Assembly: GCF_011742555.1 (NCBI RefSeq)
Contig: NZ_JAAQQR010000001.1
Span: forward strand, 496,001-560,000
Origin: Luteibacter jiangsuensis
GTDB taxonomy: Bacteria; Pseudomonadota; Gammaproteobacteria; Xanthomonadales; Rhodanobacteraceae
Direction of reading: 5' to 3'
Length of the DNA stretch: 64,000 nt
Shown: positions 1 through 64,000 of the stretch, piece by piece
Layout: every line of letters begins with the position of its first letter
Position numbering within the stretch: the first letter of the stretch is position 1
Program-made: the position numbers and the translations under genes
Notes under the pieces: generated by a model
What the model was told of the DNA's origin: nothing
The model's input: only the letters and a program-made list of their open reading frames with translations
The model's database searches: none

Positions 1-818
1 AGGTGCTCGCGGTGCGGAGTGTACCAGCGCGCACCGCGCAGCATTCGCACGAGCAATGTCAAGGTCGCGTCGATGACGAAGGCCGAGGAAAAGACAAGTG
101 CCGGCCAGAGCAAGTTCGTACGAAATGCCCACAGCATCGCCGAGAGCGCGAAAACCAGCAGCCCCAGCGTTCCGCTGCCCACATCGCCCATGAATATCCG
201 TGCAGGCGAGCGGTTGAACCACCAGAAACCCAGGGCGGCCGCGGCCATGGCAAGCCCCGCGTAGGCGATCGCCGGGTTCCCGGCAGCCCAGGCGAGCGCC
301 CCGACGGCGGCGCCGAAGAACATGGCCTGCTGGGCGGCCAGACCGTCGATGCCGTCCATGAAATTGTGGAGGTTGATGGACCAGACGCCAGCCAGCAGGA
401 GCGGCACGGCCCACCACAGGCTCGAGGTGCCCGACGCGACGGCGACACACAGCAATAACGTCGCCGCCAACTGAATAAACAGGCGCGGCCGGATGGGCAG
501 CGAGCCGTGGTCGTCCAGCCAGCCGATGGCCGCCACGGCGATGGTCGCGACCGTGAAGGCGCCGACCGTGGCCGCACCCGGCGATTGGGGCAGCAGCAAC
601 AGGCAGGCCGGCATGCCGACGAGGGCGCCGAGCACGATGCCGATGCCGCCGCCACGTGGCGTGGGCATCGTGTGCGAACGCCGGCGGCCGGGCGTGTCGA
701 GCATGCCGCGCCGGTGGGCATAGGCGATGGCCACGCGCACGCTCGCGAAAGACACGACGAACGCCGCCACGATACAGCCGATCGGCAGCGATGCGTAGGC
801 GGCGGGCCAGGTTGTCAT
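1..818 (-). CDS. WecA/MraY-type undecaprenyl-phosphate sugar-phosphate transferase (glycosyltransferase 4 family), 3' end outside window
   Basis: An integral membrane enzyme that should move a sugar-1-phosphate from a UDP-sugar onto undecaprenyl phosphate, the first step of an O-antigen or exopolysaccharide unit. Visible family motifs are the Asp-Asp pair in AIGWLDDHGSLP, the NLHNFMDGIDGLA segment and FMGDVGSG, with hydrophobic segments between them. The ATG at 816-818 overlaps the TGA of lapB as ATGA, so the two are probably translationally coupled. The frame stays open to the window edge, and the last residues (REH) resemble the usual family C-terminal motif, so little is missing. The donor sugar cannot be told from the sequence. 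The family call is firm; WecA versus another branch is not. Confidence 0.85.
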   Translation of the reverse strand, partial: MTTWPAAYASLPIGCIVAAFVVSFASVRVAIAYAHRRGMLDTPGRRRSHTMPTPRGGGIGIVLGALVGMPACLLLLPQSPGAATVGAFTVATIAVAAIGWLDDHGSLPIRPRLFIQLAATLLLCVAVASGTSSLWWAVPLLLAGVWSINLHNFMDGIDGLAAQQAMFFGAAVGALAWAAGNPAIAYAGLAMAAAALGFWWFNRSPARIFMGDVGSGTLGLLVFALSAMLWAFRTNLLWPALVFSSAFVIDATLTLLVRMLRGARWYTPHREH

Positions 819-1987
819 TCGTTCGCGACGCCGTGAATGGGGCGTACCGTGCCCCAGCTCTTGCAGCTCGGGCACTGCCAGTGGTGCGCCTTCGCGCCGA
901 AGCCGCAACGGCTGCAGCGATACATGGCCTGGCCTTCGAGAAGCTTGCGCGTGAGGTCGCGGAGGATGAGGTAGTTCTCGCGTGCCTCGCCGGACACCTT
1001 GTCCATCGTGGCGTCGATCAACGCCATGAGGCCACGCACGGAGGGACGCTTGCGCAGCTGCCCGGTGAGGAAGTCGATGGCCGTACGCTCGCCATCCCTG
1101 CCCTCGTATAGCCGGGTGAGCGCGAGCACCGGCGAGATGCCGTGGTAGCGCTCCATGATTTCCCGCAGGAATGCTTCCGCGCGGTCCATCTGGCCCGAGC
1201 GCGCATAACAGTTGAGCAGGGGCGGAAGAATCTCGGGGACGAAGGCGATGTCCGCGGCGATGGCGGCCTCATACGACGCGATCGCCTGCTCCAGTTCGCC
1301 GTCTTCCGACGAGAGCCGGCCGGCGATCATGTGCGCGCGCACGCAGTTTTCCTGGCAGGCGAACGCGTCGCGAACATAGTCGCGTGCCTCGGTGCGCGCG
1401 CCGTGCTGGCGCGATTGCTCGGCAAGCTCGCAATAGAACTGGGCGATCATGGCCGATTCGTCTTCACCGGTCATGGCCTCCAGCCGGCGCGCATGGTCGA
1501 TCGCCTTGTGCCACTCGCGTTCGTGCTGATAGATGGCGATGAGGTGCCGCAGCGCCGAGGGCGCCAGGGCGTCCATGGCCACAAGATCGGAGAACAGGGT
1601 TTCCGCACGGTCGAGCAGGCCGGCGCGCATGTAGTCCTCGCCGAGCTCCAGCAAGGCCACGGTTTTCATCTCGTCGGAAAGGCCCTGGCGCGAAACCAGG
1701 TGCTGGTGCAGACGGATGGCCCGGTCCACTTCCCCGCGCTTGCGGAAGAGGTTGCCCAGGGCGAGATGGGTCTCGACGGTGTCGCGGTTGTATTCGGCAA
1801 GGCGAAGAAACACCTCCAGCGCCTTGTCCTGCTCCTCGTTGAGGAGGTAGTTGAGGCCCCGGAAGTAATCGGAAGACAGCTCGTTGACACGCTCCCCCGA
1901 GCGCCTCACATGGCTTCGTTGGGCGAGCCACCAGCCACAGGCGAAAGCGAGGGGAGGAACGAGCGCCAGCAACCAGATCGGATTCAT
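815..1987 (-). CDS. lapB: LapB (YciM) lipopolysaccharide assembly/regulatory protein
   Basis: A protein of about 390 residues with an N-terminal membrane anchor (MNPIWLLALVPPLAFACGWW), a long run of TPR-like helices and a C-terminal rubredoxin-type zinc-binding knuckle (CSRCG, then CPSC), the standard LapB layout. In E. coli LapB works with FtsH to control LpxC turnover and so the amount of LPS made. The frame is open further upstream, but the ATG at 1985-1987 is chosen because it begins the membrane anchor and overlaps the lapA stop as ATGA. It sits between lapA and a polyprenyl-phosphate sugar transferase, consistent with a role in envelope polysaccharide synthesis. Confidence 0.93.
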   Translation of the reverse strand: MNPIWLLALVPPLAFACGWWLAQRSHVRRSGERVNELSSDYFRGLNYLLNEEQDKALEVFLRLAEYNRDTVETHLALGNLFRKRGEVDRAIRLHQHLVSRQGLSDEMKTVALLELGEDYMRAGLLDRAETLFSDLVAMDALAPSALRHLIAIYQHEREWHKAIDHARRLEAMTGEDESAMIAQFYCELAEQSRQHGARTEARDYVRDAFACQENCVRAHMIAGRLSSEDGELEQAIASYEAAIAADIAFVPEILPPLLNCYARSGQMDRAEAFLREIMERYHGISPVLALTRLYEGRDGERTAIDFLTGQLRKRPSVRGLMALIDATMDKVSGEARENYLILRDLTRKLLEGQAMYRCSRCGFGAKAHHWQCPSCKSWGTVRPIHGVANE

Positions 1988-2235
1988 GCGGTGGTCGTGC
2001 TCTCCACCTTGCGCTCGCGCCGGCGGCGCCGGCGATGGCCCAGCGAGGTCCCGAGCCAGGCGGTAATGCCGCCCAGGATCCAGCCCAGCAGTACCGCCGA
2101 AAGCATGGCCCCGCCCTTGGGAAGGGACAGCTGCGCGAAGCCGAGGTCGAACGACGCGAGGTCGGCATTCAGCGCACCGAAAACGACGCCGGCGGCAATG
2201 AACAGCAGTAGGAAAATGATGACAATCAGACGCAT
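1984..2235 (-). CDS. lapA: LapA domain-containing inner-membrane protein
   Basis: An 83-residue protein with two hydrophobic segments (MRLIVIIFLLLFIAAGVVFGA and roughly residues 44-64) and an Arg-rich cytoplasmic tail, the usual size and shape of LapA (YciS). LapA is the partner of LapB in LPS assembly. Its TGA overlaps the lapB start by four bases, so the pair is almost certainly co-translated. The gene lies downstream of ihfB but is separated from it by a strong terminator, so it probably has its own promoter in the 110-base gap upstream. Confidence 0.9.
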   Translation of the reverse strand: MRLIVIIFLLLFIAAGVVFGALNADLASFDLGFAQLSLPKGGAMLSAVLLGWILGGITAWLGTSLGHRRRRRRERKVESTTTA

Positions 2236-2346
2236 CCGGCGACTGTACCCGAATCCTGAATGACGTGGTGGTTTGCGGTTCGCATTTCATACAGCTTCGC
2301 CGGCACGCTCAGGGCGTAGGTGCCGGGAAAAACCACGGGGGTTGCC

Positions 2347-2376
2347 AAAAAAAACGCCGCGCTACTGCGCGGCGTT
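2347..2376 (-). terminator. Rho-independent terminator overlapping the end of ihfB
   Basis: Read on the minus strand, a 10-bp stem (AACGCCGCGC with GCGCGGCGTT, loop AGTA) is followed by eight T. The upstream arm and loop encode the last ihfB codons and contain its TAG stop, so the coding end and the terminator share bases. Confidence 0.88.
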
Positions 2377-2664
2377 CGTTCCTTCGATGAGGTTTACGCG
2401 TTCGCGTAATTCCTTACCGGGTTTGAAATGTGGGACGTGCTTGCCCGGGAGGGCCACTGCCTCGCCGGTCTTGGGGTTGCGGCCCATGCGCGGCGGACGG
2501 AAGTGCAGCGCGAAACTGCCGAATCCGCGGATCTCGATGCGCTCGCCCGTGGACAGGGCTTGGCTCATCTGTTCCAGCACACTCTTGACGGCAAGTTCCA
2601 CGTCGCTGAAGGCAAGATGGGTCTGGCGCCGCGCCAGCGCCTCGATCAATTCCGACTTTGTCAT
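2362..2664 (-). CDS. ihfB: Integration host factor beta subunit
   Basis: A 100-residue HU/IHF-family DNA-bending protein. It has the IHF-beta signature with [10 protein letters not shown] and [15 protein letters not shown] near the C-terminus and [10 protein letters not shown] in the beta arm region. IHF beta pairs with IHF alpha (not in this window) to bend DNA at promoters, origins and recombination sites. The ATG at 2662-2664 gives [10 protein letters not shown], the canonical start; the longer open frame adds an unconserved extension. It follows rpsA, the order found across gammaproteobacteria. Confidence 0.96.
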
Positions 2665-2713
2665 GGGTCCCCTGGTGGTTCTCGAAGCTGACGCTATGGA
2701 TCTGTCCAACACA

Positions 2714-2740
2714 GCGAGGGGCGGGTTGGCCGCCCCTCGC
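2714..2740 (-). terminator. Hairpin downstream of rpsA
   Basis: An 11-bp perfect stem (GCGAGGGGCGG with CCGCCCCTCGC, five-base loop) lies directly after rpsA. The downstream tract is TGTGTTGG rather than a T run, so it may be a weak terminator or an mRNA 3' stabiliser in the rpsA-ihfB gap. Confidence 0.55.
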
Positions 2741-2747
2741 CCGACGG

Positions 2748-4421
2748 TCAGTCGGCCTTGTTCATCTGCTCCTTGAGGAGCGCGCCGAGCTTGGTGGTAC
2801 CACCGGCGGCGGACTGGTAGTCGGCCATGGTGTCGGCCAGATCTTCCTCGTCCTTCGCACGGATCGACAGCTGGAGCTGACGGCCCTTGCGATCCATGCC
2901 GGTGAACTTCGCCTCGACCGAATCACCCACCTTGAGGTACTGGGTGGCATCGTCGACGCGTTCCTTGGCGATGTCGTTGGCACGGATGTAGCCTTCGACG
3001 CCTTCGCCGAGGTCGATGGTCGCACCCTTGGCGTCGACTTCGCGGACCGTGCCGGTCAGGATCGTGCCGCGCGGATTCGTGGCCATGAACTGGCCGAACG
3101 GATCCTGCTCCATCTGCTTGATGCCGAGGGAGATGCGCTCGCGCTCCGGATCGACGGCAAGAACCACGGCCTCGACTTCGTCGCCCTTCTTGAAGTTGCG
3201 GACGAGGTCTTCACCCGAGGCCTGCCACGAGATGTCGGACAGGTGGACGAGACCGTCGATGCCGCCTTCCAGGCCGATGAAGATGCCGAAGTCGGTGATC
3301 GACTTGATCTGGCCCGACACCTTGTCGCCCTTCTTGTGCATGGCGGCGAAAGCTTCCCACGGGTTCGAGCGGGTCTGCTTGATACCGAGGGAGATACGAC
3401 GACGCTCTTCGTCCACGTCGAGAACCATGACTTCGGTCTCGTCGCCGACCTGCACGACCTTGGCCGGGTTGACGTTCTTGTTGGTCCAGTCCATTTCGGA
3501 CACGTGGACCAGGCCTTCGACGCCCGGCTCGATCTCGACGAAGCAGCCGTAATCGGTGACGTTGGAGACCTTGCCGAACAGACGGCTGCCGACCGGGTAG
3601 CGGCGGGCGATGGCGACCCACGGGTCGTCGCCGAGCTGCTTGAGGCCGAGCGACACGCGGTTGCGCTCGCGGTCGTACTTGAGCACGCGGACGTCCAGTT
3701 CGTCGCCGACGTTGACGACTTCGGACGGGTGACGCACGCGCTTCCACGCCATGTCGGTGATGTGCAGCAGGCCGTCGATACCGCCGAGGTCGACGAACGC
3801 GCCGTAATCGGTGAGGTTCTTCACCACACCCTTCACGACCGCGCCTTCGGTCAGGCGCTCGAGCAGCTTCTCGCGCTCTTCCGAGAACTCCGTCTCGACG
3901 ACCGCGCGGCGGCTGACGACGACGTTGTTGCGCTTGCGGTCGAGCTTGATGATCTTGAACTCGAGGTCCTTGCCCTCGAGGTAGACCGGGTCGCGGACCG
4001 GACGCACGTCGACCAGGGAGCCCGGCAGGAACGCGCGGACGTCCTTGATGTCGACCGTGAAGCCGCCCTTGACCTTGCCGGAGATCTTGCCGGTGATGGT
4101 CTCTTCCTTGTCGAACGCCTGCTCGAGGTCGTCCCACACCATCGAACGCTTGGCCTTCTCACGGGAGAGCTTGGTCTCGCCGAAGCCGTCTTCGAGCGCG
4201 TCGAGCGCGACCTTTACCTCGTCGCCCACTTCCACTTCCAGCGCGCCGGACTCGTCCTTGAACTGCTCGATGGGGACGATGCCTTCGCTCTTCAGGCCGG
4301 CGTTGATCACCACCACGTCGTTGCGGATTTCCACAACGATACCGGTGACGATGGAGCCGGGCTTCAGCTTGGAAATGGCCTGCTGGCTCTGTTCAAACAG
4401 TTCGGCAAAACTTTCAGTCAT
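2748..4421 (-). CDS. rpsA: 30S ribosomal protein bS1
   Basis: A 557-residue protein built of six S1 (OB-fold) repeats. Repeats 3 to 6 are clear from recurring motifs such as [29 protein letters not shown] and [16 protein letters not shown]1 binds single-stranded mRNA and recruits it to the 30S subunit, mainly for messages with weak Shine-Dalgarno sites. The start at 4419-4421 gives [10 protein letters not shown], the usual N-terminus; the open frame upstream is untranslated leader. There is no strong Shine-Dalgarno site before the ATG, as expected of a gene whose product controls its own translation. It follows cmk, the conserved order. Confidence 0.98.
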
Positions 4422-4589
4422 GTTGATTCCAGGGTTATGAAAGGTCGTACCCGGGCCTGCGTACCTTCGTGATCGCAGACGAACGGGGGACCCACCGGTA
4501 GAGGGTGCGCGGAGTGACCCGGATGGGATCCCCTGCACCGTTGCCAAGAGCCCGCGCACACCGCGCGGACACCGATGCCGCGACGCGCC
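4422..4589 (-). promoter_or_regulatory. rpsA leader region
   Basis: A 168-base gap between cmk and rpsA with GC-rich segments and no strong Shine-Dalgarno site. In E. coli the matching leader folds into hairpins that S1 binds to repress itself. That this region does the same is inference from position; I did not fold it. Confidence 0.4.
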
Positions 4590-5270
4590 TTACGGACGCA
4601 CCACGGCGAAAACTTTCGCCACCACCTCGTCGATGGGCATGCCGGTGGTATCGATGACCACGGCGCCTTCGGCGGGCTTCAACGGGGCGACCGGCCGCGA
4701 CGCGTCCCGCTCGTCGCGCGCCTCGATCTCTCGCTGAAGGGTGGCAAGTGTAACGCTTAGCCCCTTATCCTTCAACTGCTTATAGCGCCTTTTCGCGCGC
4801 TCGGCGGCGCTGGCCGTAAGGAAGAACTTATGGGCGGCATCCGGGAATATCACCGTCCCCATGTCACGGCCGTCGGCGACCAGCCCCGGCGCCTTGCGGA
4901 ACGCGTGCTGGAGGTCCACCAGGGCCTCCCGGACCGACGGAATCACGGCGATGGCCGAGGCGGCCGCGCCGGCCGTTTCCGTCCGCAGCTCGTCGGTGGC
5001 GTCGTGCCCGTTGACCAGCACCCGGGTTTCGCCGCCGTCGGCGCTGGGCTGGAAGCGGATCTTCACCGTGCGGGCGCAGCGGGTCACCGCCTCGGCGTCG
5101 GACAGGTCGATGCCCTCCTCGCCCGCCGCGTAACCCACGGCCCGGTACAGGGCCCCGGAGTCGAGCAGGCGCCAGCCCAGGCGCTCCGCCACCAGGCGGC
5201 TGATGGTTCCCTTGCCGGAGCCGGAGGGGCCGTCGATGGTCAGGACGGGGACGGCTGCCGGATCGGCCAT
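4590..5270 (-). CDS. cmk: Cytidylate kinase
   Basis: A 226-residue P-loop kinase that phosphorylates CMP and dCMP to the diphosphates. The Walker A loop is at the N-terminus ([12 protein letters not shown]), followed by [27 protein letters not shown] segment binds nucleotide, and the R-rich lid ([13 protein letters not shown]) follows. Its size matches the bacterial family (about 225 residues). The start at 5268-5270 places the P-loop about ten residues in, as usual. It lies directly upstream of rpsA. Confidence 0.97.
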
Positions 5271-5350
5271 GGGATCAACCTCGTTCGCGAAACCCGCATG
5301 ATATCGCGTCGAGGGCCCGGTCGGCCCTGACGACGGTATGGGGCGGTTCC

Positions 5351-5374
5351 CTCGCCGCCATGGCGGCTCCTACA
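5351..5374. repeat. GTAGGAGC-type palindromic repeat at the treY 3' end
   Basis: A short repeat with the perfect palindrome GCCGCCATGGCGGC and a flanking TGTAGGAGC edge (minus strand). It belongs to the same family as the GTGGGAGCCGC elements near 28.6 kb and 51.6 kb. Its TAG is the stop codon of treY. Confidence 0.75.
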
Positions 5375-7982
5375 TTTTACCGGTGAACCAGGCGGCCACG
5401 GGGAGGTCGCCCATCAGGTCCGCCATGCCGATGTCGCCGCCGCGCGAGCCGCCGGTGCCGAGGACGTCGCGCCAGTTCCCCTCGGGCAAGGCGAGTAACG
5501 TGCCGGCCCAGCGGGACGCCGGGATGGCCGGGGTTTCCGCGCCCCCCAGCCAATCGGCCGTGTGCCGCGCCACGGCCACGACGAGCTTCTGGCCGCGATG
5601 CTCCCGCATGAAGGCCAGGACGTGGTCCGCCGCCGGCCCGGTGGCCGCCAGCGGCCGGTAAGTGCCGCGGGCGAACAAGTCCGGGTGGTCCCGGCGCAAC
5701 CGCAGCAGCCGCGCGATGACTGCCTGCTTGATGGCGCCATCGCGCCAGCTCGCCAGCGCCTCCGCCGGACTCGCGTCACGCGCCAGCGAAGCCGCGCGGG
5801 CGGAGAAATCGACGGGGCGCCGGTTGTCCGGATCGACCAGGCTGAAATCCCAATAGTCCGTCCCCTGATAGAGATCGGGAACGCCGGGGGTGGTGAGGCG
5901 CAGCACGGTCTGAGCCAGGCCGTTCGCGGCCCCGGGCGCCGCGATGTAGCTGGCGAAGGCGGCGAGTTCCTCGGCGCAATCGCTGGACAGCAGGCTGCGC
6001 AGGAAGTCCTCGCACGCGTCTTCGTAAGGCTCGTTCGGCGACGTCCAGCGAGTCCAGCGCTTGGCCTCGCGCAGCGCCTTGCGCTGCCACGCCGCGATGC
6101 GCGTCGCGAAGCGCTCCATCCCTTCGTCGTCGCCCGGCGCCAGCCCCAGCGGCCAGGCACCCACGAGCATCTGGTAGAGCATGAGTTCGTCCGCGGCCGA
6201 CGGCGCCATCCGTCCATCCTCGGTGCGTTTCCGGAAATCGGCGTGGCGCATGCGCCAGCGTTCCACGGTCACGACCCAGCGGCCCGCCACTTCCGACAGC
6301 ACCGCGAGGCGCGCCCTTAAGTCTTCCCCGCGCTTGTGGTCGTGCGTGGCCGTTGCCAGGAGGTTGTGCGGCAGGACGTCGGCGCGCTCCGCGCAGCGTC
6401 GATGGAATTCCTCGACGGTGAGCGCCAGGTGCGCGGCATCCACGCCCACCTCGTTGCGCGAGAGCAGGCGCCCGTAGCGATATCCGGCCGTGTCCTCCAC
6501 GGCCTTTGCCGCCACCGGCGAGGTGGCCTGCTGGAAGACGGCGATAGCGCGCTCGCGGGCCCGCCGAACGGGCCCGGGCGGCAGGCTGCGCGGCGCTTCG
6601 CCGCCCAGCCACCGTGCGACAAGATGCAGCAGTTCCACGTCTTCCAGGCGGATCGTGCGCAAGGCGCCTTCCACCGCTCGCGCGAACACGGATTCGTCGA
6701 ACGCATCGCGCCCCGCGCCACCGGCATAGGTGCGGTAGACGGGAAAATGCACCAGCAATTCCACCAGCACACGGCGGAGGGCGGCGAGGGACACGTCGCG
6801 CGTGGCGACATCGGCACGCGCGGCCGCGAACAGCGCACGCGCGGTCCGGTCCAGTTCCGCCTCGAAGCTGTCCACAAGGATCTGCCGCCGGGCGCGCACC
6901 GCCTGCGTGGCAAAGTCCGCGCTGTCTCCCGTGAGTTTTCGCCACAGTTCGGTAAGCGGCGCCTCGCCCGCTTCGTCGTGCAGCACGGCCGACACCTGAT
7001 CCATGAACTCGTAGCCCGTGGTGCCGTCGGTGCGCCAGTCGAGTCGCAGCGACTCGTCGTTCGCGAGGATCTTCTCCACGACGAGATATGCGCCATCGCG
7101 CGGTGCGCCCGGCGGACGCTGCGGACGCAGGCGCTCGAGCCGATGCCGCAGCTGGCGGCAGTAGCGCCGCGGATCGGCCAGGCCGTCCACGTGATCGCAG
7201 CGCACACCGTCGATCAGGCCCTCCGCATAAAGGCGGAAGATGGTCTTGTGCGTATCCTCGAATACGGCAGTACGTTCGATCCGCAATCCGGCGAGTTCGT
7301 TGATGTCGAAGAAGCGCCGGTAGTTGACCATGTCGCTGGCCAGCTTCCAGAACGCCAGACGGTAATGCTGGCGTTCGATCAGCGCATGCAACGCCGCCCT
7401 GCCCTCGTCGGTGGCGGGATCGTGCGCGGCTTCGGCGTCTCTTGCCAACGCTTTCGTCGACGCCGGCGACAAAGGCAGATGATCGTCGTAGACCCGCAGC
7501 ATCCATTGGTCGCGACGCAGCGCAAGGCGGATGTGCCCTTCGCGCAGCGTGGCGTCGTAACCGGCGCCGAGGATGGGAAGCAGTAGCCTGCCCCGCAGCA
7601 GCGGATCGGGTGTCTGCCAGTCGATGTCGAAGTAGCCGGCATAGCGGCTCTCACGACCATGGCGCAACACGTCCATCCACCACGCGTTTTCCACGCCGAC
7701 GCCCATGTGGTTCGGCACGATGTCCAGCACCAGGCCCATCCCGCGCGCGCGGAGCGCCGCCACCAGCCGGCGCAAGGCGTCTTCGCCACCCAGTTCCGGA
7801 TTGACCTCATGGCAGTCCACCACATCGTACCCGTGCGTGGACCCCCTGCGTGCGCGAAGGATGGGCGACGCATAAAGGTGGCTCACGCCGAGGTTCGCGT
7901 AGTAATCCACCACGCCCACCGCGTCGTCGAGTGTGAACCCCGCATGGAACTGCAGGCGTGCAAGCGCGCGCGGCGGGCTCAC
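5370..7982 (-). CDS. treY: Maltooligosyl trehalose synthase
   Basis: An 870-residue GH13 enzyme that turns the reducing-end alpha-1,4 bond of a maltooligosaccharide into an alpha,alpha-1,1 bond, giving maltooligosyl trehalose, the substrate of TreZ. Family motifs include HLYASPILRARRGSTHGYDV, DIVPNHMGVG, the catalytic DGVRCDHVDGLADP and VVEKILAND. The chosen start is GTG at 7980-7982, overlapping the malQ stop as GTGA and followed by SPPRALARLQFHAGF; the long upstream open frame lies inside malQ and is not family-like. It is the last gene of the glgE operon. The TAG stop lies in a dispersed repeat, so the true C-terminus may differ from relatives. Confidence 0.95.
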   Translation of the reverse strand: MSPPRALARLQFHAGFTLDDAVGVVDYYANLGVSHLYASPILRARRGSTHGYDVVDCHEVNPELGGEDALRRLVAALRARGMGLVLDIVPNHMGVGVENAWWMDVLRHGRESRYAGYFDIDWQTPDPLLRGRLLLPILGAGYDATLREGHIRLALRRDQWMLRVYDDHLPLSPASTKALARDAEAAHDPATDEGRAALHALIERQHYRLAFWKLASDMVNYRRFFDINELAGLRIERTAVFEDTHKTIFRLYAEGLIDGVRCDHVDGLADPRRYCRQLRHRLERLRPQRPPGAPRDGAYLVVEKILANDESLRLDWRTDGTTGYEFMDQVSAVLHDEAGEAPLTELWRKLTGDSADFATQAVRARRQILVDSFEAELDRTARALFAAARADVATRDVSLAALRRVLVELLVHFPVYRTYAGGAGRDAFDESVFARAVEGALRTIRLEDVELLHLVARWLGGEAPRSLPPGPVRRARERAIAVFQQATSPVAAKAVEDTAGYRYGRLLSRNEVGVDAAHLALTVEEFHRRCAERADVLPHNLLATATHDHKRGEDLRARLAVLSEVAGRWVVTVERWRMRHADFRKRTEDGRMAPSAADELMLYQMLVGAWPLGLAPGDDEGMERFATRIAAWQRKALREAKRWTRWTSPNEPYEDACEDFLRSLLSSDCAEELAAFASYIAAPGAANGLAQTVLRLTTPGVPDLYQGTDYWDFSLVDPDNRRPVDFSARAASLARDASPAEALASWRDGAIKQAVIARLLRLRRDHPDLFARGTYRPLAATGPAADHVLAFMREHRGQKLVVAVARHTADWLGGAETPAIPASRWAGTLLALPEGNWRDVLGTGGSRGGDIGMADLMGDLPVAAWFTGKM

Positions 7983-10060
7983 GAGCGATTCCGTGTCTGG
8001 TCGATCGTGGCGCAGACGGCATGGGCGATCGGCCCGTCGAACAGCCGCGACGATGTATCCGGCATGCGCCGGCGCCAGTTCGGATGCAGGGCGTCGGTCG
8101 GTCCGGGAAGATTGGGCTGCTCGTGCAGGCCGAGCACGTCCTCGACGGGAAAGATCGCCAGCGGCGCCGGGGTCAGCGATACATGGTGAGCGGCGGCCCA
8201 CACCACCGGCGAGATGTCGTCGGGCGCGGGCGGGGAATCTTCGTTCCAGGCGGAACCCGAGGCGAAAAGCGCATGCCACAGCTGCACGCGCTCGCGTTCC
8301 CGCTGCGCGTTCTCGTCCACCGCCGGGTCGTCCAGTCCGGTGCGCTTGCGCCATTCGACATCGCGTCCGCTCCACCAGCCTGCCACGGTCGGCACGTCAT
8401 GCGTGCTCGTTGTCGCCATCGCCTTGTCCGACCATGTGTCCGGCGCGATGAAGCCACCGTCCGCCGCGCGTTCGAACCACAGCACGCGAATGCCGAGCAC
8501 GCCCTTGTCGGCAATCGTGTCGCGAAAGTCGGAAGGCACGGTGCCGAGATCTTCGCCGATCACGATGGCGCGATGCAGGTGCGATTCCAGCGCGATGAGA
8601 CGCAGCAGATCGGTCAGGGGGTAGCGCACATAGGCCCCCTCGGTGGCACCCGCCCCGTGCGGCACCATCCACAGGCGTTTCAAGCCAAGGACGTGGTCGA
8701 TGCGCACGCCGCCGGCGTGCGCAAGCGCCGCGCGCAGCATGCCGATGAAGCCGCGGAAGCCGCTTTCCCGAAGGCCGCGCGGCGAGAACGTGGTAAGGCC
8801 CCAGTCCTGACCGAGACGATTCAACGCATCCGGTGGCGCGCCTACCGATAGCCCGGTAAGCATCTCGGCCTGGTGCGCCCAGGCATGGCTGCCGCCCGAG
8901 TCGGCACCCACGGCAAGGTCGGCGATCAGACCGATCGCCATGCCGGCGTCACGCGCGGCCTTCTGCGCCCCTTCCAGGCCTTGCGTGGCGAGCCATTGCA
9001 GCCATGCATGGAACGCCACCTCTCGCGAGTGCTCGTGCGCGAAGGCTTTCACGGCCTTGCCTTCCGGATCGTGGAACTCGCCCGGCCAACCCTGCCAGCC
9101 ACCGGCACGACCGTGCGCGGTGAAGTCGGCATGCAGCGCCTCGAAACGGGCGTGCCGCTCCAGCGGCTCGCCCTGCTCACGGCGAAAGGCCATGAATCGA
9201 TCCGAATGCGCGAGGTCGGCCGAGGCGCCTTCGAAGATCGAGCGCAGGATCGTCATGCGCGCCCGCGCGGCGCGGGGCCAGTCGATGAGCTCGAGCCACT
9301 CCAGCTCGGCCAGTTCCTGGCGGAGGTTGTGCGAATCGATCACCGCCCGCACGGTCTGCTCGCCGTTGGTCCGGGAAGGATCGATATACAGGCCATTGAG
9401 GAACAGGCGACTCGAAGGCGCATAGGGGCTGTAGCGCTCGGGCGCGGCGGCGAACAAGGCATGCAGCGGACTGATCGCCAGGGCATCGGCGCCCTTCTCG
9501 GCCGCCGCCTTCGCGCAGATTTCCAGAGCCGTGAAATCGCCTATGCCACCGTCGCCGGGCCGCCGCAGACCCGACACCTGCACGGCCATGCCCCACGGTC
9601 GGCGGCAGGCCGCCTTGACGTCGCTCACGCCGAAGGCGCGACGTGGCGCCACCGCCAGCGTGGTTTCTTCGTCGCCCAACCGCAGCGTGTAGTAGCCGGG
9701 AATCGACGGCGCGTCGATGCCACCGTCGCCCGCGGCCAGGGTGCCCTCGCTCACCTGGGTATCGTCGTCGGCAACGATTTTCCAGGGCCGTGCGCCGGTG
9801 CCCGGCGCCACCTCGAGTCGGCCACCCGCGTCGGTGGTCATCATGCGCGGAAGCCGCGCCCTGCGCCCCTCTTCGTCGAGCCTCCGCAGGCTGTCCTCGA
9901 CCTCGTCGGCGTGATCGGCCGGCAGGCCCAGCGCGCGAAGCACCGCGCGCAGGGTATCCGCCGGCGTCGTCTGCGGCCGATCGAGCGCGTCACGCCAGTG
10001 CACATCGACGCCGGCACGTTCGGCCAGCAGTGCGAGGCGATCGTCGAGGGGTGCGTTCAC
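7979..10060 (-). CDS. malQ: 4-alpha-glucanotransferase
   Basis: A 693-residue GH77 enzyme that moves alpha-1,4-glucan segments between chains and releases glucose, reshaping short oligosaccharides for TreY or GlgE. Catalytic-region motifs are GGVRIDHVLGLKRLWMVPHG (nucleophile Asp), IVIGEDLGTVP (acid/base Glu) and TSTHDVPTVAGWW. The N-terminal part (about residues 1-150) is the extended domain of bacterial MalQ. The start is GTG at 10058-10060, four bases after the treZ stop; the open frame continues into treZ but that part is not MalQ-like. It lies between treZ and treY in the operon. Confidence 0.94.
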   Translation of the reverse strand: MNAPLDDRLALLAERAGVDVHWRDALDRPQTTPADTLRAVLRALGLPADHADEVEDSLRRLDEEGRRARLPRMMTTDAGGRLEVAPGTGARPWKIVADDDTQVSEGTLAAGDGGIDAPSIPGYYTLRLGDEETTLAVAPRRAFGVSDVKAACRRPWGMAVQVSGLRRPGDGGIGDFTALEICAKAAAEKGADALAISPLHALFAAAPERYSPYAPSSRLFLNGLYIDPSRTNGEQTVRAVIDSHNLRQELAELEWLELIDWPRAARARMTILRSIFEGASADLAHSDRFMAFRREQGEPLERHARFEALHADFTAHGRAGGWQGWPGEFHDPEGKAVKAFAHEHSREVAFHAWLQWLATQGLEGAQKAARDAGMAIGLIADLAVGADSGGSHAWAHQAEMLTGLSVGAPPDALNRLGQDWGLTTFSPRGLRESGFRGFIGMLRAALAHAGGVRIDHVLGLKRLWMVPHGAGATEGAYVRYPLTDLLRLIALESHLHRAIVIGEDLGTVPSDFRDTIADKGVLGIRVLWFERAADGGFIAPDTWSDKAMATTSTHDVPTVAGWWSGRDVEWRKRTGLDDPAVDENAQRERERVQLWHALFASGSAWNEDSPPAPDDISPVVWAAAHHVSLTPAPLAIFPVEDVLGLHEQPNLPGPTDALHPNWRRRMPDTSSRLFDGPIAHAVCATIDQTRNRS

Positions 10061-10064
10061 AGCG

Positions 10065-11808
10065 TCAGGACTCCAGGCAGGCAAGGGTACGGCGTGCCGG
10101 AAGCAGGCCGCGCGAAACGGAAGCGACATCGGCGGCGTCGCCGTGCAGCCATGCCGCCGACGGCGACGGCGGTCGATCGACGACGACATCCTCGTCGCCG
10201 ACATTCACGAACAGGCTGAGCGACGCGCCACCCAGTGCCCACGAGGCGACGAATGCCTTCGCGCCCAACGCATGCGCACCGAGGCTTCGGGCCTCCTCGA
10301 TGTAGGGCGCCACATGCTTGCGCCGCAGCGCGATCAACTCGCGCACCAACGCGCGGCGCTTCTCGCCCAGGGCACCGTCGCGATCCGGAATGGAGGCGGT
10401 GAACGTGTCGTACTCGTTGGGATCGGGAATCGTCTCCCCGGCAAAACCCGCGAAGGCCTCGAACTCCTTGCGCCTTCCGTCGCGCACAGCCTTGCGCAGG
10501 TCTTCGTCGGGAAAATCGGTGAAGAAGAGGAACGGTGTACGACTTGCCCATTCCTCGCCCATGAACAGCATGGGCACGAACGGCGCGAGCAACAGCAAGG
10601 CCAGCGCGGCTTCCACTGTCTCAGGCGGCACCAGCGTGCTCAGGCGGTCGCCGAACGCCCGGTTCCCCACTTGGTCGTGGTTCTGCAGGAAATTGACGAA
10701 GCGTGCCGGCGGCAGATGGGCGCTCGGCTCCCCGCGGCGGCGCCCGCCCATGACTTCGCCCTGGAACGCGAAGCCTTCCGTGAGGCTGCGCAGCAACTTC
10801 TCCATCGGGGGCTGGTAATGCGCGTAGTAGCCCTCGTCCTCTCCCGTGAGCAGCACGTGCAACGCGTTGTGAAAGTCGTCGTTCCACTGTGCATCGAAAC
10901 GGCTGCGCCCCAGCAGGTGGGCCTGGTTCGCTTCGTTTTCGAGCACGAGGTGCACCTGCCGCTCAGGCCCTACGGTGGCACGAACCCGACCCGCAAGGGC
11001 CGCCAGCCAGCCAGGATTGCCAATCGCGTGCACGGCATCGAAACGAAGGCCGTCGAAGCGGAACTCGTCCAGCCAGTACAGGGCGTTGTGCACGAAGTAG
11101 TCGCCCACCTGCGGCGTGGCGACGCCGATGGCCGCGCCCCATGGGGTGTGCGCCGCCTCGTCGAAGAAAGGCGACGCATAGGCACCCAGGTAGTTACCGT
11201 CCGGCCCGAAATGGTTGTAGACCACATCGAGGAAAACCATCATGCCCAGCCCGTGCGCGGTGTCCACGAGCGACTTCAGGTCGTCCGGCGAGCCATAGGA
11301 AGCGGCCGGCGCGTACGGGAGCACCCCGTCATAGCCCCAGTTGCGTTCGCCGGGGAATTCGGCGATCGGCATGAGCTCGACCGCGGTGATGCCCAGCGAG
11401 GCCAGGTGCGGCAAGACCATCTCCACGCCGTGGAAACCGCCCAGTGCGCCCACGTGCAGTTCGTAGATCACGGCCTCGTGCCATGGTCGCCCCTTCCAGT
11501 CACGATGACGCCATGTGTAGCCCAACGGATCGGTGACCACGCTGTAGCCGTGCACGTCGCCGCCATCCTGTCGACGCGAGGCCGGATCGGGAACCACAAG
11601 GTCGTCGTCGAGCCGGAACCGGTAACCGGTGCCTACCTCGGCGGGACACACGCATTCGAACCATCCGTCGTCCAGCGCCCGCATGGGCGCCACATGGCCG
11701 TCGTCGCACTCGATGGACACGGCCTCGCGGTCGGGGGCCCACAGGCGGAAATGCGTGCGCCCGTCCCCCAGCACTTTGAAGCCATAGGGCATGGCATGGA
11801 TGTATCCG

Positions 11809-11816
<8 letters not shown>
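10065..11816 (-). CDS. treZ: Maltooligosyl trehalose trehalohydrolase
   Basis: A 583-residue GH13 enzyme that cleaves maltooligosyl trehalose to free trehalose. An N-terminal beta domain (FRLWAPDREAVSIE) precedes the barrel. Catalytic motifs are DVVYNHFGPDGNYL, DGLRFDAVHAI (nucleophile Asp), LVLENEANQA (acid/base Glu) and FLQNHDQVGNRAFGDRL, the last typical of TreZ. Its ATG lies inside the end of glgX (eight-base overlap), indicating translational coupling. With TreY it forms the glucan-to-trehalose branch of this operon. Confidence 0.96.
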
Positions 11817-13920
<2,104 letters not shown>

Positions 13921-13932
13921 TCGTACTCCTGA

Positions 13933-16119
13933 TCAGTCGGCGACGAAGATGACAGTGGCGAGCGGCGGCAGGCTGAGGACCAGCGAGTGCTCGAAACCAT
14001 GGGCGGGAACGCCCTGCGCGTGCCGCTCGCCTTCGTTGCCGACGCCGGAACCGCCGTATTCGAACGCGTCGGAGTTGATCGCCTCCCGCCAACGACCACC
14101 CTCGGGCACACCCACGCGGAAGCCGTGCCGGACGGCGGGCGTCATGTTGCTCACGACCAGCACCGGTCGATGGCCCTCGGCGAAACGAACCCAGGCGAAC
14201 ACGCTTTGTTCGGCGTCGTCGCCGATAACCCAGCGGAAGCCGCGCGGATCGGCATCCCACGCATGCAGCGCCGGCACCTCCCCATAGACCCGATTGAGGT
14301 CCCGCACCAGCTTCTGCACGCCCAGGTGCAGTGGATGGTCGAGCAGTTCCCACGCGATCTGCGCATCGTGGTTCCATTCGTGCGGCTGGGCGATTTCGCC
14401 GCCCGTGAACAAGAGCTTCTTGCCGGGGTGCCCCCACATGAAACCATAGTAAGCCCGAAGATTCGCGAAGCGCTGCCATTCGTCGCCGGGCATGCGTCCG
14501 AGCAGGGAACGCTTGCCGTGCACCACCTCGTCGTGCGACAGCGGGAGCACGAATTTCTCCGAATACGCGTAGACCATGCTGAAGGTCATCTCGCCGTGGT
14601 GCCAGCGGCGATGGATGGGATCGCGCGACATGTATTCGAGCGAATCGTGCATCCAGCCCATGTTCCACTTGAAGGTGAAGCCAAGTCCGCCCTGCTCCAC
14701 CGGTTGCGTCACGCCCGGCCAGGCGGTGGATTCCTCGGCGATGGTCATGCAGTCCGGGTGGCGCTCGGCCACCAGCTGGTTCACGCGGCGGAGGAACGCG
14801 ATGGACTCGAGGTTTTCGCGCCCGCCGTACTTGTTCGGCACCCATTCGCCGTGCTTGCGCGAGTAGTCGCGATACAGCATGGACGCTACCGCGTCCACGC
14901 GCAGGCCGTCCACGTGGAACCGCTCAAGCCACGCGAGCGCGCTGGCGATCAGGTAAGCCGACACCTCGTTGCGACCGAGGTTGAAGATCAGCGTATTCCA
15001 GTCCTGATGAAAACCCTCGCGCGGATCGGCGTGCTCGTACAACGGCGTGCCGTCGAAGTGCGCGAGGCCATGGATATCGGTGGGGAAATGCGCAGGCACC
15101 CAGTCCACGATCACGCCGATGCCGGCCTCGTGGCACCGGTCGACGAAGCGGGCGAACGCATCCGGCGTGCCGAATCGCGACGTCGGTGCGAACTGACCCA
15201 GGGGCTGGTAACCCCACGAGCCGCCGAATGGATGTTCCGAGATCGGCAGCAGCTCGATGTGGCTGAAACCCAGGCCCGCGACATAGGGAATGAGGCGCTC
15301 ACCCAACTCGTCCCAATGCAGTTCGCGCCCGTCCTTCCCGCGTAGCCACGAGCCGGCGTGCAGTTCGTAGATGGAGATCGGCGAGCCGGCATGATGGAGG
15401 GCGCCTCGGCGCCGCAGCCAGTCGTCGTCCGTCCAGTGGAAGGCCGAAGGATCGGCGACGATCGACGCCGTCGCCGGCGGCAGTTCCGCGGCCAGGGCGA
15501 CGGGATCGGCCCGCTGCGTGAGCGAGCCGTCGGCGCCCCAGATCTCGTACTTGTAGCGCGCCCCCGGCAGCAGGCCCGGAACGAACAATTCCCACACGCC
15601 GGCGGGCACGCGTTTGCGCATGGGGTGACGGCGTCCATCCCAGCTGTCGAAGTCGCCGACGACGCTCACCCGCTTGGCGTTGGGTGCCCACACGGCAAAG
15701 CGCACGCCATGCACCCCGTCGATCGTGACGGGATGCGCGCCAAGGCAGCGGAAGAGTTCGATATGCGTGCCTTCGGAGAGCTGGCGCAGATCGTCCTCGC
15801 CCAGCAGCGTGCCGAACGCATACGCGTCATGCGTGTCGTGCGTGGCCATGGGCCAGTGCACGCGCAGCCGATACGCTTCGTCGCCGTCGAGGAAACCGGC
15901 GAAGAGCCCGCCGGTGTGGACACACTGCAATTCGCCGATCACGCGCCCTTGCGCGTCGATGAGTTCGACACGCCTGGCGCCCGGCTGCAAGGTGCGCACG
16001 ACACGGCGGCCTTCGACGCGATGCGGTCCCAGCAGCGCGAACGGGTCGCCATGGCGGCCTTCCACCAGCGCGTCCACCGCAGCCTCGTCTTGCAGCCCAT
16101 AGGTACGTGGATCGATCAC
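13933..16119 (-). CDS. glgB: 1,4-alpha-glucan branching enzyme
   Basis: A 728-residue GH13 branching enzyme that creates alpha-1,6 branches in the linear glucan made by GlgE. It carries the two N-terminal beta domains of long-form GlgB ([10 protein letters not shown], then [20 protein letters not shown]). The barrel motifs are [16 protein letters not shown] with nucleophile Asp near residue 409, [14 protein letters not shown] and [14 protein letters not shown]. The start is GTG at 16117-16119, overlapping the treS-mak stop as GTGA, which gives [15 protein letters not shown]; the open frame upstream lies within treS-mak. In GlgE pathways GlgB is the obligate partner, which fits its place here. 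Confidence 0.96.
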
Positions 16120-19100
16120 GAGCCCTCCTCCCCGTCCACCACAGGCTCGCCGCGCGCGAGCCGCAGCAGACCGTGTACGGGCACGTCGAGCCAGCCGGGG
16201 CGATTGGCCGCCTCGTAGCCGATCTCGTACGCCGCCTTTTCGATGACGAAGAGTTCCAGTACGTCGTCCAGCGCATCGGCGGCGATCCACGGCACCGATG
16301 CTTCGGCGAGAACGGAGCGGTAAGCGTCAAGGAACACCTGCGACGAACGCGCCCGGAAGCGGATGAGGAAGCTGCCGAAGCCTTCGTCTTCGATCGGAGC
16401 GAGCCCATCCTCGCCGCGGCGCGCCATGGCCGCCGCGTAGTCGAGCGAGCGCAGGAAACCCGCCACGTCGCGCAAGGGCGAGGTCTTGCTGCGCCGTTCC
16501 TCCAGCGACCGGGCCGGTTCGCCTTCGAAATCGATGATGTATGCATCGTCCTGTACCACGAGCACCTGGCCCAGGTGGAAGTCACCATGCGTGCGCGTAG
16601 TCAGTGCGCCGCGTCCCGCCTCCGCCAACCGCGCGATGCGCTCGTCCAGTTTCCCCGCCAGCCCACGCAGACTCTCCGCCTCGGCAGCGAGCGCCTCCGG
16701 CACGTCGGTCGTCGAATCCAGGGACATCAGGGCCTTGCCCACCTGCTCCCGCACCGCTTCGCGCCACGCCTCGGCCGTGCCGCCGTCCGCCGGCGCGGGG
16801 GAAAAGGCCGGCAAGTCGCTCGGCCTGGCGAGCAAGGCATGCAACTCGCCCAGCCGCCTGCCGACGGCGGTGGCGAACGCGTCGTAGCCGCCTTCGATCT
16901 CCGTCTTCCTTTCCTCGTCGTTGGAATGGCTGTATTCGTCGTAACTGCGGCGCAGGAAATCCAGGGTCCAACGCCAGGCGTCGCCCTGGTTACGCAGAAA
17001 GCCCTGCAGTACCGCCAGCGTGGTGCGCTCGCCGTGCTCGCCCACGCGTACCACTTCACCGAGCAAGGGGGCGGTGTTCGCATAGCCGTTCTCGGTGAGG
17101 AAACGGCCCATTTCGACTTCGGGGTTCACGCCGGCCGATGTGCGACGGAACAGCTTCAGCACACCCGCATCGTGCAGGATCATGGAACTGTTCGATTGTT
17201 CCGCGGTGAGCCAGCGGTTCTCGATATCGTGATCGAACGTGATGCCGGCGAAGGCGGCGGTGGTTTCGAAACGAACCGTACCGCCGTGCATCGGCAGCTC
17301 CGCGTTCTGACGCAGGCCGATGAGCAGGCCGCTGGCGAAAGCCTCGAGAGCGAAGCCGTCGGTCAGCAGCCCGATGCGCCGCCCCCGGCGAACCCGGGCC
17401 AGAGCCAGCTGTTGGGCGCGCGCGGTCGGGTTCTCGTCCTCCCAGACAATACCGACGGGCAGGCTGTAGCGCTCTTTTCCGCCGTCGGACAGCGTCGCCT
17501 CCACCTCGGTGAGAATCAGGTCGTCGCCGCGATCCGGCCAGGGCACCGCGTAAAGGATGCGCACCGATTCGATACCGCGGTCCTTCGCCGCGAACCACCG
17601 CCGCACGGCGAGGTAACCGGGGAGCACCTGTTTCTCGATCACACCGCGATGGTGCGCCATCACCGGGCCCTCCACCAGCGCACCGCGGAGCACCAGCGTT
17701 TCGTAGTCCGGCATGGGCTCGGCCGGCACCTCGTGCCAGGACGGCATCTGTGCGTTCGGGCAAATCTGGAACGCATAGAACCCGTACGGCGGCACCGTCA
17801 GCAGGTACGGCAGCTGGCCGATGGGCGGAAACGAGGAGCCGCCCATGATCTCGATGGGCACCTGCCCGTCGAACGCGCCGAGATCCAGCTCCACCGCCTG
17901 CAGCGAGCGGGACATGTTCGCCACGCAAAGCACGTGCTCGCCCTCGTATTCGCGCAGGTAGGCAAGCACCTTGCGATTGCCCGGATAGAGGAACTTCAAC
18001 GTACCGCGCCCGAAGGCCTTGTAGCGCTTGCGCACGGCGAGCATGCGGCGCGTCCAGTTGAGCAGCGAGTGCGGATCGCGCGACTGGGCTTCGACGTTGA
18101 TGGCCTGGAAACCGTACAGCGGATCCATGATCGGCGGCAGCACGAGGCTGGCCGGATCGGCGCGGGAGAATCCGCCGTTGCGGTCCACCGACCACTGCAT
18201 CGGAGTACGCACGCCGTCGCGATCGCCCAGGTGGATGTTGTCGCCCATGCCGATCTCGTCGCCGTAATACAGCACCGGCGTACCGGGCATCGACAGCAAC
18301 AGCGCGTTCATGAGTTCGATGCGGCGGCGGTCACGCTCGAGCAACGGCGCGAGACGGCGCCGGATGCCGAGGTTGATGCGCGCACGGCGATCGGCGGCAT
18401 AGGTCTGCCACAGGTAATCGCGCTCGTTGTCGGTGACCATTTCGAGGGTCAGCTCGTCATGGTTGCGCAGGAAGATCGCCCACTGGCAGTTGTCCGGAAT
18501 AGCCGGCGTCTGCCGCATGATGTCAGTGATGGGGAAACGATCCTCGCGCGCGATGGCCATGTACATGCGCGGCATCAGCGGGAAGTGGAACGCCATGTGG
18601 CATTCGTCGCCGTTGCCGAAGTAGTCCTGCGTGTCTTCCGGCCACTGGTTGGCCTCGGCCAGGAGCATGCGGTCGGGATAGTGCTGGTCGATCTCCGCAC
18701 GCATGAGCTTCAGGATCGCATGCGTCTCGGGCAGGTTCTCATTGTTCGTGCCCTCGCGCTCGATGAGGTACGGCACCGCGTCGAGGCGGAGGCCGTCCAC
18801 GCCCATGTCGAGCCAGAAGCGCATCACGTCCATGACCGCCTTCAACACCGCCGGGTTGTCGAAGTTGAGATCGGGCTGGTGCGAGAAGAAGCGATGCCAG
18901 AAGTACTGGCCGGCCACCGGGTCCCACGTCCAGTTCGACTTTTCCGTGTCGAGGAAGATGATGCGCGTGCCGTCGTATGCCTGATCGGTATCGGACCAGA
19001 CATAGAAATTGCGGGCCGCGGAGCCCTTCTTCGCGTGCCGCGCGCGCTGGAACCACGGGTGCTGATCCGAGGTGTGGTTGATGACCAGCTCGGTGATGAC

Positions 19101-19433
19101 ACGCAAGCCACGCGCATGCGCCTCGGCGATGAAGCGCCGGGCGTCCGACAGCTTGCCGTAATCGGGGTGCACCGCCTTGTACTCGGCGATATCGTAGCCG
19201 TCATCACGGCGCGGGCTGGGATAGAACGGCAGCAGCCACAGCGTGTTCACGCCGAGTTCGGCGATGTAGTCGAGCTTGTCGATCAGTCCTTGAAAATCGC
19301 CCACGCCGTCGTCGTTCGAATCGAAATACGACTTCAGGTGCACCTGGTAGATGATCGCGTCCTTGTACCAGAGCGGATCGCTCGAGAAGTCGGGGGCGAC
19401 CGTTTTCTTCTTTCCCTTGTTTCGGGTTGCCAT
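16116..19433 (-). CDS. treS: Trehalose synthase / maltokinase fusion
   Basis: A 1105-residue fusion. Residues 1 to about 550 are the GH13 trehalose synthase that interconverts trehalose and maltose; visible catalytic residues are Asp218 in [11 protein letters not shown], Glu260 in [10 protein letters not shown] and Asp326 in [12 protein letters not shown]. The C-terminal half is a maltokinase (Mak/Pep2) with the phosphotransferase motif [13 protein letters not shown] near residue 945-955 and YIIDFEGEP. Together they convert trehalose to maltose-1-phosphate, the donor for GlgE. Fusion of the two domains is common outside actinobacteria. It lies three bases after glgE and overlaps glgB. Confidence 0.96.
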
Positions 19434-19436
19434 GGA

Positions 19437-22400
19437 TCAGACTCCGGGAAGCCGCACCTGCCACACCGCATACGGCTGGCCGAGGCCAAGCCATACGTGC
19501 TGCGTCGTGCCGCGCCAGCTTAAATGTTGGTCGTGCAGGAGGTCCTGTACGTCGAGGGTAGCGTCTGCGGAGAGTCCCCAGTCGGCGAGCGGCAGGGACA
19601 GGTCGGCCGCTTGCGCGTTGTGCGGGTCCATGCTGATCGCCACGAGGACGAGATCGTCGCCCGCGCGTTTTTCGAAGAACAGGACCTGGTCGTTGTTCGC
19701 CGGCAGGAAGCGCACGCCGAGGTGCGACTGCAGGGCGGGATGCGCCCTGCGGATGTGGTTCAGCCGGGTGATCTCGGCCACGATATTTCCGGGCGTATCG
19801 AAGTCGCGCACGCGGATCTCGTATTTCTCGGAATCGAGGTATTCCTCCTTTCCGGGGATGGGCGCGGATTCACAGATCTCGAACCCGGAGTACATGCCCC
19901 ACAGGCCGGACAGCGTGGTGGCCAGCGCCGCACGGATCAGGAACCCCGGCCGCCCCGAGGTCTGCAGGAAGTACGGGTTGATGTCAGGCGTGTTGACGAA
20001 GAAGTTCGGACGGAAGAACTCCTTCGGCTCCGTGGTGGTCAGCTCGGTGAGGTAATCGATGAATTCCTGCTTCGAATTGCGCCAGGTGAAGTACGTGTAC
20101 GACTGGCTGAATCCGACTTTCGCCAGGCGATACATCGGCTTCGGCCGTGTGAATGCCTCAGACAGGAACAGGGCATCGGGGTATTTGGCGCGCACGCGCG
20201 CGATCATCCACTCCCAGAACGGGAACGGCTTGGTGTGCGGGTTGTCGACACGGAAGGTGCGCACGCCCTCGCCCGCCCAGAACAGCACCACGTCGCACAA
20301 TGCCTGCCACAGCGACGGCACGGCGCCGTCGGCGTAGAAATCGACATTGACGATGTCCTGGTACTTCTTCGGAGGATTCTCGGCGTATTTGATGCTGCCG
20401 TCCGGCCGCCAGTCGAACCATTCCGGGTGCTCCTTCAGCCACGGATGGTCCGGCGAGCACTGGATGGCGAAATCGAGGGCCAGTTCCAGCCCGTGTTCGT
20501 AAGCGGCGTCGCGCAGCGCGCGGAAGTCGTCCAGCGTGCCGAGCTGCGGATGGATGTCGGTGTGCCCGCCATCGGGGGAGCCGATGGCGTACGGGCTGCC
20601 GGGGTCGTCCGGGCCCGGCGTGAGGGTGTTGTTCGGCCCTTTCCGGAACGCCTTGCCGATCGGATGGATCGGCGGGAAGTACAGTACGTCGAAGCCCATG
20701 TCGCGGATCGCCGGCAGGCGCGCGATCGTGTTCCGGAACGTGCCGTGCTCCGACTTCGATGCCGTCATGGAACGCGGGAAGAGTTCGTACCAGCTGGCGA
20801 AGGTGGCCTCGCGCCGGTCCACCTCGAGGGGGTACGCAGGCGTGGTGCTGGATTGCTCGCGCGGGTCGGTTGCCGTCATGAGTGCGAGCGTGCTTTCGGC
20901 CAGCAGCCATTCCAGCCGCTCGTCGCCTTCGCTCTTCGCTACCGCCGCGGCGAGATGGCGCAGCGCCTTCGCCCTGGGGCCCGTGGCGCCGGCGGCCCGC
21001 CTTTCGACCAGCAGCCTGCCCTCTTCCAGTTCCAGTGCGAGGGGAACATTCGCGGCGTGCTTTACCTCGATCTCGTGGCGGTACGTGGCAAAAGGATCGC
21101 GCCACGCCTCGACCTGGAATTCGTAACGGCCGATGCGCGTCGGTGTGAACGATGCCGTGTGGATATCGTTGTTCACGAGGACCATGGGGGCCTCGCGCCA
21201 CGCTTTCTCGTCCGCCGCCCGGTAACGCAGGCGAGCCGCGAGCACGTCGTGGCCGTCCATGAAGACATCGGCGGTGACCGTCACGGCCTGACCGACGATG
21301 CGTTTGGCAGGAAACCGGCCGCCGTCGACAGTCGGCTGCACCGCCTCGATCATGACGTGTGGAGCGCGCGTCGCCTCCTGCAGCCACTCCTTCTGCGCCC
21401 CGGCGCCCAGCTTGCGCTTGATGGGAGTGGACGGCGTGCCGCGCAGGGTCAGCACCTCGCCCGGGGACAGCGTGATGCCCTCTCCCTGGTCGAAGACCTT
21501 GCGGCCGTCGGGTGCCGTCCAGGGCGCGAAGTGCGTGGCGGCGCCGATCAACGCATCCGCCGTCGGGACCGCCACCTCGCGGTCCAGTGAGGCATTCACC
21601 AGGGTGAGCGTCGCGCCCGGCGAGGTGCGCGAGTCCATCGTGTCCAGGGTGAGGAAACTCGCGACGCCACCGCGAACGACCACCTCCGGGCGCGCGGCCA
21701 CCGTCGCGCCGATGGCCGCATTGGCTGCCCTCACGGCCGCGGATAGATCCAGGACACCGTCCTTCGCGAGCGCGGACGGCGTGAGTGCGCTGCCCCGGCG
21801 CGGATCGAGCGCGTCGTGCACCGCGTATTCGAAGCCCATCGGCATCATCCAGCCCGCGGGAGACGTCGCGCTGAACGCGACGGCGCGCCCGTACGCATGC
21901 GCCAACTGGTTCTCCTCGCCGAGTTCGTCCCCGAGCCGCTTGGCGAACGGTTCCTCCACGCACGCGAGCGCAGGCGCCACCGCGGCCAGACGCTCCGCTT
22001 CCTGGGCAAACCAGGGGGCGCGAAAATCCCACCAGTTGGCGGACGACACGACGGCGTCGAACCCGGCGCCCTCGAGGGCCGCCACTTCGTCCGGGGTAAG
22101 ACCCGGCGTCCACGCCAGGAAGGACGCGCGCGGCGCGCCCGTGTGGACGGCGTCAATCAGGGTCTTCCATGCGGTCGCACGCAGCCGCTGCGGGTGAACC
22201 ACGCGAAAGCCCGAGACCCCCGCCGCGATCCAGTGGCGCAGGCGCTCGGCCCACCATGCGCCGGCGGCCGCGGCCACGTCCGGATCGTTCAGGCGCCAAC
22301 GCACACTGTCGCTCTCGCTGGGGGTCCAGCGCGGGTCCGGCGTGCCGTGCTGCGCCGCTACCGCGCGGAACCATTCCGGGTGCTCCGCGCGCAACGGAGC

Positions 22401-22706
22401 ATCGGACGAGAGTTCGTCGAGCGGGAGATCCAGCCACAATTCCAGGTTGTGCGCCCTGCACGCCTTGGCGAGCTGGGCAAGGCGCGTCGTCGCATCGCCG
22501 TCGCCGAGCGCGGGGTTGATGCGATCGAAATCGCGCGTGACGAACACGTCCCCGCAAGGCGACGCTGCAAAGGGTGGCGCGACGAGCAGCTGGCGGAACC
22601 CGAGCCCGGCGGCTTGTTCGATCCACGCGTTCCAGGCGGTCAGCGGCCCCGCGAGAAGGGGATGCAGGTAATAGATACGAAAGGGCGCGCTGTGGCTGGC
22701 CTGCAT
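19437..22706 (-). CDS. glgE: Alpha-1,4-glucan:maltose-1-phosphate maltosyltransferase with an extra inactive N-terminal GlgE-like domain
   Basis: First gene of the operon. GlgE adds maltose from maltose-1-phosphate to alpha-1,4-glucans. The canonical part starts near residue 447 (RAPHVMIEAVQPTVDGGRFP) and has the nucleophile Asp821 in TFRVDNPHTKPFPFW and acid/base Glu850 in LFLSEAFTRPK, 29 residues apart as in known GlgE. Unusually, the protein is 1089 residues, against about 660-700 for actinobacterial GlgE. Residues 1-430 form a degenerate second GlgE-like barrel plus beta domain in which Val170 and Trp199, also 29 apart, replace the catalytic pair. The ATG at 22704-22706 is preceded by AGGAA at a fair distance; an upstream ATG at 22760 is less likely. 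Confidence 0.93.
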   Translation of the reverse strand: MQASHSAPFRIYYLHPLLAGPLTAWNAWIEQAAGLGFRQLLVAPPFAASPCGDVFVTRDFDRINPALGDGDATTRLAQLAKACRAHNLELWLDLPLDELSSDAPLRAEHPEWFRAVAAQHGTPDPRWTPSESDSVRWRLNDPDVAAAAGAWWAERLRHWIAAGVSGFRVVHPQRLRATAWKTLIDAVHTGAPRASFLAWTPGLTPDEVAALEGAGFDAVVSSANWWDFRAPWFAQEAERLAAVAPALACVEEPFAKRLGDELGEENQLAHAYGRAVAFSATSPAGWMMPMGFEYAVHDALDPRRGSALTPSALAKDGVLDLSAAVRAANAAIGATVAARPEVVVRGGVASFLTLDTMDSRTSPGATLTLVNASLDREVAVPTADALIGAATHFAPWTAPDGRKVFDQGEGITLSPGEVLTLRGTPSTPIKRKLGAGAQKEWLQEATRAPHVMIEAVQPTVDGGRFPAKRIVGQAVTVTADVFMDGHDVLAARLRYRAADEKAWREAPMVLVNNDIHTASFTPTRIGRYEFQVEAWRDPFATYRHEIEVKHAANVPLALELEEGRLLVERRAAGATGPRAKALRHLAAAVAKSEGDERLEWLLAESTLALMTATDPREQSSTTPAYPLEVDRREATFASWYELFPRSMTASKSEHGTFRNTIARLPAIRDMGFDVLYFPPIHPIGKAFRKGPNNTLTPGPDDPGSPYAIGSPDGGHTDIHPQLGTLDDFRALRDAAYEHGLELALDFAIQCSPDHPWLKEHPEWFDWRPDGSIKYAENPPKKYQDIVNVDFYADGAVPSLWQALCDVVLFWAGEGVRTFRVDNPHTKPFPFWEWMIARVRAKYPDALFLSEAFTRPKPMYRLAKVGFSQSYTYFTWRNSKQEFIDYLTELTTTEPKEFFRPNFFVNTPDINPYFLQTSGRPGFLIRAALATTLSGLWGMYSGFEICESAPIPGKEEYLDSEKYEIRVRDFDTPGNIVAEITRLNHIRRAHPALQSHLGVRFLPANNDQVLFFEKRAGDDLVLVAISMDPHNAQAADLSLPLADWGLSADATLDVQDLLHDQHLSWRGTTQHVWLGLGQPYAVWQVRLPGV

Positions 22707-22837
22707 GTGACTCGCGTTCCTGGGGAATGGACACAAGCATGCCGGGCCGGATGTATGCATCGTGCCAATGACCCGGGCACGCGAAGGCTAGGACAGTGAC
22801 GCATCCGGGCGTTGCGGGAGTGTGAATGCCGGACGGT
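22707..22837 (-). promoter_or_regulatory. Upstream region of the glgE operon
   Basis: The gap before the seven-gene operon, so its promoter probably lies here or within the adjoining repeat. I do not see a clear -35/-10 pair and cannot name a regulator. Confidence 0.35.
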
Positions 22838-22928
22838 GTCGTCGTCCCTGCGAAAGCAGGGACCCAGGGCCTCGGTCTCCGGTCGAACGGCGAAGCGCTG
22901 GATTCCTGCTTTAGCAGGAATGACGGGG
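22838..22928. repeat. Paired CCTGCNAAAGCAGG-type repeat
   Basis: Two inverted palindromic units, CCCTGCGAAAGCAGGG and TTCCTGCTTTAGCAGGAA, separated by about 35 bases and flanked by CGTC/GACG and CCAG/CTGG boxes. The family is common in intergenic DNA of beta- and gammaproteobacteria. It lies between the glgE start and the paiB end. Confidence 0.75.
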
Positions 22929-22948
22929 GCTTCAGGAATGACAGTGGC

Positions 22949-23578
22949 TTACACCGAACGCATTGCCTCGGCGATGGCCTGCTCGTTGTCGCCCGGGCAC
23001 TGCTCCAGCAACCGCGCCGAGCCCTCGCGGTCTGCCGCGGGGCGGTTCTGTCCGAGCTTCCACTTCCCTTCAATACGGGCAATGGGAATGCGGATGCCGA
23101 CGATGCCTCGCAGCATCGGCGCCACGTAGTCCGCCGGGGCGTCGCTCAGCTTCCAGGGCTGTGCTTGGCCGGTGTCGTGCTCGGACTGCTCCGTCAGGCG
23201 CGACAGCAGGTCCAGCAGGCGGTCCGGGTCGGTGAACGTCTCCGCCGTACCGTATGCGTGCACGGCGATGTAGTTCCAGGTGGGCACTTCGCGATGGTGC
23301 GTGGCCTTGCCGGGATAGCCATTCGGCGAGATGTACGCATGCGGCCCGGTGAACATCGAAAGCACCTCGCCCGCATGCCGCGCGACATGGTCGTTGCCGC
23401 GTGCCACGTGGGCGTAGAGGGTGCCCATGGGGCCTTCGTCGCGGGCCAGCACGAACGGAACGTGCGTGGCCTCGATGCCGCCCTCGCCCGCCGTCACCAG
23501 CGTGCCGAACGCGTTCGCCCGGATGGCGTCGTGCAGGACCGGCAGGCGCGACTCGACGAAATCCTTCGGCGTGTACAT
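22949..23578 (-). CDS. PaiB-family FMN-binding protein
   Basis: A 209-residue protein of the PaiB family, split-barrel flavin-binding proteins named after a Bacillus negative regulator of sporulation and protease genes. Family features are the start MYTPKDFVESRLPVLHDAI, HVPFVLARDEGPMGTLYAHVAR, the PHAYISPNGY segment, REVPTWNY and the C-terminal KLGQNRP. Size matches PaiB (about 207). The ATG at 23576-23578 is chosen; the longer frame overlaps zipA and is not family-like. It lies four bases after zipA, so it may ride on the smc-zipA transcript. The biological role in proteobacteria is not known to me. Confidence 0.85.
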   Translation of the reverse strand: MYTPKDFVESRLPVLHDAIRANAFGTLVTAGEGGIEATHVPFVLARDEGPMGTLYAHVARGNDHVARHAGEVLSMFTGPHAYISPNGYPGKATHHREVPTWNYIAVHAYGTAETFTDPDRLLDLLSRLTEQSEHDTGQAQPWKLSDAPADYVAPMLRGIVGIRIPIARIEGKWKLGQNRPAADREGSARLLEQCPGDNEQAIAEAMRSV

Positions 23579-23582
23579 CGGC

Positions 23583-24569
23583 TTATTGCCCGAACTTGAT
23601 CTCTTCGCCTTCGTGCCCGCGATCCCAGCCGCGCAGCTCGTCGCGAATATGGGCGATGCGCTGGCGACCGAGCGCGTTGCGCTCCTCGTCCAGAACCAGG
23701 CCATCGAGCAGTTCGGCCAGGCGCTGCGCGGTGGGCAGCATGGCGTCCCAGGCATCCAGTGCGGGAACCGGTCCCGGCAGCGCCATGAAGAAGGAAAGGC
23801 CCGGGGTCTGCAACGTGGCGATGCGGGCCATGTCGAAATTGCCCGGCTTCACGAGGTTGGCCACGCTGAAGATCGGGCCTTGCTCCGGATGGCCGTCCAC
23901 CAGGCGGTGGTAGATGCCCATGTCGCCGAATTCGAGGCCGGCCTTCTCGGCCGCCACCACGAGGTCGCTGCCGTTGAACTTGCTGCCTTCGCGGGCGACG
24001 ACGTAGAGGCTGACGATGCGCTCGACCGGCGCATTGGACGGACGGCGGCCGAGGTCGGAACGGGGCGGCGTCCTCGGCGGCGGCGGCGGAGCCGGTGCGG
24101 GCGCAGGGGCCGGTGCAGCGGCCACCGGCTCGTCCATCTCGAAGGGAAGGTCCAGACGGGGGTCCACCCGGCCCGGGCGCGCCTCGGGTTCGTCCTGCAG
24201 GACGGGTGCGGCCGAAGCGGTGCGCTCGCCCGCAAGCGAGGCACCCAGGCGCTCGAGTTCCGCGCGCAGGTCGACGTCGAGCTCGCCCTGGGCAGGCCGG
24301 GGATTGAAAAGCGGATCGTTGGCGTCGTCGTCTTCGCGCGCGCGGAACGATGTCAGCCCTTCCCCGTCGGCATCGCTTTCCGCCTCGTCGCCGAACACCG
24401 GTTCGCGCCGCTCGCGGGCACGCTCCGGCTGCTCCGGCATGGGCTTGCGCCGCCCCTGCTCCTTGCGCGGCTGGCCGAACAGCCAGAGCAGCACGAGCAC
24501 GACGATGCCGACGAACAGCATCGGGATGCCTACCGCGGGATTCCAGGCGAGGCCGATGGCGGGATTCAT
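23583..24569 (-). CDS. zipA: Cell division protein ZipA
   Basis: A 328-residue division protein that anchors FtsZ to the inner membrane. The N-terminal transmembrane segment (GIPMLFVGIVVLVLLWLFG) is followed by a charged and Pro/Ala-rich linker (about residues 35-180). The C-terminal ZipA domain (from VERIVSLYVVAREG) includes GDMGIYHRL, FSVANLVKPG and FFMALPGP, which in E. coli bind the FtsZ tail. It lies 23 bases after smc; smc-zipA-ligA is a common order in this group, but ligA is not here. Confidence 0.94.
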   Translation of the reverse strand: MNPAIGLAWNPAVGIPMLFVGIVVLVLLWLFGQPRKEQGRRKPMPEQPERARERREPVFGDEAESDADGEGLTSFRAREDDDANDPLFNPRPAQGELDVDLRAELERLGASLAGERTASAAPVLQDEPEARPGRVDPRLDLPFEMDEPVAAAPAPAPAPAPPPPPRTPPRSDLGRRPSNAPVERIVSLYVVAREGSKFNGSDLVVAAEKAGLEFGDMGIYHRLVDGHPEQGPIFSVANLVKPGNFDMARIATLQTPGLSFFMALPGPVPALDAWDAMLPTAQRLAELLDGLVLDEERNALGRQRIAHIRDELRGWDRGHEGEEIKFGQ

Positions 24570-24592
24570 GGGTACGATTCCTTAGGTAATGC

Positions 24593-27500
24593 TCAGGCGA
24601 CGCCGGCGAGTTTCGAGGCCTCGGCCAGATCGACCTGGACGAGACGCGAGACGCCCGGTTCGCGCATGGTAACGCCGCAGAGCTGGTGCGCGGCTTCCAT
24701 CGTGGCCTTGTTGTGGCTCACGAAGATGAACTGCACCTTCTCGCTCATCTCGCGCACCATGGCGGAGAAGCGGCCCACGTTGGCCTCGTCGAGCGGTGCG
24801 TCCACTTCGTCCAGCAGGCAGAACGGCGCCGGGTTGAGACCGAAGATGGCGAACACGAGCGACACGGCGGTGAGCGCCTTCTCGCCACCCGACAGCAAGG
24901 TGATGTTGGACACGCGCTTGCCCGGCGGACGGGCCATGATCGCCACGCCGGTGTCGAGCAGGTCTTCGCCGGTGAGTTCCAGGTAGGCGTGGCCGCCACC
25001 GAACAGGCGCGGGAACAGTTCCTGCACGCCTGCGTTCACGCGGTCGAACGTTTCCTTGAAACGCTGCCGGGTTTCGCGATCGATCTTCTTGATCGCGCCT
25101 TCCAGGGTTTCCAGCGCGCCGGCGAGATCGGTGAGCTGCGCGTCGAGGTACTCCTTGCGCTGCGACTGCTCGGCGTGCTCCTGGATGGCGGCGAGGTTGA
25201 CGGGCTCCAGCCGGGCGATCTTCTGCGAGAGATCGACAAGCTGCTGCTGCCAGCGCTCCGGCTCGGCGTCTTCGGGCAGCTCGGACAGCAGGGCTTCGAG
25301 TTCCAGGCCCGACGCGACGATGGCCTGCGCCAGTTGGTCCGCGCGCAATTGCAGGGCCTGGGCCGCGAGGCGCTTCTCCGAAACGCTCTCGCGCACCTGG
25401 TTGAGCACGTGCTCGATGCGCTGGCGGTCCTGCTCCAGCTTGCGGAACTCCGCGTCGCAATCTTCGAGGGCGCGGCGCGCCTCCACGAGTTGCCGGTCGA
25501 CCAGCAGTCGCTGGTCGAGGTAGGTCTGCCGCTCGGCTTCCAGTTCGGCGATGGGGTCGGAACCCGCCGCGAGCTGCTGATCGATCTCGTCGCGGCGCGC
25601 CACCACCTGCCGCAGCTGCGTGTCCAGGCGCGCCAGCGCCTGTTCCAGCGAGGCGAGCGCCGCGCGCTTGGATTCCATGCCCAGCGCCAGCTGATGCGCC
25701 TGCTCGGCGGCCTCGCGCGCGTTGATGCGGGCTTCCTCGCGCGCCTCGAGCAGTTCGCGGCGTTCGTTCTCCAGCCCGCGGCGCTCGTCTTCGCGATCGC
25801 CCATATGCCCCACGGCCTCGTCGAGGCGCGCGCGGGCTTCACGCGTCTGGCTTTCCAGTTCGTCGAGCTGGTCGACGATCGCGGAGATTTCGCCGCCAAC
25901 CTTTTCGGCGCGCGCGCGCGCCGTTTCCATCTTGCCGCGATGGCTCTGCAACTGCCCCGCGAGTTCCGACAGGCGGCGATGCGCCGCGTAGAGGTCGCGC
26001 TGCGCGTCATCGCGCTGGCGTTCCGTTTCGAACTTGCGCGTGCGCAGGCCTTCCAGTTGTTCCGTGCGTTCCTCGATGGCAGCTTCGAGCGTCTCGATCT
26101 GCTCGTTGAGCTGGCGCAGGTCGCGTTCGCGGGCCAGTACGCCCACCTGGTTGCCGGAGGCACGGCGTATACGCACCCAACCCGGGCCCATCCATGCGCC
26201 GTCGCGAGTGATCACGGATTGATGGGCTGCCAGCGAGTCTACGCGGGCAGCGCCTTCTTCGACCGAATCCACCACGAAGATGTTGCCCAGCAGATTCACC
26301 GCCGCGAGCGGACCGCGCACATGGGCGGCCAGCGTACCCGGGCTGCCGGGACCGCCGGTTGCACCCGCGAACAGGGCCACGTCGGCCTCGCCCAGCGAGG
26401 CGAACTCGCCGGCAAGGGCGTCCGGTGCGTCGACCAGCACGCCATCGAGCACACCTGCGAGCACCGTCTCCACGGCCGATTCGTAACCGGCGTCGACCTG
26501 CAGCGATTCGCCGAGGCGGCGGGAACGATCCAGCCCCAGCCGTGCGAGCCAGCCGGTGGCCGCGGATTCTTCCTGGCCGAGCGCCGCCGTCTGTAGCGCT
26601 TCGAGCGAAGCCTGGCGGCCACGCGCGGTCTGCAGCTGCTGCCGGGCGTCGTTCAGTGCCGACTGCACCTGACGTTCTTCCTCGAGGGCACCCTCGTAGG
26701 CCGCCTTGTGCTGGTCGAGCACGCCGCCAAGGTGTTCGACGCGCTCGCGCTGGGTTTCGTGTTCGGTGTCGAGCTGCTCTGCCGCGGCGTCGAGCGCGGC
26801 GACATCGGTAGCGCGCTGCTCGGCTTCCAGTGCTTCGCGGCGGCGCGAGAGATCCACGGACTGGCGATCGAGGTAGGCGAGCTTCGTACGCTCCACCTCG
26901 GCCGCGCGGCTGGACTCCGAGGCGCCGCGGGTGTGCGCGTCCCAACGCTGCTGCCAGTCGGCCAGGCGGGCTTCGGTAGCGCGCTGCGCCTCGCCGGTTT
27001 CATCCTGGATCTGTTGCAGGGCCTCCAGCTTGGGCTCGCCTTCGGCAAGCGCCATGCGCAAGGTCTCGATCTGTTCGCGGTCTGCCGCGATGTGGCCCTG
27101 CAGTTCCTCGTGCTCGCGCTCGGCGTCGGCGCGGGAACGGGTCAGGCGCTCGCTCAGGTCGCGGTTGTGCCGCACCTGTTGCTCCACGCGGGCAATCTCG
27201 GCGCCGACCTTGTAGACCTCGGCCTGCACCTGATTCAAATGTTCGCTGGCGCCATGGTGCCGCTCGCGCACGCTTTCCAGCTGCGCCTCGACCTGTCGCT
27301 GCGACGCGAGGTGCTTTTCGATTTCCAGTTCGGCTTCGCGCAGGCCGGAACCTTCGCCCTCGTGCTGGCGGTGCAGGCTTCTGTATTCGAGCGCGCGCAG
27401 TTCCGCTTCGCGGCGCGTGTGTTCTTCCTTGAAGGCCTTCCAGCGTTCGGCGGCGCGGGCCTGCCGATTCAGGTGTTCCAGCTGTTTTTCCACCTCGTCG

Positions 27501-28093
27501 CGCACGTCGCGCACGCGGTCGAGGTTCTCGCGGGTGGACTTGATGCGGCTCTCGGTTTCCTTGCGCCGCTCCTTGTACTTGGAGATGCCCGCGGCTTCCT
27601 CCAGGTGCGTGCGCAGTTCCTCCGGTGCCGCTTCGATGATCTGGCTGATCATGCCCTGCTCGATGATCGAGTAGGACCGCGGGCCCAGGCCGGTGCCGAG
27701 GAAAAGATCGGTGATGTCGCGGCGGCGGCAGCGCGCGCCGTTGAGGAAATAGGCCGACTGGCCGTCGCGGCTCACCACGCGCTTGACCGAGATTTCGGCG
27801 AAGCTGGCGTATTCGCCCTGGATGGTACCGTCGCCATTGTCGAAGATGAGCTCGACCGCCGCCTGGCCCACGGGCTTGCGCGCGCTGGACCCGGAGAAGA
27901 TGACGTCGGTGAGGGAGTCGCCGCGAAGGCGGCTGGCGGCCGACTCCCCCATGACCCAACGGATGGCGTCGATGATGTTCGACTTGCCGCAGCCATTCGG
28001 GCCGACGACGCCGGTCATATTGGTGGGCAGGTGCAGCGTGGTGGGATCGACGAAGGACTTGAATCCCGCCAGCTTGATCGTGGTCAGACGCAT
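24593..28093 (-). CDS. smc: Chromosome segregation ATPase SMC
   Basis: A 1166-residue condensin-type ATPase. The N-terminal head has Walker A (VGPNGCGKSNIID), then come two long coiled coils separated by a hinge near residues 510-620, and the C-terminal head holds the ABC signature (LLSGGEKALTAVSLVFAIF) and Walker B (FCLLDEVDAPLDEANVGRF). With ScpA and ScpB (elsewhere) it loads at parS and organises the chromosome. Length fits bacterial SMC. The gene-free repeat region upstream presumably holds its promoter. Confidence 0.97.
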   Translation of the reverse strand: MRLTTIKLAGFKSFVDPTTLHLPTNMTGVVGPNGCGKSNIIDAIRWVMGESAASRLRGDSLTDVIFSGSSARKPVGQAAVELIFDNGDGTIQGEYASFAEISVKRVVSRDGQSAYFLNGARCRRRDITDLFLGTGLGPRSYSIIEQGMISQIIEAAPEELRTHLEEAAGISKYKERRKETESRIKSTRENLDRVRDVRDEVEKQLEHLNRQARAAERWKAFKEEHTRREAELRALEYRSLHRQHEGEGSGLREAELEIEKHLASQRQVEAQLESVRERHHGASEHLNQVQAEVYKVGAEIARVEQQVRHNRDLSERLTRSRADAEREHEELQGHIAADREQIETLRMALAEGEPKLEALQQIQDETGEAQRATEARLADWQQRWDAHTRGASESSRAAEVERTKLAYLDRQSVDLSRRREALEAEQRATDVAALDAAAEQLDTEHETQRERVEHLGGVLDQHKAAYEGALEEERQVQSALNDARQQLQTARGRQASLEALQTAALGQEESAATGWLARLGLDRSRRLGESLQVDAGYESAVETVLAGVLDGVLVDAPDALAGEFASLGEADVALFAGATGGPGSPGTLAAHVRGPLAAVNLLGNIFVVDSVEEGAARVDSLAAHQSVITRDGAWMGPGWVRIRRASGNQVGVLARERDLRQLNEQIETLEAAIEERTEQLEGLRTRKFETERQRDDAQRDLYAAHRRLSELAGQLQSHRGKMETARARAEKVGGEISAIVDQLDELESQTREARARLDEAVGHMGDREDERRGLENERRELLEAREEARINAREAAEQAHQLALGMESKRAALASLEQALARLDTQLRQVVARRDEIDQQLAAGSDPIAELEAERQTYLDQRLLVDRQLVEARRALEDCDAEFRKLEQDRQRIEHVLNQVRESVSEKRLAAQALQLRADQLAQAIVASGLELEALLSELPEDAEPERWQQQLVDLSQKIARLEPVNLAAIQEHAEQSQRKEYLDAQLTDLAGALETLEGAIKKIDRETRQRFKETFDRVNAGVQELFPRLFGGGHAYLELTGEDLLDTGVAIMARPPGKRVSNITLLSGGEKALTAVSLVFAIFGLNPAPFCLLDEVDAPLDEANVGRFSAMVREMSEKVQFIFVSHNKATMEAAHQLCGVTMREPGVSRLVQVDLAEASKLAGVA

Positions 28094-28357
28094 TATGGTT
28101 TCCGTTGGGACGCGGCCGTGGGCCCCGCTCGGGAGCCTCCCCCCGGCTGATCGACCACTTTGCCAAACGGGGACGGGGCGCGCAATACGCGAGGTTACAC
28201 GAGAAAGCCGCTGTAACCTATTGAAATGTGAGAGTGAGGCCGCGTTTCCGATGCGTTCTTCTGGCAGATGGGCGACGGGGGACTTTGCTTATGACCTTAG
28301 AAGGACCTGCTTCGCGAATCCTCAGAGGCGATCTGACGCCGTTTTTGCGGGGTGTTT

Positions 28358-29040
28358 CGCTTCGTAGGGTGGGCTCGCCTGTTCGGCCTCGCTCGTGGTG
28401 CCTGTGCCGGTTTCTGAAAGCCAGTGCCGATGGTGCGGAGTGTTGGTGGGAGAGCGGAGCGCGAGCCGATGATTTGCTTTCGCCTATTGCCGACCGGGGC
28501 GCTGGGTGCCTGCTTTCGCAGGCACGACGGTTGGTGGGGACGCTGTGATGCCGTTGCATCGCGCTCTTGTGGGAGCCGCTTCAGCGGCGATGGGTGCTCG
28601 CGGCAAGCGGGCCCGCTGCCGCGGGATCGCCGGCGAAGCCGGCTCCCACAGAGCACGATCGTATCTCGTGCGAAGAGGGAACGTCGTACGAGCACGCCTT
28701 GCGCGTTTATGCCCGTGTCGGGTACGACATGTTTTGAGGCCGAACCTGGGAGCTGGCGCGCCAGCGTGTGGACTGGCGCGAAAAGCTGTCGTACCCGACA
28801 CGGGCATAAACGCGCAGGGCTCGCTCCTACACAACACGCAAGAGACTCCCAACTACCGTCGTGCCTGCGAAAGCAGGCACCCAGCGACTCAAGCGCGGAC
28901 GGTCGCCACAGACGGACAAAACGACGCCACGCCACGCACTACACACCACATGCCACCGCACCGTCGGCTGCCGGCTTTCAAGCCACGAAACAGGCGCCGA
29001 TGCGAGGCCGAACAGGCGAGCCCACCTTACGAAGCGAGAA
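28358..29040. repeat. Nested, roughly concentric inverted repeats
   Basis: Three pairs of inverted arms share nearly one centre. The outer pair (about 28358-28394 and 29003-29040) matches over roughly 36 bases with one or two differences, and similarity continues imperfectly inward. The middle pair (28500-28531 and 28855-28886) is a perfect 32-base inverted match containing CCTGCGAAAGCAGG-type units. The inner pair (28701-28729 and 28787-28815) is a perfect 29-base match with a 57-base spacer. Confidence 0.8.
28569..28650. repeat. GTGGGAGCCGC paired palindromic repeat, copy 1
   Basis: Two oppositely oriented units (TGTGGGAGCCGCTTCAGC and the inverted GCCGGCTCCCACA) frame a GC-rich core that includes CCCGCTGCCGCGGGATCGCC. 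It is nearly the same length and sequence as the copy at 51539-51622, which marks it as a dispersed BIME-like element. Confidence 0.82.
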
Positions 29041-29074
29041 CCAACAGACACCAAAGAACGCGCAACGCGCGCTC

Positions 29075-29338
29075 CTATTCGCCCGGCGCCTTTGCTTCGA
29101 TCGACAGGGCGTGGATGCCGTCGGGCATCATGTCGCCGAGTGCCTCGTACACCATGCGATGCCGCTGGATGGGGTTCTTGCCGGTGAAGGCGGGGCTGAC
29201 GATCCGGGCGAAGAAGTGGCCTTTGCCCTGCCCCGAATGCCCCACGTGCTTGTGGCCTTCGTCGATCACGTCCAGTTCGACCGGCGCCAGCGCCTGCGTG
29301 AGCAGGTGTCGGATGCGCTCGACCTTCTCGACGGTCAC
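29075..29338 (-). CDS. BolA family protein
   Basis: An 87-residue BolA/IbaG-type protein. These work with monothiol glutaredoxins in iron-sulfur cluster traffic and stress responses. The fold is recognisable from [12 protein letters not shown], the [17 protein letters not shown] segment with the conserved His, [27 protein letters not shown] and the final [12 protein letters not shown]. The start is GTG at 29336-29338, overlapping the yciI-like stop as GTGA. The TAG stop lies in a GTAGGAGCGCG repeat edge, so the last residues may vary between relatives. Confidence 0.9.
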
Positions 29339-29634
29339 GGAAGGACCACCCGGAACGGACGAACGGCCACATCGCGATAGACGCCAGCCTCGACGTACGG
29401 ATCGGCTTCGGCCCAGGCCTTGGCGGCCGACAGGTCCGGGAACTGGGCCACGATCATGCTGCCGTCGAAACCCGCCTCGCCCGGGTCTTCCGAGTCTATG
29501 GCCGGAAACGGCCCGGCCAGCTTCAGGCGCCCTTCCTCGAGCAGCGCCTTGAGCCGAGCGACGTGCGCCGGGCGCGCGGCCATGCGCTTCTCAAGCGAGT
29601 TCGGATGATCGAGGGCGACGATGGCGTACCACAT
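29335..29634 (-). CDS. YciI family protein
   Basis: A 99-residue YciI-like protein, a small ferredoxin-fold family whose members have a conserved His-Asp pair (here ALDHPNS) and a C-terminal [13 protein letters not shown] motif. No function is established for most members. Its stop overlaps the start of the bolA-like gene, so the two are co-translated. The start [10 protein letters not shown] is the standard one. Confidence 0.9.
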
Positions 29635-29684
29635 GGGCTGGGTTCCTGCGGGAAATCGCTGATTGTAACGCTGCCGCCTGTCCG

Positions 29685-30353
29685 TCAGTCGACTGGATAC
29701 AGCGCGAAGGTCTTGCAGCCGTCCATGACATGACCGAACGCCTTCAGCGAAAACTTGTTCAAGGCCTGGCAGCGCGACCCCATGATGCCACCGGCAATGA
29801 GCGGCGCCATCTCGTCGGCGCCCCCTCCGCCCTGCATCGAGACGAGCGATGCCTCGCCGATCTCCTCATCGGTCGTCGCGGAAAAGACCGCGAGGTCTTC
29901 CCACACCGAGAGTTCCTTCTGGAATCCGCCGATGGATCCCGGCGGACGCGCGGGGCTCAGGCCCGGTGTACGCAGGCGCGATGCGTAGACCGGCCGGAGC
30001 ACGACGCGATACCGGCTGCCGATGGACGCCTCCGTGGCCTTGTCCGGATCGACCGCGAACCTTTCCGCGTCCTTCGACCACACGTAATCGACGATCCGCA
30101 CCTTGCCTGCAGCAGGCTGCAGCGCGAGACCCAGCCGTTCGTGCATCGCCCGGCAGCTGAGGTCGCCGGCCAACCAGTCACGCTGGGGCAAGCCCTCGAA
30201 TCCCTCGTACGGCGGGCAGGACGGAACATAGATGGTCGCGGGCAGCAGCGACTGGTCCAAAGGCACCGGGGCTCTTTTGACGGCCTCGCCGCAGCCGGCC
30301 AGCAGAACGGAAGCGCCGGCGATCAGCGCAAAGAAGAAAGAGCGAACCTGCAT
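29685..30353 (-). CDS. Predicted lipoprotein of unknown function
   Basis: A 222-residue protein with a lipoprotein signal peptide ([20 protein letters not shown] then Cys), so the mature form is probably membrane-anchored by a lipidated Cys. I do not recognise a domain. Cys residues recur in the mature part (SCPPYEG, SCRAMHE, SRCQALN, DGCKTF), which could form disulfides in the periplasm. It lies between the yciI-like gene and lysS, on the same strand. Confidence 0.7.
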
Positions 30354-30423
30354 TCGTAATCCCCTGTAACGAAAGCAAACGACAACGGCGCATCGTGCAC
30401 CGGCTCGACCGCGTCCCGCCAGC

Positions 30424-31956
30424 TCAGGCCTCGGGACGCATGGTCGGGAACAGCAGCACGTCGCGGATGGACGACGAGCCGGTGAGCAGCATCACGAGGC
30501 GGTCGATGCCGACGCCGAGGCCGCCGGTGGGCGGCAGACCTACTTCGAGCGCGCGAATGTAGTCGGCGTCGTAGTGCATGGCCTCGTCGTCGCCGGCCTC
30601 CTTCGCATCCACCTGGGCCTGGAAGCGTGCCGCCTGGTCTTCGGAATCGTTGAGTTCCGAGAAGCCGTTGGCGATTTCCTTGCCGTTGATGAAGAGCTCG
30701 AAGCGATCGGTGATGCCCTTGTCGGTGTCGCTCTCGCGCGCCAGCGGCGAGACTTCCACCGGATGATCGGTGATGAAGGTGGGCTGGACCAGGGTGTGCT
30801 CGACGGTGGCTTCGAAGATTTCGAGCAGAAGCTTGCCCCAGCCGTACGAAGGCTTCACATGGATGCCCAGGCGGGCGGCATGGGCGGCCATGGCCTCGCG
30901 GTCGCGCAACTCGCCCGGCTTGATCTCGGGGTTGAGTTCGAGCACGGCGTCTTCCATGCGCCAGCGGCGGAAGGCCGGGCCGAGGTCGACGGTGGCGCCA
31001 TCCCATTCGATGACCGTGCTGCCCACGACGTCTGCCGCGGCCGAACGGATCATGCCCTCGGTGAGGTCCATGACCTCGTGGTACGTGGCATAGGCCTGGT
31101 ACAACTCCAGCATCGTGAACTCGGGGTTGTGCCGCGTGGACACGCCTTCGTTACGGAAGTTGCGGTTGATCTCGTAGACGCGGTCGAAGCCGCCGACCAC
31201 CAGGCGCTTCAGGTAAAGCTCCGGCGCCACGCGCAGGAAAAGCGGGATGTCGAGCGCGTTGTGATGCGTGGTGAACGGCCGTGCGGTGGCACCGCCGGGG
31301 ATCACGTGCATCATCGGCGTTTCCACTTCCATGAAGCGGCGCGGCTCGGCTTCGAGCCAGCGGCGCACGTGGCTGATGATCTTCGAACGAAGCGCGAACG
31401 TGCGGCGCGATTCCTCGGTGACGATGAGGTCGACGTAACGCTGGCGATAACGCTGCTCGACGTCGGCCAGGCCGTGGTGCTTGTCCGGCAGGCCGCGCAG
31501 CGACTTCGTGAGCAGGCGGATGGCCTCGACCTTGACGGACAACTCGCCCGTCTTGGTACGCATGAGCACGCCGGTGGCCCCGACGATGTCGCCGAGATCC
31601 CAGCGCTTGAACGCCTCGTAGCCTTCCTCGCCCACGGTGCCCTGGTGCACGAACAGCTGGATGCGGCCGGTGCCGTCCTGCATCTGCACGAAGCTGACCT
31701 TGCCCTGCCCGCGCATGAGGATGATGCGTCCGGCAACAGCCACGCGACGCGGCGCTGCCTCGATGGCCTCGGCGGTCCAGGTGTCCTTGTCGGCGAACTC
31801 GTCCTGCAGGTCGCCGGCGAAGCTGTCCACCTTGAAGTCGTTCGGGTAAGCGATGCCCTGCGCGCGCAGCGCTTTCAGTTTCTCGCGACGCTCGGCGATG
31901 AGGCGGTTCTCGTCGGCAGCGGTGGCGGAGGCTGTGGCGTTGGCGTTTTCGGTCAT
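30424..31956 (-). CDS. lysS: Lysyl-tRNA synthetase, class II
   Basis: A 510-residue class II synthetase that charges tRNA-Lys. An N-terminal OB-fold anticodon-binding domain ([20 protein letters not shown]) precedes the catalytic core, with motif 2 ([21 protein letters not shown]) and motif 3 ([20 protein letters not shown]). Length fits LysS (about 505). The ATG at 31954-31956 gives [10 protein letters not shown]; the longer frame adds a Ser/Pro-rich stretch that is not conserved. It lies 52 bases after prfB, the same order as E. coli prfB-lysS. Confidence 0.97.
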
Positions 31957-32008
31957 GGCTTGGGTTGGTTTCGAGGTGGATGCGGGGGTCGAAGCCCCCG
32001 GGGGGTTA

Positions 32009-33134
32009 TCAGGCGTCGATGCGCTTGGAGCCGGCTTCGAGGCCCGCCTTGAGGCTTGCCTCGACGAATTCGTCGAGGTCGCCATCGAGCACCTTCTGGG
32101 TGTCGGAGCGTTCGATGCCGGTGCGGAGGTCCTTGATGCGAGACTGGTCGAGCACGTAGTTGCGGATCTGGCTGCCCCAGCCGATGTCGGACTTGGTGGC
32201 TTCCAGTGCGTCCTTCTCGGCGTTGCGCTTCTGCACTTCCAGTTCGTACAGCTTCGCCTTCAGCATCTTCATGGCGCGATCGCGGTTGGCGTGCTGGCTG
32301 CGCTCGGTCTGGCAAGCCACGACCGTGTTGGTCGGAATATGCGTGATGCGCACCGCCGACTCGGTCTTGTTCACGTGCTGGCCGCCGGCGCCCGACGAAC
32401 GATAGACGTCGGTCTTGAGGTCGGCCGGATTGATGTCGATCTCGATGTCGTCGTCCACTTCGGGCGACACGAACACCGAGGTGAAACTGGTGTGCCGGCG
32501 GTTGTCGGAGTCGAACGGGCTCTTGCGCACCAGGCGGTGCACGCCGATCTCCGTTTTCAGCCAGCCGTAGGCGTAGTCGCCTTCCACACGGAACGTGGCG
32601 GACTTGATGCCCGCGACTTCGCCGCCGGAGACTTCCATGAGCTCGGCCTTCCAGCCGCGCGACTCGGCCCAGCGCAGGTACATGCGAAGGAGCATTTCCG
32701 CCCAGTCCTGCGCCTCGGTGCCGCCGGCGCCGGCCTGGATGTCGACGAACGCCGGGGCGGCGTCGAGCTTGCCGGAGAACATGCGCTGGAATTCGAGCTT
32801 GCTCACGCGGGCGTCGACCTTGTTCAGGTCGTCCACGATGGACTGCACGGTGGCCTCGTCGCCATCGGCGGCCGCCATGTCGAGCAGCTCCTTGGCGTCG
32901 TCGAGCGCGGCCGTCATCTCGTCGATGCCGGTGACGATGGTATCGAGCTGGGCGCGTTCGCGGCCGAGCTCCTGGGCGCGCTTCGGGTCGTCCCACACGT
33001 TGGGACTCTCGAGTTCGCGGTTGACTTCCTCTAGCCGTTCTTTCTTGACGGCGTAGTCAAAGATACCCCCTAAGCGACTCGACGCGGCCCTTGAGGTCCG
33101 CGATCTGCGCGAGGATCGGATTGGTTTCGATCAT
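32009..33134 (-). CDS. prfB: Peptide chain release factor 2 (with programmed +1 frameshift)
   Basis: RF2 reads UGA and UAA stop codons. The gene is in two frames. Codons 1-25 run from the ATG at 33132-33134 to CTT at 33060-33062, then an in-frame TGA. Skipping one base gives the second frame, which encodes 349 residues, about 374 in total (E. coli 365). The second part has the stop-recognising SPF motif ([13 protein letters not shown]) and GGQ ([13 protein letters not shown]). An annotation that starts at the internal GTG at 32998 misses the first 45 residues. Low RF2 favours the shift, so the gene is autoregulated. Confidence 0.97.
33057..33070 (-). promoter_or_regulatory. RF2 programmed +1 frameshift site
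   Basis: The minus strand reads AGGGGGTATCTTTGAC: an internal Shine-Dalgarno-like AGGGGG, three bases of spacing, the slippery CTT and the TGA stop followed by C. This matches the E. coli site in every key element. Confidence 0.97.
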
Positions 33135-33224
33135 GGTCGGCTGGCCTGATGGGGCGGCGTCGGAGCACGCCGGCTAAAGCGGGTAATGTTACCAAATGCC
33201 TGCCCCTTCCGCATCGCAGCACCC

Positions 33225-33319
33225 GTAGGAGCGGACCTTGTCCGCGACAGCTTTTCGCGAAAAGCGGCAGGACCTGTTGCCATATCGCGAAAAGCTGTCG
33301 CGGGCAGGGCCGCTCCTAC
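33225..33319. repeat. GTAGGAGCG paired repeat between prfB and asnB
   Basis: Two inverted edges (GTAGGAGCGGACC and GGCCGCTCCTAC) frame two copies of a CGCGAAAAGC/GACAGCTTTTCGCG motif. The right edge supplies the TAG stop of asnB. It is related to the element at 49978-50073. Confidence 0.8.
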
Positions 33320-34986
33320 ACGGGCAAGGCCTCCCGGTGCACGCCGCGCACCGACCGGCCCGAGGGGTCGGCGGAGGCGGCGAACGCGGGGTCCCAGGCC
33401 AGGGCCGCCGGCGACGAGCAGGCGATGGACTTGCCGCCCGGCACCGTCGCAGCGCACGCCTCGCCCGGGAAGTGTTTCTCGAAAAGGCAGCGGTAGAAAT
33501 AGGCTTCCTTCGTGGCCGGCGTGTTGAACGGAAAACGGGACGCCGCCGCGGCGAATTCGCGATCGGACACCTGTTTCTCCGCGTGGTCCTTCAGCCCATC
33601 GATCCACCCGTATCCGACGCCGTCACTGAACTGCTCCTTCTGCCGCCAGAGAATCTCCGCCGGAAGGGCGCCGTCGAAGGCCTCGCGCAACACACCCTTC
33701 TCGATCCCCTTGCGGGCCACCATCTTGGCGTCGGCATCGAAGCCCATGGCGGTATGCAGGAATTCGAGGTCGAGGAACGGCACGCGCGCCTCCACGCCCC
33801 AGGCCGACATCGCCTTGTTCGCACGAAGGCAGTCGTAATACTGCAATGCCTCGAGCTTGCGCACGGTTTCGGCATGAAATTCGCGGGCCGACGGCGCCTT
33901 GTGGAAGTACAGATAGCCACCGAAGATCTCGTCCGAACCCTCGCCGGAGAGCACCATCTTCACGCCCATCGCCTTGATCCGACGGGCGAGCAGGAACATG
34001 GGCGTGGACGCGCGGATGGTGGTCACGTCGTAGGTTTCGATGTGCCGCACCACCTCGGGCAAGGCGTCCAGGCCTTCCTCCAGCGTGTAGCGGAAACCAT
34101 GGTGCACGGTGCCGAGAGCGGCCGCCGCGATTTCCGCGGCCTTGAGGTCCGGCGAGCCTTCGAGGCCGATGGCGAAGGAATGCAGGCGTGGCCACCAGGC
34201 CTCCGCAACGTCGTCGTCCTCGATGCGGCGGCGCGCGAAGCCGGCGGCCACCGCCGCCACCAGCGAAGAGTCGAGGCCGCCGGACAGCAGCACGCCGTAC
34301 GGCACGTCGGTCATCATCTGCCGGTGCACCGCCGCCTCGAACGCGGCGCGCAGGACGGGGGGATCGATCGTCCGCCCTTCCGTCGCGGCGTACTCGCGCC
34401 AGGCGGGCGACCAGTAGGGCACGGCCTCGCCACGCAGGCTGTCGTAGACGTGGCCCGGCGGGAAGGGCGCCACGTCGGCACACACGCCGACTAGCGCCTT
34501 CATCTCCGATGCGACGTACAGACGCCCTTCCCTGTCGTGGCCCCAGTACAGCGGACAGACCCCCAGGGGATCGCGCGCGATGAGGACCCGACGCCGCCGG
34601 GCGTCCCACAGGGCAAAGGCGAAGATGCCGTTGAGCGTGTGCACGAAGTCGGCGTCATGCTCGCGGTAGAGGGCGTTGATGACCTCGCAGTCGGAGCCCG
34701 TGGTGAACGCATAGTCGCTGGCGGCGCGAATCTCGCGGTGGTTGTAGATCTCGCCGTTCACCGCCAGCGCCAGGTCGCCCTCCGGTGAGCGCAGTGGCTG
34801 CGCGCCGCTGGCCGGGTCGACGATGGCCAGGCGCTCGTGCACGAGGATCGCTCCGTCGTCGACATACACGCCACTCCAGTCCGGCCCGCGGTGACGTTGC
34901 CGCTGCGACAGTTCCATCGCCCGCGCGCGCAGGGCGACGAGATCGTCGCCGGACGAGAGGCCGAACATTCCCAGAATCGAACACAT
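33316..34986 (-). CDS. asnB: Asparagine synthase (glutamine-hydrolysing)
   Basis: A 556-residue enzyme making Asn from Asp with glutamine as nitrogen donor and ATP. Residue 2 is the catalytic Cys of the class II glutaminase domain (MCSILGMFG), which extends to about residue 200 with RGPDWSGVY, RLAIVDP and VNGEIYNH. The synthetase half has the pyrophosphate loop LLSGGLDSSLVA and LSGEGSDEIFGGYLYF. Size matches E. coli AsnB (554). AAGGAG lies about nine bases before the ATG. The stop is the TAG of a dispersed repeat. The leader contains a putative Asn-dependent attenuator, so expression should rise when charged tRNA-Asn is scarce. Confidence 0.97.
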   Translation of the reverse strand: MCSILGMFGLSSGDDLVALRARAMELSQRQRHRGPDWSGVYVDDGAILVHERLAIVDPASGAQPLRSPEGDLALAVNGEIYNHREIRAASDYAFTTGSDCEVINALYREHDADFVHTLNGIFAFALWDARRRRVLIARDPLGVCPLYWGHDREGRLYVASEMKALVGVCADVAPFPPGHVYDSLRGEAVPYWSPAWREYAATEGRTIDPPVLRAAFEAAVHRQMMTDVPYGVLLSGGLDSSLVAAVAAGFARRRIEDDDVAEAWWPRLHSFAIGLEGSPDLKAAEIAAAALGTVHHGFRYTLEEGLDALPEVVRHIETYDVTTIRASTPMFLLARRIKAMGVKMVLSGEGSDEIFGGYLYFHKAPSAREFHAETVRKLEALQYYDCLRANKAMSAWGVEARVPFLDLEFLHTAMGFDADAKMVARKGIEKGVLREAFDGALPAEILWRQKEQFSDGVGYGWIDGLKDHAEKQVSDREFAAAASRFPFNTPATKEAYFYRCLFEKHFPGEACAATVPGGKSIACSSPAALAWDPAFAASADPSGRSVRGVHREALPV

Positions 34987-35020
34987 AGGTCTTGCACTCC
35001 TTGTGAGAAAGCACGCAAAG

Positions 35021-35045
35021 AAAAAAGCCCGCCTTGGGGGCGGGC
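35021..35045 (-). terminator. Leader terminator (putative attenuator) before asnB
   Basis: On the minus strand a perfect 7-bp GC stem, GCCCGCC with GGCGGGC and loop CCCAA, is followed by T6 (35026-35021). It lies 35 bases upstream of the asnB ATG and reads toward asnB, and it is separated from hutF by the leader ORF. Confidence 0.85.
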
Positions 35046-35079
35046 CTTTCGTGATTCGGATGGTTTCGCCTGAAACCGC

Positions 35080-35151
35080 CTACACGCCGACCCTCCCGAG
35101 GTTCCGGGCACGGTTATTGGTGTTGGCGTTATTGGCGGCGATGCGAAGCAT
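35080..35151 (-). CDS. Asn-rich leader peptide of asnB (putative)
   Basis: A 23-codon ORF from ATG at 35149-35151 to TAG at 35080-35082. Codons 7, 8, 10, 12, 13 and 17 are Asn (AAT or AAC), six in eleven positions. Such clustering upstream of asparagine synthetase, followed by a terminator hairpin, is the hallmark of ribosome-mediated attenuation. Codons 18-21 contain GGGAGGG (35097-35091), which can pair with CCCGCCC (35044-35038) of the terminator with one mismatch. A ribosome stalled at the Asn codons would leave GGGAGGG free for antitermination; one reaching the stop would cover it. There is no strong Shine-Dalgarno site; an in-frame GTG at 35190 is an alternative start. Confidence 0.78.
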   Translation of the reverse strand: MLRIAANNANTNNRARNLGRVGV

Positions 35152-35157
35152 GGGCCG

Positions 35158-35186
35158 ACTAAAGCACGTTACGGACGGCGACGCAA
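35158..35186 (-). promoter_or_regulatory. Candidate promoter for the asnB leader
   Basis: TTGCGT (35186-35181), a 17-base spacer and TTTAGT (35163-35158) resemble a sigma-70 promoter directly after the hutF stop. Transcription would start near the leader ATG, giving a nearly leaderless message. Weak matches; prediction only. Confidence 0.4.
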
Positions 35187-35193
35187 GCACCGG

Positions 35194-36552
35194 TCAGGCG
35201 GCAGCCAGGCGTTCCACCACGCGGCGATAGGCGTTTGCGGAAGACGCCTCGGCCACGTGCGCGAAATCGCGTACGCGCCATTGCCCTCCCACCATCACGT
35301 CGCGCACCAGCGGCGTGTTTCCTGCGAACAGGAAGCTGTCCATGACGTCCGCCTCGTCCCTGGCGGCCAGTAACGGCGAACGATCGTCGAGCACAAGCAG
35401 ATCGGCCCGCGCGCCGGCCGCCAGCCTGGCGATGTCGCTACCGGACGCCTGCGCGCCGCCGACAAGGGCACGCTGCCAGAGTGCCGTGCCCACGCTTTCC
35501 TCGGGCAGCCGCGCGGCGACGTTGCGGTGTCGCGTCACCAGGCGCTGTCCGTATTCCAGCCAGCGAAGCTCTTCCACCGGCGAGACGGAAATATGCGAAT
35601 CCGAACCGATGCCGAATGTGCCGCCCGCATCGATGAAGGCGGCCAGAGGGAAAAGGCCGTCGCCGAGGTTGGCTTCGGTCGTGGGACAGAGGCCGGCCAC
35701 GGCGCCGCTCTTCGCGATGCGGTCGGTTTCCTGGGCCGTGAGGTGCGTGGCGTGGATCAGTGTCCAACGGGCGTCCACGTCGGCGTGGTCCAGCAACCAT
35801 TCCACCGGCCGCGCGTGACGCACGGCAAGGCAATCCTGCACCTCGCCGATCTGCTCGGCGATGTGGATGTGCACCGGAAGCCCTTGGGCGATACCCGTCG
35901 CGAGGAGCGCGCGCATGGCGTCTTCGGGCACGGCGCGCAGTGAGTGCAGCGCCATGCCCAGCGTGAACATGTCGTCCTGCATCGGCGCCAGGCGCTCCAG
36001 CAAACTCACGAAGCTGCCCACGTCGTGACGGAAACGCCGTTGCCGTTCCGAGAGTGGCCGGCCGTCGAAGCCGCCCGTCATGTAGAGCACCGGCAGCAAC
36101 GTGAGACCGATGCCGGCCTCCCTCGCCGCCTCCACGAGTGCCAGCGACATGGCAGCCGGATCGGCGTAAGGAACGCCGCGCGGTCCGTGGTGCAGGTAAT
36201 GGAACTCGCAGACCTGGGTATAGCCCGCCTTCACCATCTCGACGTACAGCTGTGTGGCGATGGCTTTCAGGTCGTCGGGATCGATCGCCTCCGCGAAGGC
36301 GTACATGGTTTCGCGCCAGGTCCAGAAGCTGTCCTCGCCCGGTCCGCGTCGCTCCGCCAGCCCGGCCATCGCGCGCTGGAATGCGTGCGAATGGAGGTTG
36401 GGCATGCCCGGCAGCACAAACCGGCCGATGCGCGTCGCATCGCCTGCCGCCGGACTGAACCGCCCTGATGCGATGCCAAGCGCGACATCGTCCCCGGCAC
36501 GCCACGCGCCGCCTTGCCAGAGAAAGTCTGCGCTTATGGCGGTATTCGACAT
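35194..36552 (-). CDS. hutF: Formimidoylglutamate deiminase
   Basis: A 452-residue amidohydrolase that converts N-formimidoyl-L-glutamate to N-formyl-L-glutamate and ammonia in histidine degradation. Metal and substrate motifs are PGMPNLHSHAFQRAM, IHIAEQIGEVQDCL, LIHATHLTAQE and GIGSDSHISVSPVEELRWLEYGQRL, the last typical of HutF. The ATG at 36550-36552 gives MSNTAISADF; the frame is open further but that part crosses the divergent promoter region. It is transcribed away from the GNAT/nitrilase-clcA-hutI genes. The following step needs HutG, not present in this window. Confidence 0.93.
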   Translation of the reverse strand: MSNTAISADFLWQGGAWRAGDDVALGIASGRFSPAAGDATRIGRFVLPGMPNLHSHAFQRAMAGLAERRGPGEDSFWTWRETMYAFAEAIDPDDLKAIATQLYVEMVKAGYTQVCEFHYLHHGPRGVPYADPAAMSLALVEAAREAGIGLTLLPVLYMTGGFDGRPLSERQRRFRHDVGSFVSLLERLAPMQDDMFTLGMALHSLRAVPEDAMRALLATGIAQGLPVHIHIAEQIGEVQDCLAVRHARPVEWLLDHADVDARWTLIHATHLTAQETDRIAKSGAVAGLCPTTEANLGDGLFPLAAFIDAGGTFGIGSDSHISVSPVEELRWLEYGQRLVTRHRNVAARLPEESVGTALWQRALVGGAQASGSDIARLAAGARADLLVLDDRSPLLAARDEADVMDSFLFAGNTPLVRDVMVGGQWRVRDFAHVAEASSANAYRRVVERLAAA

Positions 36553-36662
36553 GACGTCATTCCTGCGACCGGGGATGCGGCATGGTACTCCGTGCCGCCG
36601 TTGTGCAGCGGCCGAAACTTTCAGGGAAGGCAGCGGTGGAGTCGCTGGCGCATAATAAGACG
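36553..36662. promoter_or_regulatory. Divergent promoter region between hutF and the hutI-containing operon
   Basis: A 110-base gap. On the plus strand CATAAT (about 36653-36658) sits just before the GNAT/nitrilase ATG and could be a -10, which would give a short or absent 5' UTR. No clear HutC operator is visible. Confidence 0.35.
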
Positions 36663-38234
36663 ATGAACGAGAGCAAGGCTTCACAGCCGCCCAAATTGCT
36701 GCTTCGCCTGGCCCGCCCCGCCGACGTTCCGGAACTCGTGGCGCTCACCGCCCGCGTGTACACGGCGGAATGGGGCCACTCCGCCGAAATGCTGCATGGC
36801 CAGCAGACGCACTTTCCCGAAGGCCAGTTCGTCGTCGAATACGAAGGCCGCATCGTGGGTTTCTGCGCCACGTTCCGCATCGCCGAGACAGTGGCCCTCG
36901 CGCCGCACACCTGGATGCAGATCACCGGCGGCGGGTTCGCTTCGCGCCACGACCCGGAGGGCGACTGGCTCTACGGCATGGAGGTGGTGGTGCATCCCGA
37001 CTACCGGGGCATGCGCATCGGACAGCGCCTCTATATGGCGCGCAAGCGGCTGTGCACCGACCTCAAGCTGCGCGGCATCGTCTTCGGCGGGCGCATTCCG
37101 GGGCTGGCCCGCGCCATCGGCCGCTACGGCAGCGCCGAGGCCTATGTCCAGGCGGTGGTCGAGGGCAGCCGCCGCGATCCCACGCTCAGCTTCCAGCTGC
37201 GCAACGGCTTCGAGGTGATCGGCCTGCTCCGCGGCTACGTGCCGTCCGACCACGAATCGCTCGGCTATGCGGCGCACCTGGTCTGGCGCAACCCGCACCG
37301 TCTCGACCAACCCGACATGCCACGCGTGTCGCAAAGCCACCGCCTGCCCGACAACGTGCGGGTCGCCTCCGTGCAGTACCAGCAGCGCCGTATCTCTTCG
37401 TTCGCCGAGTTCGCCACCCAGGTGGAGTACTTCGTGGATATCGCCGCGGATTACGACGCCGACTTCGTCGCCTTTCCAGAGCTGCTCACGCTGCAACTGC
37501 TGTCCATCGAGAACGCGGAACTGTCGCCGGTGGATTCGATCCGCCGCCTTTCGGAATACACCGACGAGGTCAAGGCGCTGTTCCACCGGCTGGCGGTGCA
37601 CTACAACATCAATATCGTGGGCGGGTCGCATCCCACGCGGCAACCGAATGGCGACATCCACAATGTCTGCTATGTGTGCCTGCGCGACGGCTCCATCCAC
37701 GAGCGCGAGAAACTGCATCCCACACCGAGCGAGCGCAATGTCTGGAACATCACCGGCGGCGACGCCGCGGCCACGATCCAGACCGACTGCGGCCCCATCG
37801 GCGTGATGATCTGCTACGACTCCGAATTTCCCGAAGTGGCGCGCCACCTCACCGACCAGGGTGCATTGATCCTGTTCGTCCCCTTCTGCACGGACGTGCG
37901 CGAGGGTTACCTCCGCGTGCGCTACTGCTCCCAGGCACGCGCCATCGAGAACCAATGCTATGTCGTCCTTTCCGGTAACGTGGGGAATCTTCCAGGCGTG
38001 AACAATTTCGATATCCAGTACGGGCAGAGCTGCATCCTCACGCCCAGCGACTTTCCCTTCGCGCGCGACGGCGTCGCCGCCGATTCCACTCCGAACATCG
38101 AAACCGTGCTGTTCGCCGACCTCCGCCTGGAGAACCTCGCCCGTGCGCGCAATTCGGGTGCGGTGCAGAACCTCAAGGACCGCCGCTACGACCTCTACGA
38201 AGTGCGCTGGGCGCGCAGCACGGAGGTGAAATGA
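36663..38234 (+). CDS. Bifunctional GNAT acetyltransferase / carbon-nitrogen hydrolase protein
   Basis: A 523-residue fusion. Residues 1 to about 210 form a GNAT domain with acetyl-CoA binding motif A ([19 protein letters not shown]). Residues 235 onward are a nitrilase-superfamily hydrolase with the full catalytic triad: Glu in [10 protein letters not shown], Lys in HEREKLHPT and Cys in [12 protein letters not shown]. This fusion recurs in proteobacteria without an established substrate. Here it overlaps clcA (ATGA) and lies in one operon with hutI, opposite hutF, so a link to histidine breakdown products is a fair guess but not shown. The ATG at 36663 is chosen over an upstream GTG because it starts the conserved part. 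Confidence 0.88.
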
Positions 38235-39610
38235 GCGACACGCCGGAAACGGAGCCGGTTCCGGCTGCCTCGCCCCTCGAACGACTTCGCGGCCATGCCT
38301 GGCTCTCGCCGGCGCAATGGCGGCGCCGCCTGCTTTTCTGGACCGGCGCGGTCATGGTCGGGTTGTCCGCGGTCTTCTTTGCCAAGGCCGCCGACTTCGC
38401 GTTCGAGCTGTTTCGCGGGGTGTCGTCCCATGGCTGGTGGGTGCCGCTGCTCATCACGCCGCCCACGTTCGCCCTGCTCTGCTGGCTCACCCAGGGGGCC
38501 ATGAAGGCCACCCGCGGTTCCGGCATCCCGCAGGCCATCGCAACGCTGGAGGTCGAGGACGAAGCCTTCCGCACCCGCCTGCTCTCGCTGAAGATCGCCG
38601 TGGGCAAGATGGCGCTCACGCTGGGAGCGCTTCTCGGTGGCGCCTCGGTCGGGCGCGAAGGGCCCACGGTACATGTCGGCGCCGGTCTGCTCTATTCGCT
38701 CGGACGCCGCTTCGGTTTCGACGAACCCGCCGCGGCGGGGCGCTTCATCCTCGCCGGTTCGGCAGCTGGACTCGCCGCGGCGTTCAACACGCCGCTGGCG
38801 GGCGTCGTGTTCGCCATCGAGGAAATGTCCGGCACGTTCGAGCACCGCATGAGCGGCACCCTGCTCACGGCCGTGATCGTCGCCGGCGTGGTGTCCCTCG
38901 GCGTGGTGGGCAACTACGCCTATTTCGGCGAGATCGCCGCCGGGCTCCCGCTGGGCCGAGCCTGGATCGCGGTGCTGCTCACCGGCCTGGTGGGCGGCCT
39001 TGCGGGCGGGCTGTTCGCCCGCCTGATCCTGCCCTCGGCCAGGGGCTTTCGCGGCTTCGTCGGGCGACTGCGCGGGTACAACCCGGTCGTGTTCGCCGGT
39101 GCCTGCGGGCTCGCGCTCGTGCTGCTGAGCTTCCTGAGCACGCATGGGCTTTACGGCACGGGCTACGGCCAGGCACGCGACATCCTGCAGGGCCATGGCG
39201 ATACCGGTCCCTTCTTCGGCGTACTGAAGTTCTTCGGCAACATCGCCTCGTCGTGGGCCGGCATTCCGGGCGGCATCTTTTCGCCGGCCCTCGCCGTGGG
39301 TGCCGGCCTCGGAGGAAACATCGCCAGCCTGATGCCGGGCGCCGATCACGCGGCCATCGTGCTGCTCGGCATGGCCGCATACCTTTCCGGGGTGACGCAA
39401 TCGCCGCTCACTGCCGCCGTCATTTCCCTCGAACTCACGGCCAACCGGCAGATGGCGCTACCGATCATGGCCGCCTGCCTGCTTGCCCGCGCCGTGTCGG
39501 CGCTGGTGTGTCGCGTGCCGGTGTACAAGGCTCTCGCCAACGAACTCGTGACGCAGTACGAGGAGGAGCGCGCGCGACGCGAGTCTCCCGTCGCCGAGGG
39601 CAATGCATGA
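38231..39610 (+). CDS. clcA: ClC-family chloride channel/antiporter
   Basis: A 459-residue polytopic membrane protein of the ClC family. The ion-pathway motifs are all visible: [18 protein letters not shown] with the gating Glu, and [19 protein letters not shown]. The Glu in [13 protein letters not shown] matches the internal proton Glu of H+/Cl- antiporters, so exchange rather than a channel is likely. It overlaps the preceding gene and hutI by four bases each. ClC exchangers support acid resistance; a link with histidine degradation, which releases ammonia, is speculative. Confidence 0.92.
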
Positions 39611-40842
39611 CTGTCGATCCGCGCTGGGACCACCTGCTTCTCGACGTCGGCCTGGCCACGCTGCTCGACAACGGCGTGCCCTATGGTGCCGTCGAGCACG
39701 GTGCCATCGGCTGGCGCGACGGAAGGATCGCCTTTGCCGGCCCCGTCACCGAACTGGCAGGCGAACCGCACGAACTCGCCCGTCATGTCGAGTCGCTGCC
39801 CGGCACCTGGGTCACGCCCGGACTCGTCGACTGCCACACGCACCTCGTCTTCGCGAGCGATCGCGCGCAGGAATTCGAGCAGCGGCTCGAGGGCGCCTCG
39901 TACGAAGAGATCGCCCGCGCGGGCGGCGGCATCGTTTCCAGCGTGCGTGCCACGCGTGCCGCGAGCGAGGACGAACTGCTGCGCCAGTCGCTGCCGCGCG
40001 CGAAGGCACTGCTCGCGGACGGCGTCACCACACTGGAAATCAAATCGGGCTACGGCCTGGAACCCGACGCCGAGCGCCGCATGCTGCGCGCGGCAAGGCG
40101 CATCGGCGAGGAGCTGGGCATCGACGTGCGCACCAGTTTCCTCGGTCTGCATGCGCTTCCGCCGGAATATGCAGGGCGACGCGACGACTATGTGTCGCTT
40201 GTCTGCGACATCATGCTGCCGTCGCTCGCGGCGGAGGAACTGGTCGATGCCGTGGACGCGTTCTGCGAAGGCATCGGCTTCACCGCCGAAGAAACGGAAA
40301 GGCTCTTCACGAAGGCCACCGCGCTGGGGCTGCCGGTGAAGCTGCACGCCGAGCAGCTTTCCGACCTCGGCGGCGCGGCGCTCGTGGCGCATTACGGTGG
40401 TCTGTCCGCCGACCATCTCGAATGGACGAGTGACGACGGCGTGCGGGCCATGGCCGAGGCCGGCACGGTCGCCGTGTTGCTGCCCGGAGCGTACTACGCG
40501 CTTCGCGACACCCGGCCGCCGCCGGTCGACGCCTTTCGCCGCCACAACGTGCCCATGGCGGTCGCCACGGACCTGAATCCCGGCACGTCGCCGCTGCTGT
40601 CGCTGCGTCTCGCCATGGGCATGGCGTGCACGCTGTTCCGGCTTACACCCGAAGAAGCATTGCGAGGCGCGACGGTGAACGCCGCGCGCGCCCTCGGCCT
40701 CGCCGATCGCGGCACGCTCGCGGCAGGCCAGCGCGCCGATCTGGCAGTGTGGAACATCCGCCACCTTCCCGAGCTCTGCTATTGGATCGGCGGCAACCTG
40801 CTCAGGGAAAGCTGGCTCGGCGGCGAGCGCGTGCTTCTGTAG
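39607..40842 (+). CDS. hutI: Imidazolonepropionase
   Basis: A 411-residue amidohydrolase that opens the ring of imidazolone-5-propionate to give formimidoylglutamate, the substrate of HutF. Motifs are the metal-binding [46 protein letters not shown] and [21 protein letters not shown]. The ATG at 39607 overlaps the clcA stop (ATGA). The open frame upstream belongs to clcA in another frame. hutH and hutU are not in this window. Confidence 0.94.
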
Positions 40843-40937
40843 GCGCCATCCGCGCAAACTTTCCGAAAAGTTCCATCGATCCCCTGGAATCGAGTCCGTA
40901 ACATCGTCGACGCTTTGCCTGTTGCAAACGCTGAGGA

Positions 40938-42521
40938 ATGTCGTTGAAGGGTTCATGGTCGTCCCTCGCCGGGGCGCGCGTCGTCGTACGTCTCGTCGCC
41001 TGCGCATGGCTGGCCTGCGCCATGACGGCGTGCGGCGGGCGCGAGCAACACGAGGAAGAACGTGCCCGGCGCGCACGGCAGATGCGCGACGTGTCGCGCA
41101 TGCTTGACGCCATGGAAGCGGACACGACGCCCGCGGCATCCCATGGCGCACCGATGGCCGCGCCGCTACTTCCGCCCCACCCCGCCACCACGATCACGCC
41201 GGACGACGATCCTTCGCTGCCGTTGCTGGCAATAGGTGCGATTGCCGTCGCGGGCGGGCTGGCCATACCGGCGCTAGCAACCTTCGCATGGCGCCGACGC
41301 AAGCGCCTCTTCGTCCCGCGCCCGAGCGCATCTTCCGACCGGCCCTCTGCGACCGATCCACCGCTCACCTCCGCCCCGGTGACGCATCCCGACCGGACGA
41401 TGCTTCCGCCGACTTGGGTCTACTGCGGTTCGTCGTTTGAAACACCGCGTATTCAGGTCGCGGACGACCCGGTGAGCCTGCTCGTGGTGCCTATGGCGAC
41501 GGCGCCGCCCGCGAGGGCCGACCCATGGGACACGTGCGTGCGCGAGGCGCGTGCGCTTCCGCGCCACGATGCCGAAGCGCTCCTGGCGCGCGTGGAAAAC
41601 CAAGTGCGGGCGACACTGGATGACGCAGACGATCGCGCGCGCCCCATGCTGCTTGCACAGTGGATGCGAATCCGCCTCGCCCGTGCCGAACGGCTTTCCG
41701 GCGCCACACGCCTGTTCGCGATGCGCGAACTGGTCGCAGCCATCGAAGGCGATCCGGCCGCGAACGATCCTGTCGCGATCGATGCGCGCATCGAAGCGCA
41801 ACTCGCGTGGGCATCCTGGATGCGGGGCGATGCCGCCGCTTCACGGCTCGCCGAAGCGGAACGCCTGTGCACCATGCTGCGCGACGACGATTCCCGATCC
41901 GCCGCGCTCGCGTTACGACGAAAGGGCCAGATATTCGTGCAGCGAGCCGAGCTCGCGCGGGGGCGGCAAGCGCTCGCCGACATGGAGCGTGCGCAGACCT
42001 GCTTCGATGAGGCACACACGCTGTCGCCGGATGCGGAAACGGCGCTGCTCGTAGCGCGAACCGCGCTGCACCGGGCACGCTCGCTATCGCCGGCGGACGC
42101 GGCGGACGCGGCGGACGCATGCGCGCATGCGCTCATGCATGCCTTCCTCGCCGAACACGAACCCGACTGTCGCGCCGAAGCCCTTGCCTGCCGGCTCGAC
42201 ATCCAGTTGGTTTACGCCGCGCTCGCCGCGGACGATTACGGTCACGCCGGTGTGACCGCGTCTCTCGGACGCGACCTGGAAGCGGCCGGCCCGCTCGCAC
42301 CGGCCGCGCGCATGGCACTCGCCGAAGCCTGCCTGCGCGAAGGCGACCACGCGAAAGCCGCAGGCCTGTGCGAATCGATCTGGGGTGACGGCGGCGCCCA
42401 ACCGAGGCTGCTGAACCTCTGGCGCGACGCATGCGATCGCTGGGGCCGCAGCGAAGACCACGACCGACCGGCGCTCGCGCGCTCCCTCCGCCGACTCGCC
42501 ATCGCCCGATCCACCTTGTAA
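40938..42521 (+). CDS. Predicted lipoprotein/membrane protein of unknown function
   Basis: A 527-residue protein I do not recognise. The N-terminus has a lipoprotein-like signal (VVVRLVACAWLACAMTA then Cys), followed by a charged helix (EQHEEERARRARQ) and a second hydrophobic segment (LPLLAIGAIAVAGGLAIPALA) with Arg-rich flank. The rest is Ala/Arg-rich and probably helical, with a repeat pattern suggestive of TPR-like solenoid (for example LADMERAQTCFDEAHTLSPD). A 9-bp unit is repeated three times at 42092-42118. GAGGA almost touches the ATG, so the start is not certain. It is followed 17 bases later by the FkbM-like gene. Confidence 0.65.
   Translation: MSLKGSWSSLAGARVVVRLVACAWLACAMTACGGREQHEEERARRARQMRDVSRMLDAMEADTTPAASHGAPMAAPLLPPHPATTITPDDDPSLPLLAIGAIAVAGGLAIPALATFAWRRRKRLFVPRPSASSDRPSATDPPLTSAPVTHPDRTMLPPTWVYCGSSFETPRIQVADDPVSLLVVPMATAPPARADPWDTCVREARALPRHDAEALLARVENQVRATLDDADDRARPMLLAQWMRIRLARAERLSGATRLFAMRELVAAIEGDPAANDPVAIDARIEAQLAWASWMRGDAAASRLAEAERLCTMLRDDDSRSAALALRRKGQIFVQRAELARGRQALADMERAQTCFDEAHTLSPDAETALLVARTALHRARSLSPADAADAADACAHALMHAFLAEHEPDCRAEALACRLDIQLVYAALAADDYGHAGVTASLGRDLEAAGPLAPAARMALAEACLREGDHAKAAGLCESIWGDGGAQPRLLNLWRDACDRWGRSEDHDRPALARSLRRLAIARSTL
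42092..42118 (+). repeat. Three perfect copies of a 9-bp tandem repeat
   Basis: GGCGGACGC three times in a row inside the preceding gene, adding Ala-Asp-Ala units. The unit length keeps the frame if copy number changes. Confidence 0.85.
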
Positions 42522-42538
42522 CCCCACCGAGCCTCGCC

Positions 42539-43285
42539 ATGCTTCCTCTTGCCAGCGTCACCCCGCCCTTCTGGTCCACACGCTACGGTATCGCCGCCGC
42601 CGTTGCGGTCGACGATCCCGTGACCCGCTCCCTGCAGCTCTACGGCGAATGGGCCGAACACGAAACCATCCTGCTCAGTGGACTGATCGAGGAAGGCCAC
42701 ACCGTGCTCGAATTCGGCGGCGACTTCGCCGCGCATGCTTTGTGGATGTCCCACGTCGTCGGTCCGAAAGGCGAGGTGCATATCGCCGAACCGCGCCGCA
42801 TCCGCTTTCAGCAAGCCTGCGCGAACGTGGCCATCAACGGACTGGGCAACGTGTTCACTCACCCGGTGTGGCTCGGACGGGACAAGAGCAGCGCCGCCCT
42901 CGACACGATGACACCGATCGACGGCGCGAGCGCCAACGAGAAGATTCGTATCGTCACGATCGACAGCCTTCGACTCGACGCGCTCCACCTCATCAAGGTG
43001 AACCAGCCGCACGCACTGGCGAATATGCTCGCCGGTGCATCCGAAACACTTCGCACGTACCGCCCTCTGCTCTACGCCCGCCTCTCCGGTCTGGACACGG
43101 CCCAGGCCGAAGTGGATGCCATCAAGGCGCTCGGCTACCGCGTGTGGTCGCACGTGCCCTACCTGTTCAACATCGACAACCACGCCGGCGTGGAAGCGAA
43201 CATCTTCCCCGGCATGGTTCTGCAGAACGTCATCGCCGCCCCGGCCGACAGCCGTTTCGAATTCGCCGAACGGCTGGAACTCTAG
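42539..43285 (+). CDS. FkbM-like SAM-dependent methyltransferase
   Basis: A 248-residue protein with a Rossmann-type methyltransferase motif (TVLEFGGDFAAHALWMSH, then GEVHIAEPRRIRFQQACAN). The later IVTIDSLRLDALHLIKVN resembles the FkbM family, where a similar IDxL segment follows the SAM site. Substrate unknown. The ATG at 42539 is chosen: it starts 17 bases after the previous gene, whereas the longer frame lies within that gene. The partner gene upstream and the DUF3300 gene downstream give no clear pathway. Confidence 0.65.
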   Translation: MLPLASVTPPFWSTRYGIAAAVAVDDPVTRSLQLYGEWAEHETILLSGLIEEGHTVLEFGGDFAAHALWMSHVVGPKGEVHIAEPRRIRFQQACANVAINGLGNVFTHPVWLGRDKSSAALDTMTPIDGASANEKIRIVTIDSLRLDALHLIKVNQPHALANMLAGASETLRTYRPLLYARLSGLDTAQAEVDAIKALGYRVWSHVPYLFNIDNHAGVEANIFPGMVLQNVIAAPADSRFEFAERLEL

Positions 43286-43431
43286 TAGCTCTGGGCACCG
43301 GTGCATCGCAGGCTTTTGCGAAGTCCGACGCGCAGGTAAACGCGCTCTGGCAGTTCCGTGCGCAGACAGGCCGTAGTAAGCCAACGCGCGTGAAGCTTCG
43401 CCCAGACACCACTAAGGCAAAGGCAACCCCG

Positions 43432-45201
43432 ATGTCGCGAGCATTCCTCGACGCTTCCCTGAAGACTGTGCTGGCCGCCGCCATCGTTGCGGCGCTAGCC
43501 GCCTGCAACCGCGAGCCGCCGGAGCAAGCCGCCGATGTGCCGCCACCCGCCCAAAGCGCTGCCGCGCCGGTGCAGGCAGCACCGTACCAGCGCCCGACGG
43601 CCGATCAGCTCTACGCCCTCGTCGCGCCCATCGCCCTCTTCCCCGATAACCTCGTGGCGCAGACTCTCGCCGCTTCGACGCATCCGGATCAGGTCGGCGA
43701 TGCGCGGCAGTTCATCCAGGATCATCGCGATCTCACCGGTGCGGCACTGATCGATGCCGCGGACGGTCAACCGTGGGATCCCAGCGTGAAGTCGCTGGTT
43801 GCCTTCCCCGCCGTTCTCGACCAGATGGCGAACAATGGCGAGTGGACCGACGCGCTCGGCCAGGCGTACGCCAACGAGCCGTCCGACGTGATGAATGCGA
43901 TCCAGGTGATGCGCTCGCGTGCGCAGGCGAAAGGCAATCTGAGGAGCACGGCGCAGCAGAAGGTGCGGGTGGTGGAGCGCGAGGCGCCCGTCTCGCAGAC
44001 ACAGGTGGTCGAAACGGACGAGATCGTCGGTCCGCCTGCGCAGACCATCGAGATCGAACCTGCGGACCCGGACGTGGTGTACGTGCCCGATTACGATCCC
44101 GATGTGGTTTATGGCGAGCCGGTGTATTCCCGCGTGTACGAGACTCGCTACATCGAACCCCGCCCCGATTATCGCGATGCCGTCGTCGCAGGCGTCATCG
44201 GCTTCGGCACGGGCATTCTGGTCGGCGAGCTCTTTGCCCACCACGAACACCGGGACCGGCCGTGGGGCTGGGACAGCTGGCACACCTCATGGGGCGGCTA
44301 CCGCGATGGCGGCCGGCCGACCGTGGTGTACGACAACCATCCCTATGTCGTGAACCGCACCGTGGTGAACAACCGCTACGTCGATCGCTCGGTGCACATC
44401 GACAACCGGCACGACTTCGGCAACACCTATAACCGCCCCGGCCTGCCGGCTCCCGGGCCGGGTCCGGGCCAGGGACCGCACCCCGCGTTCGCTCCACAAG
44501 GTGCCGGTGGCCCGCCGCAGCGGCCGTTCCAGCCAGACTATGCGCACATGCAGCGCCCCAACTTCGCACCCAGTGCGTTGCACGCCACCGCGCCCAACGC
44601 GCACCCGGCGCTGCCGCCACCACGCCCGAACATTCCCAATGTCGGCCAGGCCGGCCGTCCGTTCCCGGGTGCACCGGGACAGCCCGGGCAGCAGCCGGTC
44701 CAGCCGGGTCGCGTCGCCGATCACGAACGTTTCGCCGACCATCTGCCGCCGCAGGCGAGACAGGCTGCGGCCGCCCCGGCAGCACAAGGCCAACCGCGTC
44801 CGCTCCCGCACGCCCCGCAGGAGCCGCGCGGGCAGATGCAGCCGCCCCACGCGCAGCCGCAGTTCGTACAGCATGCGCCGCCCATGCCGCGCAACGACGC
44901 CCCAAGGTTCGAGCACCAGGCACAGCCCCAGCGGGAAGCGGAACGGCGGCAGCCACCACGGGAACAGCAGGTCCAGCCGCCGCGTCCGCAGCCGCAGTCC
45001 CAGCCCGAGAGGCAGTTCGCGGCGCCTCGGCCGCAGCCCGAACAACGCTTCGAAGCGCCTCGCGAGATGGCGCACATGCCCCAGCCGCGCCCGGAGGCAC
45101 CTCGTCCTCAGCCACAACGTCCGCAGCCACAAGAACACCACGAGCAACCGCACCCGGCGCCGCCGCAGCACCACGACGACCACAAGAAGCACGACAACTG
45201 A
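43432..45201 (+). CDS. DUF3300-type lipoprotein with a Pro/Gln/His-rich tail
   Basis: A 589-residue protein with a lipoprotein signal (LAAAIVAALAA then Cys at about 25) and, at residues 50-230, a DUF3300-like domain (LYALVAPIALFPDNLVAQTLA, then DVVYVPDYDPDVVYGEPVY). A Gly-rich hydrophobic stretch (VVAGVIGFGTGILVGELFA) follows. The last 250 residues are low complexity, rich in Pro, Gln, Arg and His, probably disordered. Function is unknown. The ATG at 43432 is chosen because the signal peptide begins there. A bidirectional terminator follows at 45221. The 146-base gap upstream shows no clear motif. Confidence 0.75.
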   Translation: MSRAFLDASLKTVLAAAIVAALAACNREPPEQAADVPPPAQSAAAPVQAAPYQRPTADQLYALVAPIALFPDNLVAQTLAASTHPDQVGDARQFIQDHRDLTGAALIDAADGQPWDPSVKSLVAFPAVLDQMANNGEWTDALGQAYANEPSDVMNAIQVMRSRAQAKGNLRSTAQQKVRVVEREAPVSQTQVVETDEIVGPPAQTIEIEPADPDVVYVPDYDPDVVYGEPVYSRVYETRYIEPRPDYRDAVVAGVIGFGTGILVGELFAHHEHRDRPWGWDSWHTSWGGYRDGGRPTVVYDNHPYVVNRTVVNNRYVDRSVHIDNRHDFGNTYNRPGLPAPGPGPGQGPHPAFAPQGAGGPPQRPFQPDYAHMQRPNFAPSALHATAPNAHPALPPPRPNIPNVGQAGRPFPGAPGQPGQQPVQPGRVADHERFADHLPPQARQAAAAPAAQGQPRPLPHAPQEPRGQMQPPHAQPQFVQHAPPMPRNDAPRFEHQAQPQREAERRQPPREQQVQPPRPQPQSQPERQFAAPRPQPEQRFEAPREMAHMPQPRPEAPRPQPQRPQPQEHHEQPHPAPPQHHDDHKKHDN

Positions 45202-45220
45202 CGCCCTGGCGCCAACAAAA

Positions 45221-45244
45221 AGCCCCGCTCGAAGCGGGGCTTTT
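45221..45244. terminator. Bidirectional terminator
   Basis: A 9-bp stem AGCCCCGCT/AGCGGGGCT with loop CGA, A run before and T run after, so it can end both the DUF3300 gene (plus) and the THX gene (minus). Confidence 0.88.
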
Positions 45245-45265
45245 CGTCTCACGCATTGGGAAGAC

Positions 45266-45424
45266 TTACGCCTTCTTGCGCGGTGCGGCCTTCTTGGCGG
45301 CAGGCTTGGCCGTGGCCGGCTTCGCAACGGCGGCGCCGGTGACGACGTCGATGTGCGGACGGGCATTGCCGTAGCTGGAACGGTAGATCTTGCCGCGACG
45401 GGTGCGGCGGTCGCCCTTGCCCAT
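45266..45424 (-). CDS. Small ribosomal protein THX-like
   Basis: A 52-residue, highly basic protein starting MGKGDRRTRRGKIYRSSYGN, the signature of 30S protein THX (first seen in Thermus), which sits in a cavity of the 30S head. The extra tail is Ala/Lys-rich (PAAKKAAPRKKA), as seen in the longer proteobacterial forms. The start at 45422-45424 is preceded by AAGGAG. It ends at the shared terminator. Confidence 0.9.
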   Translation of the reverse strand: MGKGDRRTRRGKIYRSSYGNARPHIDVVTGAAVAKPATAKPAAKKAAPRKKA

Positions 45425-45505
45425 GGGAAACTCCTTGATTCGTAATGATGGAGAGGAACGGCCGGCCATCGTATCAGCGGCCGCGCAAAGCGCAAGTGGA
45501 GCCGT

Positions 45506-46459
45506 TCAGTGTACGTGGCGCGTGCCCTTGCCGCAGCCCAGCTGCTCGTCCGGACAGGGGCCGGGATCGAACTGGACGGTGGCATGGTCCACCCGCCAAC
45601 GCTCGCTGAGCATGCGCTTGATGGCCGTCAGCACGCGAGCCTGATCGGCGCGTTGCGCGCCGGGCGCCAGCTCCGCATGCAGGGTAGCCATCCGCGAGCC
45701 CGCCGTGACCTGCCACACGTGCACGTGGTGGATGCTCACGATGCCGGCGTCCGCGCCGTGCAGCTCCTGCCGGACCACGGCCAGATCGACGCCCTCCGGC
45801 GTACCTTCCAGCAGGATGTGGCCGGATCGGCGCACCAGCGACCAGGCACTGCGCAGGATCAGGAGCGACACCAGGACGGATAGCACCGGATCGGCCCAGT
45901 TCCAGCCCATCCAGCGCACAGCCAGCGCCGCGAGCACGGCAGCCACCGAGCCAAGCAAGTCGCCCAGCACGTGCAGGCTGGCGCCCGCCACGTTGACGTC
46001 GTCGGGATCGTGGCCGTGCAGGACGCGCAGTACCACCACGTTGGCGACCAGTCCGAGCGCCGCGACCACCAGCATCACCCCCGAGAGGATGGGCTGCGGC
46101 GAGAACAGGCGTTGCACTGCCTCGTACACGATGAAAGCAACCAGGGCGAACTGCGTCAGGGCGTTCACGAAGCCCGCCAGCACCTCGATGCGCCCGTAGC
46201 CGTAGGTGCGCCGCGCATCGGCGGGCCGTGCCGCGAATCGCGCCCCAAGGAACGCCAGCAGCAGCGCCAGTGCGTCGACCAGCATGTGACCGGCGTCCGC
46301 GAGCAGCGCCAGCGACCCGGACACGATGCCGCCCGCCGCTTCCAGCAGCAGCATCAGCAGGGTCAGGACGAACGCGAACAGCAGCTTGCCTTCGCTCCTT
46401 CCCGCGGCATGAGCGTGATCGTGATCGTGCGCATGCGGATGGGTGTGGTCGTGTGCCAT
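45506..46459 (-). CDS. Cation diffusion facilitator (zinc exporter)
   Basis: A 317-residue CDF-family transporter with six membrane segments and a His-rich N-terminus (MAHDHTHPHAHDHDHAHA). Membrane metal-site motifs are LLADAGHMLVDALALLLA (HxxxD) and a second HxxxD in ASLHVLGDLLGS, the pattern of zinc-specific CDF proteins such as CzcD/ZitB. The C-terminal cytoplasmic domain has VSIHHVHVWQVTAG. It follows the MerC-domain gene by 36 bases, in a cluster with a ZnuD-like receptor and Zur, so zinc export is the best call. In Xanthomonas campestris, Zur is reported to activate a CDF-type exporter, a precedent for control here. Confidence 0.9.
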   Translation of the reverse strand: MAHDHTHPHAHDHDHAHAAGRSEGKLLFAFVLTLLMLLLEAAGGIVSGSLALLADAGHMLVDALALLLAFLGARFAARPADARRTYGYGRIEVLAGFVNALTQFALVAFIVYEAVQRLFSPQPILSGVMLVVAALGLVANVVVLRVLHGHDPDDVNVAGASLHVLGDLLGSVAAVLAALAVRWMGWNWADPVLSVLVSLLILRSAWSLVRRSGHILLEGTPEGVDLAVVRQELHGADAGIVSIHHVHVWQVTAGSRMATLHAELAPGAQRADQARVLTAIKRMLSERWRVDHATVQFDPGPCPDEQLGCGKGTRHVH

Positions 46460-46495
46460 GGGCGAAGGCTAGGAAATAGCGGCGCGGTTACACAA

Positions 46496-46951
46496 TCACG
46501 GATGCGCGCAGGAAGGGCCATGGATGTGGCCGGCGTGCTCGCTGCGGTCGACGCGCAGGTTCACGAAGTGGGCCGTGGCGACGAGCAGACCACCGCACGT
46601 GACCAGCACGCTGTGCACGAGCAGCGAATGCGCGTGCAGGAACGTGACGCCCAGCACCAGCAGAAGCAGGCCCGGAATGGCGAACAGCAGGGGCAGCCGC
46701 CGGCGATGTCGCCGGTATCCGGAGATGAGCGCCGCACTGGCAAGCACCGACGCGAAAGCGACGAAGCCCGCCTCGAAACGGTGATCTGCAAGGAACGACA
46801 GGCCGAGCAGGGGCAGCAGCGCGATGACGAACGGCAGCGCGGCGCAATGGATGGCGCAAAGGAACGAAGCTGTGGCGCCCAGGCGGTCGGCGGCATGCCA
46901 CCAACGGCGAGGTGTTTCCTGCTCAGCGGACGGGTCGGTCATGGAAGACAT
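46496..46951 (-). CDS. MerC domain-containing membrane protein
   Basis: A 151-residue protein with four hydrophobic segments and the MerC Cys pattern in LCAIHCAALPFVIALLPLLG. MerC was named as a mercury transporter, but many chromosomal MerC-domain proteins have no mer operon nearby, and here the neighbours are zinc genes. The tail HAGHIHGPSCAHP is His/Cys-rich and could bind metal. The first ATG (46949-46951) is used; a second at 46940-46942 is possible. A Zur-box-like palindrome lies 32 bases upstream. The long frame continuing into the znuD antisense is not coding. Confidence 0.82.
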   Translation of the reverse strand: MSSMTDPSAEQETPRRWWHAADRLGATASFLCAIHCAALPFVIALLPLLGLSFLADHRFEAGFVAFASVLASAALISGYRRHRRRLPLLFAIPGLLLLVLGVTFLHAHSLLVHSVLVTCGGLLVATAHFVNLRVDRSEHAGHIHGPSCAHP

Positions 46952-46982
46952 AGCGTGACTTGTTGCACGGGTCGAGGCAAGT

Positions 46983-47001
46983 AATGATACTTTATAACAT
47001 T
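46983..47001. promoter_or_regulatory. Zur-box-like operator between merC-cdf and the ZnuD-like gene
   Basis: AATGATAC-TTT-ATAACATT: 8-base arms around 3 bases. The right arm equals the E. coli Zur consensus half-site and the left arm matches 6 of 8. It is roughly centred between two divergent starts (32 and 29 bases away), with zur itself 2 kb downstream. Confidence 0.72.
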
Positions 47002-47029
47002 GCAAAACCCAAGACGGAGTTTCACCCCG

Positions 47030-49042
47030 ATGCGTAGAACCCTCATCGCCCTGGCCCTCGCCACCAGCCTCGGTGCCACCCTGCCGGCGGCAGCCGACGA
47101 CCTTCCCCAGGACGGCAACCCGGGAACGGACACGAAGACCTCCCAGGGCAAGAGCCGCAAGCAGGCGGAAAAACTCGACGCGATCGTGGTCAACGCGGTG
47201 CCGCTCGGCCAGAGCGCCGATCAGATCGTGGCGCCGGTGGCGGTGCTCGCCGGCTCGGCTCTCGACGACGCCAAGGGCGTGTCGCTCGGCGAAACGGTGT
47301 CCTCGATTCCCGGCGTGCAGACATCGGCACTCGGTACCGCTGTCGGCCGTCCCGTCATCCGCGGCCTCGACGGCCCGCGCGTGGCCGTGCTGGAGAACGG
47401 GCTCTCGTCGCAGGACGTGTCCAATGTGAGCCAGGATCACGCGGTGACCCTCGAGCCCTTCCTCGCCGACCAGATCGAGGTGCTGAAGGGCCCGGCCACC
47501 CTGCTCTACGGTTCCGGCGCCATCGGTGGCGTCGTGAACGTGGTGGATGGCCGCGTGCCCGAGAAGGCGCCCGAGAACGGCTTCGCCGGCCGCGCGGAAG
47601 TTCGCCATGATTCCGTGTCCGATGGCCGCACCGGCCTTCTTCGCCTCGACGCCGGCGACGACCGCTTCGCCATCCACGTCGACGGCATGCACCGCGACAA
47701 CGACGACTACGACATCCCGGGTGGCACGCTGGCCAACAGCGCCGTGAAGACCAGTTCCGGCGCGGTGGGCGCCTCGCTCCTCGGCACGTGGGGCTACCTC
47801 GGCCTTTCGGTCTCGCGCTTCCTCGACCTCTACGGAAGCCCCGCGGAACCGGGCGACCCCGCCGCGGGCGAAGACCCGGTGCACATCAAGATGGCGCAGA
47901 CCAACTACACGCTGAAGGGTGGCCTGGTGAAGCCGTTCGAGGGCATCGACAAGATCGAATTCAGCCTTGGCCACGGTGCCTACCAGCACGTGGAATTCGA
48001 AGGCGACACGCCGGGCACCACGTTCTCCACCGACAGCAACCAGGGGCGCCTGGTGGTCACCCATGAACCGCTTGCCGACTGGGACGGCGCTTTCGGCGTG
48101 CAGACCCAGCATCGGCGATTCGCCGCGGTGGGCGAGGAAACCTTCGTGCCGGCCACCGCGACGAACGGCGTCGGCGTGTTCCTCACCGAGCAACGCGAGT
48201 TCGGTCCGGTGAAACTGGAACTGGGCGCGCGCCACGACAAGCAGAGTGTGGATCCGGACAATGGCCCGAAGCGCGATTTCGCGCCGAACAGCTTCTCTGC
48301 CGGTGTCGCATGGCGGTTCGCGGAACAGTGGCACCTCTCGCTCAACCTCGACCACGCCGAGCGGGCGCCGTCGGAAGAAGAACTGTTTGCGAACGGTCCG
48401 CACGAGGCGTCGAACACCTTCGAGATCGGCAGCGACCTCGAGAAGGAAAAATCCAACCAGGCGGAACTCGGCCTGCACTTCCACGGCGATGCCGTCGAGG
48501 GCAAGGTGGCCGTGTATTACAACAAGTACAGGAACTTCATCTACCTCGCCGATACCGGTGAAGTCGAAGACGATCTCCCCGTACGCGTCTGGTCGCAGAA
48601 CGATGCCACGTTCCGCGGTGCAGAGGCCGAGGCGACCTTCCACCTCGCCAAGGGCACATCGGGCAACTGGGACCTTCGCGTGTTCGGCGACACCGTGCGC
48701 GCCACACTGTCCGACGGCGGCGGCAACGTGCCGCGCATCCCGGCGGGACGCGTCGGTTCGACGCTCAGCTGGAACGCCGACAGTCTGCGCGCCAGCGTCG
48801 GCGCGGTGCGCTACATGAAGCAGGACAAGGTGGCCGCGTACGAGACCGACACGGCCGGCTACACGCTCGTCAACGCGCACTTCGCCTGGACGTTCGTCAA
48901 TGACGACCGCAGCCAGTGGGAGGCCTTCGTGGACGGCAACAACCTCACGAACCAGACGGCCCGTCCGGCCACGTCACTGTTCAAGGACGTGGCGCCGCTT
49001 CCGGGCCGCAACATTTCGGTAGGCCTGCGCGCCTACTTCTGA
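47030..49042 (+). CDS. ZnuD-like TonB-dependent outer membrane receptor
   Basis: A 670-residue TonB-dependent receptor. Signal peptide (MRRTLIALALATSLGATLPAAA), a TonB-box-like LDAIVVNAVP, a plug domain with SIPGVQTSALG, GRPVIRGLDGPRVAVLENG and IEVLKGPATLLYGSGAIGGVVNVVDGR, then a barrel ending in F (SVGLRAYF). The plug resembles ZnuD-type zinc receptors. A Zur-like operator upstream and zur downstream support zinc import. The ATG at 47030 is chosen; an in-frame TTG at 47000 would overlap the operator. Substrate is inferred from context and could be another metal chelate. Confidence 0.88.
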   Translation: MRRTLIALALATSLGATLPAAADDLPQDGNPGTDTKTSQGKSRKQAEKLDAIVVNAVPLGQSADQIVAPVAVLAGSALDDAKGVSLGETVSSIPGVQTSALGTAVGRPVIRGLDGPRVAVLENGLSSQDVSNVSQDHAVTLEPFLADQIEVLKGPATLLYGSGAIGGVVNVVDGRVPEKAPENGFAGRAEVRHDSVSDGRTGLLRLDAGDDRFAIHVDGMHRDNDDYDIPGGTLANSAVKTSSGAVGASLLGTWGYLGLSVSRFLDLYGSPAEPGDPAAGEDPVHIKMAQTNYTLKGGLVKPFEGIDKIEFSLGHGAYQHVEFEGDTPGTTFSTDSNQGRLVVTHEPLADWDGAFGVQTQHRRFAAVGEETFVPATATNGVGVFLTEQREFGPVKLELGARHDKQSVDPDNGPKRDFAPNSFSAGVAWRFAEQWHLSLNLDHAERAPSEEELFANGPHEASNTFEIGSDLEKEKSNQAELGLHFHGDAVEGKVAVYYNKYRNFIYLADTGEVEDDLPVRVWSQNDATFRGAEAEATFHLAKGTSGNWDLRVFGDTVRATLSDGGGNVPRIPAGRVGSTLSWNADSLRASVGAVRYMKQDKVAAYETDTAGYTLVNAHFAWTFVNDDRSQWEAFVDGNNLTNQTARPATSLFKDVAPLPGRNISVGLRAYF

Positions 49043-49091
49043 GTTCCCGGCCACCTTGCCCCTCCTCCCTCCCCGGGGTGGCCGGAACGAC

Positions 49092-49124
49092 GTGGGGCGC
49101 CCTTCGGGGCGCCCCACTTTTTTT
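49092..49124 (+). terminator. Rho-independent terminator after the ZnuD-like gene
   Basis: A 10-bp stem GTGGGGCGCC/GGCGCCCCAC with loop CTTCGG, followed by T7, ends the plus-strand gene just before the convergent zur. Confidence 0.93.
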
Positions 49125-49129
49125 GCATC

Positions 49130-49603
49130 TCAGGAGCCGCGGCAGTTCTTGCAGGTGCCGTGCACTTCGAGCGTCTGCGCCTGCGGGCGGAAGCCGAGCG
49201 CTTTCGCCTGTGCCTCGATCAGCTCCGCCACGCGTTCGTCGCAGACTTCCTGCGCACCATGGCAGGTGTCGCAGATGAGGAATGGCACCTGGTGCGCCTG
49301 CTCCGGGTGGTGGCAGGACACATAAGAGTTGATCGACTCCAGCTTGTGGATGAAGCCATTCTCGAGCAGGAAATCGAGCGCGCGATAGACCGTGGGAGGC
49401 GCCGCGTTGCCGTGCTTCTCGCGCAGGCGGTCCAGAAGGTCGTACGCCTTCACCGGCTTGCCGGCACCGGCCACCAGTTCCAGCACCTCGCGGCGCAACG
49501 GCGTCAGGCGCAGTCCGCGCTCGGACGACGCCTGTGCCACGGCGGCCACGAAGCCTTCGGCATCGTCGTGGTGGTGGTTGTGTCGGTGGGCGGCGGTGGT
49601 CAC
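49130..49603 (-). CDS. zur: Zinc uptake regulator Zur (Fur family)
   Basis: A 157-residue Fur-family repressor. The winged-helix part (LRLTPLRREVLELVAGAGKPVKAYDLLDRL, cut here for length) includes PPTVYRALDFLLENGFIHKLES. The C-terminal metal region has SCHHPEQAHQVPF, the structural ICDTCHGAQEVCD and the final HGTCKNCRGS, giving the two CxxC pairs typical of Zur. The N-terminus is His-rich (HRHNHHHDD), an extra possible metal site. The start is GTG at 49601-49603 with GAGG eight bases upstream. With zinc it should block the ZnuD-like gene at the nearby operator. Confidence 0.92.
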   Translation of the reverse strand: MTTAAHRHNHHHDDAEGFVAAVAQASSERGLRLTPLRREVLELVAGAGKPVKAYDLLDRLREKHGNAAPPTVYRALDFLLENGFIHKLESINSYVSCHHPEQAHQVPFLICDTCHGAQEVCDERVAELIEAQAKALGFRPQAQTLEVHGTCKNCRGS

Positions 49604-49643
49604 ATCGATATCCTCGTGCTCGTCATCCTAACATGCGGGCCGC

Positions 49644-49964
49644 TCAAGGCTTTTTCGACCCGGGAAGGGGTGGCGGCCGGCTCTGGCCAGGCGCCGGAGC
49701 CGATACCGGCAACGGCGGGGGTTCGCTCCGCGGCAGGAAGGGCGCGATCCAGCCGAAAGGTCCCAGGATCAGCGACGCGATCACCGTGGCCTTCAGCATG
49801 CCCCGCCACCAGCCCAGCAGGGCGCCGACAAGGACGAAAACCACCTGCCAGACGACCAGTTCGCCCCAAGGCACCAAGCCCATGAGGTTCGTGAAAACAT
49901 GCATGAACGCGCCCGGCTCAGTCGGGTCGACGCCTTGCATGGCTTTCGCAAGCAGCTCGTCCAC
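49644..49964 (-). CDS. Small predicted membrane protein
   Basis: A protein of up to 106 residues with two hydrophobic stretches (LVVWQVVFVLVGALLGWW and LKATVIASLILGPFGWIAPFL) and a Pro-rich tail (PPPLPVSAPAPGQ). I do not recognise a family. The GTG at 49964 starts directly against a dispersed repeat and has no clear ribosome-binding site; the ATG at 49940 is an alternative start. It lies between gltX and zur on the same strand. Confidence 0.62.
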   Translation of the reverse strand: MDELLAKAMQGVDPTEPGAFMHVFTNLMGLVPWGELVVWQVVFVLVGALLGWWRGMLKATVIASLILGPFGWIAPFLPRSEPPPLPVSAPAPGQSRPPPLPGSKKP

Positions 49965-49977
49965 GATCTAGCGACGT

Positions 49978-50073
49978 GTAGGAGCGCGCCTGCGCGCGAC
50001 ATCTTTTGGGGCCATGAGCAGCAGGCCATGCTGCTTCTCGCGAGAAGCTGTCGCGCGCAGGCGCGCTCCTACA
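49978..50073. repeat. GTAGGAGCGCGCC paired repeat
   Basis: TGTAGGAGCGCGCCTGCGCGCGAC and its inverted partner (ending GCGCGCTCCTACA) frame a core with a CTTCTCGCGAGAAG palindrome. It is the same architecture as 33225-33319. It lies between the small membrane protein and gltX. Confidence 0.82.
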
Positions 50074-50088
50074 AGAAAGCGGCGGTCT

Positions 50089-51504
50089 TCAACCCGCGGC
50101 ACGAGCAAGCGCGTCGTCGATGCGTGCCAGCGCGCCTTCGCGCCCCGCCAGGTAGATGGTGTGCTCGATCGAAGGCGATACCTGCGTGCCTGTCATGGCG
50201 ACACGCAGAGGCGCGGCCACCTTGCCCATGCCCAGTTCGAGCGTGGCGGCAACACGTTCCACCGCGCCATGCACGGCTTCCGGCGTCCACTCGGGCAGCG
50301 CGGCGAGTTCGGCCCTGGCGGTCTGGAGCGCTTTCGGCGCGGTGTCGTTGCGCAGGTGCTTCTCGACCGCCTTGTCGTCCCATTCGACGATGGGGCCGTA
50401 CCAGATCTTCGCGCGCTCGGCCATTTCCTTGAAGGTCTGGACACGATCGCGCAGCGCCACGACCACATCGGAGGGATTCGGGCCCTTTGCGGGATCGATG
50501 CCGATCTTTTCGAGATGCCAGGCGAGTTCGGGCCCGAGCGTGGCCGGATCGTCCGTCTTCAGGTAATGCTGGTTGAGCCAGGACAGCTTGGTGAGATCGA
50601 AACGCGAGGCGGCCTTGTTGACGTCGCCGATGTCGAACAGTGCCGTCATCTCCTCCAGCGAGAAGATTTCCTGATCGCCATGCGACCAGCCAAGGCGCAC
50701 GAGGTAGTTGAGCAGCGCGTGCGGCAGGAAGCCGTCGTCGCGGTACTGCATGACGCTTACCGCGCCATGGCGTTTGGAAAGCTTCTGCCCGTCCGGACCG
50801 AGGATCATCGGCAGGTGCGCGAATTCCGGCACCGGCGCGCCCAGCGCCTTGTAGATGTTGATCTGGCGCGGGGTATTGTTCACGTGGTCGTCGCCGCGGA
50901 TGACCTCGGTGATGCCCATGTCGATGTCGTCGACCACCACGGCGAAGTTGTACGTGGGAAAACCGTCGGAACGGAAGATGACGAGATCGTCGAGCTCTTC
51001 GTTGGACCACTCGATGCGGCCCTTCACCTTGTCGTCGAACACGACCGAACCCGTGGTCGGGTTCTTGAAGCGGATGACGCGGTTGGGGTCGTCGCGATAC
51101 GGCTCGTTGCGGTCACGGTAATAGCCGTTGTAGCGCGGCTTCACGCCCGCGGCCATGGCCGCGTTGCGCATGGCCTCGATCTCTTCCTTCGTTTCGTAGG
51201 CGTAGTACGCCTTGCCCTCGCGCAGCAACTGGTCGGCCACTTCGCGGTACCGGTCCATGCGCAGGGTCTGGTAGTACGGGCCTTCGTCGTGCACCAGGCC
51301 CAGCCACGCCATGCCGTCGAGGATGGCCTGCACGGCTTCCTGCGTGGAACGCTCGCGATCGGTGTCCTCGATGCGCAGGATGAACGCACCGCCACGCCTG
51401 CGAGCTTCGAGCCAGCAGTACAACGCGGTGCGCGCGCCGCCGATGTGCAGGTAACCGGTTGGGCTTGGGGCGAAGCGGGTGCGAACGGTCATCGTCGAAT
51501 TCAT
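50089..51504 (-). CDS. gltX: Glutamyl-tRNA synthetase
   Basis: A class I synthetase of 467-471 residues charging tRNA-Glu. The HIGH-type motif is in [18 protein letters not shown] and the KMSKS-type motif is [11 protein letters not shown]. Other family segments include [15 protein letters not shown] and [12 protein letters not shown]. Two nearby ATGs are possible starts, 51504 (MNSTMTVRT) and 51492 (MTVRTRF); neither has a strong Shine-Dalgarno site, and the second matches the usual family N-terminus. Confidence 0.97.
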
Positions 51505-51538
51505 TGGGCGGACAAGCGAATCATTTTACCGGCTTTTA

Positions 51539-51622
51539 TGTGGGAGCCGCTTCAGCGGCGATTCGGCGCTCGCGGCAACCTTGCCCGCTGCCGCGGGATC
51601 GCCGGCATAGCCGGCTCCCACA
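51539..51622. repeat. GTGGGAGCCGC paired palindromic repeat, copy 2
   Basis: Near-identical to 28569-28650: same outer edges, same inner CCCGCTGCCGCGGGATCGCC, with a few changes in the core. It sits between divergent gltX and the glycosyltransferase gene. Confidence 0.85.
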
Positions 51623-51734
51623 GACCGGCGCGGCCGGCTCCACAGGCGCCCGGTCACACAATGGTCATACGCCCATAACCGCCACGACATGCCCCCAAGG
51701 GACCATGCGGCAAGCCAGGCCACAGGGCATCGTC

Positions 51735-52895
51735 ATGCGAATCGGCATCGTCACCGAGACCTACGCACCGGACGTGAACGGCGTCGCCCTCACTATCCAG
51801 TCGCTTGCCCGCGGCATGGTTCGCCGCGGCCACGCCGTCGACCTGATCCGGCCGGTCCACCCGTCCACGCCGCCCCTGGCGGACGCGGGCATGGACGTCC
51901 TGGCCGTCGAAGGCGCCGCGGTGCCCCGCTACGCAGGGCTCCGCTTCGGCCTTCCCTCCCGCTTCCGCATCGAGCGCCGCTGGCGCGCCGACCGGCCGGA
52001 TGCCGTCTATGTGGCCACGGAAGGCCCCCTGGGCTGGAGCGCCGTAAGCGCCGCCCGCCGGCTCGGTATCCCGGTCGCCACCGGATTCCATACGCGCTTC
52101 GACTTCTACGTCGGTCATTACGGGTTCGGCGCGCTCACACCGCTCGTTCGGCATTACCTCACCCGGTTCCACAAGCGCGCGCAGGCGACGCTGGTGCCGA
52201 CCGGCCAACTCGCCGGCGAATTGAACGACCTCGGCGTGCACGACGTGCGGGTGCTTCGCCGTGGCGTGGACACCCAACGCTTCCACCCCGACCGCCGCGA
52301 CGACGACCTGCGCGCGTCGTGGGGGGCCGGGCACGACACGCCCGTGGTGCTCTGCGTCGGGCGGGTGGCACCGGAAAAGAACCTGGATGTGGCTATCGAC
52401 GCGTACCGCGCCCTCGCCCGGCGAGTGCCGCAGGCCCGCTGTGTGATCGTCGGCGACGGCCCCGGCCGGCCGGCGCTCGAAGCGGCGCACCCGGATGTCA
52501 TCTTCGCGGGTACGCGAAGCGGCGACGACCTGGCCGCGCACTATGCCAGTGCGGACATCTTCGTCTTTCCCAGCCTCACCGAAACCTTCGGCAACGTGGT
52601 GCTCGAAGCCATGGCTTCGGGTGTCCCCGTCGTCGCCTACGCCGAAGCCGCGGCGCGCGAATTCATTCGCAACGGCCAGAACGGCATTCGCGTGGCTCCG
52701 GGCAACGAGGGCGGCCTTGTGGAACGCGCCGCCGTGCTCGGCGCGGACACCCATGCGCGTATCGCCATGGGAACCGCGGCACGCGCGTCCGTCGCGGGGC
52801 TGTCTCCCGAATCGGTCGTCGCGGACTTCGAATCGATCATGCAATCCCTCGCCGAGGAGCACGTCCATGAACGCAGCACCGCCGTCGCCGCGTAG
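51735..52895 (+). CDS. GT4-family glycosyltransferase
   Basis: A 386-residue GT-B glycosyltransferase. The N-terminal motif MRIGIVTETYAPDVNGVALT resembles MgtA/PimB-type mannosyl- or glucosyltransferases, and the C-terminal EX7E motif is PSLTETFGNVVLEAMASGVP. VLCVGRVAPEKNLDVAI is the donor-side segment. The acceptor may be a lipid, since the next gene, a PAP2 phosphatase, overlaps it by 29 bases. The ATG at 51735 is chosen because the domain begins there; the upstream open frame runs through a dispersed repeat. Confidence 0.87.
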   Translation: MRIGIVTETYAPDVNGVALTIQSLARGMVRRGHAVDLIRPVHPSTPPLADAGMDVLAVEGAAVPRYAGLRFGLPSRFRIERRWRADRPDAVYVATEGPLGWSAVSAARRLGIPVATGFHTRFDFYVGHYGFGALTPLVRHYLTRFHKRAQATLVPTGQLAGELNDLGVHDVRVLRRGVDTQRFHPDRRDDDLRASWGAGHDTPVVLCVGRVAPEKNLDVAIDAYRALARRVPQARCVIVGDGPGRPALEAAHPDVIFAGTRSGDDLAAHYASADIFVFPSLTETFGNVVLEAMASGVPVVAYAEAAAREFIRNGQNGIRVAPGNEGGLVERAAVLGADTHARIAMGTAARASVAGLSPESVVADFESIMQSLAEEHVHERSTAVAA

Positions 52896-53409
52896 GGCGA
52901 ACCTCGACCGGCGCATGTGCGTCGCGGCCAACCGCTGGGGCGCGCGGCGCGCCATCGGCATCTTCTTCGGCGCCATCAGCCGCCTGGGCGATGGCGTGTT
53001 CTGGTATTCGCTGATGACGGTAATCGCGATCGTGGGCGGCTGGCGCGGCGTGGCCGTCGCGTTGCAGATGGCCGTCACGGGCCTGACCGCACTCATGCTC
53101 TACCGCGTGCTGAAACGGTGGACGCGCCGCCCTCGCCCGTTCCGCACCTGCCCCGGCGTGATCGCGCACGTACCGCCGCTGGACGAATTCAGCTTCCCGT
53201 CCGGCCATACGCTCCAGGCCGTGTCGTTCACGGTGGTGGCCGTGGCGCATTACCCGGTGCTGGCACCGTTCCTGATCGGCTTCGCAGCGCTCGTCGGCGC
53301 GTCGCGCGTGGTACTGGGGTTGCACTATCCCAGCGACGTGTTGGCCGCCACAGCTATTGGCGGCGGACTTGGCACACTGTCGTTGTGGGCGGAGCGCGTG
53401 CTGCTCTGA
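52867..53409 (+). CDS. PAP2-family membrane phosphatase
   Basis: A 180-residue membrane phosphatase with the three PAP2 signature motifs: KRWTRRPRP, FSFPSGHTLQAVS and ASRVVLGLHYPSDVLA, and hydrophobic segments between. The family removes phosphate from lipids such as phosphatidic acid or undecaprenyl diphosphate. It starts inside the end of the glycosyltransferase gene, suggesting a coupled role in glycolipid metabolism. Its stop faces accD. Confidence 0.9.
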   Translation: MNAAPPSPRRANLDRRMCVAANRWGARRAIGIFFGAISRLGDGVFWYSLMTVIAIVGGWRGVAVALQMAVTGLTALMLYRVLKRWTRRPRPFRTCPGVIAHVPPLDEFSFPSGHTLQAVSFTVVAVAHYPVLAPFLIGFAALVGASRVVLGLHYPSDVLAATAIGGGLGTLSLWAERVLL

Positions 53410-53415
53410 GGGCAA

Positions 53416-54288
53416 TCAGGCCGCCGCGCGCGGTGCCTTCTGCAGGATGCCGAGCATGGCGCCGAGCTTGTCGCGCATTTCGCGACGGTCGACGATGACG
53501 TCCACCGCGCCGTGGTCGACGAGGAATTCCGAACGCTGGAAGCCTTCCGGCAGCGTTTCGCGCACGGTCTGCTCGATGACGCGGGGACCGGCGAAGCCGA
53601 TCAGGGCCTTCGGTTCCGCCACGTTGACGTCGCCCAGCATGCCCAGGCTGGCGGACACGCCGCCGGTGGTCGGATGCGTGAGCACCGAGATGTAGGGCAC
53701 ACCGGCATCGCGCATGCGCGCGAGCGCGGCCGAGGTCTTCGCCATCTGCATCAGCGAGAACAGGCCTTCCTGCATGCGTGCGCCGCCCGTGGCGGAGAAG
53801 CACACCAGGGCGCTCTTCTCGGCAAGGGCTTTCTCGGCCGCGCGCGCGAACTTCTCGCCCACCACCGAACCCATCGAGCCACCCATGAAGGAGAATTCGA
53901 AGGCCACGGAAACCAGCGGACGATCGAGCAGGCGACCGGACATCGCGATCAGCGCGTCCTTCTCGCCCGTGTTCTTCTGCGCAGCCGCCACGCGGTCCTT
54001 GTACTTCTTCTGGTCCTTGAACTTCAGCGCGTCGACCGCTTCCATCTTCGGCCACAATTCGGTGGTGCTGCCTTCGTCGAAGAAAGCGGCCAGGCGCAAG
54101 CGAGCGGAAATGGCATGGTGGTGTCCGCACTTGGGGCACACCATCAACGACTTCTCGAGCTCGGGCTTGTAGAGCACGGTGCCGCACCCGGCGCACTTCT
54201 CCCACACGCCTTCAGGCACCTTGCCCTTGCCACCGGCCGCGCCGGGGGCGCGGGTCTTCGGCGTCATGATCTTCTGCAGCCAGTTCAT
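53416..54288 (-). CDS. accD: Acetyl-CoA carboxylase carboxyltransferase beta subunit
   Basis: A 290-residue subunit that with AccA transfers carboxyl from biotin to acetyl-CoA, giving malonyl-CoA for fatty acid synthesis. The N-terminal four-Cys zinc ribbon ([18 protein letters not shown], then VCPKCGHH) and the crotonase-type core ([35 protein letters not shown]) are clear. Length fits AccD (about 290-305). It ends the truA-trpF-trpB-trpA-accD run; trpA is 21 bases upstream. Confidence 0.97.
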
Positions 54289-54309
54289 CGTGTCTCTCCG
54301 AATATCTCT

Positions 54310-55110
54310 TTAGCGCGCGTCGAGCGCGGCGCGGATCGGTGCCAGGAAATCGCGTGCCCTGCCGACGGCGTCCTCGGCCGAGGCCGCGCCGGAGAGGCGG
54401 TCGACCAGGGCGCTGCCGATGACTACGGCGTCGGCGAATTCGCCGATGGCCCGGGCACTGGCGGCATCGCGGACACCGAAGCCCACAGCCACCGGTGCCT
54501 TCGACCGTGCGCGGATCCCGGCGACGCGTTCGGCGATGTCGCCGGTGCTCAGCTGGGCCGCGCCGGTGATGCCGGCGAACGATACATAGTACAGGAAGCC
54601 CGACGCCGCCTCGCACAGGCGCGCCAGGCGACCCTCGGCGGTGGTCGGCGACGCGAGGAGGATCTGCGCCAGCCCAGCCTGCCGGAGCGGTTCGAGCACG
54701 TGCGACTCCTCCAGCGGGCAGTCCACCATCAGGACGCCATCGACACCGGCTTCGACGGCATCTTCGGCGAACGCCGCGTAACCGTACATCTCGATGGGGT
54801 TGAGGTAACCCATGAGCACGATCGGCGTTTCCGCGTCGGTCTCACGGAACGCGGCGACCCAGGCCAGCACGTTGGCGAGGCCGACGCCCTTCGCGAGGGC
54901 GCGTTCGCTGGCGTGCTGGATGACGGGACCGTCCGCCATGGGATCGGAGAACGGCACACCCAGTTCGATGAGGTCGGCCCCTGCGGCCACGAGGCCATGG
55001 AGCAAGGCCACCATGCCATCGGGCGAGGGATCGCCGGCGGTGACGAACGGAACGAGGCCGGTACGACCAGCGGACTTCAGCGCCGCGAAGCGGCGTTCGA
55101 TGCGGCTCAT
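54310..55110 (-). CDS. trpA: Tryptophan synthase alpha subunit
   Basis: A 266-residue TIM-barrel enzyme that splits indole-3-glycerol phosphate, passing indole to TrpB. It has PFVTAGDPSPDGMVALL, ADLIELGVPFSDPMADGPVIQ with the catalytic Glu, VDGVLMVDCPLEES with the catalytic Asp, and phosphate-binding VGFGVRDA. Its ATG overlaps the trpB TGA by one base (TGATG), ensuring balanced production of the two subunits. Confidence 0.97.
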   Translation of the reverse strand: MSRIERRFAALKSAGRTGLVPFVTAGDPSPDGMVALLHGLVAAGADLIELGVPFSDPMADGPVIQHASERALAKGVGLANVLAWVAAFRETDAETPIVLMGYLNPIEMYGYAAFAEDAVEAGVDGVLMVDCPLEESHVLEPLRQAGLAQILLASPTTAEGRLARLCEAASGFLYYVSFAGITGAAQLSTGDIAERVAGIRARSKAPVAVGFGVRDAASARAIGEFADAVVIGSALVDRLSGAASAEDAVGRARDFLAPIRAALDAR

Positions 55111-56345
55111 CAGAGTTCGATTCCTTCGCGCGCGGCGATCGTGTGCACGTCCTTGTCGCCACGCCCGGAGAGGTTGGCGAGGACCAGTGCGTCCTTCGGC
55201 AGTTCGCGGGCCAGCTTGATCGCCTGGGCGATGGCATGGCTCGATTCCAGCGCGGCGAGAATGCCCTCGGTGCGCGCCAGGAGGTGGAATGCCTCGAGGG
55301 CCTCGTCGTCGGTGATGCCGACGTACTCGGCGCGGCCGGCGTCCTTCAGGAAAGCATGTTCCGGGCCCACACCCGGGTAATCGAGGCCGGCGGACACCGA
55401 ATGCGTCTCGACGATCTGGCCGTTCGCGTCCGACAGCACATAGGTGCGGTTGCCGTGGAGCACGCCCGGCTTGCCGGCGGCAAGCGACGCCGCGTGATGG
55501 CCCGTGGCGATGCCCTCGCCCGCGGCCTCGGCGCCGACGATGCGCACGTCGCGATCGTTGAGGAAGGCGTGGAACAGGCCGATGGCGTTCGACCCGCCGC
55601 CGACGCAGGCCGTGATCACGTCGGGCAGGCGCCCGAACTGCTCCAGCACCTGCTCGCGCGCCTCGCGGCCGACAATGGCGTTGAAGTCGCGCACCATCTG
55701 CGGATACGGGTGCGGACCCGCGACCGTACCGATGATGTAGAAGGTGTCGGTGACGTTGGTGACCCAGTCGCGCATCGCTTCGTTGAGCGCGTCTTTCAGG
55801 GTTTTCGAGCCCGAGGTGACCGGCACGACCTCGGCGCCGAGCAGGCGCATGCGGTACACGTTGATCTTCTGCCGCTCGATGTCCACGGCACCCATGTAGA
55901 CCACGCACTTCAGCCCGAGTCGGGCGGCGACGGTGGCACTGGCCACGCCATGCTGGCCCGCGCCGGTTTCCGCGATGATGCGGGTCTTGCCCATGTGCCG
56001 GGCGACCAGCGCCTGCCCCACCGTGTTGTTGATCTTGTGCGCACCCGTGTGGTTCAGGTCTTCGCGCTTCAACACGATGCGCGCGCCGCCCACGTGCCTC
56101 GACAGGCGCTCGGCGTGGTACACGGGGCTGGGGCGGCCCACGTAGTACTTCAGGTCGCGGTCGAGTTCCGCGATGAACGCCGGATCGTTGCGCAGCTTCT
56201 CGTACGCGGCGGTGAGTTCCGCCAGCGGCTCCATCAGCGTTTCGGCCACATAGATGCCGCCGTACTCGCCGAAGCGCCCCTGCGCATCGGGCCAGGCGTG
56301 AAAATCCGCGATCTCGGTCATTGCCTTCTCGTCAGCTTGAGCCAT
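55110..56345 (-). CDS. trpB: Tryptophan synthase beta subunit
   Basis: A PLP enzyme of about 411 residues that joins indole and serine. The PLP lysine is in [20 protein letters not shown], the phosphate loop is [16 protein letters not shown] and the substrate loop is [14 protein letters not shown]. The ATG at 56343-56345 follows the trpF stop by one base; the ATG at 56321 ([10 protein letters not shown]) is an alternative. It is the TrpB1 type, next to its partner trpA. Confidence 0.97.
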
Positions 56346-56346
56346 G

Positions 56347-56970
56347 TCACGCGCTGGGGACGGCGCGCACGGCGGAAATGAAGCGTTCCATCTTATCGCT
56401 ATCCTTGATGCCCGGCGACGACTCGATGCCGCTGGAGACGTCCACCGCCCAGGGGCGGGCGATCCGGATGGCTTCGGCCACGTTCTCCGCGGTGAGTCCA
56501 CCGGCGAGCAGCAGGGGTTGCGCAAGATCTTTCGGCATCAGAGACCAGTCGAAGCGTTGGCCGCTGCCGCCCTGCTCTCCCAGGCCGTGACCGTCCAGCA
56601 GCAGGCCCGCAGCGCGCGGGTAGTCGCGCAGGCGGGCCAGGGCGGGCGCGCCCTCGCCCATGGCGATGGCCTTGAGGTAGCGCACGCCGTAAGACGAGCA
56701 TTCGTCGTCGCTTTCGTTGCCGTGGAACTGCAGCATGTCCGGACGCAGCACGCGCAGCACTTCCTCGATGAACGCCGGCTCGTCATCCATCACCAGCGCC
56801 ACCGTCGTGACGAAGGGCGGCACCGCATCGCGCAGGCGGGCGGCCTGCCCGGGTTCGACGAACCGCTTGCTCTTGCGGGTCATCACGAAACCGATCGCGT
56901 CGGCGCCCAGTTGCGTGGCCCGCCGCACGTCGTCGATGCGGGTAAGCCCGCAGCACTTGATCCGGGTCAT
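56347..56970 (-). CDS. trpF: Phosphoribosylanthranilate isomerase
   Basis: A 207-residue TIM-barrel enzyme of tryptophan synthesis. Motifs are [17 protein letters not shown] with the catalytic Cys, [34 protein letters not shown] and [17 protein letters not shown]. The ATG at 56968-56970 overlaps the truA stop (ATGA); the longer open frame is inside truA and not TrpF-like. No attenuator precedes it, so tryptophan control, if any, lies elsewhere. Confidence 0.96.
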
Positions 56971-57734
56971 AACGTCACCTCCTGTGGCAAGTTCCAGTGT
57001 GCTTCGTACAAGGGCCCGAGGAAGGTCAGGCCCTCCGCGGGCGCGGTGGCGCCGGCCACCTCGCGATCGCGGCCTTCGAGCAGTTCGGCCATCCAGGCCA
57101 CGGGGCGTTCGCCACGGCCGATCGGCAGCAACGAGCCCACGATGTTGCGAACCATGTGATGGAGGAAGGCGTTGGCCTCGATCTCCACCACCACGTGGAT
57201 GTCGTCGCGGAACACGCGAATGGAGCGCACGTTGCGCCGTGCGTGCGCCGCCTGGCAGGAAATGGCGCGGAATGCCGAGAAATCGTGCTCGCCGACGATC
57301 GCCTGCGCGGCTTCGTGCATCGCGTCGGCGTCGAGCTGACGGCGTTCCCAGGCGACGAAGCGCGCGTCCAGCGCGGGGCGAACGAAACGCGGCAGGATCC
57401 GGTAGCGATAGCGCCGCGCCCTTGCGGAGAAGCGGGCATGGAAGTCGTCGGCGACGGGCTGGGCCCAGGTGACCGCCACGCTGTGTGGCAGGTTCGAGCA
57501 GGCACCGAGGATCCAGCCGCGCATGTCGCGCACCACGTCGGTGTCGAAATGCACCACCTGGCACCGGCCGTGCACACCGGCATCGGTGCGGCCTGCCGCC
57601 GTCACCTCGATCGGCGCGTGCGCGACGTAACTCAGCGCCTCCTCGAGCGCACCCTGTACGGTCTTCGCATGGCTGAGCCTCTGCCAGCCGAGGAAGTCGG
57701 TGCCGTCGTATTCGACGCCAAGGGCGATGCGCAT
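56967..57734 (-). CDS. truA: tRNA pseudouridine synthase A
   Basis: A 255-residue enzyme making pseudouridine at positions 38-40 of tRNA anticodon arms. The catalytic Asp lies in [18 protein letters not shown], and other motifs are [22 protein letters not shown] and [19 protein letters not shown]. Length fits TruA (about 260-270). It overlaps trpF; truA-trpF is a widespread gammaproteobacterial pairing. Confidence 0.97.
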
Positions 57735-57779
57735 GGGCGGTTCGTGGGGCGGTGGAAACCGTCAAGGTTACCACCGCCC

Positions 57780-57811
57780 GGCCAGTGCCCGGGTCTGCCC
57801 GGGCACTGGCC
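57780..57811. other. Perfect 14-bp hairpin between aqpZ and truA
   Basis: GGCCAGTGCCCGGG, loop TCTG, then the exact inverted arm. No T run follows on either strand, so it is not a standard terminator; it may stabilise the aqpZ 3' end or end transcription with help. It is not of the GTAGGAGC family. Confidence 0.75.
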
Positions 57812-57819
57812 TTCCGCCG

Positions 57820-58530
57820 TTACGGTACGCCGCGGGCGGGCGGGTCGTTCTCGAGCAGCGCCCGGTGGACCCAACCGCCAACGGCACCGCCGAGCAGTGG
57901 CACCACCCAGAACACCCATAGCTGGGCCAGCGCCCAGCCGCCCTGGAACACGGCCACGCCCGTGCTGCGCGCGGGGTTTACCGAGGTGTTGGTGACCGGG
58001 ATGCTGATGAGGTGGATCAGCGTCAGGGCCAGGCCGATCGCAAGCGGCGCGAATCCGACCGGCGCGCGCTTGTGCGTCACTCCGAGGATCACCAGCAGGA
58101 AGAACATGGTCAGCACGAACTCGGCCACCACCGCGGCAAGGAACGAATAGCCGCCCGGCGAGTGCTCGCCGTAACCGTTGGTGGCGAATCCCGCCGTGAC
58201 GTCGAAGCCGGGCTTTCCGCTGGCGATGAGGTAAAGCACCCCACCGGCCACGATCGCGCCGACCACCTGGCTGACGATGTAGGGCAGCACTTCCCTGCCC
58301 GGCATGCGTCCGCCCGTGTAACAGCCGATGGTCACCGCCGGATTGAAATGCGCTCCGGAGATGTTGCCCACGGCATAGGCCATCGTCAGCACGGTGAGGC
58401 CGAAAGCCAGTGAAACGCCGACGAAACCGATGCCGAGGCCCGGAAAGGCCGCAGCCAGCACCGCACTACCGCAACCACCAAGAACAAGCCAGAAAGTGCC
58501 GAAGAACTCCGCAAACAATCGCTGAGACAT
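57820..58530 (-). CDS. aqpZ: Aquaporin Z
   Basis: A 236-residue six-helix water channel with both NPA boxes ([12 protein letters not shown] and [12 protein letters not shown]). The selectivity filter fits AqpZ rather than a glycerol channel: His in [11 protein letters not shown] and the Arg after the second NPA are present. Size matches (231 in E. coli). It lies between fimV and truA on the minus strand. Confidence 0.93.
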
Positions 58531-58565
58531 CTCACACTCCTTGCGCGTTGGGAAGCGTTACGGCG

Positions 58566-61037
58566 TCAGGCGATGTCGTCGAGGATCCGCCTTGCCGTGT
58601 CTTTTTGCATCTGCGAGCCCTCGGCCAGCACCTCGTCGAGCATCAGGCGAGCGCCCTCGGCGTCACCCATGTCGAGGTAGGCCCGGGCGAGGTCGAGCTT
58701 GGTGTCGACCGGGTCGTCGCTGAAGCTCTCAGGGTTGTGGTCCGCGATAGGTTCCTCGTCCGGGAATGTCGGCTCGTCGAAGCGAGGCAGCTCGGTCGGC
58801 GACGTGGCCGCCACATCGTGTTCCTCCTCGAAGGCCCAGGTGGAGCGCTCTTCGGTCGCCTCGTGCTTCTCCCCGTGGAGGATGTCGCCGAAGCTCGCCT
58901 GCGGCGCTTCGGACGGCGTTTCGAGGTAGGGCGATTCGGGGGCGTCGACGTCGAACACGTCGGGTGCGTTCGGGCGTCGGTCCGCCTCGGCGCGCTGCAC
59001 CGGTGTCAGATCGAAATTGAAGTGGTATTCGCTGTGCTTCTGCGGCGTCGGAGCCTGGTTGCGCGCCTCTTCCTCGGGCCCGGTGACGTAGTTGCCGAGA
59101 TCGAATTCCTCCAGGGCCGCGGCCGTGTCGGCATGCGAGCCGGCGAGCGAGCCATCGTGCTCGTACGGCTCGTCGATCTCGTCGACCGGCGTACCGCCGA
59201 AGAGCGGATGGGTCGGGGCGAGGTCTTCGCCCATCATCACCACCTCGCGCCACTCCGGCTGGTCCGGATCGGCCACGTGGGCAAACATCGCTTCGGCGGC
59301 GGCTTCGAAATGGTCGACGTCGCGACGGCCGTAATACAGGCTCACCAGTTCGAGGTGGAGGCCGATGTCGTCGGGATGCTCGGCCAGCGCGTCGAGGATC
59401 TCGCGCTGGTCCTGGTCGATCGCGTCGCCCGGCTGGCCGAAATCGAACGCCGGCTCCTCGCCGAAGCGGTCGGCGAGCGAGCCCGCGGCGACAGGTGCCG
59501 CCGCCTTCGGCTTCTTACGCCCGAACACGGCGGCCACGAGCAGCAGGAGGATGACGATTGCGCCACCGCCCCATGCCCACGGCTGCATGTACCAGGGATC
59601 TTCTTCGACCGGCTTCGGCACCACGACCGCCGGCTTGGCGGCCGGCTTCGCGGCAGGCTTCGACGCGGGCGGCGGAACAGCCGCCGCTGCGGGCTCCTTC
59701 AGCGGCGCGGTGGTCACCGTCGAACCCGCCGCCGGTGCGGGCGTTGCAGCCACGGCGGTCGACGGCGCGGAAGCCGCCGTGCCCGCCTTCGCAGGGGCGC
59801 TGGCCGCCGGGACGGCAGGGGCCGCCGCCGGGGCGCCCGGTGCGGCCGCCGGCGCATTCGCCGCAGCCGTGCCGCCACTCTTCTGCGCTTCGGCCAGCTT
59901 CCGCTGGAGCTCGGCGATTTCGGAATCCTTGAGGCTCAGCAGGCGCTGGTTCTTCGAGTTGATGTCCTCGAGCTCGCCGATACGCGACTTGAGTTCGGCA
60001 CCCTGCTGCTTCAGCGAAGCCACGTTTTCCTGCGAGGTGGCCAGCTCCTGGCGCAATCCCGCGACCTGTGCGTCGCCCGTGCCACCCTTGCTGCCGGCAC
60101 GGGTGGAGGCGGCGTCGCCGCCCTCCTTCGAGGGCACGATGGCCAGACGATCGCTGGCGGACTGCCTCGGCTTGGCTTCGCCCTGCCCGGCGCTGGTGGA
60201 CGCCTCGTCGGCGACGACCGAGGGCGCGCGGGCGGTACCGGCGCGCCAGCTTTCGTTCTGGCGCCGGACTTCGGCCAGTGCTTCGTTGCTGGACTGCGCC
60301 TGCACCTCGTCGGCCGAGGGGATGCGGAGGATCGCACCCGTCTTCAGGGCGTTCATGTTGTCGCGGTAGAAGGCGTCGGGGTTGGCCTTCTGCAGCGCCA
60401 CGAGCATCTGGTTCATGTCCGCGCCGCCGGCATGGTCGCGGGCGATCGAGGAAAGCGTCTGCCCACGCTGCACCGGTCCATACGTGCCGCCGGCGGACGC
60501 CGCGGCGGGCCGTGCGGCTGGCTGGGTGCGCGCAGGCCGGGCGGCGGCATGGGCGGGCACACGCGCCGGGACCTCGCTGGTCCTGGACGGGGCGGCGGCT
60601 GGCGCCTGCGACGGTGCGGCCGAAGCGGCCGCGGCGTTCAGCGGCGTGCCCGGCGGGTCGAGCAGCATGGTGACTTCGCGAATGGCCTTGTTACCGCCCG
60701 ACGACACTTCGACGAGGAAATCGAGGTACGTGTCGCGCACCGGAGCGGCACTGGTGACGCGTATCACGGGGACGCCCGCGGCATTCTTCGCCACGGCAAA
60801 GTTCAACGACACGGGCAGGCCGGCGCGGTTGAGCCCGGCGCGCGTGAACGCCTCCTCGGACGCGAGAGCCACGTGGACGTTGTCGAGATTGCCCGACACC
60901 CCGCTCAGCGGGATCTCCGCCACGAGCGGCTGGTCCATCGTGGAATGGAGCTGGACCGGCCCCAGGTTCTGGGCCAGTGCCTGGCTGCCCCAGGAGACCA
61001 GCGCCAGCATGATCGAAAGCTTCAACGTACGGTTCAT
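58566..61037 (-). CDS. fimV: FimV/HubP-type pole-organising protein
   Basis: An 823-residue protein. A signal peptide (MNRTLKLSIMLALVSWGSQA) and FimV N-domain precede a LysM domain (YGPVQRGQTLSSIARD, near residues 190-245) that binds peptidoglycan. A coiled coil, Ala/Pro-rich linker, one membrane segment (AWGGGAIVILLLLVAAVF, about residue 490) and an acidic cytoplasmic region follow, ending in the conserved FimV TPR-like domain (KLDLARAYLDMGDAEGARLML). Such proteins organise type IV pili and polar machinery. The ATG at 61035-61037 has GGGGGAAAG upstream. Order asd-fimV-truA matches Pseudomonas. Confidence 0.93.
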   Translation of the reverse strand: MNRTLKLSIMLALVSWGSQALAQNLGPVQLHSTMDQPLVAEIPLSGVSGNLDNVHVALASEEAFTRAGLNRAGLPVSLNFAVAKNAAGVPVIRVTSAAPVRDTYLDFLVEVSSGGNKAIREVTMLLDPPGTPLNAAAASAAPSQAPAAAPSRTSEVPARVPAHAAARPARTQPAARPAAASAGGTYGPVQRGQTLSSIARDHAGGADMNQMLVALQKANPDAFYRDNMNALKTGAILRIPSADEVQAQSSNEALAEVRRQNESWRAGTARAPSVVADEASTSAGQGEAKPRQSASDRLAIVPSKEGGDAASTRAGSKGGTGDAQVAGLRQELATSQENVASLKQQGAELKSRIGELEDINSKNQRLLSLKDSEIAELQRKLAEAQKSGGTAAANAPAAAPGAPAAAPAVPAASAPAKAGTAASAPSTAVAATPAPAAGSTVTTAPLKEPAAAAVPPPASKPAAKPAAKPAVVVPKPVEEDPWYMQPWAWGGGAIVILLLLVAAVFGRKKPKAAAPVAAGSLADRFGEEPAFDFGQPGDAIDQDQREILDALAEHPDDIGLHLELVSLYYGRRDVDHFEAAAEAMFAHVADPDQPEWREVVMMGEDLAPTHPLFGGTPVDEIDEPYEHDGSLAGSHADTAAALEEFDLGNYVTGPEEEARNQAPTPQKHSEYHFNFDLTPVQRAEADRRPNAPDVFDVDAPESPYLETPSEAPQASFGDILHGEKHEATEERSTWAFEEEHDVAATSPTELPRFDEPTFPDEEPIADHNPESFSDDPVDTKLDLARAYLDMGDAEGARLMLDEVLAEGSQMQKDTARRILDDIA

Positions 61038-61206
61038 CACTTTCCCCCGAACAAAACCCATGCCGACGGCTCGCCTCTTTCGGGCGTTCGGCCGCGAAGG
61101 CGCCACTGTAGTGCACCCCAGCAACAACTAACAATAGCGGGTACGGCTAGTTACGCGACAACGTTGAGGCGTTCGCGAGACTCGTACACGCTTCCCATAC
61201 AGTGCC
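61038..61206 (-). promoter_or_regulatory. fimV upstream region
   Basis: A 169-base gap between the coiled-coil gene and fimV. On the minus strand TTGTCG and TATTGT are 19 bases apart (near 61133-61165), only a weak promoter candidate. No other element is evident. Confidence 0.3.
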
Positions 61207-61482
61207 CTACTTCCCCTGACTGGCCTCCAGCTGACGGCGCAGTTCCGCGATCTTCCGGTCGCGCTCCTCGATGTCGCGACTGGTGGCCTGCGAGGTGGAT
61301 TCGAGCGAGTCCACCTGCTTCCGGAGTTGCTCCACCCGGGTGCCTTCGTTCTTCTCATGAGCACGAAGCCTCTCCAGCTTCGCCTGCTCGGCCGCGGGCG
61401 ACGAGGTCGCCTGCGGCCGTTCGCCCGCCGCCGCGAGCGGCGCGCAGGCAAGCAGCACCCAGGCGGCGACGCGGCAACGCAT
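61207..61482 (-). CDS. Small secreted coiled-coil protein
   Basis: A 91-residue protein with a signal peptide (MRCRVAAWVLLACAPLAAAG) and then a coiled coil (QAKLERLRAHEKN to KIAELRRQLEAS). No known domain. The ATG at 61480-61482 overlaps the asd stop by one base (TGATG), so it is co-translated with asd. It sits just before fimV, whose own region also has coiled coils, but a shared role is only a guess. Confidence 0.7.
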   Translation of the reverse strand: MRCRVAAWVLLACAPLAAAGERPQATSSPAAEQAKLERLRAHEKNEGTRVEQLRKQVDSLESTSQATSRDIEERDRKIAELRRQLEASQGK

Positions 61483-62510
61483 CAGAGGTAGTCCTCGACC
61501 AGAATCTCGGCGATCTGCACCGCATTGAGCGCCGCGCCCTTGCGGATGTTGTCGGCGACAATCCACAGGTCGAGGCCACGTTCGTGCGAGATGTCCTCGC
61601 GAATACGGCCCACGAACACCGGGTCCTTGCCGGCCGCGTCGCCCACGGGCGTGGGATACCCCCCCGCCTTGCGCTCGTCCTGCACCACGACGCCCGGCGC
61701 TTCCTCGAGGAGTTCCCTGGCGCGCTCCGCGGTGATCTTGTCGCGGGTTTCGATGTGCACCGCCTCGGCGTGTCCATAGAAGACGGGCACGCGAACCGCG
61801 GTCGGGTTCACCTGGATGGAAGGATCCTCGAGGATCTTCCGGGTTTCCCAGACCATCTTCATTTCTTCCTTGGTGTAGCCGTTCGCCTGGAATTCGTCGA
61901 TGTGCGGGATCACGTTGAAGGCGATCTGCTTCGGAAACTTCGCGGTTTCGACATCCTGGAAGTTCAGCATCTGGGCCGTCTGCTTGCCCAGTTCCTCCAT
62001 GCCGCTACGGCCAGCGCCCGACACCGACTGGTAGGTGGCCACGTTGATGCGCTCGATCCCGGCCTCGCGATGGATGGGCGCCAGGGCTACGAGCATCTGC
62101 ATCGTGGAGCAGTTCGGGTTGGCGATGATGCCGCGCACGGTGTAATCGGCGATGGCATGCGGATTCACCTCGGAGACGACCAGCGGAATGTCGTCCTGGT
62201 AGCGGAACTCGGAGGTGTTGTCGATCACCACCGCGCCGGCGGCGGCCGCCCGGGGGGCGTGCTCACGACTCACCGACCCGCCCGCGGAGAAAAAGGCGAT
62301 GTCGACGCCGGCGAAGTCGTATTTGGCGAGGTCCTGGACGATGCAAGGTTTCCCGTTGAAGTCGACCGTACCGCCCGCCGAGCGCTCGCTCGCCAGGGGC
62401 ACCAGTTCGCTGATCGGGAAATCCCGTTCGGCGAGGATCGACAGGAGGGTTTCGCCGACCGCGCCGGTCGCGCCCACCATGGCCACCTTGTAACTCGTCT
62501 TCTTGCTCAT
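61482..62510 (-). CDS. asd: Aspartate-semialdehyde dehydrogenase
   Basis: A 342-residue enzyme reducing aspartyl phosphate to the semialdehyde, the branch point for lysine, methionine, threonine and diaminopimelate. It has VAMVGATGAVGETLLSIL for NADP, the catalytic Cys in IIANPNCSTMQMLVAL and FNVIPHIDEF. The next gene overlaps its stop by one base. It lies 11 bases after the dehydrogenase gene. Confidence 0.96.
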   Translation of the reverse strand: MSKKTSYKVAMVGATGAVGETLLSILAERDFPISELVPLASERSAGGTVDFNGKPCIVQDLAKYDFAGVDIAFFSAGGSVSREHAPRAAAAGAVVIDNTSEFRYQDDIPLVVSEVNPHAIADYTVRGIIANPNCSTMQMLVALAPIHREAGIERINVATYQSVSGAGRSGMEELGKQTAQMLNFQDVETAKFPKQIAFNVIPHIDEFQANGYTKEEMKMVWETRKILEDPSIQVNPTAVRVPVFYGHAEAVHIETRDKITAERARELLEEAPGVVVQDERKAGGYPTPVGDAAGKDPVFVGRIREDISHERGLDLWIVADNIRKGAALNAVQIAEILVEDYL

Positions 62511-62521
62511 GCTTCGCTTCG

Positions 62522-63541
62522 TCAGGCGTTGGGAATAAGAGGCCGGCTGGCGTCGGCCAGCACACCCGGGTTGAGGATCGAGGGTGGCCGGCCGGCGTGA
62601 GGACCATGCCCGAACGCCGCCAGCACATTGTCCACAGCCAGCGCCGCCATATCGCGACGTGTGTCGCGGCTTGCGCTGGCGATGTGCGGACTCAGCACGA
62701 TATTTTCGAGATGCAGCAGGCCGGGATGCACCGACGGCTCGCCCTCGAACACGTCAAGGGCGGCCGAGGCGATGGTGCCGTCCGCCAGGGCCCTTGCCAG
62801 GGCCGCGTCGTCGACGATGCCGCCCCGCGCGATGTTTACCAGGGTGGCCGTCGGCTTCATGGCCGCCAGTTCCGCCGCACCGATGGCGTGCCGGGTCTGC
62901 GGTGTGAACGGCAGCACCAGCACGAGGTGGTCGGACTCCGCGAGCAAGGTGGCTTTGTCGACATACGTGGCACCGCAGTCCAGCTCCAGCCCGGGCTCCA
63001 GCCGCGATCGGTTGTGGTAGATCACCCGGCTGCGAAAACCGGCGGCGCGGCGCGCGATCGCCTGGCCGATGCGGCCCATGCCAAGGATGCCCAAGGTCTT
63101 GCCATGAACGTCGGCGCCCAGCCAGCCATCGAAGCGGAATCCCTGCCAATGCCCCTGGCGCAGCCAGCGCTCGGCCTCGCCCACCCGGCGGGCCGCCGCG
63201 AGCAGGAGGGCCCAGGCATAGTCCGCCACGGTTTCGGTGAGCACGTCCGGCGTGTTCGAGGCACCGATGCCCGCCGCGGTCAGGGCGTCGAGGTCGAGGT
63301 TGTTGTACCCCACGCCCAAGTTGGCGACGAAGCGCAGGCGTGGCGCGGCCGCGATCGTCTGCGCGTCGATCCGCTCGGCAAGGCCGACGATCGCGGCATC
63401 GGCGTCTGCCAGGCGGGCCGCCCTGTCGGCCGGCGTGAACGCGTGCTCATCGCTTTCGGCCCGCACCTCGAAGTGAGGACGCAGGCGGTCGACGATGTCC
63501 GGAAAGATCGGACGTGACACCCAGACCTTCGGTTTGTTCAT
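62522..63541 (-). CDS. D-2-hydroxyacid dehydrogenase (glyoxylate/hydroxypyruvate or 2-ketogluconate reductase type)
   Basis: A 339-residue NAD(P)-dependent dehydrogenase. The nucleotide motif is KTLGILGMGRIGQAIARRA, and the catalytic triad is Arg in VNIARGGIVDD, Glu in LDVFEGEPSVHP and His in VLSPHIASASRDT. The GMGRIG with following Arg is seen in GhrB-like reductases, though pdxB occupies a similar place in E. coli. The ATG at 63539-63541 gives MNKPKVWVSRPI. It lies 4 bases after aroC. Confidence 0.88.
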   Translation of the reverse strand: MNKPKVWVSRPIFPDIVDRLRPHFEVRAESDEHAFTPADRAARLADADAAIVGLAERIDAQTIAAAPRLRFVANLGVGYNNLDLDALTAAGIGASNTPDVLTETVADYAWALLLAAARRVGEAERWLRQGHWQGFRFDGWLGADVHGKTLGILGMGRIGQAIARRAAGFRSRVIYHNRSRLEPGLELDCGATYVDKATLLAESDHLVLVLPFTPQTRHAIGAAELAAMKPTATLVNIARGGIVDDAALARALADGTIASAALDVFEGEPSVHPGLLHLENIVLSPHIASASRDTRRDMAALAVDNVLAAFGHGPHAGRPPSILNPGVLADASRPLIPNA

Positions 63542-63545
63542 GGCG

Positions 63546-64000
63546 TCAGCCTTCGAAGGTTCCCGGGATGCGCGGCGGCACCACGCCCACGTCACCGCAC
63601 TGCGCGCGGTGACGCAGTGCCTGGTCCATGAGTACGAGCGCCATCATCGCCTCGGCGATGGGAACGGCGCGGATGCCGACGCAAGGGTCGTGCCGTCCCT
63701 TGGTCACCACCTCGGTGGGCTCGCCGGCCCGGTCGATGCTGCGGCCGGGAACGAGAATGCTGGAAGTGGGCTTGAACGCCATCGATACCACCACGGGCTG
63801 CCCCGAGGCGATGCCGCCGAGGATGCCGCCGGCGTGATTGGAGAGGAAACCCGCCACGGTCATTTCGTCGCGATGTTGCGTGCCGCGCTGGGCAACGGCA
63901 GCGAACCCGTCGCCGATCTCCACGCCTTTCACCGCGTTGATCGACATCATCGCCGCCGCCAGTTCGCCGTCCAGCTTGCCGTAGATGGGCTCACCCCACC
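63546..64000 (-). CDS. aroC: Chorismate synthase, C-terminal part (5' end outside window)
   Basis: The last ~150 residues of chorismate synthase, the FMN-dependent final step of the shikimate pathway. Signature segments are [54 protein letters not shown] and [18 protein letters not shown]. The gene enters from the right edge; an internal Met is not the start. Confidence 0.97.

Follow-up and report, generated by a model that had tools for sequence, protein, structure and literature searches.

Leader-peptide attenuation is a classic form of regulation for amino acids other than asparagine. Classic attenuators comprise a short leader open reading frame (ORF) with codons for the product amino acid, an intrinsic terminator, an antiterminator that shares the 5′ arm of that terminator, and a biosynthetic gene downstream. 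In Firmicutes, Asn-specific T-box leaders sense the charging of Asn-tRNA and control Asn genes; the T-box binds uncharged tRNA directly and works without a leader peptide. In Sinorhizobium meliloti, the trpL attenuator is reportedly leaderless, so that its transcript begins with the leader ORF. Comparative studies of proteobacterial attenuation by Vitreschak and others in 2004 and by Lopatovskaya and others in 2010 could hold an Asn prediction. The initial annotation of the DNA analyzed here knew of no attenuator for asparagine synthetase, and our search of the open literature likewise gave no Asn leader-peptide attenuator among the matches listed.

Here, we describe a leader upstream of asnB in Luteibacter jiangsuensis, within a 64,000-nucleotide stretch of DNA that we call the window. 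Each defining feature of leader-peptide attenuation that we tested is present, and we consider it highly probable that this leader is a ribosome-mediated transcription attenuator through which asnB expression would respond to the charging of Asn-tRNA(Asn). The element shares with classic attenuators the short leader ORF, the terminator, the antiterminator built on the 5′ arm of the terminator, and the downstream biosynthetic gene. It differs from them in its asparagine specificity, its AAT-biased Asn codons, a predicted leaderless leader mRNA, a region 2 that lies within the ORF beside the stop codon, and a 1:2 hairpin that does not rise above chance. The signal that it is predicted to sense is also that of the Asn T-box leaders, which differ in binding tRNA directly and having no leader peptide. 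The predicted position of the leader ORF at the 5′ end resembles that reported for S. meliloti trpL, which differs in having Trp codons, in belonging to an alphaproteobacterium, and in the trans functions described for it. In the window, every family of Rfam release 15, aptamers and T-boxes included, stayed below its gathering score; the leader's best subthreshold match, Thr_leader, scored 20.8 bits where 55 are required (E value of 0.11). The mechanism is textbook; what looks new is the amino acid and the leaderless design. If the reading is true, leader-peptide attenuation extends to the sensing of asparagine in a clade to which Xanthomonas, Stenotrophomonas, and Lysobacter belong, and the leader is a ready reporter of Asn limitation.

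The asnB locus and its asparagine supply

The putative regulated gene, asnB, occupies 33316..34986 on the minus strand, with its ATG at 34986; all the leader features described below are on that strand too. Family searches identified its product as the glutamine-hydrolysing asparagine synthase B (NCBIfam PRK09431.1; 825.8 bits, where the cut-off is 499), which carries the Pfam domains Asn_synthase and GATase_7. Sequence inspection places a ribosome-binding site, AAGGAG, at 34997..35002. Further upstream is the leader peptide ORF (35080..35151), 23 codons that encode MLRIAANNANTNNRARNLGRVGV and run from an ATG at 35151 to a TAG ending at 35080. Asn occupies codons 7, 8, 10, 12, 13, and 17, and codons 7 to 13 (N N A N T N N; 35113..35133) make up the main cluster of control codons. 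In this short leader ORF, codons for the amino acid that the downstream gene supplies are thus clustered, and its Asn density (6 Asn in 12 residues) was reached by none of 100 dinucleotide shuffles of the 350-nt upstream region. The initial annotation had described this ORF with its six Asn codons, a 7-bp GC stem followed by T6 (35045-35021), and the AAGGAG with the asnB ATG beyond it, and each is where it was placed.

From this layout we propose the following mechanism. Transcription would start at or next to the leader AUG, as the promoter geometry suggests, and translation of the peptide would take place on a leaderless mRNA. If charged Asn-tRNA is ample, the ribosome would pass the Asn codons, reach the stop codon, and cover region 2, leaving region 3 to pair with region 4 so that RNA polymerase presumably terminates before asnB. 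Under Asn scarcity, the ribosome is predicted to stall on the Asn cluster with region 2 free; region 2 would then capture region 3 ahead of the synthesis of region 4, the terminator would come too late, and asnB would be transcribed. The leader, therefore, very probably switches asnB on when asparagine is low.

The gene content of the genome makes this arrangement sensible. Asparaginyl-tRNA synthetase (AsnRS, encoded by asnS) was found in the window's genome at 622 bits against a cut-off of 342.6, and family searches of the same genome gave no match to gatB or asnA; because of this combination, Asn codons are a sensible sensor of AsnB output. Across 61 genomes of the order, AsnS exceeded the cut-off in 58. 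AsnB alone (E ≤ 1e-100) was present in 31 of these genomes and GatB alone (over its cut-off) in 25, with none having both and 5 having neither, one of which has a weak partial gatB match. Since AsnB and gatB are mutually exclusive among the 61 genomes, Asn-tRNA should depend on free Asn in the AsnB lineages. Judged by gene content, then, charging of the tRNA that would be sensed depends on the free amino acid, as an attenuator with Asn control codons requires.

Conservation of the leader and linkage to asnB

Of the 103 asnB loci examined, 23 came from the window's genus; the other 80, on named genome contigs, were the best of 588. Upstream of asnB, 63 of the 103 carry an Asn-rich ORF, and these were picked out as leader loci for that reason. 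In 59 of the 63, the Asn density was unmatched by any of 100 dinucleotide shuffles; in the other four (L047, L048, L060, and L086), it was reached by 1 to 4 of 100. Among the remaining 40 loci, only L084, L095, and L104 have Asn-rich ORFs at that level (1, 4, and 4 of 100 shuffles, respectively), and all three are outside the clade. L110, the other Photobacterium locus, is without an Asn-rich ORF.

The presence of the leader follows AsnB identity. Where AsnB is at least 73% identical, 61 of 64 loci (among the 103) have the Asn-rich ORF, and below 73%, L074 and L086 have it. The three loci in the higher class without a leader, L042 (labeled Rhodococcus sp. RD6.2), L059, and L071, bear non-Lysobacterales labels, and their AsnB identity is 75 to 77%; either asnB was transferred without its leader or these are mislabelled or misbinned contigs. 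L074, labeled as a Rubrivirga metagenome-assembled genome and so outside the main clade by label, has an AsnB of 65% identity and a short Asn-containing ORF with a terminator of 11 bp followed by T8.

Because the 63 loci were selected for the ORF, a second count was made in a sample of the order. Two covariance models, built from 31 and 14 leaders, were run on a 200-genome sample in which AsnB was also searched, with 128 genomes having AsnB at E ≤ 1e-100. Conservation of the Asn codons in relatives was one of the points on which the attenuator reading had been staked at the outset, and it holds up well: all 64 asnB genes of at least 73% identity have a model match on the right strand, ending 21 to 166 nt upstream, a count that is not fully independent because at least 5 of these genomes supplied leaders to the models. 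Among the matches listed for the other 64 AsnB genomes (<73%), one is adjacent to asnB (genome G103), and when 22 of these 64 upstream regions were checked by script, the same single case emerged, with the gene start uncertain in 4 of the 22. The G103 leader is shorter and has its own terminator.

Not every model match is an Asn leader. L177 to L181 (first model) and L188 (second model) were rejected since no frame around the match exceeds 3 Asn per 12 residues. No Asn leader was found before asnS in the window's genome, where there are at most 2 Asn per 12 residues.

The gene upstream of the leader in the window is hutF, identified by family search, and a comparison of the hutF-asnB gap among relatives had been suggested. 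Comparison of asnB loci does recover a conserved Asn-rich ORF, yet the leader is linked to asnB and not to that gap, as hutF is in the fetched flanks of just 18 of the 63 leader loci, all within the window's genus. This linkage bears on the idea that the stem is only the terminator of hutF and the Asn-rich ORF a chance reading frame. The idea draws on the fact that hutF ends at 35194 and reads toward asnB, and on a loose pattern scan that expects 0.8 terminator-like sites per shuffle of a 1.2-kb stretch. It was rejected because the element accompanies asnB whatever gene lies upstream; moreover, the Asn density is far above that of shuffles and region 2 covaries with region 3, so that we regard this explanation as barely credible.

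Another explanation is that the element is a small protein gene whose Asn-rich peptide acts as a product with a function of its own. The ORF is indeed kept with its start, stop, and Asn clusters. However, those clusters are the only part common to the leader peptides, whose length ranges from 22 to 44 residues (61 rows) and whose C-terminal tails vary by clade (LGRVGV, RPMRDCD, LPRAGD, and RWRARA), tracking the pairing of region 2 with region 3, and we consider a protein-coding role in place of attenuation very unlikely. A trans role is reported for peTrpL of Sinorhizobium (PMC7298713). By analogy, the Asn leader peptide may have a trans role as an extra to attenuation.

Terminator, antiterminator, and order of transcription

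An intrinsic terminator lies between the leader ORF and asnB. Its stem pairs GCCCGCC (35045-35039) with GGCGGGC (35033-35027) and is followed by a T6 run (35021..35026), with region 4 (GGCGGGCT; 35026..35033) as the 3′ arm. The 5′ arm belongs to region 3 (CACG ... GGCCCGCC; 35039..35053), which also serves as the 3′ arm of the antiterminator; the 5′ arm of the antiterminator, region 2 (GGAGGGTC ... CGTG; 35083..35096), is the 3′ end of the ORF beside the stop codon. The proposed pairing of GGGAGGG in codons 19 to 21 with CCCGCCC is possible, with one A.G mismatch. Terminator-like stems occur 20 to 38 nt past the leader stop in all 63 leader loci, a count made without a shuffle control. A simple pattern scan of 34500-35700 returned no promoter-like and no terminator-like sites; in that scan, stem extension probably uses up the T run in A-U and G-U pairing.

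The T runs and their placement also bear on whether the leader works mainly through translation or Rho, with stalling altering access to the asnB ribosome site or Rho loading. Four of the 63 loci (L036, L038, L067, and L068) have just 3 T in the 8-nt tail, and in some loci the terminator is as little as 30 nt from the asnB start, and both points favor such a mechanism. On the other hand, at least 4 T are found in the tail at 59 of 63 loci, asnB has its own Shine-Dalgarno (SD)-like 4-mer at 59 of 63, and the distance from terminator to asnB ranges from 30 to 224 nt. There is, in our estimate, only a slim chance that translation or Rho is the main route, and transcription attenuation remains the preferred reading.

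Helix covariation was assessed in an alignment of 31 leaders built from sequence alone. For the 2:3 helix, 92.3% of cells are paired, versus 33 to 57% when the arms are slid; the covariation score was equalled by none of 500 shuffles, and both-side changes occur in 3 of 8 pairs, a count reached by 3 of 500 shuffles. For further pair types there is little excess over shuffles (55 of 500 as high). For the 3:4 helix, 94.0% of cells are paired and the covariation score was again unequalled in 500 shuffles, with both-side changes and further pair types at shuffle level (256 and 255 of 500). A test for compensatory changes in the stems was an early suggestion for checking the reading; both helices covary, and the antiterminator uses the 5′ arm of the terminator.

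Individual columns illustrate the changes. At column 47-105, 25 sequences have G-C and three of the Lysobacter type have C-G; L061 has A-U for G-C and L046 has U-A for C-G. By eye, the corresponding position in the Xanthomonas/Stenotrophomonas group is U-A, with region 4 following, and in L048 a U-A pair replaces C-G. At column 49-103, 14 of the 31 sequences lack a pair, among them the window with its A.G.

The energetics of the antiterminator differ among loci. The best region 2:3 duplex has 11 to 13 pairs in ten loci of the Xanthomonas/Stenotrophomonas type, and across all leader loci the duplex exceeds that formed with a shuffled region 2 in 32 of 63 (P < 0.05); at the window locus, it is no better than with shuffled region 2 (z = +0.6). 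Folding of the RNA from the stall point, taken as the last Asn cluster (in L037 to L039, as the last NN pair), to region 3 has an energy below that of shuffles (P ≤ 0.05) at 44 of 63 loci, including 15 of 23 members of the window's genus, and P is 0.05 at the window locus. Support for the antiterminator is weak in the window's own genus. In 59 of 63 loci, at least 50% of the terminator arm finds upstream partners before region 4 is transcribed; this observation proves little, since shuffles also give high values (means of 0.34 to 0.72 of the arm).

Once region 4 is included, the antiterminator survives in the minimum-energy fold at just 5 of 63 loci, so it needs to form first and the order of transcription matters. 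The textbook model of attenuation likewise depends on this order. When a ribosome is placed on the stop codon, the terminator folds at all 63 loci.

The 1:2 hairpin is another matter. The initial annotation proposed the full 1:2, 2:3, 3:4 logic of amino acid attenuators, with CCCG (35108-35105) and CGGG (35098-35095) as an upstream hairpin. These sequences do face each other, and the 2:3 and 3:4 helices covary; however, the folding energy of the 1:2 region at the window locus is not below that of shuffles (P = 0.47), and the hairpin is at chance level overall, with P ≤ 0.05 at 3 of 63 loci and at none of 23 in the genus. Since region 2 sits inside the ORF beside the stop codon, a 1:2 hairpin is unneeded, and we treat it as accessory, as in the trp model, and not as a defining feature. 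The attenuator reading as a whole is backed by conservation, Asn codon counts, helix covariation, the terminator, and the Asn-supply gene content.

Promoter geometry, codon usage, and branched-chain attenuators

Promoter-like hexamers lie immediately upstream of the leader ORF. In the window, TTGCGT (35181..35186) resembles a -35 element, and TTTAGT (35158..35163) resembles a -10 element that ends 6 nt before the leader ATG. This geometry is common across loci. A -35-like hexamer beginning with TTGC lies 16 to 18 nt from a -10-like hexamer (TCTAGT, TTTAGT, TCTATT, CAGGAT, TACGGT, and others) in 61 of 63 loci, and in 56 of these 61 the gap between the end of the latter and the leader start is 6 or 7 nt; the script that was used required TTG and had free choice among in-frame starts and spacings. 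As a control, TTGC occurs over the same spacing range before 183 of 4,054 other ATGs in the loci. By eye, TTGC is found at a similar distance in 11 of 14 further loci, whereas L142, L162, and L175, with their starts as chosen, have no TTGC at that distance. The predicted transcription start falls at the AUG itself, and the leader mRNA is therefore likely leaderless, to judge from promoter geometry. In clades that have it, the CAGGAT hexamer could also act as a weak SD sequence. The reading predicts attenuation on a leaderless mRNA, with ribosome-polymerase coupling in the absence of a 5′ untranslated region.

The choice of Asn codons is also distinctive. The 63 leader ORFs contain 395 Asn codons among 1,898 (207 AAT and 188 AAC), compared with 6 Lys codons (AAA or AAG). 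Whereas AAT makes up 207 of the 395 Asn codons in the leaders, it accounts for 60 of 476 in asnB (first 1,650 nt; Fisher P = 9e-38); within the genus, the corresponding counts are 88 of 142 and 7 of 147 (Fisher P = 1e-27), with both P values ignoring relatedness among the sequences. Other leader codons have A or T at the third position in 13.1% of cases, versus 14.6% in asnB; because they are not enriched, the AAT bias is specific to the control codons. The bias might slow decoding, or it might keep the region unstructured.

The second covariance model also matched elements before leuA and ilvC (E values of about 1e-8 to 3e-5), and L182 to L187, initially candidates for Asn leaders, proved to be attenuators of the leuA or ilvC type. 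One such element, L189, lies in the window's genome (C18:132063-132334) before leuA and has the leader MTQRNTHGRFALNRLTSVVGKLRLGSGLLLISLVLITCGGAG. It has TTGACA 31 nt before its ATG, compared with 29 nt for TTGCGT in the asnB leader. Family searches identified the downstream gene as 2-isopropylmalate synthase for L182 and L189 (from partial queries, with L189 below the curated cut-off) and as ketol-acid reductoisomerase for L184 and L186; the other elements, L198 to L207 among them, are of the branched-chain type by leader sequence only. The ilvC-type leaders end in ...VLVLITSPTGAGRTGV or similar. Like the Asn element, these attenuators have promoter-like hexamers near the leader ATG, control codons, a region 2 at the ORF end (GGTGCGGG), a region 3 (CCCGCACC), and a region 4 with a T run; unlike it, their control codons are for Leu, Ile, and Val. 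The shared layout indicates that the order uses attenuators of this kind.

Common descent of the branched-chain and Asn elements is possible. In alignments of the spacers only, ilvC-type elements scored a mean of 14.5 against Xanthomonadaceae Asn leaders (12.2 shuffled), and leuA-type elements scored 15.7 against Rhodanobacteraceae Asn leaders (13.7 shuffled), contrasts that the inclusion of related sequences inflates; the two other combinations were near shuffled values (13.4 versus 13.3 and 12.9 versus 12.2). A more specific proposal, which we hold as doubtful yet worth stating, is that the Asn attenuator is an ilvC or leuA attenuator copied within the order, with Leu, Ile, and Val codons swapped for Asn. 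Such elements would be interchangeable leaderless cassettes, with specificity set only by the codon cluster and with AAT over AAC tuning sensitivity. Given the AAT bias and the existence of parallel branched-chain leaders, both the choice and the swapping of codons are open to experimental test.

Other genes lie near the locus. On the minus strand near asnB, prfB begins with an ATG at 33134 (gene 33134-32009) and carries AGGGGGTATCTTTGAC at 33056-33071, which we take to be the usual RF2 programmed frameshift site; the listed 329-amino-acid ORF from 32998 is only the part of prfB after this site. Near hutF (35194-36684, minus strand), hutI (TIGR01224; 462.8 bits) lies on the other strand at about 39694-40824.
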